Virus record (IMG/VR): IMGVR_UViG_3300043466_003618
Location: 1 to 33,841 of that record
Direction: 5' to 3' (one strand)
DNA length: 33,841 bases
DNA from: a virus
Every line of letters begins with the position of its first letter. The stretch's first letter is position 1. Shown piece after piece: positions 1 to 33,841 of the stretch. Made by a program: the position numbers and the translations under genes. A model generated the notes under the pieces. That model did not search any database. It was given only the letters and a program-made list of their open reading frames with translations, and was not told the origin of the DNA.

Positions 1-3000
1 GCATCGTCGAGCATGCGCATATCAGCCATGTCGATTTCGTATCTTTGCATATTAGGCGAGTCGGCGTCTGGGCCAAGTTCTTCGTCATAAATTGCAGAAA
101 GAGTTTTACGGCCACTGGCACCTGTTAAGTCTAGTGCTTCATAAAGCGCTTCAGCTGGGACAAGCTCATTGCCGTCACCAAAATTAAGAGATCCAAATCC
201 GCTGGCTTCTTCTCCATTGACTGGGACTACAGCTTCTTTAAGCGCGAAAATAAGTTCAGACGGGCTGAATCTGTTAGAAAGAACTGACGGATCGTCTGTG
301 TACTCAAGGCTATTGTCTTCTTGACGACCTTTTGGCTCATACACATCGAAAATGTTTGGCTTGTACGCACCGTCCGGCGCTTCAAACATGTCGTCAAACA
401 TTTCTTTTGCTGGATCAATATTAGTTAAACCGTCTGTTGGCTCTGATTCTGGCGCTACTCTGCCAGCGCGAATGTCTTGAAGTTCAGTATCGTACTTTTT
501 AATTAAATCTGCAATTTGACCAGAGCTAATGCGCTCGCCTGTAGCAGGGTCTTCGTAGTCTCTACCAAAGGGTACGTTATAGAGTTCGTCAAGCGCCATA
601 CGAACTTCAATTTCGCGGTCTGACGCATCGTCGTAGATATCTTTAAACGACTCAAACTTACCGGGGTCGGTTTCGCGAAGATTTGCAAAAGGATTTGCGG
701 GTGGAGTTGGGCCGCCTGTCGGTGGCTCGCCTTCTGATGCATTATCTGTTGTATTTATTCTATCGGAGCGGAGAATCAGCTCCTGGCCTGTCATGTCTTT
801 TCCGACGACTAGTGTAACTCCGTCAAACTTAGAAGGTACTACACGCTCTGGCTCAAAGATAAGTGGCTCTCCGTCGTAGTTAATTTTTACACGCTTGTCA
901 GGAGAAAAATTATTTACCCATGAGTCAAGTATTACTTTGTCCGGATTTGGAAAGCCCGTCCAGTTTTTTGGCTCTTCGTACCATGACTTAACTTCACCGA
1001 TAAGCGCTGAAACAATTCCTTCAACAGAAGAGTCAGAAGTCATCGGATCTGCTAAATTATCTAGCGCAGGTAAGACACTATTTTTATCTTGTTGGCTTAT
1101 GTTTCCACTGCTTATTTCTTCATCAAGAATATTTTTAATTATTTCTACAACTTTTTTTCTATCTCTAAAGTCTACGTTAGCCAGTCTTCCTAGCTGAGTA
1201 AGAGCAGAGAATATTTTAGAATCTTTGCGGCCAATTTCTGCAGCCGGATTTTGCAAATTAGACAGTTTTTTGTCAAGAAGCTCTGTTAGCTGATTAATTG
1301 AATAAACTGCATTGTTTAATTCTTCTTTAGACATCGCAGTGTTTCTATACTGGAAAACTGCATTATTGTACGACTGAAGCCATGACGCGTCATCTGCCGT
1401 CAGATTTCCTCGCTCGCGCTCAAATTCAATGACAGCGCTTAATCTTTCAAACTGAGTATATTGATTGTCATTATCTGGATTAGCACCTTTTATTTTGCCG
1501 TCAATAACATACTGTGCTTCTTTTCTAATGTCAGCAGCAATATTGCCAGTTGACTCGTAAGGCCCGCCTTCAACAGGCGTTTTACTTACGCCAGTTTGAA
1601 CAAACCCTTCTTTGTCAAGTTTTGCAGTCCCTACCTTAAGAGAAATAATGTGCTGCTCTGGTGGCTCGCCTGGGCCTTCTGTTGGTGCTGATGGGCCGCC
1701 GGTTGGTGGCTCGCCGATGCGCTCGTCGTACAGCTCTGGGTCTCGGTTTTTAATGTACTCGGCAAACTTTTCACGCAGACGATCTGAGTTTTCAGAATAA
1801 AGTTCTGCAAAGAAATCTCTTCTTGCATCGTCTACTCTAGCCTTGTCATCTTCGTTTCTTACGTCGTCGTCAATTCCATTGTCGTTTAAGTACTCTCTAA
1901 AGTTTTGTTCAGAGGTATCAACACTATCTTCTAAAAACCTTTCAAGATTGAAAAGGTCATCATCTTTTACAAATTCAGAAAACAGCTCATCAATGTTACT
2001 ATCGCGAGATGGGGCGCCTGTTGGTGGTTCGGCTGGCTCGGCGGGGGCACCTGTGCCTTCGTCTACAACAATGGTATCGTAGACTTCTTGACCAAACTCG
2101 CTTCTAATAAACTCGGCAAACTCACGAGGAGAGTCATAGTCTTCAGACGACTGAGTGTCAATTAGTTCTCCGTCAGAGTCTACTATTCTAATTCCAAACT
2201 CTGGGTCATCATTTGTCCACTCAAGAGTGACTGGCTCTCCGTTGTAGGTAGCCTCTTGACTAAAGTCAGTGCTATAGAATTGTGGAGAGTCTCCTGGGCC
2301 ACCGGTTGGTGCAGTTGGGCCGCCGGTTGGTGGCTCGCCTGGGCCGAAGTCGCCTTCTGCGTAATCGCTTATGTTCTCCGAAACATACGTCATAGCATTG
2401 TTGCGTTCTTGCAGAGAGATTTCGTCGTTGCTGTACATTTCATTGAGTGCTTGCTCAAAATCGTCAAAACCAATACCACGGTCTTCGTCTGCCATTACGT
2501 TGGAAAGACGCTTCATCAGTGAGTTGCGCTTTGCAGTGCTATTCTCTAGACCAAGTAAATCGCGAGCATAGATGTCATCTACGAGTGCTTCTGTGTCGTC
2601 AAAACCAAGAGAATCGCCTCCGTCTGGGCCGCCGGTTGGTGGCTCGCCGGGACCGCCGGTTGGTGGCTCGTCTGGGGCGCCGGTTGGTGGCTCGATTTTG
2701 TCAAGAGTAAAGTTTTTTTCTGCGCCGTCAGCTTCTCTAGCGGTAAGGTTTGTTTTTTCAGTTTTAGGGTTACGCCACACGCGAAGCGGGGTAACGTTTC
2801 GCTCTTTTCCACTGTAATTAAATCGAACGTTTAAGCCATCGGCTACCGCATCTGTGATTTGCTGCACCAGATTTTCGTTTGGGTCAAGAGCAAGTGCCTC
2901 TGGCGCTTTGGCGGCTTTTTTAGTAGGCTGCTCTGACTTTTTATTTGGAGGAAAAATTTTATCCGATGTAAAAGTACGTTTTTCACCATTTTCATCAAGA

Positions 3001-4178
3001 CCAACAATATTATCTTTTTTGGTCTTAGGATTAAAATACGTTTCTGTAGGCGTAATTTCGCGATCTTTTCCATTATAGCTAAACCGAAGCTTTTGCTTTG
3101 CTACACGAGCGGCATTAGCTTGGCCAGCTACGTTAAGACCTTCGGCAATGTCACGAACATCTGAAAGATTTTCGATTTCTCCGGCATTTACTGCATCACG
3201 TAGCTGAGAAAGAGTTTCTTTCCTTGCGTCTGTAAACTGCTGACGAATTTGTTTTGCTTGTTCACCAGTAATTTCTTTCCTAGTCGGTGGGCCATCTGGC
3301 TCATCGTACTCTTTCCAGTTGCCTTTTGAAGTCCTGTATCCGCCTTTAGGGATTGCAGCCGGGACAGTTTTCCAAACTCCACCGGCGTATCGTTCATCAG
3401 ATTCCGCCTGCGCGATTTTGGCGATTTCATCGTCTGTCAACGAGCCGTAATCAATGCCAGCTTTACGCGCGGCTTCGAGTCTTTCTTTTGTTCTTTTTTG
3501 AGAATCTGCAGCGGAGGCTCCCGGCGCGCTAGGTTTTTCGGCAGTATTCGCTGCCTCAAGAACTTTTTCATAGTCATCTTGGTCATCGAGGGCGGCTTTT
3601 TGTACGTCTGCCCAGGAGTTCCCACGAGCGACTTCTTCGCCAATTGAGTTGTCACTAAGATCTGCACGGTGAAGTGTAAAAGTATCGCCGTCTTTTTTAG
3701 CAAAGTATCCGTCTTCTGAAGTCCAGATTTCTGGCTCGCCCTCAGGAGTTACCTGCTTTGTCCAGCCTGTAGGCTGCTCCATTCGCTTAAGATCTGCCGC
3801 GTTAATGGCAAGACGCTCGGACGCGCGAACGTCAGCATCTGGAAGATCCTTTAGAGCGTCCTCGGGAAGAATAGCGGCTACAGAATCGCCTTTATTTGAT
3901 GGCAGTGCGTAGATACCGTCTGGAATACGGTCATTACCTTTTACTTCAATTTCAACATCTTCAGTTCCAGATGCGCCTACAACACGACCAGACAGCTTGC
4001 GAACTCCATCCGGAAAGCGGATATTGAACATGAATCCGCCGCCCTGAAAGGCAAATCGACCTCTGCGGTCACGACGCTGAAGTTTCGCGCGCATTGATCG
4101 CGCGGCCTTCGAGTTACCACCGAGGCCAAAGCCTAACGCAGCAATAATTGGGTCGAAATCGTTGTTTTCTTCGTTCAC
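1..4178 (-). CDS. Giant multidomain virion-associated protein A, C-terminus beyond the window
   Basis: Open without a stop from a GTG at 4178 to the left edge, giving more than 1,390 residues. I do not recognise a named family for the whole protein. Residues 24-75 contain a basic NSKAARSMRAKLQRRDRRGRF segment followed by a beta-rich module that matches the N-terminus of the neighbouring giant protein (4289..9064), so the two are paralogues at this end. Three segments at about residues 350-410, 446-495 and 1091-1141 share a pattern (R/K-F/I-x-Y-x-G-K/E, then x-P, a turn, then a F/L-x-x-D-K/R-I end) that resembles WYL/Sm-like beta-barrel domains. Domains are joined by Pro-Gly linkers of the type EPPTGGP, at about residues 496-516, 611-631, 711-723, 823-843 and 1148-1160. 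Position after portal and head genes suggests a capsid-associated or injected protein (inference). The start lacks a strong ribosome-binding site. Confidence 0.85.
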   Translation of the reverse strand, partial: MNEENNDFDPIIAALGFGLGGNSKAARSMRAKLQRRDRRGRFAFQGGGFMFNIRFPDGVRKLSGRVVGASGTEDVEIEVKGNDRIPDGIYALPSNKGDSVAAILPEDALKDLPDADVRASERLAINAADLKRMEQPTGWTKQVTPEGEPEIWTSEDGYFAKKDGDTFTLHRADLSDNSIGEEVARGNSWADVQKAALDDQDDYEKVLEAANTAEKPSAPGASAADSQKRTKERLEAARKAGIDYGSLTDDEIAKIAQAESDERYAGGVWKTVPAAIPKGGYRTSKGNWKEYDEPDGPPTRKEITGEQAKQIRQQFTDARKETLSQLRDAVNAGEIENLSDVRDIAEGLNVAGQANAARVAKQKLRFSYNGKDREITPTETYFNPKTKKDNIVGLDENGEKRTFTSDKIFPPNKKSEQPTKKAAKAPEALALDPNENLVQQITDAVADGLNVRFNYSGKERNVTPLRVWRNPKTEKTNLTAREADGAEKNFTLDKIEPPTGAPDEPPTGGPGEPPTGGPDGGDSLGFDDTEALVDDIYARDLLGLENSTAKRNSLMKRLSNVMADEDRGIGFDDFEQALNEMYSNDEISLQERNNAMTYVSENISDYAEGDFGPGEPPTGGPTAPTGGPGDSPQFYSTDFSQEATYNGEPVTLEWTNDDPEFGIRIVDSDGELIDTQSSEDYDSPREFAEFIRSEFGQEVYDTIVVDEGTGAPAEPAEPPTGAPSRDSNIDELFSEFVKDDDLFNLERFLEDSVDTSEQNFREYLNDNGIDDDVRNEDDKARVDDARRDFFAELYSENSDRLREKFAEYIKNRDPELYDERIGEPPTGGPSAPTEGPGEPPEQHIISLKVGTAKLDKEGFVQTGVSKTPVEGGPYESTGNIAADIRKEAQYVIDGKIKGANPDNDNQYTQFERLSAVIEFERERGNLTADDASWLQSYNNAVFQYRNTAMSKEELNNAVYSINQLTELLDKKLSNLQNPAAEIGRKDSKIFSALTQLGRLANVDFRDRKKVVEIIKNILDEEISSGNISQQDKNSVLPALDNLADPMTSDSSVEGIVSALIGEVKSWYEEPKNWTGFPNPDKVILDSWVNNFSPDKRVKINYDGEPLIFEPERVVPSKFDGVTLVVGKDMTGQELILRSDRINTTDNASEGEPPTGGPTPPANPFANLRETDPGKFESFKDIYDDASDREIEVRMALDELYNVPFGRDYEDPATGERISSGQIADLIKKYDTELQDIRAGRVAPESEPTDGLTNIDPAKEMFDDMFEAPDGAYKPNIFDVYEPKGRQEDNSLEYTDDPSVLSNRFSPSELIFALKEAVVPVNGEEASGFGSLNFGDGNELVPAEALYEALDLTGASGRKTLSAIYDEELGPDADSPNMQRYEIDMADMRMLDD

Positions 4179-4288
4179 TTGATAAGCTCGTACTTTCTGC
4201 GCTTAGTAGTCAAGGGCGGCTGTTGTTTATATTACTAGGTTCTGGGCGGGTTAACATTACTACTTTGCTGCTTTTCAGCAAAAACTGG

Positions 4289-7200
4289 CTATGTAACAGA
4301 TTGCTGCTGTTGAGCGGCTCTGGTCTCTTGTGTTTCTGCACTGTATAGCGAGCGGTCGCGACCGACAGTTAGTCTCATGATCTGATTTATGCTCAAATTG
4401 GAAAGAAAATCTGGTGTAAAAAACCTTTCAATATTTTGAGACACCTGCGCATCTTGGTCTCCAGCTCTGTCAAGAAGAGACGAATTTGTCCCCATGTGAA
4501 TTTGATTTGTTATTCCTAAATCGACTGAAATTCTTTGTAATAAAGCGTTAAATGCCGCCCTGCGTGCGTCGGTATTGCTAATTTCCATAATTCCTTCTTC
4601 AAAAATAATTGGCTTTATTTCATCTCCCTGTGCGCCGTAGGAGCCAAGTCTTGCAAGTTCGCGGATCGCTTCCGAAACTTGCTCTCTTGCAGAGACAATA
4701 TCTGTAGCATTACTTATTGTTTTGTACGACCCGGCAGGGAATTTTAGTACTCCACCAGCTTCAGGTGTAAAAAATGTATCTTCTGCAAGAATGTTATCGA
4801 TCGAGCCTGGATTTGCTTCTAATAAGGCGCGAAGTGGAATAATAGCTATGTGACTGTTAGGAGGCCAGCCTCGCTCTTTAATAGGGTCAACAACGTGATT
4901 GAGAGCTGTATGAATTGTGTGACGAGGTACAAATATTTCTGTACCGTCTTCAAGAGTTGTTGGGTACGCAGACGCTGGCTTAAGTGCAATGTTGCCTTCA
5001 TCGTCAATAGGGAACGCGTACTCAGTTTGATGAACCACATACAAATCATCAATAGAGCCACCTAAAATACGTTCTGCTGCCTTTTGATCTTTTTCTGATA
5101 CTAAACCCTTGGCTATTTGCTCCTTAAGATTGGTTTCACTTTTCGGTTCAATGTCCTTGAGTGCAGCCTGTCTTTCACTTCGTATTTTTTCTACTTTTTC
5201 TTTACCAATTTCAGCCAGTTCTTCGAGTCGCGCCAAAGACGCTTCGTCTCCGCGAGCACCAGCGTACAAAAGCGCGTCAACTTCACTTGTAGATTTATAG
5301 CCTGTGCCGTCATTGCTGCTTAATGCTGATCTAGCGTACGCCCACTTAAGCGCGAGCTCTTTTCCTTCTTTACTGCCCATTTCTACGCCTGCGATTTTAT
5401 ACGGGTTAATAGGCACTATTTCTACGTCATCCATGTCTTCGCCGTACTTTACTACGTTGCGATCTTTTTCCATACCAAAGTGTATTTTTTTACCGCCAAT
5501 ATTCCACACTTGCCCAATAGCGGCATTGACCGGGTTTTCTAGTTCTGCTTTAGCTTTTTCTAACTCGTAATCACTAGGTACAAAACTCATGGAAGCTTCT
5601 TTTTCAAGACTCACTGAATTGTTTGGGAGTCTATCGGCACTCTGAGCTGGCTCAGGTTCTGGTGACAAAGAACCATCTGAAGAAAATTTCTCTTCACCCT
5701 TTGTCCGATTCTTTCTGGCACTAATGGCACGGTCAAGCTCTTCTTTGATTACATCTAGGCCAAATTCTTTTCCATCTCTTGTTTCGCCAAATGTTCCAGC
5801 GTTTTCTTTGAGTGTTCCTTTTCCACTTTTATCAAATTGAGTAATTTTTGCTCTTAGGTACGCCTCGTACGGGGTTGTCTCTGGCTCGTCTTTTGGTATT
5901 AACACTTCGCGTGGTATATCTCCAAATATTTCGTCGTACCTGTCGAGCCATGCTGAAGTCATAGATGAATTAAAGAGTTCTACATTTTCTGGGTGCAGAT
6001 ATTCAAGAGCACCCATTTGTCCGTTTGCTCCACGAGGTTCACCTATTTGCGCAACAAGCTCTGTCCCTCTTGAATCAAGAATTTCGTCTCGTGTTCTTGC
6101 AAAGTCAAAAATTACGCTTAGATTCCCATAAAAATCTGGATTCATTCCCTGCGGAACATCGCCTATTTCTCTTCTTGTTTGACCAATGTCTGCAATGTAC
6201 ACTGCCCTCACTTCGCTCGGGTCAAATGTTCCGAGGGTCGCCGTTTCGTTATATTTGTCGTTATACTTAAATGACGGGTCAAGAGGCCCAGCTATGGAGG
6301 CACCCGAATCGCCTGTCATCGACGAAAAGAGCATTCCAATTGGGTCTGCATATGCAATTCCTGCTTCATCGATTGATTCCAAGTCGGCAACAGCTGCGCC
6401 AGATGAACCGAATCTTGTTACCGCGTCGCCATTGACTACCTTTGTTCTTTCGTTTACCGCGTCACTCAGTACGATATGGCTTCTGCCGTATTTTGCTGTT
6501 TGTGACAAATCTGCAACGTCGGAACCGATGGGGAAGTCATACATGGTTACAAAGTCTTCACCATATATTTTTTTCATTCTCTTCTCTCTTGCAAGATAAG
6601 AGTCTTTTGGAAGAGAGTGGCCAGAAATAGGCCTCATTGCTGTTATTGCTTTATCTTCAGGTGTGTTTTCCCCGGTGAATGGTAGGCCATACATTGTCTC
6701 CACTTTTCTACGAGCAGTAATCGTAATACTGTCGCCCATCGACGTTGTTCCAGAAAGATTGTCTAACTTTCTTTCGTCGCTATCGTGGACTGTCACTCCA
6801 CCAGCTCCCCTGATTATTCTTTTCACATCCGGAGTCTGAATAATAGGGCTTCCCATGTTTTTACCAAAATCAACGCTTGCTTTTCTAATAAGTTCTTCAA
6901 GTTTTTCATCGGAAGCATTGTCTATGTCTCCCATAAACTTAATGAAATCGTCAATTTTTTTTACAAGCTCTGTATCATTTTGTGACAAAGCAATTTCTTT
7001 TGCTGCAGCAACTCTCCAACCGATTGGGAGCTGCCGATTTCCAAACGCCCACTGCCTTAACCCTTCATCTTTGGGGTCAGTAAAGAGAATTGCTTCGCGC
7101 ATTCCTTTTAGACTTATTTTTCCGTCAGCGTAGTCATTAAATATTTTCTTTATATTGTCAGAAAGTTCCGGAATATCAGTTAGTCCTAACTCTTTACTCT

Positions 7201-9064
7201 TTCTTAATGTTTTTACAGATGAATTTATTTGCCGGTCAATTTCTTCTTTTGATGTTCCAACAGTCTTGCCTTGCCATTTAATTCCAAGAGCAGAAGCTTC
7301 ATCAAGTATTTCTTTAGAACTTTTTGCTGTTTTTTCTTTTTCTGCAGACTGCGTCTTGGGCCCTGACACAATCTTACCGCCATCCCATGTATTAACAACT
7401 TCGCCGTCTCTAACTGGGACTACACGTATGCCAACACTTTCAAGCATTTTACTAATTGACTCAAATTGTTCTTCTGAAACTTTATGTGTCGCCCATGGTT
7501 GCCGTTCCCCAACATTAACTACGACATAGTCAACGTCACTAAGACTAACTCCACCGTGTACTTGTGCTTCTGCGTAAATTGCCATTGGGTTTCCGACTGC
7601 TCCAGACGCGTCCTTGCTGGGTACACCCATTGGTGACGGCACTAAGCCGGAGCCAAGACTGTTCTGTGTCGTGTATGTTGCACGTGAATGCGCATCTTTT
7701 TTAAGAACAAATTGCAACTCTCCGTACATTTGAACTGCATCAAAGTTTTCATCGTCTATAACTCCACCTTTAGTCAGGTAGCCGTAGACTGGACGTGTTT
7801 CTGGCGCATTGCGCGGATGATAGCCAAACTGAGCTATATCACCTTGCATTCTCCCTTGAGTGTACAGTGTACCGCCAGAAGTGTTTGTTTCAAACTGTGT
7901 CTTAAATCTTCCATCAGTTATTAGTTTTTCAAGAACCTCCAGAGGAAAAGCAATAGCAATATCTGCTTTTTCAAGTACTTCTGCAGAGTTTTGAAGTCTT
8001 AGTTCATCGCTATAAATATCTTGTCCGCCGTCTTTAATTGCACGAGCGTTATTTACCACCAATTTGTGTCGGTAGTCTAATGGTCGTGTGATAGCTTCAA
8101 CAATATCTGCCACTTCTTGTTCTGTAAACGCTGACTCTTCGCCATCCTTGGCAGCCGTGTAGTCTTCTTTTATGGCCTCACTTAACTCGTTCCACTGAGA
8201 CTCAGTAACAATTAGCGAGTCATTGAATTCATTAAGAATTGCATTTTCTTCAGAAGTATACGTGCCTTTACTGGCCTCTTTTTCTTTTACTCTGTCAAAA
8301 AGCTCTTTATGTTTTTGTAGTAACTCACGGGCTTTCTTATACCCGCCGTCTGTGCTCTGGACAATAGAATCATAAGCCGCTTGCGTTCTTTTAGGCATTG
8401 TTCCTGGACGCAAAATAGACAGTGGACGACCAGTAGCTTTTGCTTCTTTAAGACTGTCTGTCGGCTGAAGTTGCGTAGACGTTGCCCTGTCAGAACTGCG
8501 AGCGTTGGTGTCTTGGCTAGCAGCTGGTGCCGGTGTATCTCTTTTTTCGTAATCAGCAGTTGCTTTTTGAATGTCCGCCCACGACTCGCCACGAACAATT
8601 TCATTTGCAGGATTGCCTGCGCTATCGGTGTCATACGCTACATACGAGTCAGCAAATTGGCGAACAACTAAACCGTCTTCAGAAGACCATTCCTTAGGTT
8701 CACCGTCCGCAGTATTTCTCGGAGTCCACCCGCTGGGTTGGGCTGCTACTTGTACAGTACTGATATCAATTTCGTCTTCTTTTGCAATACTTTTTTTAAT
8801 ATTTCCAGTTTTTACGTTGGTACCTTCAAGATTAAGAATAGCTTTTGCAGCAGTGCCTTTTTGTGATGGCGCAGAATAAATACCATCAGGCACTCCTGCA
8901 ACGCCACGCATTTCAACTTCAATTAAGTCTTCACCAGACTGCCCAACAACTCTCCCGGCTGCTGAAACGCGGCCACCGGAAGAAAGTTTAAAGTTAAAAG
9001 AAAATCCTCCACCCATTTCTGCAAATCGTCCGAGACGATCGCGGCGCTGCATGCGAGCGCGCAA
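4289..9064 (-). CDS. Giant multidomain virion-associated protein B (duplicated enzyme-like modules); probably expressed by -1 frameshift from 9130..9678
   Basis: A 1,591-codon frame read from a TTG at 9064, the only near-standard start codon between the preceding in-frame stop and ATG 9052. The start is doubtful: homology to giant protein A (NSRAEKS-LRARMQRRD here, NSKAARS-MRAKLQRRD there) continues at least seven residues upstream of the TTG, and there is no good ribosome-binding site. A -1 frameshift at 9136-9142 would add this upstream part in frame. Residues 24-75 repeat the N-terminal module of protein A. Residues about 360-520 and 760-960 share a motif order: R..E..YG, RPV/I-Y/S-G-Y/H-L, YG-x-x-Q/H-F/I-VL, x-R-A/T, a GD or NS segment, and Y-x-E followed by a VV strand. 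This resembles DUF3626/ADP-ribosyltransferase-like proteins, though I am unsure of the family. A third module at about 1335-1480 (YVVHQTE, PRHTIHTALNHVV) is also enzyme-like. Probably a virion-packaged effector or head protein (inference). Confidence 0.85.
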   Translation of the reverse strand: MRARMQRRDRLGRFAEMGGGFSFNFKLSSGGRVSAAGRVVGQSGEDLIEVEMRGVAGVPDGIYSAPSQKGTAAKAILNLEGTNVKTGNIKKSIAKEDEIDISTVQVAAQPSGWTPRNTADGEPKEWSSEDGLVVRQFADSYVAYDTDSAGNPANEIVRGESWADIQKATADYEKRDTPAPAASQDTNARSSDRATSTQLQPTDSLKEAKATGRPLSILRPGTMPKRTQAAYDSIVQSTDGGYKKARELLQKHKELFDRVKEKEASKGTYTSEENAILNEFNDSLIVTESQWNELSEAIKEDYTAAKDGEESAFTEQEVADIVEAITRPLDYRHKLVVNNARAIKDGGQDIYSDELRLQNSAEVLEKADIAIAFPLEVLEKLITDGRFKTQFETNTSGGTLYTQGRMQGDIAQFGYHPRNAPETRPVYGYLTKGGVIDDENFDAVQMYGELQFVLKKDAHSRATYTTQNSLGSGLVPSPMGVPSKDASGAVGNPMAIYAEAQVHGGVSLSDVDYVVVNVGERQPWATHKVSEEQFESISKMLESVGIRVVPVRDGEVVNTWDGGKIVSGPKTQSAEKEKTAKSSKEILDEASALGIKWQGKTVGTSKEEIDRQINSSVKTLRKSKELGLTDIPELSDNIKKIFNDYADGKISLKGMREAILFTDPKDEGLRQWAFGNRQLPIGWRVAAAKEIALSQNDTELVKKIDDFIKFMGDIDNASDEKLEELIRKASVDFGKNMGSPIIQTPDVKRIIRGAGGVTVHDSDERKLDNLSGTTSMGDSITITARRKVETMYGLPFTGENTPEDKAITAMRPISGHSLPKDSYLAREKRMKKIYGEDFVTMYDFPIGSDVADLSQTAKYGRSHIVLSDAVNERTKVVNGDAVTRFGSSGAAVADLESIDEAGIAYADPIGMLFSSMTGDSGASIAGPLDPSFKYNDKYNETATLGTFDPSEVRAVYIADIGQTRREIGDVPQGMNPDFYGNLSVIFDFARTRDEILDSRGTELVAQIGEPRGANGQMGALEYLHPENVELFNSSMTSAWLDRYDEIFGDIPREVLIPKDEPETTPYEAYLRAKITQFDKSGKGTLKENAGTFGETRDGKEFGLDVIKEELDRAISARKNRTKGEEKFSSDGSLSPEPEPAQSADRLPNNSVSLEKEASMSFVPSDYELEKAKAELENPVNAAIGQVWNIGGKKIHFGMEKDRNVVKYGEDMDDVEIVPINPYKIAGVEMGSKEGKELALKWAYARSALSSNDGTGYKSTSEVDALLYAGARGDEASLARLEELAEIGKEKVEKIRSERQAALKDIEPKSETNLKEQIAKGLVSEKDQKAAERILGGSIDDLYVVHQTEYAFPIDDEGNIALKPASAYPTTLEDGTEIFVPRHTIHTALNHVVDPIKERGWPPNSHIAIIPLRALLEANPGSIDNILAEDTFFTPEAGGVLKFPAGSYKTISNATDIVSAREQVSEAIRELARLGSYGAQGDEIKPIIFEEGIMEISNTDARRAAFNALLQRISVDLGITNQIHMGTNSSLLDRAGDQDAQVSQNIERFFTPDFLSNLSINQIMRLTVGRDRSLYSAETQETRAAQQQQSVT

Positions 9065-9112
9065 CGATTTTTCTGCGCGGCTATTGCCTGAAGCTATGTG
9101 TGGACGAAGGAC

Positions 9113-9142
9113 GCGGCCCTTGCGAGCCGCTACTCTTTTGGG
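9113..9142 (-). promoter_or_regulatory. Candidate programmed -1 ribosomal frameshift site
   Basis: On the minus strand the end of the 9130..9678 frame reads TAC CCA AAA GAG TAG. The heptamer C CCA AAA (9136-9142) fits the X XXY YYZ slippery rule. After a 5-nt spacer (GAGTA) comes GCGGCTC-GCAA-GGGCCGC (9113-9130), a 7-bp stem with one U-G pair closed by a GNRA tetraloop. A -1 slip enters exactly the frame of the 1,591-codon ORF with no stop in between, giving ...NYPK-RVAARKGRVLRPHIASGNSRAEKS-LRARMQRRD.... Spacing and geometry match known frameshift signals. Expression itself is inferred. Confidence 0.7.
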
Positions 9143-9678
9143 TAGTTATCGTCTTCGTATTGAATCGGGTCAACAGATGCTGTTAAAGGCGCGGCACTAG
9201 GGCCAAGGGCGGACAAACGAGCAAACGCATGAGCGCGCTCAGTTGAACCAGGCGTTGCCGTGTGGGCGCGAATGACAAGTTCACGCGCAGATGGGTCAAC
9301 TAAAGGATCGGCGGCTGTCCACTGCGCTTGAGCGTGACGTAGTGCAGATGCTGTCATCGCGTGCGGGCGAGCAGAGTTGGGGTGACCGACAGGCAAAAGA
9401 TCTGCGTTGCTCAGCGCCATCGTTGACTCTTTATTGCGAGACGCTAATGACATGTACGAAGATACTGCTTTAATTGCAGAAAAAATACGTGCGCTTGGCT
9501 CGCTATCACGTGTTTTACGCAAGTCGCGGTTTGCTACTTCAATTGCGGTAGCAAACGGTACACGGCGCTCTGCCTGTAGGTAAAGATTTGACCGCTCTAG
9601 TAAAGCAAGAATTTCAGAACGAAGTTGCTGAGTATGCTGCTTTGTAAACGTTTTTCTCGTAATTTTCTTTTTCTTCAT
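9130..9678 (-). CDS. Head-associated protein, probable upstream partner of a frameshift fusion
   Basis: 182 residues from ATG 9678, 6 nt after the stop of 9685..9936. Starts with a Lys-rich segment (MKKKKITRKTFTKQHTQQ), then helical sequence, then DLLPVGHPNSARPHAMTASAL, a motif shared with 9933..10976 (DLLPKAHPKS...MTASAL). The C-terminus is APLTASVDPIQYEDDNYPKE. No named family recognised. Its stop lies five codon positions from a slippery heptamer, so a fraction of ribosomes may extend it into the giant protein at 4289..9064. Its place between portal-proximal genes and the giant proteins suggests a head-assembly or scaffold-like role (inference). Confidence 0.85.
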   Translation of the reverse strand: MKKKKITRKTFTKQHTQQLRSEILALLERSNLYLQAERRVPFATAIEVANRDLRKTRDSEPSARIFSAIKAVSSYMSLASRNKESTMALSNADLLPVGHPNSARPHAMTASALRHAQAQWTAADPLVDPSARELVIRAHTATPGSTERAHAFARLSALGPSAAPLTASVDPIQYEDDNYPKE

Positions 9679-9684
9679 GTCCGT

Positions 9685-9936
9685 TTAGCTTTCTGCTTTT
9701 TCAACAAATTTACGTGAGTTAGCTACTGCGGTAGACTTGCCTTCGGCTTTTCTTTCTACTTCTGGCGCTGGCTCCCAGTACCCATGAGAAAGCGCGATGT
9801 CAACATCAACCTCTAGTTTTGCCTTCGAGTTACTTTTAGAAATATAACCCATTCTTTTGGTAAAGCTTTCATTTGACGTGTCGTGCGTGTAAAAAAGTTT
9901 GTCATTTCCGCGTATTGCTATTAGTTTTTCTTTCAC
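9685..9936 (-). CDS. Small hypothetical protein in the head gene cluster
   Basis: 83 residues from a GTG that overlaps the stop of 9933..10976 in the arrangement GTGA, so translation is probably coupled. Charged and soluble, with no membrane segment or recognised motif. The sequence ends in a Lys/Glu-rich tail (VERKAEGKS, FVEKAES). Location between two head-associated genes suggests a structural or assembly role, but the sequence itself does not show one. Confidence 0.8.
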   Translation of the reverse strand: MKEKLIAIRGNDKLFYTHDTSNESFTKRMGYISKSNSKAKLEVDVDIALSHGYWEPAPEVERKAEGKSTAVANSRKFVEKAES

Positions 9937-10976
9937 GCGTCTGACGCCTTTTTACGAGGAAGAAGATCAGTATCTTTGTCGTTTTTATAGAGATTTATTG
10001 CAAGAGATTTTGCACGCTCAAAAGGATCTTCTCGGTTGTCTACGCCACGCATCCATGCGGCACGGAAAGCCGGAACTGTTTCATAGCCAAGACCGCTGTA
10101 TTCTGCAAACGCTACGATTGCGTGTTCGGGCGATTGGTAATCGTTCTCTTCTTTCAGCGCGATGATTAGTTCACTATCTGCCAGAGCGGACGCTGTCATT
10201 GACTCTGCTGAGTTTGTTGACTTTGGATGTGCTTTTGGAAGAAGATCATTGTCTTGCTTATAGTTTGGATTTGTTGGTCGTCCGGACTTAAGAAGCTTGA
10301 GGTACGCATTAACGCGAGCCATTGCCCATTGGTCACGAGTTTTGCCGGGACGGTGCGAGCTTGAAAACGCGCCAGAGCCGCGACGATACACAGCCTTTAG
10401 CTGACCTAAAGTTGCTTTACGGCCAGCCGGTGCTTTTTCATTATGCTCTTTAACTTTATTTTTGAGCGCTGTTTCTACTTTTTTTGAAAAAACAATCTTT
10501 TTTCCGCCGGCGGCAGAACCTGGTTTGTTTTTCTTTGAGCCGTAGATGCGATCTTTTTTCGGAGCTCTACGAGAAGCCGCGGCAGCAACTGCATCTGGTT
10601 GGCGCTGAACTTCTTCTTGAGCTTCGACAGGCTTTGCAGCTTCTTCTTTTCTTTTTACTTTAATTGCAGAAGTAACAATGCCGTCAGGGATTAAAGCAAA
10701 ACGGCAATAACCTTCTGGTTCAACTTCATCATAAATAATTTTGCAAATAGTCCCGCCGGCGTAAAGAATGCAGTTTTCGCATTTAACGCCAATATCTTTA
10801 TTTTCATTTTGTTCGGGTGGCTCGTAGCCAACCCAAACGCCGGTATCATCATCGTTAAACTTGCCGTACTTTTTTGCAATAGCAACTAAGGCATCGGCAA
10901 GCTCTTGTTCTTCAGGAACAATGGCAGAAGCAAGCATAGTCTCTACTTCTCTTTGCGCTCGCGTTTTCTTTAACAT
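9933..10976 (-). CDS. Head-associated protein with Cys cluster and DUF5824-like domain
   Basis: 347 residues from ATG 10976 with GGTAGG upstream. Residues about 65-92 hold a four-Cys cluster (CENC, TIC, GYC) that could bind metal. A basic, Ala-rich linker follows (about 105-165). Residues about 185-240 (RKATLGQLKAVYRRGSGAFS...DQWAMARVNAYLKLL) match my recollection of the phage DUF5824 domain. Then comes DLLPKAHPKS...MTASAL, shared with 9130..9678, and a helical C-terminal domain with FRAAWMRGVD, ending in DLLPRKKASDA. DUF5824-type proteins sit near portal genes in other phages, so a head maturation or scaffold role is likely but not proved. The end overlaps the next gene (GTGA). Confidence 0.85.
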   Translation of the reverse strand: MLKKTRAQREVETMLASAIVPEEQELADALVAIAKKYGKFNDDDTGVWVGYEPPEQNENKDIGVKCENCILYAGGTICKIIYDEVEPEGYCRFALIPDGIVTSAIKVKRKEEAAKPVEAQEEVQRQPDAVAAAASRRAPKKDRIYGSKKNKPGSAAGGKKIVFSKKVETALKNKVKEHNEKAPAGRKATLGQLKAVYRRGSGAFSSSHRPGKTRDQWAMARVNAYLKLLKSGRPTNPNYKQDNDLLPKAHPKSTNSAESMTASALADSELIIALKEENDYQSPEHAIVAFAEYSGLGYETVPAFRAAWMRGVDNREDPFERAKSLAINLYKNDKDTDLLPRKKASDA

Positions 10977-11003
10977 AATGCCTACCTAAAACCTAAAATT
11001 TAA

Positions 11004-11501
11004 TTAATGAAACATTGAGTCGACGGGGGTAAGATGCGCGCGAAGCATCCATGCCCACTTATGATGCATATCAATTCGCCCTGCAATAAAATCAGCAATG
11101 CCTTGTTGGTTTGCCGCATCGGCTGCTGCAAAACTTTCTTTAAGGCAGTCAAGCATTATTTCGTTTGCAGCAAAAAGATCGTGGCACATGCTCATTGGAT
11201 TACAACCGCATTCCATGTCTTCAATACTTGTCAACGCGGCAAATTCTGCCAAACGGTATGGAGCAAGAGCACTGAGCTTGCGAAGATTTTCTGCAAGTGG
11301 GTCAATTGATCCGTACACATCACTGTAAATTTCGCCAAAGAACTCGTGGTATTGAGTAAAGTCTGGGCCCATAACATTCCAGTGATGTCCTTGAGCTTTA
11401 AAAGCAAGAACTACTGCGTTGCCGAGACACTCTGCAAGCGATTCAGCGACAGCTGGGTCACCAACACCGTATCCGATTGGGTTTATTTCTTCTTTGTACA
11501 T
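11004..11501 (-). CDS. Dps-like ferritin (DNA-binding/iron-storage type)
   Basis: 165 residues from ATG 11501, preceded by AAGGA. Residues 36-71 carry the Dps ferroxidase pattern: the HHWNV motif (His39-His40-Trp41), FTQYHEFFGEIY with His52, and D67-x-x-x-E71 in SIDPLAE. The C-terminal helix IDMHHKWAWMLRAHL is also typical. Dps proteins form 12-mers that oxidise and store iron and can shield DNA from peroxide. Here the gene sits between the portal and head-associated genes rather than among the small accessory genes, so the protein may be packaged or made late. A Cys-rich insert (ECGCNPMSMC) at about 97-106 is unusual. Confidence 0.93.
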   Translation of the reverse strand: MYKEEINPIGYGVGDPAVAESLAECLGNAVVLAFKAQGHHWNVMGPDFTQYHEFFGEIYSDVYGSIDPLAENLRKLSALAPYRLAEFAALTSIEDMECGCNPMSMCHDLFAANEIMLDCLKESFAAADAANQQGIADFIAGRIDMHHKWAWMLRAHLTPVDSMFH

Positions 11502-11510
11502 AAGTTATCC

Positions 11511-13274
11511 TTACTGTTCGGTCGGCGCTGGTGGCGCTGTTTCTTCTGTTGCTGGCTCAAGCAATCCAGTTGGCGCAGAGGCAGGTTCTGATTCTCCAGC
11601 AGGTTGTGCCATCGGCGGCATTCCAGGAGGACCGCCTTGAAGCATTTGCTGAAGTTCTGGGGGCATTGGCGCTACGCTATTTGCTTGTTGTGCGTTTCTT
11701 GTAGACGCCATAAGGTCTGGAGCAATTGCACCAATGACTGCTTCTGTAAGTTCTGGAGTAATTGCGCCTTTTTCAATAATCATACGAAGTGCAACTTCTT
11801 CTGGGCTTGGCGCATCAGCGTCGCTAAATCCGTGAATTCGTCGCCACGTGTCAAAGCTAACTGCCATTTTCTGAAAGCCAGACTCAGCGTCTGCAGCTTT
11901 GTCATTGCGAGTAGCAACTGCTGACGGATCGTACCAAATAACGACACGATCAACTTCAGCCTCGGGAAAACCGTTTGCAATGAGATACGGACGCAAGTAC
12001 ACAATTGTAAGCGCGTCTGCAATAAGCAGCATTAATGGCTCAATGTGCGACTTGTATAGTGACTCGTCGATTTGCATTGCATTGCTGTATTTAACATTCG
12101 CAAGACCAGTAACAACATCTTTTGGGACATCCAAACCTTGCAAAATTCTTTCAAGCACACGATCAGACCGAGCAGCAAGTGCCGGGTCAAATGAACGCTC
12201 AAATTTGAACTGCTTGATTTTGTCACCAAGCTCAGCAGGTCCGCGAATAATCAAAGGAACAACAGCACTAGCAGAGTCTTCATCGCGAATTGGAGTTGTC
12301 ATCGCATCAATGAGCGCGTCCTCGAACTCATCTGCAGCTTCCTCTGGTGTAAACCCGGGGTCAAGATCTGTTTCATCATCGTACGGATAGTTCGGATCTG
12401 GAGACGCCGCAACGCTAAGACCATCAGGAAGATAGAGCGCGCCAGCGTTCAGACGGGAACGCGCCGTTGCACGGAATGTGCGGTTTAGCAAAAGAAGTTC
12501 TGCGCAAAGATCTAAAAGACCGCGCAGGGACGAATCCGCTTCGTCAGAAAATCTTGGATGAGCACGCCAGATACGACCAACAAAAGCGTTGTCTGGTAGA
12601 GGAATAATACCTTTGTTAACTTTGCTACTGCTTGATGCTCCGGCGTTTTGCCCGGGCAGGTAGTCTCTTCGAGCAACAATGCCGTATTTGTTTTTGCTGT
12701 CAATTTGAACTTCGTCTACAGAGCGAACGTCCCATGATTCTGGGATACCAGAACCAATACGGGCTGGCATCTGCACTAGATAACACTCACCTGTTACTGA
12801 GAGGTTTAGAGCGGCATCTCGTAATAAACCAGCCTGACCGCCATAGGCAGAATCAAGACGTGATAGAGCCCTTTCTGCGGCCGCTCCAAGCCGTGCATCA
12901 ATGTTGCTTGCATTACGCACAGGCACGGGGGTTTCAGCCGGGTTATCAATAACTGCTGCATATAAACGAATACGCGAAACTATAGAAGCTACGAGGTTAA
13001 ACGCATACTTAACTTCGCCAATCGCATCGTAGTACTCCCAAGCTTCTCCCTGCCATGCAGAGGAAGTTGACTGTCTACGATTCTTAAAATACTCAGCTTC
13101 GCCCTTGTCGTTCATGCGAACCTGAGCTGCCGCCGCGGTCAAAGCACGAGGAGCAGAAAATGGCGCTGATTCCGCAAATGTGAATCCAGCAGGCAAAACC
13201 TGCTGTACAACACGCGACGGCGGTGTAGCCGTTCTCCGTGTCGGTGGTACTTGTTCTCGGCGGAATACGCCCAC
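11511..13274 (-). CDS. Phage portal protein
   Basis: 587 residues from a GTG at 13274, with AGGAG six bases upstream. The order and character fit actinophage portals: a Pro/Ala-rich N-terminus ending in LTAAAAQVRMNDKGEAEYF, a tryptophan-rich block (WQGEAWEYYDAIGEVKYAFNLVASIVSRIRLYAA), a long middle with GECYLVQMP and WRAHPRFSDEADSSLRGLLDLCAELLLLNRT, and a Gly/Pro/Gln-rich C-terminal tail. The portal forms the ring through which DNA enters and leaves the capsid and to which terminase docks. The identification rests on overall pattern and gene context. Confidence 0.88.
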   Translation of the reverse strand: MGVFRREQVPPTRRTATPPSRVVQQVLPAGFTFAESAPFSAPRALTAAAAQVRMNDKGEAEYFKNRRQSTSSAWQGEAWEYYDAIGEVKYAFNLVASIVSRIRLYAAVIDNPAETPVPVRNASNIDARLGAAAERALSRLDSAYGGQAGLLRDAALNLSVTGECYLVQMPARIGSGIPESWDVRSVDEVQIDSKNKYGIVARRDYLPGQNAGASSSSKVNKGIIPLPDNAFVGRIWRAHPRFSDEADSSLRGLLDLCAELLLLNRTFRATARSRLNAGALYLPDGLSVAASPDPNYPYDDETDLDPGFTPEEAADEFEDALIDAMTTPIRDEDSASAVVPLIIRGPAELGDKIKQFKFERSFDPALAARSDRVLERILQGLDVPKDVVTGLANVKYSNAMQIDESLYKSHIEPLMLLIADALTIVYLRPYLIANGFPEAEVDRVVIWYDPSAVATRNDKAADAESGFQKMAVSFDTWRRIHGFSDADAPSPEEVALRMIIEKGAITPELTEAVIGAIAPDLMASTRNAQQANSVAPMPPELQQMLQGGPPGMPPMAQPAGESEPASAPTGLLEPATEETAPPAPTEQ

Positions 13275-13312
13275 TACATTCTCCTAGTGTCTTTGATAAC
13301 GGAACTGAGCAA

Positions 13313-13339
13313 CTTACTAATTGTACTATTCATTAGTAA
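13313..13339. repeat. Inverted repeat upstream of the portal gene
   Basis: TTACTAAT and ATTAGTAA form perfect 8-bp arms around a 10-nt loop. It lies in the 65-bp gap between the end of the DUF1360-like gene and the portal start. On the minus strand the loop includes AGTACAAT, a possible -10 box, so this may be an operator-promoter for the portal unit. No U-tract follows, so it is not a standard terminator. Confidence 0.4.
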
Positions 13340-13627
13340 TTACCCAGCGCGGCTAAGGAATCCAGCAAACGCCGAGAGCGACAAGATTGTGCTCACGAAG
13401 ATTACTGGCTCGGTACTTATTTTATACATACTAAAAACCAATGATGCCACCCAAATGCTTGCGCACCAGTTGCAGGTGATTAAGTAGCCAATTCCGCCTT
13501 TATGTGGCGGAAACTTCTTCCAGACCGCTTCTCGCGCACGTTCAAAGACGGTGTCAGTTGTGACAAGCCTAGTCAAACGGTACGTAGCAAGCGCGAGAAT
13601 AAAGTAGTCAATAACGTTAATTGTCAT
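13340..13627 (-). CDS. DUF1360-like small membrane protein
   Basis: 95 residues from ATG 13627, preceded by AAAGGA and overlapping the stop of the upstream gene (ATGA). The sequence IDYFILALATYRLTRLVTTD near the start, then a basic stretch, then the LITCNWCASIWVASLVF segment (Cys-x-x-Cys before a hydrophobic helix) and a second hydrophobic C-terminal helix are the pattern of DUF1360 proteins. These are common in actinophage structural or lysis regions, and a holin-like role has sometimes been proposed. Function here is unproved. Confidence 0.8.
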   Translation of the reverse strand: MTINVIDYFILALATYRLTRLVTTDTVFERAREAVWKKFPPHKGGIGYLITCNWCASIWVASLVFSMYKISTEPVIFVSTILSLSAFAGFLSRAG

Positions 13628-14010
13628 TCTGTTGGGTCCTTTGTTGAGTGCACGATACGGTATGGATTCCACCCACGAAGTCGCCCTCCGCAGCCGCAGC
13701 TGGCTTCATCGTGTGAGAAAACTATGGATTTCCCGCTGAGCGTGCGAATACGGGAAATGTCTTTTTTATTCTTACTTAAAACTATATCTTCTGAGTTGTA
13801 CTTTTCTTGAAAGATCAAAACGGGCCCGGATGATGACTCGGCGGCTATCATTACGGTTTCTTCTGTGATGACAACTCGTACGTCATTTACGCGTCTCGAG
13901 TCACGGATCTCTGTTGTAAGATGCATTGTTGAAAACTCGTATGTATCGAAGTCCCTTTTTGGTGGAGTTACCAGCGCTTTCGCGGGGTATACATCATAAA
14001 GTATTTTCAT
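13624..14010 (-). CDS. Hypothetical protein, beta-rich
   Basis: 128 residues from ATG 14010, chosen because AGGAAGA lies at proper spacing and the preceding HTH gene ends 2 nt upstream. Short alternating hydrophobic strands dominate (VRVVITEETVMIAA, PVLIFQEKY). A CGCGGR loop lies near the C-terminus. No family recognised. It overlaps the DUF1360-like gene by four bases. Confidence 0.75.
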   Translation of the reverse strand: MKILYDVYPAKALVTPPKRDFDTYEFSTMHLTTEIRDSRRVNDVRVVITEETVMIAAESSSGPVLIFQEKYNSEDIVLSKNKKDISRIRTLSGKSIVFSHDEASCGCGGRLRGWNPYRIVHSTKDPTE

Positions 14011-14012
14011 TG

Positions 14013-14579
14013 CTATCTTCCTAGTCTTCGTGCCATTGCGCGATATGTTACTCCTGCGGCAAGCGATAACTCGCGAACAGATGCACCTGAATAATAAAGG
14101 CTTTTGCAAACATCAGTTAGTTCTCTGTTTGCTCGAGTATATGTGTTGTTCGCCCCGGTGCGCGCTCTGTGTCTTCGAGCAAGAGGAGCAAGACGGGCGA
14201 TTTTCTTTTTCTGCGCAGGAGAAATCTTTGGCTGCGTTGGGTCATATACTCGGCGACGAATCTTTACTTTGGGCGCGGGAGTAGGAGCATGGGCGGGGGC
14301 AGAAACGCTACTTTTTTCGCGGGCAGGTATTTGTTTATCTGAAGACGAAGAGGGAGAAAAAGGAGAGGGAGGTAGAGAAGGGTGAGTGTGTGTGGTGCGA
14401 GGGCTTTTTGAGATGGACCAGGCGCGAATGCTGGAGCGAGACTTAGGTGGGTCAAACGCTTCTGCGATTGCTGCAAGGGACCAGCCGTCTGCGCATAGGT
14501 CACGAACGCGGTCACGAATAAGATGCTGCGGCAAAGAGTTGAGATACGCGCTTTCGTACTCGGGTAACCTTTGCTTCAT
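14013..14579 (-). CDS. Protein with two helix-turn-helix segments
   Basis: 188 residues. Residues about 22-55 (RDRVRDLCADGWSLAAIAEAF...SSIRAWS) and 158-188 (LTDVCKSLYYSGASVRELSLAAGVTYRAMARRLGR) both look like helix-turn-helix motifs. Between them is a Ser/Pro-rich linker and a basic RRR..KKK region. It probably binds DNA, as a regulator or packaging factor. The ATG at 14579 lies exactly 6 nt after TACAAT within TGATACAAT, an extended -10 box, so a leaderless transcript is likely. No ribosome-binding site is seen. Confidence 0.85.
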   Translation of the reverse strand: MKQRLPEYESAYLNSLPQHLIRDRVRDLCADGWSLAAIAEAFDPPKSRSSIRAWSISKSPRTTHTHPSLPPSPFSPSSSSDKQIPAREKSSVSAPAHAPTPAPKVKIRRRVYDPTQPKISPAQKKKIARLAPLARRHRARTGANNTYTRANRELTDVCKSLYYSGASVRELSLAAGVTYRAMARRLGR

Positions 14580-14595
14580 ACTTATATTGTATCAT
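14580..14595 (-). promoter_or_regulatory. Extended -10 promoter for the HTH gene (leaderless)
   Basis: Minus strand reads TGATACAAT-ATAAGT-ATG. The 6-nt gap puts the expected transcription start on the A of the start codon. The upstream ACTAAA box of the accessory-region promoters is absent. Confidence 0.5.
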
Positions 14596-14629
14596 TGTAC
14601 AAAGGATATTAGCGTACCTGTGCTCTGTT

Positions 14630-16688
<2,059 letters not shown>

Positions 16689-16705
<17 letters not shown>

Positions 16706-17048
16706 TTGGAACCCTCGGTGAGTTAATTAGTGTTCCGCGTAGAATACGGGTTTTCACGCCGGCTGGAGATGTTAACTCGAGCGCGTAGTTATGTGACCCA
16801 GCACGAAGATTCGCAGTCTGCGCGGGCGTAAGTGTGACAGTAATTGAGCCGTCACTTGTGCCAAGCACAATACCGCCGCTGGCGGCTGAAGTCAAAGTTA
16901 GGCCGCGTTGGTATCCTGATGTAGTACCGATAATCAGCGACGCCGTGTAAGACGTTAAATTCACCGGGTTGCTATTGATCTTCCATACGAACCGGCGCGA
17001 GTACGTCATACCTTGATCGACATTCATATTGAACACAGCCTTGGACAT
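16689..17048 (-). CDS. Small structural protein upstream of the tail fibre
   Basis: 119 residues from ATG 17048, with AGGT six bases upstream. An ATG at 17054 and a TTG at 17066 in the same frame are alternatives. The sequence is beta-strand rich: a [14 protein letters not shown] segment, then a TASLIIGT strand and [41 protein letters not shown]. This matches small phage baseplate or fibre-associated beta-sandwich proteins that precede tail fibres (my recollection). The end overlaps the tail fibre start, which suggests coupled translation. Confidence 0.8.
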
Positions 17049-17174
17049 GCACATACCTACTTTCAACGCTGATCCTTTCTTATTGTAACAAACGTTTTCA
17101 ATACCGACGCGCGAAAAAATGAGCTTTGAACGGTGCTTCTTCTACGCGGGCGCGGAGCGCCTACGCAGACGAAG

Positions 17175-17267
17175 ATGAGCGTGCAGAATGCGAAGAGGGA
17201 GAGGGCTTTGTACAAACTGGAGAAGTTGTACATTAAGGTAAAGTGGTTTTGGCGTAAGAGATGGTAG
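17175..17267 (+). CDS. Possible tiny plus-strand ORF
   Basis: 30 residues, very basic and aromatic (ends KVKWFWRKRW). It overlaps the stop of an even shorter 19-codon ORF as ATGA. No strong ribosome-binding site and no family match. Listed only because the local purine bias points to plus-strand transcription. Confidence 0.2.
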   Translation: MSVQNAKRERALYKLEKLYIKVKWFWRKRW

Positions 17268-17414
17268 ACGTATATATTCGACTACTCTTGAAATGTCTCC
17301 AACTTTTTTTCTTCGCTGAGTTTGCAAAATTGAGCGTTGAAGTGTGAGTAGCTGTGAGAGCGTGTGTAAGGGCGTGTGAGCGCAGTAAAGACTATGAGTA
17401 ATTGGAGAAGTTAT

Positions 17415-17522
17415 ATGAAAGAAAAAGGATGTAAAGTAACAGGTCGTGTGAAATGTATTTTTGTGTGTGAGATGCGTGTGGCGTGTGTTAGTTGTCGTTT
17501 TTATAATGCGAAATTTGATTAG
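17415..17522 (+). CDS. Possible small Cys-rich plus-strand protein
   Basis: 35 residues from ATG 17415, with GGAGAAG at good spacing. Five Cys at residues 6, 14, 18, 24 and 27 in a basic sequence; the CVSC pair could bind metal. If real, it would be one of the only plus-strand genes in the window. No clear promoter is seen directly upstream. The opposite strand has a long open frame of low-complexity Thr/His/Leu that looks like chance. Confidence 0.35.
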   Translation: MKEKGCKVTGRVKCIFVCEMRVACVSCRFYNAKFD

Positions 17523-17531
17523 ACACTGGTT

Positions 17532-17560
17532 TTGAGAAAAAGTCAAAAATGTTGTATAAT
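17532..17560 (+). promoter_or_regulatory. Sigma70-type plus-strand promoter
   Basis: TTGAGA and TATAAT are separated by exactly 17 nt, a near-consensus primary sigma promoter. It fires rightward, against all flanking genes, into a stretch with no good ORF, so its product may be a small or antisense RNA running toward the terminator of the peptidoglycan-binding gene. Confidence 0.55.
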
Positions 17561-17925
17561 GATGAGTATTTGATTGTTGACATGTTGTAATAGAGTTATT
17601 GGAGAATAATTACTCCTGGTAGACGAAAAAATAAAAAATAGTGTCTGTAATTACGCTAGGTGATGAAAGTAGCGAAATCGAAGAGTAGTCGTAATGTAAC
17701 GAAGGTTACAATAAAAAAATTGCAAAAACATTGTTGTTAAAGTCGTTAATCGTGAATTAGGTGTGACAGTTATTGACAAGACGTTTTGTGTTAACCGCAC
17801 GACCCTTACCCGCACGACCAAACAACACTGCGACTACACCGTACGACCTCAAACAACTATTTCTAGCTACCTGCCTGCCAGACCTACCGCATAGGCTGGT
17901 TTAACAGGTTTAGGTACTATCCTAG

Positions 17926-17982
17926 GCGTGTATAAAAAACCTGAAGGTCTTGTTCTATGACCGCTATGGGTCCGCTAACAAA
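17926..17982. repeat. Partial duplicate of the terminator region at 18125..18190
   Basis: A 37-bp segment beginning ACCTGAAGGTCTTGTTC and ending GGGTCCGC occurs here and again at 18154-18190. Both copies are preceded by GTGTATAAAAAA. In this copy about 15 bp forming the other half of the terminator stem are missing, so it is probably a degraded duplication. Confidence 0.85.
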
Positions 17983-18012
17983 TACGCCGCTGCCTACCGC
18001 ATGAACCGGCAT

Positions 18013-18124
18013 AGACGTGTAGACGTGTAGACGTGTAGACGTGTAGACGTGTAGACGTGTAGACGTGTAGACGTGTAGACGTGTAGACGTGTAGACGTGT
18101 AGACGTGTAGACGTGTAGACGTGT
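18013..18124. repeat. Tandem array: 14 perfect copies of AGACGTGT
   Basis: Fourteen uninterrupted 8-bp units, then a degenerate unit (AGGTGT). There is no spacer diversity. The array lies between two copies of a 37-bp direct repeat. Such perfect short arrays expand and shrink by replication slippage. They may also bind a protein at a packaging or replication site. Confidence 0.95.
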
Positions 18125-18132
18125 AGGTGTAT

Positions 18133-18165
18133 AAAAAAGACCTCCAGGAGGTAACCTGAAGGTCT
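18133..18165 (-). terminator. Intrinsic terminator after the peptidoglycan-binding gene
   Basis: On the minus strand AGACCTTCAGG pairs with CCTGGAGGTCT (11 bp with one U-G pair) around a 6-nt loop, directly followed by TTTTTT. This would end the terminase and peptidoglycan-binding transcript before the gene-poor region. Confidence 0.85.
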
Positions 18166-18202
18166 TGTTCTATGACCGCTATGGGTCCGCAATGAGTCCG
18201 CT

Positions 18203-18679
18203 CTAGTCGATGATTACCGTCACGTTGTGGTCGCCTGTGAATAGATCAGAGAAGGTAGCGGCATTCATTGTGCCATTGCCTTCAGTTCCATTGTCAGCTT
18301 GAAACTGAGACACAGCCAGTTTGGTCATGTCGCCATACCAGCCATCCTTGTCAGAGTCAGCCACCTTGTAACCAAGCTCAACGAGACGACGTTGCACGTG
18401 ATGCACAGTCAGAGACTTGCGTGCAAACGCGTTCTTGTAGATACACTTGCTCAAATACACCGCATCAGTTGCTTCGCCGCTGACTACCGCGTGTACCGCA
18501 GCAGGCGCAGGCGCAGACTTGGTTGCAGGCGCAGGAGCAGAGTTTTCTGACTTTGGTTTGGCAGTGTCTACCTTTTCTTCTGGCTTTGGTATCTCGTCAG
18601 CGAGAAGTTTTAGTTTTCCTACTTCTACCAATTCGTCTTTGGTTTCAGTGGTTTGGTCTTGAGAATTTGTATCGTCCAT
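18203..18679 (-). CDS. Peptidoglycan-binding domain protein
   Basis: 158 residues from ATG 18679. Residues 1-60 are acidic then Ala/Pro-rich and disordered. Residues about 90-148 match a PG_binding_1 domain (SLTVHHVQRRLVELGYKV, DKDGWYGDMTKLAVSQFQADNG, MNAATFSDLF), which binds cell-wall peptide stems. There is no catalytic domain and no signal peptide, so it could be a virion component or a lysis accessory. The start codon lies 7 nt after TATAAT in the 18-bp gap behind terminase, which suggests a leaderless transcript. Confidence 0.9.
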   Translation of the reverse strand: MDDTNSQDQTTETKDELVEVGKLKLLADEIPKPEEKVDTAKPKSENSAPAPATKSAPAPAAVHAVVSGEATDAVYLSKCIYKNAFARKSLTVHHVQRRLVELGYKVADSDKDGWYGDMTKLAVSQFQADNGTEGNGTMNAATFSDLFTGDHNVTVIID

Positions 18680-18693
18680 GCCTGTAATTATAC
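18680..18693 (-). promoter_or_regulatory. Possible -10 promoter between terminase and the peptidoglycan-binding gene
   Basis: GTGTATAAT-TACAGGC-ATG on the minus strand leaves a 7-nt gap to the start codon. No ACTAAA box and no recognisable -35. The similar GGCGTGTATAA occurs on the plus strand near 17926. Confidence 0.4.
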
Positions 18694-18697
18694 ACGC

Positions 18698-20119
18698 CTA
18701 GCGCTTAGGCATGAACACTCTTCCTCCACCGCTATTGCCATTACCGTTGCGGAACGCTGGCATACGCCTAGCCGCAGGTGATTTGGCAGTAATCTTACCG
18801 CCCAAAAACCCTTGAGGTGGTTTGATCATTAGCGCTGTTAGTGCATGCACCAATGCGTCTACGCGGTCAGGTGATTTGCCTTCACCTGGAATCCAAGCGC
18901 ACATTTGTGATTCAAGGTCCGCAAGGTATCCAACATGATGAATACGGTCTTGTTCGTACGCAAGCGTGATAGGTTCTGCGCGAAGTGCCTTGCCATATTT
19001 TGAATGCACTTCAAAAACTTTTACCGCAGGGTCAATTGCATTGATTGCATTCCGCACAAGCGCACCGCCTTGGTTTACTTCCGCTACAACTGGGCATGAC
19101 CACTTGCGCGCCATTTCAACAACCTTGTTCGCCCAGGTTTCGGGTGAGCCATGTATTGTTGCATCCTCGAGTACCCATGCTTGACGTTTGTAAAGGTCAC
19201 GGTCGCCAGTTGATGCGCAAACAACGATACCGCATTCGTCTCTTGGATTTTCAGCTACAGATGGGTCAACGCCAATCACGCGCAAAGGCGTACCAATTGG
19301 GTACGCTGTTTGACGAGACCTTTCAATCATTTCAATTGTCCAAAGAGCGCCTTCAATATCGTCAAGCATCTCACCGTAAAGTTCTTGAGCCGCGAGACGA
19401 GTTCCTTCGTACACTCCAACAATTGTGTTCAAATAAGCGCTAGATAGGTTACCCGCATTGTCAAGCGTTGATCCACGCGACACTACAACGCGGCCAGGGT
19501 ACTGATCAGACTCTTTAAGCAGTGAATACAGTAGCGGCACACGCTTGGGCGTTGTTGTAACCATGATTTGTGGATTAGCGCCAAGACGAGTACCTACGCG
19601 AAGGTTGTCAAACGCAGTCATACCTGCCGCATCTGGTGTCTGCCTCCAAGCCGCTACTTCGTCGCCCCAAGCATGCGTGAATTGAGGACCGCGAAGTGAG
19701 TCAGGTTCGTCTGCCGTAAAACAAGTTGCCGTATTTCCGTTAGGCCAAGTTAGTCGACGTTTTGACGGTTCATACAACGGTTTTTCACTAGGAGGTGAAA
19801 CGTTGATGATTCCGGATTCACCTTCAACGATAACGTCACGAACGTCAGCTGCAGTACGTGCAACGAGCGCAAAACGTCGTTGACCTGTTGTTGTGTACTT
19901 GGCTTGTTCGCGTACCCATTCCGCTGCCGTGCGCGTCTTGCCGGCGCCGCGACCCGCAAGGAATAACCAGATTGCCCAATCGCCTTCTGGTGTTTGTTGC
20001 TCTGGTCTGCCCCAGGCTTTCCAATCCCAGACAAGCGATTCCATGTCAACGCCTTCAAGAGCCGCATTGCGCTCTTGTTCTGACAGTTTTGCAAGCTGCT
20101 CCATTAGGCTCATACCCAT
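18698..20119 (-). CDS. Terminase large subunit
   Basis: 473 residues, a normal length. The ATPase domain has Walker A GRGAGKT (residues 56-62), Walker B ending WGDE (151-154) and the coupling motif VTTTPKRVP. The RNase H-like nuclease domain has acidic residues D285 in IGVDPS, E347 in VVAEVNQGG and D421 in RVDALVHAL. It pumps DNA into the procapsid through the portal and cuts it. ATG 20119 lies 6 nt after the -10 box of TGTTATAAT, so the mRNA is probably leaderless. No small subunit is seen next to it. Confidence 0.97.
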   Translation of the reverse strand: MGMSLMEQLAKLSEQERNAALEGVDMESLVWDWKAWGRPEQQTPEGDWAIWLFLAGRGAGKTRTAAEWVREQAKYTTTGQRRFALVARTAADVRDVIVEGESGIINVSPPSEKPLYEPSKRRLTWPNGNTATCFTADEPDSLRGPQFTHAWGDEVAAWRQTPDAAGMTAFDNLRVGTRLGANPQIMVTTTPKRVPLLYSLLKESDQYPGRVVVSRGSTLDNAGNLSSAYLNTIVGVYEGTRLAAQELYGEMLDDIEGALWTIEMIERSRQTAYPIGTPLRVIGVDPSVAENPRDECGIVVCASTGDRDLYKRQAWVLEDATIHGSPETWANKVVEMARKWSCPVVAEVNQGGALVRNAINAIDPAVKVFEVHSKYGKALRAEPITLAYEQDRIHHVGYLADLESQMCAWIPGEGKSPDRVDALVHALTALMIKPPQGFLGGKITAKSPAARRMPAFRNGNGNSGGGRVFMPKR

Positions 20120-20134
20120 GAAGCAATTATAACA
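20120..20134 (-). promoter_or_regulatory. Extended -10 promoter for terminase (leaderless)
   Basis: Minus strand TGTTATAAT-TGCTTC-ATG. The TGTTATAAT core equals that of the accessory-region promoters, but the upstream AAACTAAA box is missing, so this may belong to a different expression class. Confidence 0.6.
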
Positions 20135-20160
20135 CTACGCTGGTGTATTCGCCTGTAGAA

Positions 20161-20727
20161 CTATAGGCCAAACTTTTTACGACACTCTGGCCCTAGCTGA
20201 AGTTCACGAGAACGAGCGTCCGTAAGCTCTGCCCCACACGAGCCGCAGCATGAGTAGTGCTCTCCAAAAAGTCGCGCATGCTTGTACGGATCTTTTGCAA
20301 TAATCTTAAATAGAAACTCTACTTCGTCAGCTTTTAGTTTTACACGAGTGAAGCCGCCAGGCGCACCGTGTAAACGGCGAACATAGCGAACACCGTTGAA
20401 CTCTTTTAGCTCTAGAAAAATGATATCTGTGGAAAACGAGTCTTCGTAGTCTGAAAGCATGAGTTCTTCGCTCGAGACAGCGTATTTTGACTTTGGTATG
20501 TCCGCAAGGAGCTTTTGCAGAGGCGAAACCGTAGTGGCGGTTTTATTACGCGGCGCATTGACCAAAACGTCGATAGCCGCACTGGCTTGTGCCTTTGTCA
20601 ATCTGTCTTTCATAATCAGATCGCTATGAATTTCACGAAACTCTGCTTCGCAAACGCGAGTCGCGAACAGATCAACCAAAAAGTCAATTTGCTTTTGGCT
20701 GGCTGGTATAAATGTTGATGATGTCAT
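20161..20727 (-). CDS. Hypothetical protein with C-terminal zinc finger (DUF6011-like)
   Basis: 188 residues from ATG 20727, chosen because GGAAGGACATT precedes it. The last 30 residues (YSCCGSCGAELTDARSRELQLGPECRKKFGL) have the CxxC...GPxC pattern of DUF6011-like phage zinc fingers. The first part (ASQKQIDFLVDLFATRV, DRLTKAQASAAIDVL) resembles the small helical region that often precedes such fingers. Probably nucleic-acid related, but the substrate is unknown. It follows 20839..21048 in the P1 unit. Confidence 0.85.
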   Translation of the reverse strand: MTSSTFIPASQKQIDFLVDLFATRVCEAEFREIHSDLIMKDRLTKAQASAAIDVLVNAPRNKTATTVSPLQKLLADIPKSKYAVSSEELMLSDYEDSFSTDIIFLELKEFNGVRYVRRLHGAPGGFTRVKLKADEVEFLFKIIAKDPYKHARLFGEHYSCCGSCGAELTDARSRELQLGPECRKKFGL

Positions 20728-20778
20728 AATGTCCTTCCGTAGTAGCAAACTCAAGTTGGGAAAGTGGTAGTGCTGAGT

Positions 20779-20826
20779 GAGTAACTCTGACACCGCTCAG
20801 CGCGATGAGGTTTTGCGGTGTTACTC
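20779..20826. repeat. Large hairpin between two genes
   Basis: GAGTAAC-TCTG-ACACCGC pairs with GCGGTGTTACTC across an 18-nt loop, with a 4-nt bulge. It sits in the 111-bp gap ahead of 20161..20727 and has no U-tract. It may stabilise or process the mRNA. Confidence 0.5.
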
Positions 20827-20838
20827 AACCGCTACACA

Positions 20839-21048
20839 TTAGAACTCTACTGGAGAGTCGGCTGCTGGTAGACCCCAGACTTGGCGCCACATGCTTGCAA
20901 TAACGTGAGCGTGTGATTCAGATGTCGTCGGCATCTCGAAGATGTGTGAGTCTGACGAGTCACCAGTTGGCGATGCCACCCAGATTTGCACAGTGCTTTC
21001 GAGTGTGAGAACCGCAACTACGGTGCCCTTTGTTGTAATCGTTTCCAC
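20839..21048 (-). CDS. Small hypothetical protein
   Basis: 69 residues from GTG 21048, preceded by AAAGGACA. A longer reading from 21126 would run through the promoter and is rejected. The N-terminus is beta-rich (VETITTKGTVVAVLTLESTVQIWV). No family recognised. First gene of the P1 unit. Confidence 0.75.
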   Translation of the reverse strand: METITTKGTVVAVLTLESTVQIWVASPTGDSSDSHIFEMPTTSESHAHVIASMWRQVWGLPAADSPVEF

Positions 21049-21090
21049 GATTGTCCTTTCGTCATTCCAGCCACGGTGGCTGGTAAGTAT

Positions 21091-21111
21091 CATTATAACA
21101 ACTTTAGTTTT
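21091..21111 (-). promoter_or_regulatory. Repeated accessory promoter P1
   Basis: AAACTAAAGTTGTTATAATG on the minus strand, ahead of 20839..21048. The leader of about 35 nt contains an 8-bp perfect hairpin, CCAGCCAC/GTGGCTGG, at 21067-21083. Confidence 0.85.
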
Positions 21112-21527
21112 TACGAAAGCTTCCAAATCTCCTCGAGCATCGTAATGTTGGGGTCGATATCAACTTCGTCGGCGCTAACGATTCCTTGACTAACCGCTTG
21201 AACTACCAGGTTTTCTATCATTGCCACCGCAATGTCGCGACGGTACTTCCACTGCGCGGCTTCCTCTGGCGTCATGGCATATGTTTCTCGGTCCATTGAG
21301 ATGTACTCGCCAATTTCGCAGAAACGAAGAATATCATCAAATGTCATTCCAGCCGCTTCGATCATTTTTTCCATAACCGCATGTCGATCGCTTTGATCAA
21401 TGTCATCTTCCTGCTCCGCAAGGCGACTGAGTTCTTCAATAACGATGTCGTTCATGACGTCTACAAGACGTATGCATTCGTTTGGCGTCATGTTGTACCG
21501 ATCAAACGGTTCTGCTTGTTCTGTCAT
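21111..21527 (-). CDS. Hypothetical acidic helical protein
   Basis: 138 residues from ATG 21527, with a weak AGAGG upstream. Strongly helical and acidic (MTPNECIRLVDVMNDIVIEELSRLAEQEDDIDQSD). No motif recognised. Last gene of the P2 unit; its stop is just outside promoter P1. Confidence 0.8.
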   Translation of the reverse strand: MTEQAEPFDRYNMTPNECIRLVDVMNDIVIEELSRLAEQEDDIDQSDRHAVMEKMIEAAGMTFDDILRFCEIGEYISMDRETYAMTPEEAAQWKYRRDIAVAMIENLVVQAVSQGIVSADEVDIDPNITMLEEIWKLS

Positions 21528-21569
21528 TGACGCCTCTTTTCTTTTGCTTGCGCCTGCTTGTATTTTATT

Positions 21570-21731
21570 CTACTCTGTGGACCGCATAAACCAGTGGTCA
21601 CTCTGTGTCTGCGCTTCGCGAAGTTTTTCTCTGAGAGAAATTATTTCGTCAGCGGCTTCTTTTAGTTCTTCGCGTGTGCCAGTTCTCATGTCCGCGTGCG
21701 CATCGAGCAGCCGTTGAACGATGTCAGTCAT
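21570..21731 (-). CDS. Small coiled-coil protein
   Basis: 53 residues from ATG 21731. The EELKEAADEIISLREKLREAQ stretch is a likely coiled coil. Similar tiny proteins (MTDIVxRLxxA...EIxxLR) are common in phages, without known function. It overlaps the upstream gene by 8 nt. Confidence 0.75.
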   Translation of the reverse strand: MTDIVQRLLDAHADMRTGTREELKEAADEIISLREKLREAQTQSDHWFMRSTE

Positions 21732-21894
21732 TTGCGGCATCTTCGTAATTTCGTATGCAAGTGGAAATGCCAGTACCGAGAAAGTAATAGTCGTACAGAC
21801 CAGCTGCCACGGACTTCCATAGCGCAGCTTTTTCTTCAGCTTTTTGCAGTTGATCCGCGAGCTCGTCCGTCGTGAAACGTTGTGCGACTTCCAC
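21724..21894 (-). CDS. Small hypothetical protein with N-terminal helix
   Basis: 56 residues from GTG 21894, with AAAGG upstream. The ELADQLQKAEEKAALWKSVAAGLYDYYF helix is followed by a short hydrophobic tail. No family recognised. The 8-nt overlap with the next start suggests coupled translation. Confidence 0.65.
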   Translation of the reverse strand: MEVAQRFTTDELADQLQKAEEKAALWKSVAAGLYDYYFLGTGISTCIRNYEDAAND

Positions 21895-21916
21895 TATTCA
21901 TGCCTTTCGGTTGTGC

Positions 21917-22171
21917 CTACTCGACAATTTTATACAAAGGCTCCCAGAATTTGACGGGTTCTGATGCAGGATTTATTAGTGGAACCGCATTGCCATCAAT
22001 GTTAGACTCGACCGCGATTGTTGCAAGCCACATGCGAAGATCTTCGTAGTCTTCGAACGGGCCAAAAGTATAAGTACCGGCATCTGTCGTTTGAATAAAA
22101 ATCCAGCCGGCAATCCTGTCCGTGTCTACAAGAAGATGCGCCGTTGCTGCTGCTTTTGTTTTAGTCGCCAT
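21917..22171 (-). CDS. Hypothetical protein
   Basis: 84 residues from ATG 22171, with GAGAGG upstream. Contains a beta-rich WIFIQTTDAGTYTFGPFEDYEDLRMWLATIA segment typical of small alpha-beta proteins. Function unknown. Confidence 0.8.
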   Translation of the reverse strand: MATKTKAAATAHLLVDTDRIAGWIFIQTTDAGTYTFGPFEDYEDLRMWLATIAVESNIDGNAVPLINPASEPVKFWEPLYKIVE

Positions 22172-22316
22172 TTTGACTTACCTCTCGCCATAGGCCCGTG
22201 CCCCAGCGACGGTCAAGTTTGATTGACCAAGTTGCCAAGCGAAAACACCAACGGTGACCGGTTAGCTCACAAGCTGTTTCCAATCCAATAACAATTTTTC
22301 TTTTAATGTAGTTCAC
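22161..22316 (-). CDS. Small basic protein overlapping both neighbours
   Basis: 51 residues from a GTG that overlaps the preceding stop as GTGA. It ends 11 nt inside the next gene. Four Trp and a high basic content (LTGHRWCFRLATWSIKLDRRWGTGLWREV). No family recognised. The tight overlaps support it as a real gene. Confidence 0.65.
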   Translation of the reverse strand: MNYIKRKIVIGLETACELTGHRWCFRLATWSIKLDRRWGTGLWREVSQNGD

Positions 22317-22591
22317 TGTTCTTCCTTGTCAATGACAAGCTGACCGTTTACCCAATTGCGTGGTAGCACCCAACCGCAATCACAGTAAAACCAGTTGTCT
22401 TCTCCGCTCGCGTAAACATCGCGTGTTCCGCAACGCCAGCACGAAATTGGTCTACGCAATCTGTCTTCGCGCTCTTTGTACCCAGTATCGTGCTGCTCGA
22501 TGACATGATTCATGTGGTCGAGCATTTTGACAAACCGCTGGCGGCAATGGGCGCACTCGTATTTGGTTTTGTCTTTTGCGACGCGAGGCAT
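22313..22591 (-). CDS. Two-part zinc-finger protein
   Basis: 92 residues. The first half has CxxC (13, 16) with later His residues, a C2H2-like finger (ECAHCRQRFVKMLDHMNHVIEQH). The second has CWRC (51, 54) and CDC (70, 72), a zinc-ribbon arrangement. Probably binds nucleic acid or protein; target unknown. Confidence 0.85.
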   Translation of the reverse strand: MPRVAKDKTKYECAHCRQRFVKMLDHMNHVIEQHDTGYKEREDRLRRPISCWRCGTRDVYASGEDNWFYCDCGWVLPRNWVNGQLVIDKEEQ

Positions 22592-23050
22592 TTATCGTCC
22601 TACGTAGTCTTCTACAAGAACTTCGTATTCTGGGCAGAGGTACGTAACTGCACCGAGCATTACCGCAGCCGCGTACTCTGAAGTAAACATTGAGCCTGTA
22701 GTATACTTGCGCATTTCTTCGAGGATTTCACCGACTGAAAAGCCGTCATCGAGAAGACCGCAGACGAAGTCGCCGAATTCTAAAACAGATGCTTTGCTTT
22801 CTGAGTTAGCCATGCCGGAAGCGTTTAAGACAGCCTGATAGTAGTCGTCATATTTATTCTGGCTTTGGCTGTCTTCGATTACCGCACTTGAATTAAAACT
22901 TGGCGAAGAATTTGAGTCAGACCCAGACTGAGTTACAAAGATAGCAACTGCTAAAACTACAACCGCTGCTGTCAACGTCGCTAGCCAGACGTTCCTTTGA
23001 GTGTTCTTTTGTGCCGGCGGGACCGGCGGCGTGAATTGTTCATTTGACAT
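22592..23050 (-). CDS. Membrane-anchored DUF732-like protein
   Basis: 152 residues from ATG 23050, with AGGAGA. One transmembrane segment at about 21-39 (VWLATLTAAVVVLAVAIFV) after a short Pro-rich cytoplasmic start, then a Ser-rich linker. The outer domain FGDFVCGLLDDGFSVGEIL...VMLGAVTYLCPEYEVLVEDYV has the two-Cys pattern of DUF732, a family mainly of actinobacterial secreted proteins. It may have been taken from the host. Function unknown. Confidence 0.85.
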   Translation of the reverse strand: MSNEQFTPPVPPAQKNTQRNVWLATLTAAVVVLAVAIFVTQSGSDSNSSPSFNSSAVIEDSQSQNKYDDYYQAVLNASGMANSESKASVLEFGDFVCGLLDDGFSVGEILEEMRKYTTGSMFTSEYAAAVMLGAVTYLCPEYEVLVEDYVGR

Positions 23051-23069
23051 TTTTATCTCCTAAAGTTAG

Positions 23070-23420
23070 TTAGCTGTATAAGCCAATTCCAATTGCTTCC
23101 TTGTCGGTTACATCGAGCATCGCTGCCCAGACTTTACCGCAAGCAGAAGCAAACTTATTGCCGCGAGTTGAGTACACGCGATCTTTAAAATTGCTGTAGT
23201 CGAGACTTTCTACGTGTGATGCAAGAAAGTTTGTGAAGTCGTCTTTTGCTACGAACACGCGATACGGGTAGTCCGCATTCTTGCTTTTAACAATTTCTTG
23301 CTGAGTAAGAGCCGCGAGAAGCTCGAGTGACTTCTTGTCGCGTGCGCGAACCGCAAGCTTGCCTGGAACGTGGCCATTATCGACCGCGCTGATGAATCCG
23401 TCTTGAGTAAATACCCACAT
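23070..23420 (-). CDS. Conserved phage/actinobacterial hypothetical protein
   Basis: 116 residues starting MWVFTQDGFISAVDNGHVPGKLAVRARDKKSLELL. I recall this N-terminal pattern (MWVFTxDGFxS, LxVRAR) from actinophage proteins of unknown function. Second half KDDFTNFLASHVESLDYSNFKDRV. In the P2 unit. Confidence 0.85.
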   Translation of the reverse strand: MWVFTQDGFISAVDNGHVPGKLAVRARDKKSLELLAALTQQEIVKSKNADYPYRVFVAKDDFTNFLASHVESLDYSNFKDRVYSTRGNKFASACGKVWAAMLDVTDKEAIGIGLYS

Positions 23421-23473
23421 ATGTCTTTTTGTCTTTCTGTAGAGGGGTGAATTGTTTTTGCTGACTTAGACAA

Positions 23474-23650
23474 TTAGTCTAAGACAACGTCTTCGGGGAG
23501 GTCAGCTTTTGACATTCCTTCAGACTTGATGTTGCCGTATTCTGACGCCATCATTGCCGAGTAACCTCGCAAGTTTTCTGGAAGAACGTACGAAATCATT
23601 TCGTTGCCCATGTCATCGACTACTGTTACCTTGTAAACTTCTGCGGCCAT
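23474..23650 (-). CDS. Small hypothetical protein
   Basis: 58 residues from ATG 23650, with AAAGGAGA. Starts with a beta-strand (VYKVTVVDDMGNEMISYVL). First gene after P2, behind a leader of about 100 nt. Confidence 0.75.
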   Translation of the reverse strand: MAAEVYKVTVVDDMGNEMISYVLPENLRGYSAMMASEYGNIKSEGMSKADLPEDVVLD

Positions 23651-23756
23651 AACCGTATCTCCTTTTGTGAATCTTGCTTCTATAGTACTAAAAGCGGAAG
23701 CGTCCGAGTTTGCCCAGACGCCACGCCAATGCGCAGCCTTACGGGCTGTACCAAGT

Positions 23757-23778
23757 TATTATATCATTTTTAGTTTTG
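23757..23778 (-). promoter_or_regulatory. Repeated accessory promoter P2 (long leader)
   Basis: AAAACTAAAAATGATATAAT on the minus strand, with TGATATAAT as extended -10. It heads the longest unit (23650 down to 21111). The leader of about 100 nt, unusual for this array, includes a CAGCC...GGCTG hairpin and could carry regulation. Confidence 0.8.
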
Positions 23779-23798
23779 CTGAATCTGCCAATTCTGGC

Positions 23799-23960
23799 TT
23801 ATCTCGACCGCGTGGCCAAAACTGCCGATGTGACTCCAGCCACACTGACAGCCGCAACCGAGGTTACGCTTGCGCCCGCAATTGCCATGATAACTGCTCC
23901 AACGTGCAGTCCGACGGAGAATACCGCCGGCCACACAATTGCTTGAACAAAATCTTTCAT
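23799..23960 (-). CDS. Small membrane protein
   Basis: 53 residues from an ATG overlapping the previous stop (ATGA). Two hydrophobic stretches (VWPAVFSVGLHVGAVIMAIAG and VTSVAAVSVAGVTSAVLA) suggest a two-helix membrane protein with a TRSR tail. A holin-like or membrane-effector role is possible but unproved. Confidence 0.75.
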   Translation of the reverse strand: MKDFVQAIVWPAVFSVGLHVGAVIMAIAGASVTSVAAVSVAGVTSAVLATRSR

Positions 23961-24265
23961 GAGTTGATTTTGCGGGTGCGACCCTTGAGACGTGCTGAAG
24001 CATCGCGAACTGAGGTACCGCTTTCCTGAATCAAACGACGAGCCTTGCCGTAGGTAACGTTGAGTGCGCTTGCCACTTCGGCCACTGACTTGCCTGACGC
24101 GTAAAGCTCTCCGGCTTGGTTCGGGCTAACTTCTGTAGTCATTGTTATCTTCTTTCTTTGTGTTGTTTGGTTTGTTTCTGTTGAGGGCGTTTCGGCTAAT
24201 AAGGCCAAAACTTCCCGGGACCTCTTAAAAAGGCCCTCGGCTTCTTTAAGCAACCGTGTTGTCAT
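23957..24265 (-). CDS. Small helix-turn-helix protein
   Basis: 102 residues from ATG 24265, preceded by GGAAAGA. An in-frame ATG at residue 42 (MTTEVSPNQA) has its own AGAAGA, so a shorter form is possible. Residues about 48-85 (AGELYASGKSVAEVASALNVTYGKARRLIQESG) form a clear helix-turn-helix, followed by a basic tail. Probably a regulator in the same unit as WhiB. Confidence 0.8.
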   Translation of the reverse strand: MTTRLLKEAEGLFKRSREVLALLAETPSTETNQTTQRKKITMTTEVSPNQAGELYASGKSVAEVASALNVTYGKARRLIQESGTSVRDASARLKGRTRKINS

Positions 24266-24301
24266 TTTATCTTTCCGTAGGGGAGAAAGCGAAATCTCCT
24301 G

Positions 24302-24460
24302 CTACTTTTTTTGTTCCATTTTGTAAGATTTTTTCGGGTGAGCTTCTGGGTTCGCACACGAAGGAGGCGTAGACGGCATGACGTAAAAAGTAGCCCGCTG
24401 CTTGCATTCTGGGCATTCCCATTTGTTTGGCTTTGGCTTTACGTTTTCTTCTTCTTGCAT
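24302..24460 (-). CDS. Small zinc-ribbon protein
   Basis: 52 residues from ATG 24460, with GGGAG upstream. CPEC at 16-19 and a later CANP give a partial zinc ribbon. The protein is Lys/Pro-rich. A competing frame on the same strand (24267..24473) has no motif and is rejected. Confidence 0.75.
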   Translation of the reverse strand: MQEEENVKPKPNKWECPECKQRATFYVMPSTPPSCANPEAHPKKSYKMEQKK

Positions 24461-24502
24461 GCTGTGCTCCCATTGAACGAACTGATGAAGAACTACCTTA
24501 TA

Positions 24503-24778
24503 CTACTTCGCGATACGAAGATTCACTTTTTGCGCTCGGCGTGCTTTTCTTCTTTCATTTGCAGTCATGCCGCCCCAGACTCCGTACTCGTCGTGCTTCA
24601 TTGCATGGGCCAAGCACTGCTGCCGCACTGCACATTTCGCACACACCTGCTTTGCTTCGCGGACCACAGTTAGTTTATGATCGCTGAAAAACAATTCTTG
24701 CTTCCCTGAGCAAGCCGCGTACTCTCTCCACGTGAGATCCGCAAGGGAAACGGTTCTGTGCGTATTTTCTTTTGTCAT
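24503..24778 (-). CDS. WhiB-like iron-sulfur transcription factor
   Basis: 91 residues. Cys23, Cys46, Cys49 and Cys55 give the WhiB pattern C-x22-C-x2-C-x5-C that holds a 4Fe-4S cluster, followed by GVWGG (66-70) and a basic tail (ERRKARRAQK). WhiB proteins bind the primary sigma factor region 4 and change promoter choice. In a phage this could redirect host RNA polymerase, possibly toward promoters with no usable -35 (inference). Same unit as the proteasome-like gene. Confidence 0.96.
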   Translation of the reverse strand: MTKENTHRTVSLADLTWREYAACSGKQELFFSDHKLTVVREAKQVCAKCAVRQQCLAHAMKHDEYGVWGGMTANERRKARRAQKVNLRIAK

Positions 24779-24800
24779 TTTGTCTTTCTTTTTGCTAAGT

Positions 24801-25397
24801 TTATTTTGTAATTGGTTGTGATTGATGCATGATGTGAAACGGAGGGCCTGATCCTACGTCAAGCTTTGCCGCAATTGCCAAAGATTCACGAATAACTTTT
24901 TTGGTAGTTTCTACGCCAGATGCCGCAAGGCTGTCTCCAGTCATTGCATACATCGCGCCCAGTGCATAATCTCCGCCGGAGCCGAACGAGTAAATGCCTG
25001 TTGTGTCCCGCACCCAAGCGTAGTCTTCGTCTATTTCATAGATCTGACCGTTCACGATTGCAAGAACTACTGAGCCGTGTTGCGCTTGTTCCTTCGATTC
25101 TCTCGAAGCGTAGCCATGCTCTTCGAAGCACGAACGTAGAGCCGGTACAAATTTGCTAGTAATGAATCGATCAAGTCGAACTCCTGTTAAGTCCATCGCC
25201 TTTGGCGGTTGAAATGAATATGCAAGAATGTTGATTGCGCGAACGTCGCCGGCAGCACCAAGAAGATACTGACCGTTTTTGACAACCTTCGATGAACCGC
25301 GACCAAGTGTGTACGATCGTCCGCCTTCCTCAGTTACGCGAGAATCAAATCCCACAACTGCCCATGACGGGCCTTGGACGGCGATGATGGTGGTCAC
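24801..25397 (-). CDS. Proteasome beta/HslV-like Ntn hydrolase
   Basis: 198 residues from GTG 25397. After Met removal the N-terminus is Thr-Thr (MTTIIAV), matching the catalytic N-terminal Thr of proteasome-beta and HslV. Other active-site features are present: Asp18 (GFDSR), Lys37 (SSKVVK), GAAGD (47-51) and GSGGDYALGA (139-148), the HslV-type Ser-Gly-Gly block. It should form a self-compartmentalised protease. No AAA unfoldase is seen nearby. The start has only a weak ribosome-binding site and lies 36 nt behind the previous gene. Confidence 0.92.
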   Translation of the reverse strand: MTTIIAVQGPSWAVVGFDSRVTEEGGRSYTLGRGSSKVVKNGQYLLGAAGDVRAINILAYSFQPPKAMDLTGVRLDRFITSKFVPALRSCFEEHGYASRESKEQAQHGSVVLAIVNGQIYEIDEDYAWVRDTTGIYSFGSGGDYALGAMYAMTGDSLAASGVETTKKVIRESLAIAAKLDVGSGPPFHIMHQSQPITK

Positions 25398-25433
25398 ATC
25401 GACTATGGTACCAGGTTCACGAGCGAAGTCCGG

Positions 25434-25718
25434 CTACGGGCGACCGTGGTCTACCCAGTCGTCGTAGTCTCGATCGTCCCACTCGGACTCGTCTCGCTCG
25501 TATGACGAGGTTGTCCCACACACTGGGCAGTCCCAGTCATAAGTGACAGTTCCGCCGTACGCTTCAGCGAGCACTTCTTGGTCGTCAACGTCAGCGCCGT
25601 ACTCAGCACATTCTGTATTTTCACACGAAGCTGTAATTGTCAGTTCAGTCTCGACTCCGCCGGCAATTTCGTACTCGTTGCCTGTGACGCCTGGTGGGTA
25701 GTTTGACATGTTTGACAT
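25434..25718 (-). CDS. Acidic zinc-binding phage protein
   Basis: 94 residues from ATG 25718, with GGAAGGACA. Starts SNYPPGVTGNEYEIAG, a pattern I recall from actinophage proteins. ENTECAEYG and DCPVCG supply four Cys for metal binding. The C-terminus is extremely acidic (ERDESEWDDRDYDDWVD). Function unknown. First gene of the P3 unit. Confidence 0.85.
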   Translation of the reverse strand: MSNMSNYPPGVTGNEYEIAGGVETELTITASCENTECAEYGADVDDQEVLAEAYGGTVTYDWDCPVCGTTSSYERDESEWDDRDYDDWVDHGRP

Positions 25719-25745
25719 TTAGTGTCCTTCCGTATCGTATAAGTA

Positions 25746-25765
25746 CATTATAACAACTTTAGTTT
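25746..25765 (-). promoter_or_regulatory. Repeated accessory promoter P3
   Basis: AAACTAAAGTTGTTATAATG on the minus strand, heading the unit that contains the proteasome-like and WhiB genes. Overlaps the stop of 25764..25994. Confidence 0.87.
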
Positions 25766-25994
25766 ACAGACTGCAACCAATTTCTAAGTCTCGATGCAAC
25801 AACCCTGTCGTAAAAGAGTTTTCTTTTGACCGCAGGCCGAAGGCTCGATGACAGAGCACTGCTAGCTCTTCCGCATGTTTTTCGCTGACACACGGGATTT
25901 TTACGATAGACTCTTCGTTCGCGAAGAACCAAAATACGAGTGAGCTGTTGTCAGTCGTGATTGCGATTGGCTGCACTTCTACTGGCTGCTTCAC
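25764..25994 (-). CDS. Small hypothetical protein
   Basis: 76 residues from a GTG overlapping the previous stop (GTGA). Beta-rich (IAITTDNSSLVFWFFANEESIVKIPC). Its TAA stop is shared with the edge of promoter P3. Confidence 0.75.
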   Translation of the reverse strand: MKQPVEVQPIAITTDNSSLVFWFFANEESIVKIPCVSEKHAEELAVLCHRAFGLRSKENSFTTGLLHRDLEIGCSL

Positions 25995-26092
25995 TTCTTA
26001 CGCTGGGTAATTGACATTCCTGCAATGAGGAAGACCGCAATTGCCCAAGCAACTGATGCGATTGTGTTTGTGAATTCGATGTTGAATTTCAT
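25991..26092 (-). CDS. Tiny single-helix membrane protein
   Basis: 33 residues from ATG 26092, with GGAG upstream. One hydrophobic helix (TIASVAWAIAVFLIAGMSI) and a basic C-terminus (TQRKK). It lies two bases after the stop of another small membrane protein; the two may act together. Confidence 0.7.
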   Translation of the reverse strand: MKFNIEFTNTIASVAWAIAVFLIAGMSITQRKK

Positions 26093-26094
26093 GA

Positions 26095-26262
26095 TTATTT
26101 TCTCCGTGTGTTGTAGTGTGATCTTGAGTGACGACGGCGCTGATGCTCTGCAACTGCCTTGCGTCGCTCGCCTGGCGCGTAGTTAACCATATCAATTGCG
26201 ATGTACGCAATGAAGGAAGAAATTGCAAAAAACATTCCTACCGCGATAAGTGTTTCTCCCAC
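26095..26262 (-). CDS. Small single-helix membrane protein with basic tail
   Basis: 55 residues from GTG 26262, with AAAGGAGA. A transmembrane segment (LIAVGMFFAISSFIAYIAI) is followed by an Arg/His-rich tail (ERRKAVAEHQRRRHSRSHYNTRRK). First gene after P4. Similar architecture to 27136..27282. Confidence 0.72.
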   Translation of the reverse strand: MGETLIAVGMFFAISSFIAYIAIDMVNYAPGERRKAVAEHQRRRHSRSHYNTRRK

Positions 26263-26290
26263 GATGTGTCTCCTTTTGTTGTTGACAAGT

Positions 26291-26311
26291 CTATTATATA
26301 AACTTTAGTTT
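26291..26311 (-). promoter_or_regulatory. Repeated accessory promoter P4 (variant)
   Basis: AAACTAAAGTTTATATAATAG on the minus strand. The -10 is TATAAT but the preceding TG is changed. Overlaps the stop of 26310..26801 and drives the three-gene membrane-protein unit. Confidence 0.75.
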
Positions 26312-26801
26312 ACTTGCCGGCAACCTTATCTGCTGCTTCTTTGTCCGCCTTGCGATCCGCTTCAGGGTCTCGGACCTCAAAGTTACCGCGTTTGATTTTC
26401 CAGAATATGTCCGGGCGATCCTCAACGATCTTTTTCGCCATAGAGTACGCGATATCGCCGATTTCCATAAGTTTGGTCAAGTCTACTTTTTCCCCGACAT
26501 TGGCCGCTGCCCAGTTGAGAACTTTTGCTTGCTTGTCTGCGCGAGACAACTTTCGCTCTATTTTCATTTCTTCTGGGTTTTCAACGAATAAATTCCACAC
26601 TCGGGAGTCGATGGTGTAAATGCGAAAAACCTGAGGAACTGGCATTTCTGGATTTGCGTCTATCGCATAGGCCGCACGTAATTTTTCAGCCGCCACACGC
26701 TGGTCGTCCCCTGGGACGTTTGATGGGCTTCCGTACTCGGCGATGAGACTCGCCATGTCCGCACGATACGTCTCGCGCGCTAACTCCAAGTCAACTTTCA
26801 T
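26310..26801 (-). CDS. Hypothetical helical protein
   Basis: 163 residues from ATG 26801. Mixed helical sequence, then a DRKADKEAADKVAGK tail. The region LNWAAANVGEKVDLTKLMEIGDIAYSMAKKIVEDRPDIFWKIKRGNFEVRDPEA could be a winged-helix-like domain, but I cannot name a family. Sole gene of the P5 unit. Confidence 0.8.
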   Translation of the reverse strand: MKVDLELARETYRADMASLIAEYGSPSNVPGDDQRVAAEKLRAAYAIDANPEMPVPQVFRIYTIDSRVWNLFVENPEEMKIERKLSRADKQAKVLNWAAANVGEKVDLTKLMEIGDIAYSMAKKIVEDRPDIFWKIKRGNFEVRDPEADRKADKEAADKVAGK

Positions 26802-26836
26802 GCGTTGCTCTCTTTCTGTGTAATTCGGTATGTGTA

Positions 26837-26856
26837 CATTATAACGATTTTAGTTT
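26837..26856 (-). promoter_or_regulatory. Repeated accessory promoter P5
   Basis: AAACTAAAATCGTTATAATG on the minus strand. Overlaps the AAC-TAA end of 26850..27128. Confidence 0.85.
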
Positions 26857-27128
26857 CCAGCCGGCACTGGCCATTTCCAGCCGGCACCGCCAATTTCCAG
26901 CCGGCACAGGGCCTCGTGTACTTCTGGGTTACAACTAAAAACCTGCGCTAACTCGGATTCAACCGCGAACCTTGCGTACGCTACGTTTTTTGGGTTTTCG
27001 ACTAAAAACTTGTCTTCGCCGATCCACTTGGTAAAAACGACTTCGCGATTCTGACCGAGCATTTCAACCCACACTCGGGAAATCTCATTGGTAACTTCGA
27101 TCTTGGTAATTTTCATTGTTTGCATCAT
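26850..27128 (-). CDS. Hypothetical protein, leaderless start
   Basis: 92 residues from ATG 27128, exactly 6 nt after the P6 -10 box, with no ribosome-binding site. The start is ATG-ATG. Beta-alpha sequence (MKITKIEVTNEISRVWVEML). The C-terminus GGAGWKWPVPAGN is encoded by a near-perfect triplicated short repeat containing CCAGCCGGCAC, and its stop lies inside P5. Confidence 0.8.
   Translation of the reverse strand: MMQTMKITKIEVTNEISRVWVEMLGQNREVVFTKWIGEDKFLVENPKNVAYARFAVESELAQVFSCNPEVHEALCRLEIGGAGWKWPVPAGN
26858..26908. repeat. Three tandem copies of TTTCCAGCCGGCAC
   Basis: Three direct copies spaced about 19 bp at the 3' end of 26850..27128, next to P5. The GCCGGCAC core recurs near other promoter copies (28149, 29790, 32482, 33304). 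Confidence 0.85.
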
Positions 27129-27133
27129 ATGAC

Positions 27134-27154
27134 CATTATAACAACTTTAGTTTT
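27134..27154 (-). promoter_or_regulatory. Repeated accessory promoter P6 (leaderless)
   Basis: AAACTAAAGTTGTTATAATG, then 5 nt before ATG 27128. The whole promoter is also the coding end of 27136..27282, whose TAA stop falls within TATAAT. Confidence 0.87.
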
Positions 27155-27282
27155 CTTGAAGTTGGGTGGCGATGGCGCGATGACGCTTCTTCTCGGCGCC
27201 GCGTTGCTTCATTGCTGCCAATCCGCAAAAGAACCGCTGCAACGACAAAAATCGTCCCTACGGCAAAAATAATTGTTATCAT
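27136..27282 (-). CDS. Small single-helix membrane protein whose 3' end is promoter P6
   Basis: 48 residues from an ATG overlapping the ThyX stop (ATGA), with GGAAGGA upstream inside thyX. Transmembrane segment ITIIFAVGTIFVVAAVLL, then a basic tail. The last codons (RKLKLL-stop) are the promoter sequence read as protein. Confidence 0.7.
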   Translation of the reverse strand: MITIIFAVGTIFVVAAVLLRIGSNEATRRREEASSRHRHPTSRKLKLL

Positions 27283-27962
27283 GGTGTCTTCCTTCCGTTT
27301 TCTTTCCAAGCAAAGAATGTAATTGGCATTTGCTCAACAGCTAAGTCGTGCACCGCGTTTGCGTACTGTTGAATGTCGCGTTGCGCCGTTTCGTGAGTCC
27401 GCAAGGACAAAAAGTTCATGAGAGAACGCGCGTTGACTGTCCAGTAGAATTGAGTAAACATTGAAACTGGCAACACCACGCGAGCCTGTTCTTTCGCAAC
27501 TCCCATCTCGAGGAGCGCTGAATACGCATCGTATGCGTCCGCATTTGCATTTGTAATGATTTCTACTGCAGCGTTTGCTACGTCTTTGCCGAGCGCTTCA
27601 AACGTGTATGACCCAGGCTTGCCGACTTGCCCGCGAACGTCTTTCTGCTCGGGTGAAAAAAATTCATTCGGAACTTCGCTGTAGCGAGCGGAGAACTCGT
27701 TGAACGAACCGATGCGATGACGGAACCATTCGCGTGCAACAAACACTGGGCACTTGACATGAAAGCGAAACGAGTTGTGTTCGAACGGAGTTCCATGACG
27801 CTCGCGCATGAGAAAGTTGATAAGACCTTTGTCAGCTTCGCTCAACTCACTTGAGCTTTTTGCAAACGAGACTCGAGCCGCGTTTACGACTGACAAATCG
27901 TCTGCCATTGCCGCATCAAGACGAACGAATCCACCGGCGACCTCAATTGTTTCTGTTTTCAT
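27279..27962 (-). CDS. thyX: Flavin-dependent thymidylate synthase
   Basis: 227 residues. The signature RHRIGSFNEFSARY is at 81-94, preceded by RHGTPFEHNSFRFHVKCPVFVAREWF. The C-terminal LRTHETAQRDIQQYA carries the conserved substrate-binding Arg. ThyX makes dTMP from dUMP with FAD, NADPH and methylene-tetrahydrofolate, supplying thymidine for phage DNA. Ribosome-binding site weak. Part of the P7 unit. Confidence 0.97.
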   Translation of the reverse strand: MKTETIEVAGGFVRLDAAMADDLSVVNAARVSFAKSSSELSEADKGLINFLMRERHGTPFEHNSFRFHVKCPVFVAREWFRHRIGSFNEFSARYSEVPNEFFSPEQKDVRGQVGKPGSYTFEALGKDVANAAVEIITNANADAYDAYSALLEMGVAKEQARVVLPVSMFTQFYWTVNARSLMNFLSLRTHETAQRDIQQYANAVHDLAVEQMPITFFAWKENGRKTP

Positions 27963-28018
27963 TTACATGTCACTTTCTTTATTTTGACAATTTTTCCTGT
28001 TTTCTTCGACTTTACACG

Positions 28019-28228
28019 TTATGGTTCAATGTGCTCGAGGCGATACCGAACGTTTTTGCGTCGCTCAATAGTGCTGCGGTACTCGAGAATCTGTTTTGCA
28101 CTTTGAAGATTACGAGGCATTCCAATTTTTGTTTTGGTTAACACTCCGCCGGCACTGCCAAGTTTTTCTTGAAAAACCTGCCAATTTTTTTCTTCAGCCG
28201 GCGCTGGCTGCACTTTTTTGTATGGCAT
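28019..28228 (-). CDS. Small basic hypothetical protein
   Basis: 69 residues from ATG 28228. Basic, with an Arg-rich C-terminus (EYRSTIERRKNVRYRLEHIEP). No family recognised. In the P7 unit, upstream of thyX. Confidence 0.7.
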   Translation of the reverse strand: MPYKKVQPAPAEEKNWQVFQEKLGSAGGVLTKTKIGMPRNLQSAKQILEYRSTIERRKNVRYRLEHIEP

Positions 28229-28262
28229 GTGTCTTTTCTTTCAGTTGTGTAGTAGTTGTAAA

Positions 28263-28337
28263 AGGCGGCAGGTAGCCGAAGGTTCCGTTAGCAGTCCCAG
28301 CCATTTTGTAGTTGGTCCTTCCTTCGGCTCCCGCCAT
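28263..28337. repeat. Long inverted repeat in a 119-bp gap
   Basis: GGCGG...AGCCGAAGG and CCTTCGGCT...CGCC pair across about 40 nt. The length (75 nt) recalls a tRNA but no anticodon or T-arm fits. It lies between 28348..28542 and 28019..28228 and may be an RNA processing or attenuation structure. Confidence 0.5.
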
Positions 28338-28347
28338 GTGGAGAAAG

Positions 28348-28542
28348 TCAGTCGCTAAGCTCTCGAAGAAGCCGCAACGCGCTTTCAATTTGTGGGTGAT
28401 CCGCATTCTGAAACAGAATGTTTCTTTTTATCCACGAAATGTTTGGTTCACTCATTTGCTGAATGCGAAAATTCGGAAGACTCATCGTCTCGAGTATTTT
28501 CCGCAATTCGGCAGACTTCGCTCTTCGCTCTACCGGGTTCAT
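28348..28542 (-). CDS. Small hypothetical protein coupled to a 16-codon leader ORF
   Basis: 64 residues from ATG 28542, overlapping the stop of the upstream leader ORF as TAATG. Helical and basic (NPVERRAKSAELRKILETM). No family recognised. Confidence 0.75.
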   Translation of the reverse strand: MNPVERRAKSAELRKILETMSLPNFRIQQMSEPNISWIKRNILFQNADHPQIESALRLLRELSD

Positions 28543-28592
28543 TAGAAACCGCCAGCGTCGTGCGCGTCTGAAGTTCTCTTCGTCGTTTTCAT
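28542..28592 (-). CDS. Leaderless 16-codon leader ORF
   Basis: ATG 28592 lies 7 nt after the P7 -10 box. Encodes MKTTKRTSDAHDAGGF, then TAATG gives the next gene its start. May exist to load ribosomes onto the polycistronic message. Confidence 0.45.
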   Translation of the reverse strand: MKTTKRTSDAHDAGGF

Positions 28593-28598
28593 ATTTCC

Positions 28599-28620
28599 AA
28601 TTATACTCTTTTTAGTTTTT
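28599..28620 (-). promoter_or_regulatory. Repeated accessory promoter P7 (variant)
   Basis: AAACTAAAAAGAGTATAATT on the minus strand. The TG of the extended -10 is lost. Overlaps the AAC-TAA stop of 28612..28812; heads the unit ending in thyX. Confidence 0.78.
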
Positions 28621-28812
28621 TAAGCTCACCTCAGCAAGAGGGATCCAGCCCTCCCACTTCGTTTTCAATGACCGCAAATAGATTGAGTCTTCTCTCGCAG
28701 TTTTGTCAATTTTTTCAAACAGCGGACCATTCTGTTTTATCCGCCGGCGAGTTTTTACGCTTGCCGCATTAGGATTGATTTTCACAGAATAGACCGCAGA
28801 TGAAAGAGTCAT
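28612..28812 (-). CDS. Small basic hypothetical protein
   Basis: 66 residues from an ATG overlapping the previous stop (TGATG). Basic middle (KTRRRIKQNG). Ends KN-stop, formed by promoter P7. Confidence 0.72.
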   Translation of the reverse strand: MTLSSAVYSVKINPNAASVKTRRRIKQNGPLFEKIDKTAREDSIYLRSLKTKWEGWIPLAEVSLKN

Positions 28813-29327
28813 CAGTGAATCTCGAATCCGCCAGACTCTTGGCAGAACTTCGCAAACGCTTCGATGTTTTCCACAGTGAATGGGTAGTTCATTTCGAAGT
28901 GGTCAACTTGCCCTTCGCCGCCACATGCGTTGCACCAACCGTGAGTGCGTCCGAAAAGAATCTGAGACGCTTCGTCGAGTTCGCGAGACGGCATGTTCAT
29001 TTTAGATCCCACCTCGTCAGTGCGAATCCCTGTTGCATCGCAATAGCTGCACTCTGATCTCGGTAGTTTTGCAAGACGTACGTCATAACTCTTTTTGTAC
29101 CGAGCAGTGCGTCCGCAAGCGATTTCCTCGAGCAGAAGTTGACCGAGCTGTTCTGCATCTGCAGCGTCAAGCCCATCTCCGCCATTTTCGTCTCCGCGTA
29201 CGTTTTCGCAGATCTCCGGCGCTACTTCTACGCAGTAGTTCCAAAGTGGCCGCCAGGCCCAGACGTTGTTGCGAAAGTACTCGCCTGTTGTAGTTGCCGG
29301 ATTCTTTCCGACTACGTCCATTCCCAT
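28812..29327 (-). CDS. DnaJ-type zinc-finger hypothetical protein
   Basis: 171 residues from ATG 29327, with AAAGGAGA. Starts MGMDVVGKNPATTTGEYFRNNVWAWRPLWNYC, a pattern I recall from phage and bacterial hypothetical proteins. Two CxxC-x-G-x-G-like units (CSYCDATG, CNACGGEG) resemble the DnaJ zinc finger. Function unknown. First gene of the P8 unit. Confidence 0.85.
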   Translation of the reverse strand: MGMDVVGKNPATTTGEYFRNNVWAWRPLWNYCVEVAPEICENVRGDENGGDGLDAADAEQLGQLLLEEIACGRTARYKKSYDVRLAKLPRSECSYCDATGIRTDEVGSKMNMPSRELDEASQILFGRTHGWCNACGGEGQVDHFEMNYPFTVENIEAFAKFCQESGGFEIH

Positions 29328-29356
29328 TGTGTTGTCTCCTTTGTCGTTATGTTTTT

Positions 29357-29376
29357 ATTTTATCAAATTTAGTTTT
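29357..29376 (-). promoter_or_regulatory. Repeated accessory promoter P8 (variant)
   Basis: AAAACTAAATTTGATAAAAT on the minus strand; extended -10 TGATAAAAT. Overlaps the AAC-TAA end of 29369..29548. Confidence 0.75.
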
Positions 29377-29548
29377 GGTCTTCAGCGACTACTCCGCCAA
29401 TTTCAGCAGCGTACTCTTTTGCTTCGTCCGGCGATTTGAAGACACCAAGTCCAGCGATTCCGCGTGGAGTCATCATTCGCAAAGTCCACCGATCTCCGCC
29501 AAGCGGATGAATTGTGAACTCTTGATCTTTGTACATTTTTTCTGTCAT
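29369..29548 (-). CDS. Small hypothetical protein
   Basis: 59 residues from ATG 29548, two bases after the previous stop. WTLRMMTPRGIAGLGVFKSPDEAKEYAAEIGG looks like a small alpha-beta fold. Its DQN-stop end is supplied by P8. Confidence 0.75.
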   Translation of the reverse strand: MTEKMYKDQEFTIHPLGGDRWTLRMMTPRGIAGLGVFKSPDEAKEYAAEIGGVVAEDQN

Positions 29549-29550
29549 TT

Positions 29551-29727
29551 TTACTTTGCTTTCGTGTAAAACTTTCGACGCTCGTCTCGGATCGAGATTA
29601 GCGTGCGAATTTGCGCCGGCGTCAGATTTCCGCGAACTTCGAAGACGCGAATCATTTTTGCGCAGAATGCGATTGATTTGCGATTTGCGTAAGCGAAGTC
29701 GAGTGCCGCATCGATTTCCATGTACAT
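29551..29727 (-). CDS. Small hypothetical protein
   Basis: 58 residues from ATG 29727, with CGGAGACA. Helical (IDAALDFAYANRKSIAFCAKMIRVFEVRG, then LTPAQIRTLISIRDERRKF). No family recognised. First gene after P9. Confidence 0.75.
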   Translation of the reverse strand: MYMEIDAALDFAYANRKSIAFCAKMIRVFEVRGNLTPAQIRTLISIRDERRKFYTKAK

Positions 29728-29754
29728 TGTGTCTCCGTTTTGTCGTTGTGTAAT

Positions 29755-29775
29755 TATTATAACAATTTTAGTTTT
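29755..29775 (-). promoter_or_regulatory. Repeated accessory promoter P9
   Basis: AAACTAAAATTGTTATAATA on the minus strand; ahead of 29551..29727. Confidence 0.87.
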
Positions 29776-29812
29776 GACAAAATCTTTACACAATCCAGCC
29801 GGCACCGCGAGC

Positions 29813-29971
29813 CTAGCGGCTAATTGTGCCGCAATGATCGCCTTCAGCGCTAAACGTCGTAATTGCGCTCGCGCAAGTAAAGCGGAGCGCTTTGTGCGCT
29901 TCCACAAGACATGCGTCGCACTCGGCACAATTTTCGTGCTTTGGAGTGTATGTTGTGTCTTCGTAGCTCAT
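29813..29971 (-). CDS. Small Cys-rich protein
   Basis: 52 residues from ATG 29971, with AAAGGACA. CAECDAC and two further Cys could bind a metal. No family recognised. Confidence 0.72.
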   Translation of the reverse strand: MSYEDTTYTPKHENCAECDACLVEAHKALRFTCASAITTFSAEGDHCGTISR

Positions 29972-29998
29972 AATGTGTCCTTTCGTTGCGTACAAGAT

Positions 29999-30019
29999 AA
30001 TTATAACAATTTTAGTTTT
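29999..30019 (-). promoter_or_regulatory. Repeated accessory promoter P10
   Basis: AAACTAAAATTGTTATAATT on the minus strand; its AACTAA supplies the stop of 30012..30230. Confidence 0.87.
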
Positions 30020-30230
30020 CTACAGACCATGAAAGACGCACTGCAGCTTTTTTTGCTGCCGCAGTGATGCACTCATCGCACAAGATTGCAGTAAACTCGG
30101 TCAGGTCGTGCTTTGACCCATAGCCAGGGGAAATTGTGACATAGGCCGCGTCCAAGAGATTTGCCGATTCGTCCCACAGGTACTCGACCTTGCCACCGCA
30201 TAAGAGACACGGAGGTAGCTCTGACCTCAC
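30012..30230 (-). CDS. Small zinc-binding phage protein
   Basis: 72 residues from GTG 30230, two bases after the previous stop. CLLCGGK and CDEC give a four-Cys zinc site; the middle YVTISPGYGSKHDLTEFTAILCDECI is a pattern I recall from phage hypothetical proteins. Confidence 0.82.
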   Translation of the reverse strand: MRSELPPCLLCGGKVEYLWDESANLLDAAYVTISPGYGSKHDLTEFTAILCDECITAAAKKAAVRLSWSVEN

Positions 30231-30232
30231 GG

Positions 30233-30406
30233 CTACTTGGCTTCCGCAACTGGGAACGCCACGACCGCGTCAAGCGCGATGCGGGCCATTTCCTTGAGAG
30301 CCTCCGCGTCGTGAGGAGACGTAGTCCCATCGGCGATTGGCTGCAAAACCATGATTAAGCATGCCAACTCGCGTGACGTAAATGAGCGTGTGAATTCGTG
30401 TTCCAT
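30233..30406 (-). CDS. Small helical protein
   Basis: 57 residues from ATG 30406, with GGAAGGACCC. Helical (SRELACLIMVLQPIADG, AEALKEMARIALDAVVAF). First gene after P11; probably co-expressed with 30012..30230. Confidence 0.75.
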   Translation of the reverse strand: MEHEFTRSFTSRELACLIMVLQPIADGTTSPHDAEALKEMARIALDAVVAFPVAEAK

Positions 30407-30436
30407 TGTGGGTCCTTCCGTATTGGTTGATAAATA

Positions 30437-30457
30437 CATTATAACAATTTTAGTTTT
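30437..30457 (-). promoter_or_regulatory. Repeated accessory promoter P11
   Basis: AAACTAAAATTGTTATAATG on the minus strand; leader starts GTATTTATCA. Confidence 0.88.
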
Positions 30458-30523
30458 TACAAATTGCCACCGGAGCCCGGCCGGAACACCAATACCGACC
30501 AGGCCTCCGCGGCACGACGGAAA

Positions 30524-30640
30524 TTACTCGGACTCTTCCTCGTCTTCCTCGTTTTCCCATGCGGCTTCAGCCGCACCTGCTGCGTGGTGACCTCTAAGGT
30601 CGTCGCGGCCATCCCAATCGTAATCGTAGTCGTATCCCAT
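30524..30640 (-). CDS. Tiny acidic protein
   Basis: 38 residues from ATG 30640, with AAAGGAAAC. Tyr-Asp repeats at the start (YDYDYDWD) and an EEDEEESE tail. Its strong negative charge could mimic DNA (speculation). Confidence 0.68.
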   Translation of the reverse strand: MGYDYDYDWDGRDDLRGHHAAGAAEAAWENEEDEEESE

Positions 30641-30670
30641 TTTATGTTTCCTTTCGTCGTTGACAAGATT

Positions 30671-30690
30671 ATTATAACAATTTTAGTTTT
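30671..30690 (-). promoter_or_regulatory. Repeated accessory promoter P12
   Basis: AAACTAAAATTGTTATAATA on the minus strand; supplies the AAC-TAA stop of 30683..30937. Confidence 0.87.
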
Positions 30691-30937
30691 CGTCTTCGTC
30701 TTCTTCGTCGCGGTACACGATCTCATCTTCCCACATGTCTCGTGAGCCGTAGTCACGACCATCGCCGAGAGCGATGTAGATTCCGGACTCGTCCGCGTCC
30801 TCGCTGACAAACGCGGTAATCGCCGCGACGTCCGCGACGAGAGGATAGTTTGGCTGGAACGCTCCGCGAATTGGAGTGTTGCCGCTAACCTCGTCTCGTA
30901 ATTCTTCGAGGCGCTCGATGAGTTCATTGAGTGTCAT
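30683..30937 (-). CDS. Conserved small phage protein
   Basis: 84 residues from ATG 30937, with AAAGGAAAC. TLNELIERLEELRDEVSGNTPIRGAFQPNYPLV is a pattern seen in many phage and bacterial small proteins (my recollection). Acidic C-terminus (RDEEDEDEN). Confidence 0.8.
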   Translation of the reverse strand: MTLNELIERLEELRDEVSGNTPIRGAFQPNYPLVADVAAITAFVSEDADESGIYIALGDGRDYGSRDMWEDEIVYRDEEDEDEN

Positions 30938-30966
30938 TTGGTTTCCTTTCGTCATTGGTATAAAGT

Positions 30967-30987
30967 CATTATAACATTTTTAGTTTT
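30967..30987 (-). promoter_or_regulatory. Repeated accessory promoter P13
   Basis: AAACTAAAAATGTTATAATG on the minus strand, immediately preceded by a GCCGGC hairpin. Confidence 0.87.
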
Positions 30988-30992
30988 GCCGG

Positions 30993-31020
30993 CTGGCCGG
31001 CTTGTGGCCGGCGCAGCCAG
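30993..31020. repeat. GC-rich hairpin upstream of P13
   Basis: GCCGGC-TTGTG-GCCGGC in the gap between the stop of 31029..31187 and P13. No U-tract follows on the minus strand. Confidence 0.6.
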
Positions 31021-31028
31021 ACGGAGTG

Positions 31029-31187
31029 CTAGTTGAAGGCGACTCGGCCGCGGCAGGCGTTGCGAGACGCGATGCGTTTTTTGTTCGGAATTGTTTGGGC
31101 CCGAAGAATGTTGCGATCGGCGAAAGCCTGATGATCGGCGGCGGACCATGTGTTTTTTGTTTTTTGTTTTTTGGTGTTCGTGCTCAT
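31029..31187 (-). CDS. Small basic protein, paralogue of 33317..33475, leaderless
   Basis: 52 residues from ATG 31187, 6 nt after the P14 -10 box, with no ribosome-binding site. Shares HQAFADRNILRAQTIPNKK and RIASR-N/K-ACRGR with 33317..33475. Lys-rich N-terminus (NTKKQKTKNTW). Possibly nucleic-acid binding. Confidence 0.8.
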   Translation of the reverse strand: MSTNTKKQKTKNTWSAADHQAFADRNILRAQTIPNKKRIASRNACRGRVAFN

Positions 31188-31192
31188 AAGAA

Positions 31193-31213
31193 CATTATAA
31201 CAATTTTAGTTTT
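31193..31213 (-). promoter_or_regulatory. Repeated accessory promoter P14 (leaderless)
   Basis: AAACTAAAATTGTTATAATG, with six bases from the -10 box to ATG 31187. Confidence 0.88.
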
Positions 31214-31229
31214 GCGGGTTGAGCTGTGA

Positions 31230-31252
31230 CCGGCTGGCGCGAGGCCAGCCGG
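31230..31252. repeat. Perfect 9-bp GC hairpin upstream of P14
   Basis: CCGGCTGGC-GCGAG-GCCAGCCGG, between the stop of 31266..31625 and P14. It could act as a U-less terminator or insulator. Confidence 0.65.
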
Positions 31253-31265
31253 CAGAGCGGCGTGT

Positions 31266-31625
31266 TTATGAAGGCCAGTTGCGCGATGCGACGAGCGGCA
31301 AGTTGCGGCGCGTAAGTTCGGCAGTGACGATGTCGATAATCGGGTGGCCGAAGGTGTATGCGATGTCGTCGATGCTGTCGTAGTCGGAGCAGTCGGAGCC
31401 GTAGCCGTTTTCGGTGAGACCGGTCGCGAAGTAGTAATCGTTAGGGTCAGTGAAAATGGTGAGGTCGTAGGTGACAGTTTGATGTGTGTCGTCGTCGAAG
31501 AAGAACGAGAGGACGTCGGATGGCTCGTCGATGCCGAAGGGCGTGGTGAGCGCGTATTCGTAGTCGAATGTGAATTCGAAGATAAGTTCGGTTTGGGTTT
31601 CGGTTTTGAGTGTGATGGTGTTCAT
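31266..31625 (-). CDS. Hypothetical acidic protein
   Basis: 119 residues from ATG 31625, 7 nt after the P15 -10 box. An ATG inside the -10 box (31634) is rejected because it would precede the transcription start. Asp/Thr/Tyr-rich and beta-like. The coding strand is pyrimidine-rich with mostly C-ending codons, unlike most neighbours, which may mark a recent arrival. Confidence 0.75.
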   Translation of the reverse strand: MNTITLKTETQTELIFEFTFDYEYALTTPFGIDEPSDVLSFFFDDDTHQTVTYDLTIFTDPNDYYFATGLTENGYGSDCSDYDSIDDIAYTFGHPIIDIVTAELTRRNLPLVASRNWPS

Positions 31626-31631
31626 GAATAC

Positions 31632-31652
31632 CATTATAACAATTTTAGTTTT
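31632..31652 (-). promoter_or_regulatory. Repeated accessory promoter P15 (near-leaderless)
   Basis: AAACTAAAATTGTTATAATG; seven bases from the -10 box to ATG 31625. Confidence 0.87.
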
Positions 31653-31669
31653 TGCTGAAAAAGATTGAA

Positions 31670-31744
31670 GAGGTGCGAGCGCTGGGGACGAAAGGGGAGA
31701 ACCCAGCGCTCAAGCACCTCACTAGACGACGACGAATCGTCTAG
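31670..31744 (-). terminator. Double hairpin, probable terminator after 31753..32061
   Basis: First stem read on the minus strand is CTAGACGA/TCGTCTAG (31722-31744). Second is GAGGTGC-GCGCTGGG paired with CCCAGCGC-GCACCTC (31670-31720), about 15 bp, followed by TTCAATCTTTTT. The 31654-31752 gap is filled by these structures. Confidence 0.65.
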
Positions 31745-31752
31745 GTCTTGCG

Positions 31753-32061
31753 CTACTTCTTTTTGTAGAGGTAGCTGCCGAACTCGTCCCACTCGCTTTT
31801 CAGCTTTTCGAATGAGTCCGCGTCCAGGAGATTGTAGCGTGCGCCATTGAGCATTGGCTTCGCAAATGAAGCTGCCATGTACACGTCGCCCGTACGAGCC
31901 TCCACGAAGCAGTGAACGCTTAGCGTGCTTACGATGCGAAGGTACTTGCGACCACCATCGAGTCTGTAAGTGCCTAGGCTTGTCTTTGAGTCCATGAAGC
32001 TGATGAGCTCGGTGACCGCATCTCGCACTGCTAGTTGTTCGTCAGAAATTGTTGCATTCAT
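31753..32061 (-). CDS. Hypothetical protein
   Basis: 102 residues from ATG 32061, with AAAGGACAC. Alpha-beta pattern (DGGRKYLRIVSTLSVHCFVEARTGDVYMAASF). Reminiscent of small phage proteins that bind nucleic acid, but no family can be named. Confidence 0.78.
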   Translation of the reverse strand: MNATISDEQLAVRDAVTELISFMDSKTSLGTYRLDGGRKYLRIVSTLSVHCFVEARTGDVYMAASFAKPMLNGARYNLLDADSFEKLKSEWDEFGSYLYKKK

Positions 32062-32093
32062 TGTGTGTCCTTTGTATTTGTAGCTGATAAAAA

Positions 32094-32114
32094 CATTATA
32101 ACAATTTTAGTTTT
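32094..32114 (-). promoter_or_regulatory. Repeated accessory promoter P16
   Basis: AAACTAAAATTGTTATAATG on the minus strand; leader begins GTTTTTATCAGC. Overlaps the stop of 32113..32406. Confidence 0.88.
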
Positions 32115-32406
32115 ATAGCAGCACAGGGTTGACGAACCGCGTTGAGAAAAACTCGACGAGAGACTCGCGATTGCGATGCGCCTCTGACTGCGCAAACTGC
32201 GTGCCATTGTACGCCTTGAAGTACTCAGTGCCATCGTGCAGTGTAACGCTCGCACCTTGCGACGAAGCGTGCTCGATGACCATCAAAACGTTCGATGAGT
32301 CACTCACGCGGACGTAACCTGATCCGCCATTGTAGTGCCACAAGCGATTTTCTTGAGCCGCGATATCGATCAATTCGACTGCCTGCATAAAAGTGATTTT
32401 GTTCAT
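32113..32406 (-). CDS. Hypothetical protein
   Basis: 97 residues from ATG 32406, with AAAGGACA. Contains HYNGGSGYVRVSDSSNVLMVIEH and GTEYFKAYNGTQF, a beta-rich fold similar in pattern to 31753..32061. Function unknown. Confidence 0.78.
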   Translation of the reverse strand: MNKITFMQAVELIDIAAQENRLWHYNGGSGYVRVSDSSNVLMVIEHASSQGASVTLHDGTEYFKAYNGTQFAQSEAHRNRESLVEFFSTRFVNPVLL

Positions 32407-32451
32407 TTTGTCCTTTTTTCTTTTTGTACCAGCCACCGCGGCTGATAAATA

Positions 32452-32472
32452 CATTATAACAATTTTAGTTTT
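32452..32472 (-). promoter_or_regulatory. Repeated accessory promoter P17
   Basis: AAACTAAAATTGTTATAATG on the minus strand. The leader holds CAGCC...GGCTG (32430-32444), matching the P1 leader hairpin. Confidence 0.88.
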
Positions 32473-32474
32473 TA

Positions 32475-32506
32475 TTTCAAGCCGGCACTATGATGTCGGC
32501 TTGAAA
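32475..32506. repeat. 13-bp inverted repeat at the 3' end of 32477..32650
   Basis: TTTCAAGCCGGCA pairs with TGTCGGCTTGAAA (one mismatch) around a 6-nt loop. It overlaps the last codons and lies just upstream of P17. Confidence 0.65.
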
Positions 32507-32650
32507 TGCGAGATCGAGCGCGTCGTAATGGCTGGAGCCGGCAAGACGTGCGTTTTGATAGGTTTTCCAACCTTCGCGGGTTCTGATCCGCTCTGACGCC
32601 TCACCCCACTCTTTCGCTTCTTTTCGCTCCGCTGCTGTCATCTTGCTCAT
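32477..32650 (-). CDS. Small hypothetical protein
   Basis: 57 residues from ATG 32650, with AGGAAGG. Charged helical start (KMTAAERKEAKEWGEASERIRTREGWKTYQNA). Its C-terminus (FQADIIVPA) is encoded within a hairpin. Confidence 0.75.
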   Translation of the reverse strand: MSKMTAAERKEAKEWGEASERIRTREGWKTYQNARLAGSSHYDALDLAFQADIIVPA

Positions 32651-32673
32651 TTTTCATTCCTTCCTGATAAATA

Positions 32674-32694
32674 CATTATAACAATTTTAGTTTT
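32674..32694 (-). promoter_or_regulatory. Repeated accessory promoter P18
   Basis: AAACTAAAATTGTTATAATG on the minus strand; leader GTATTTATCAGGAAGG. Confidence 0.88.
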
Positions 32695-32717
32695 TACCGA
32701 TCCGAAGATGAAGCCGC

Positions 32718-32975
32718 CTATAAGGCGACCGCATCTTCCAAGAATCCGATTTCCAACTCGTCCGCATCGTCTTTGCAATACCATTCCGCAAATTTACGAA
32801 TTTCGTTTTTTGGAATCATCACTTCGATAGTTGGCCATCCACCGCCAGATCCCACTAGCCGCACGATTCTCAAAAACGCATTCGGGACTTCTCTACCCAA
32901 ACGCTCTAATACTTCTTCAAAACTTTCGTCATCGAACGCCACGTCGACTTCGAATTTAACTATCTCTTTTTCCAT
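32718..32975 (-). CDS. Small hypothetical protein
   Basis: 85 residues from ATG 32975, with AGGAAGGG. Alpha-beta pattern (EIVKFEVDVAFDDESFEEVLERLGREVPNAFLRIVRLVGSGGGWPTIEVMIP). A nested stem (GAAGATG/CATCTTC with CGCC/GGCG) overlaps its end at 32705-32745. Confidence 0.8.
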   Translation of the reverse strand: MEKEIVKFEVDVAFDDESFEEVLERLGREVPNAFLRIVRLVGSGGGWPTIEVMIPKNEIRKFAEWYCKDDADELEIGFLEDAVAL

Positions 32976-33002
32976 TTTTATTTTATCCCTTCCTGATAAG
33001 AT

Positions 33003-33023
33003 CATTATAACAATTTTAGTTTT
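33003..33023 (-). promoter_or_regulatory. Repeated accessory promoter P19
   Basis: AAACTAAAATTGTTATAATG on the minus strand; leader GATCTTATCAGGAAGG. Confidence 0.88.
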
Positions 33024-33040
33024 ATGTTTATTGAGGCCGG

Positions 33041-33253
33041 CTAGATAGCGTGACCGGAAATCGCGTGGAATTGGTCGTTTTTGGCAAGATCGAGAAGGTG
33101 GGCGTGCTGGTCAGGCGTAAGAACGGCAAGAAGGCGCATGTACGAGTCGTGTTCGATAATTGCGAGTTTTGTATCGGCAGTAAATCGGTCGGCGAGGTAG
33201 TAGCCGGATTTAAGGTCGATGTTAAGTTTGGTGGTGATTTGGTCGGTGCTCAT
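33041..33253 (-). CDS. Small hypothetical protein, leaderless
   Basis: 70 residues from ATG 33253, six bases after the P20 -10 box. Contains HDSYMRLLAVLTPDQHAHLLDLAKNDQFH. Codons are C-ending and pyrimidine-rich on the coding strand, like 31266..31625. Confidence 0.78.
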   Translation of the reverse strand: MSTDQITTKLNIDLKSGYYLADRFTADTKLAIIEHDSYMRLLAVLTPDQHAHLLDLAKNDQFHAISGHAI

Positions 33254-33258
33254 AAATA

Positions 33259-33279
33259 CATTATAACAACTTTAGTTTT
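33259..33279 (-). promoter_or_regulatory. Repeated accessory promoter P20 (leaderless)
   Basis: AAACTAAAGTTGTTATAATG, then six bases from the -10 box to ATG 33253. Confidence 0.88.
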
Positions 33280-33316
33280 CTGCAGGCTACGCCGCACATT
33301 CAAGCCGGCACCGCGA

Positions 33317-33475
33317 CTACCACTCTCCTCGCGCTCGACCGCGACACGCCTTGCGACTCGCGATTCTTTTTTTATTTGGAATCGTCTGAGCGCGGAGGAT
33401 GTTACGATCCGCAAAAGCTTGATGGTCTTCGTCTGACCACTTCACCACTGTTTTTGATTTCTTGTTACTCGCCAT
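33317..33475 (-). CDS. Small basic protein, paralogue of 31029..31187, leaderless
   Basis: 52 residues from ATG 33475, 6 nt after the P21 -10 box. Identical length and nearly identical core (HQAFADRNILRAQTIPNKK) to 31029..31187, with diverged ends (SNKKSKTVVKWSDED; ARGEW). A within-array gene duplication. Confidence 0.8.
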   Translation of the reverse strand: MASNKKSKTVVKWSDEDHQAFADRNILRAQTIPNKKRIASRKACRGRARGEW

Positions 33476-33480
33476 GAGTA

Positions 33481-33501
33481 CATTATAACAATTTTAGTTT
33501 T
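33481..33501 (-). promoter_or_regulatory. Repeated accessory promoter P21 (leaderless)
   Basis: AAACTAAAATTGTTATAATG, then six bases (GTACTC) to ATG 33475. Preceded by hairpin CAGCACC-GA-GGTGCTG (33502-33517). Confidence 0.88.
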
Positions 33502-33522
33502 CAGCACCGAGGTGCTGGCACG

Positions 33523-33702
33523 CTAGCGGCGGGCCGACACCGCAATGATCAGTTGGCTTTTCTCGCCGGCACTGAGGTCCTCATCGAGGAGCCAGATGTT
33601 GATTAGCTCGTCGAGAACCTCGTCCCGCACGTCCGCTGGGTATTCACTCGCGTCCGCGAAGATGTCCTTGGCGATCTGCTGTATTTGCTTCTGTGTTTTC
33701 AT
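33523..33702 (-). CDS. Small acidic helical protein
   Basis: 59 residues from ATG 33702, with GGAAGGACAC. Helical (KTQKQIQQIAKDIFADASEYPADVRDEVLDELINIWLLDEDL). No family recognised. Confidence 0.77.
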   Translation of the reverse strand: MKTQKQIQQIAKDIFADASEYPADVRDEVLDELINIWLLDEDLSAGEKSQLIIAVSARR

Positions 33703-33724
33703 TTCGTGTCCTTCCGTACAAGAT

Positions 33725-33745
33725 CATTATAACATCTTTAGTTTT
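33725..33745 (-). promoter_or_regulatory. Repeated accessory promoter P22
   Basis: AAACTAAAGATGTTATAATG on the minus strand. Preceded by the hairpin GGGCCGG/CCGGCCC (33757-33782). Confidence 0.86.
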
Positions 33746-33756
33746 GCGGAGTGGCG

Positions 33757-33782
33757 GGGCCGGGTCCGGCTCTCGCCGGCCC
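33757..33782. repeat. GC-rich hairpin upstream of P22
   Basis: GGGCCGG and CCGGCCC form 7-bp arms with a 12-nt loop between the partial gene at the right edge and P22. No U-tract. Confidence 0.6.
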
Positions 33783-33796
33783 GGCTCCTTGACCGC

Positions 33797-33841
33797 TTAG
33801 ACCGCGTAGGCGACCGAGTATCCGCGATCCAGCTTTGCGCC
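33797..33841 (-). CDS. 3' end of a gene entering from the right edge
   Basis: Last codons GAKLDRGYSVAYAV then TAA. Too short to identify. Its place before a hairpin and P22 fits the gene-hairpin-promoter layout. Confidence 0.45.
   Translation of the reverse strand, partial: GAKLDRGYSVAYAV

Follow-up and report, generated by a model that had tools for sequence, protein, structure and literature searches.

A candidate −1 frameshift signal between a portal-proximal protein and a giant protein in uncultured phages

Known frameshift systems and the locus studied

In tail assembly chaperone genes of the lambda G/GT type, a −1 slip on an XXXYYYZ heptamer shortly before a stop codon yields a short and a long product, and this arrangement is widespread in phages of actinobacteria. 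The locus analysed here shares this layout, with the same kind of heptamer just before a stop and a predicted short and long product. The chaperone pair precedes the tape measure gene, whereas the gene studied here lies between the portal and two giant frames, and its extension runs to about 1600 residues. No chaperone homology was found for this gene pair and the locus lies downstream of the portal, so we did not class it with the tail chaperones.

Frameshifting by −1 also extends head proteins in phages A2, T3/T7, A118/A500 and PSA (PMC5009743). As appears to hold at the present locus, some phages encode the added domain in frame and others gain it by slippage; in the published cases an abundant major capsid or tail protein gains a small, often Ig-like domain, whereas here a small anchor-like domain would gain a giant multidomain protein. 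An earlier note on this DNA, made from the sequence alone, had called a −1 shift in a head-proximal giant protein unusual. A giant protein as the extension does seem new, but frameshifted head proteins were already established (PMC5009743). Fusions of MuF-like and VIP2 ADP-ribosyltransferase domains, which occur in Microbacterium phages (PMC7302621), likewise attach a portal-proximal protein to an enzyme domain in some genomes, and for MuF-like and VIP2 genes that lie out of frame a frameshift link was put forward as a possibility in the PRFect paper (PMC10885494). There the link by frameshift was only suggested, whereas here the signal itself is identified and backed by relatives; the two regions joined here, D and G, had no convincing match in Pfam, PHROGs or NCBIfam, and no MuF domain was found in either with profiles from these collections, so that any relation to MuF would be remote. 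Polyvalent phage proteins are giant, modular and fast-changing, are encoded beside head genes and are thought to be packaged and injected (PMC5512222). Giant size, module variation and location near head genes are also seen here. Polyvalent proteins are multidomain, whereas few domains were recognised in the present giants (DUF3626 as the only one in giant B, and an HExxH-type motif in the giant of the relative L024). The class of mechanism is known; what seems to be new, judged by the open-access papers searched, is a signal of this class serving a giant protein, probably delivered with the virion, at two paralogous junctions.

The window, meaning the whole stretch of 33,841 nucleotides that was analysed, is a 33.8-kb IMG/VR virus record (IMGVR_UViG_3300043466_003618) with its head genes on the minus strand in the order terminase, collagen-like fibre gene, portal, ferritin-like protein, DUF5824 protein (U), D and two giant frames (Table 1). 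IMG/VR was searched with D, U and G profiles, which gave about 250 loci; the window phage and its relatives are uncultured phages whose host is probably actinobacterial. Among annotated phage records, D was found only in Actinomycetia phage DSL-LC01, as the N-terminus of a single 3289-aa protein, and a D-profile scan of bacterial and archaeal genome contigs found no relatives. The ferritin/Dps-like and DUF5824 proteins, separate genes in the window, form one ORF in L005, L026, L047, L083 and others, and the head region therefore appears to shuffle fusions freely.

Table 1. Positions of the head-region genes and signal elements in the window
Feature	Position	Strand	Remarks
Portal	11511-13274		
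Ferritin/Dps-like protein	11004-11501		separate gene in the window
DUF5824 protein (U)	9933..10976	-	paralogue of D
ORF D	9130..9678	-	182 aa, 0-frame product, ends ...DDNYPKE*
Slippery heptamer C CCA AAA	9142-9136	-	0 frame of D
Spacer GAGTA, 5 nt	9135-9131	-	ends in the TA of the TAG stop (9132-9130)
Stem-loop	9130-9113	-	stem GCGGCTC 9130-9124, loop GCAA 9123-9120, stem GGGCCGC 9119-9113
Giant B, -1 frame, stop to stop	4289..9145	-	1618 codons
G domain of giant B	8815..9100	-	SGNSRAEKSLRARMQRRDRLGRFAEMGGGFSF..., helix + SH3-like barrel; approximate bounds
First conventional starts in giant B frame	9050..9064	-	TTG 9064, ATG 9052; inside conserved G domain
Giant A	3..4178	-	cut by contig end; own GTG start; its G domain is orthologous to that of the D-fused giant in sister phages L024/L025

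The signal at the end of D

The heptamer, 5-nt spacer and 7-bp stem that had been described at 9113-9142 were all found there on the minus strand. The 3' end of D reads ...GAT AAC TAC CCA AAA GAG TAG, so only GAG stands between heptamer and stop, slightly closer than the four codons stated earlier. The stem-loop, of 7 bp with a 4-nt loop, has a predicted stability of about −14 kcal/mol, equalled by 1.8% of shuffled sequences; Rfam gave no match at the site. A TAA closes the −1 frame right before the slip site (TAA CTA CCC AAA AGA) and leaves an overlap with D of only five codons. Slippage is thereby confined to these five codons, and one good site falls among them. From the heptamer onwards the −1 frame enters giant B with no stop, as the earlier note had said. 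The site thus has the features of a canonical −1 signal: an in-frame XXXYYYZ, a structure about 5–9 nt downstream, a −1 frame open into a conserved coding region, and retention in split relatives (few sequences).

The closest comparison is with L002, in which D is 91% identical to that of the window and the DNA is about 85% identical. The heptamer, the spacer and all 14 stem bases are identical in the two, while the loop has changed at two of its four positions and the 3' flank has diverged. The longest stretch that window and L002 share without change lies in another part of D, so that conservation of the site falls short of extreme. When the RNA element was compared in three sequences, covariation was slight, consisting of one double change, a level reached by shuffles in 168 of 500 cases. 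The loop had been described as a GNRA tetraloop; GCAA is indeed present in the window, but the loop varies in relatives (GTAC, TAGC) while the stem is kept, and we rejected the GNRA loop as an important feature. We also excluded an intrinsic terminator, as a T run follows none of the three hairpins found (0/3).

The start codons of giant B were then considered in relation to the G domain. Predicted ribosome-binding energies were −2.5 kcal/mol at TTG 9064 and +0.7 kcal/mol at ATG 9052, compared with mostly −4 to −10 for the other genes. Neither start has a convincing ribosome-binding site, and the G domain shared by these giants begins upstream of TTG 9064. L002 has an ATG at the position of this TTG. 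From the slip site to the TTG, 6 of the 10 codons that differ between window and L002 are synonymous in the −1 frame, and beyond the hairpin the changes were synonymous in 5 of 8 in the −1 frame versus 0 in the other two frames, in what is a small sample. Mostly synonymous changes are as expected if the stretch upstream of the TTG is translated in the frame of the giant. Giant B has 1618 codons in the window and 679 in L002, with both ends the same, and it is modular in that the far shorter version keeps the same two ends.

The frequency of such signals was assessed at 1086 unique ORF ends in all fetched loci. An in-frame XXXYYYZ lay in the last 60 nt of 49 of them, and 25 of these 49 had an open −1 frame. 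Only 3 of the 25 were followed, at a suitable distance, by a hairpin more stable than −10 kcal/mol (−14.5, −13.7 and −11.7; next best −6.2), and these were the ends in the window, L002 and L024; the loci had been gathered by homology to these genes, so that the background is local and not global. The exact heptamer and stem pattern was also searched across IMG/VR, in a collection from which the window's own record may be absent. Twelve contigs matched, with the gene arrangement present only in L002 and two L024-type contigs; the nine other matches were set aside, their gene arrangement not being comparable. A DNA pattern built from the end of the DUF5824 protein matched 8 contigs, none of which was L024 and none of which carried a strong-hairpin frameshift candidate in the scan of all loci.

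Other junctions were considered and set aside. At the DUF5824-to-D junctions of L005 (6952) and L076 (4454), AAAAAAG lies in frame and D is open in −1, with no strong hairpin and a lysine-rich protein end, and L005 has a plausible start of its own; these sites are possibly a weak frameshift linking DUF5824 to D, or possibly a chance product of the lysine-rich end. The portal-to-G junctions of L001 (9300), L071 (3322) and L089 (3873) are in a −1 relation but have no slippery site near the stop. At each of the three, the G giant begins two bases beyond the stop codon of the portal gene (TAGCCGTG), an arrangement that suggests coupled translation.

Fusion of D and G in relatives and a second junction

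The giants have a common N-terminal domain, G, of the form GGNSxAARSxRAxLQRRDRxGRFAxMGGGFSF.... Of 148 distinct G domains, 121 are preceded by D and 3 by U in a continuous frame. The remaining 24 fit neither pattern and include both split D junctions, that of L024 and giants that have start codons of their own. A split of D and G at the D junction was present only in the window and L002, against the 121 distinct in-frame sequences. Since nearly all relatives encode D and G in one frame, the in-frame D–G fusion is, as judged from these genes, the ordinary product, and the frame break in the window is the exception. The structure of D plus G was predicted well (pLDDT 85), and it matched no known fold at E ≤ 0.001, with only weak SH3-like matches for G. 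In Arthrobacter phage Mimi, gene 77 (L020, 2227-10356) places the start of a G domain on a giant annotated as a DNA helicase, which suggests that G heads very different giant enzymes.

In the D tree, the window and L002 nest inside the in-frame group, beside L024, L025 and L077, which indicates that the fused form is ancestral and the split, putatively frameshifted form derived. The G tree, which has few columns and merits moderate trust, puts the window's giant A in one group with the giants that are fused to D in L024 and L025; on the same few columns and with the same moderate trust, it places the frameshift-joined module of L024 with L025, L055, DSL-LC01 and L071, apart from giant B of the window. 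Trees and gene order together suggest an ancestral pairing of D with giant A that was later separated by giant B.

A second junction of the same kind was found in L024, between the DUF5824 protein and a giant. U ends there with GAT CTT CTC CCA AAA TAG CA ACGGCCT-TAGC-GGGCCGT, and the −1 frame at this end opens a 679-codon G giant. The heptamer, spacer, stem length and loop length are those of the window, and three stem pairs differ yet stay paired, one of them by a double change. The same junction recurs in another assembly, L056, with no difference in the segment that was compared. The frame of this giant has no ATG, GTG or TTG until the M of AEMGGG, which follows QRRDRYGKFAE and lies past the conserved QRRDRxGRFA core. 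Without slippage, the L024 giant would lose the most conserved part of G, because there is no earlier ordinary start. HHalign shows U to be a homologue of D (probability 95%, E 2e-8), and in L055 the same DUF5824 protein is fused to G in one frame. The signal either arose twice or moved between the D and U junctions. The linkers at both junctions are similar (PK-x-A-x-x-GR), and this likeness makes common descent of the two junctions possible. The frameshift-joined giant of L024 (2086-4122) carries an HETSH motif, of the HExxH type typical of zinc metalloproteases, and has no Pfam match.

These results support the frameshift joining D to a giant that the earlier note had proposed, through the in-frame fusions in relatives, the heptamer and stem kept in L002 and the second instance in L024; the note's description of D as a head protein is best read as putative. 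The conservation that the note had named as a check was found in L002 and also at the paralogous L024 junction, and no relative was found in which the heptamer is lost while D and G remain in different frames at the D junction.

Proposed mechanism, alternatives and significance

We infer that programmed −1 frameshifting, very probably, yields both D alone and a D–G–giant B fusion. Most ribosomes would stop at the TAG of D and release the 182-residue protein, and some would slip one base back at C CCA AAA, with the stem-loop 5 nt ahead, and continue through ...NYPK-RVAARKGR... into giant B, giving a predicted product of D residues 1–181 plus 1615 residues, about 1796 in all. Free D would be made in excess over the giant, and the signal would tie D to giant B out of frame after the insertion of giant B before giant A. 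The C_CC.A_AA.R class is among the efficient motifs in E. coli (PMC4066793); the host here is probably actinobacterial and the rate may differ. The split D form was found in two related phages and the DUF5824 form in one.

It is improbable that giant B is a separate gene, started independently or by reinitiation after the stop of D, at TTG 9064 or ATG 9052 (the TTG being ATG in L002). Free-standing G giants with their own starts do exist (giant A and those of Microbacterium phages), so G does not always depend on D, and in DSL-LC01 the GTG of a G giant lies two bases past the portal stop; the earlier note had counted separately started giants in relatives as evidence against a frameshift, but the ones found are G giants unattached to D. 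In the window, at least 64 nt and a stable hairpin separate the stop of D from the candidate starts. These have weak ribosome-binding energy, and their use would remove the conserved GNSxAxxS beginning of the G domain and leave the heptamer and hairpin unexplained. Independent initiation, the main alternative, is weakened by these start positions and binding energies and above all by L024, in which, under the same arrangement, a product begun at the first usable start would lack the conserved core.

We consider it most unlikely that a frameshift mutation or an assembly error broke a fused gene and that the slippery appearance is accidental. A frame was lost at some time, as the in-frame fusion is ancestral, but two phages about 15% apart in bases share the split and show constraint at the protein level in both frames, the L024 case occurs in two assemblies, and a heptamer and hairpin at all directly out-of-frame junctions would be very unlikely by chance. 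There is equally little probability that the stem-loop is a translation attenuator or an RNA-processing site instead of a frameshift stimulator; a strong hairpin at a stop codon could act in this way, but the in-frame heptamer, the fixed 5-nt spacing and the open −1 frame at both types of junction would go unexplained.

D lies next to the portal and is fused to giants in relatives, which suggests that it may act as an anchor or packaging part that takes the giant into the virion; if so, and if programmed frameshifting operates here, the slip rate would set the number of giants per virion. The paralogous case suggests that phages can attach and detach giant modules through a short RNA signal. 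More tentatively, and less likely than not, the heptamer, spacer and hairpin could be a portable joint that links variable G giants to a D or DUF5824 anchor and keeps the dose of injected giant low and fixed against that of free anchor; in other phages the same links are made in frame. Were this true, frameshifting would dose virion cargo, rather than tail chaperones or coat variants. With the fused form standard in relatives and the frameshifted form apparently derived, the locus offers a natural comparison of one fusion made in two ways. Because the search for frameshifting in tailed phages has centred on tail chaperones, annotation pipelines split genes of this kind when they lie elsewhere.

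The same heptamer was observed at the end of a capsid maturation protease gene in Gordonia phage Sixama (MN484601.1, about 41159-41596; L022, 11660-12097) and in Forza (MK814760.1; L276, 3340-3860), where the gene ends C CCA AAA GAC CRC TAA. A CCGCAG...CTGCGG stem follows, and reading on in the −1 frame gives a basic tail that is conserved (PKRPLTA..RKVKSAAGA.RY.QPIG.VITNKS...). Gene 85 of Forza is annotated in another frame, and Boopy, BlueNGold and Mareelih match the same stretch. This protease end is likely an unannotated −1 frameshift.
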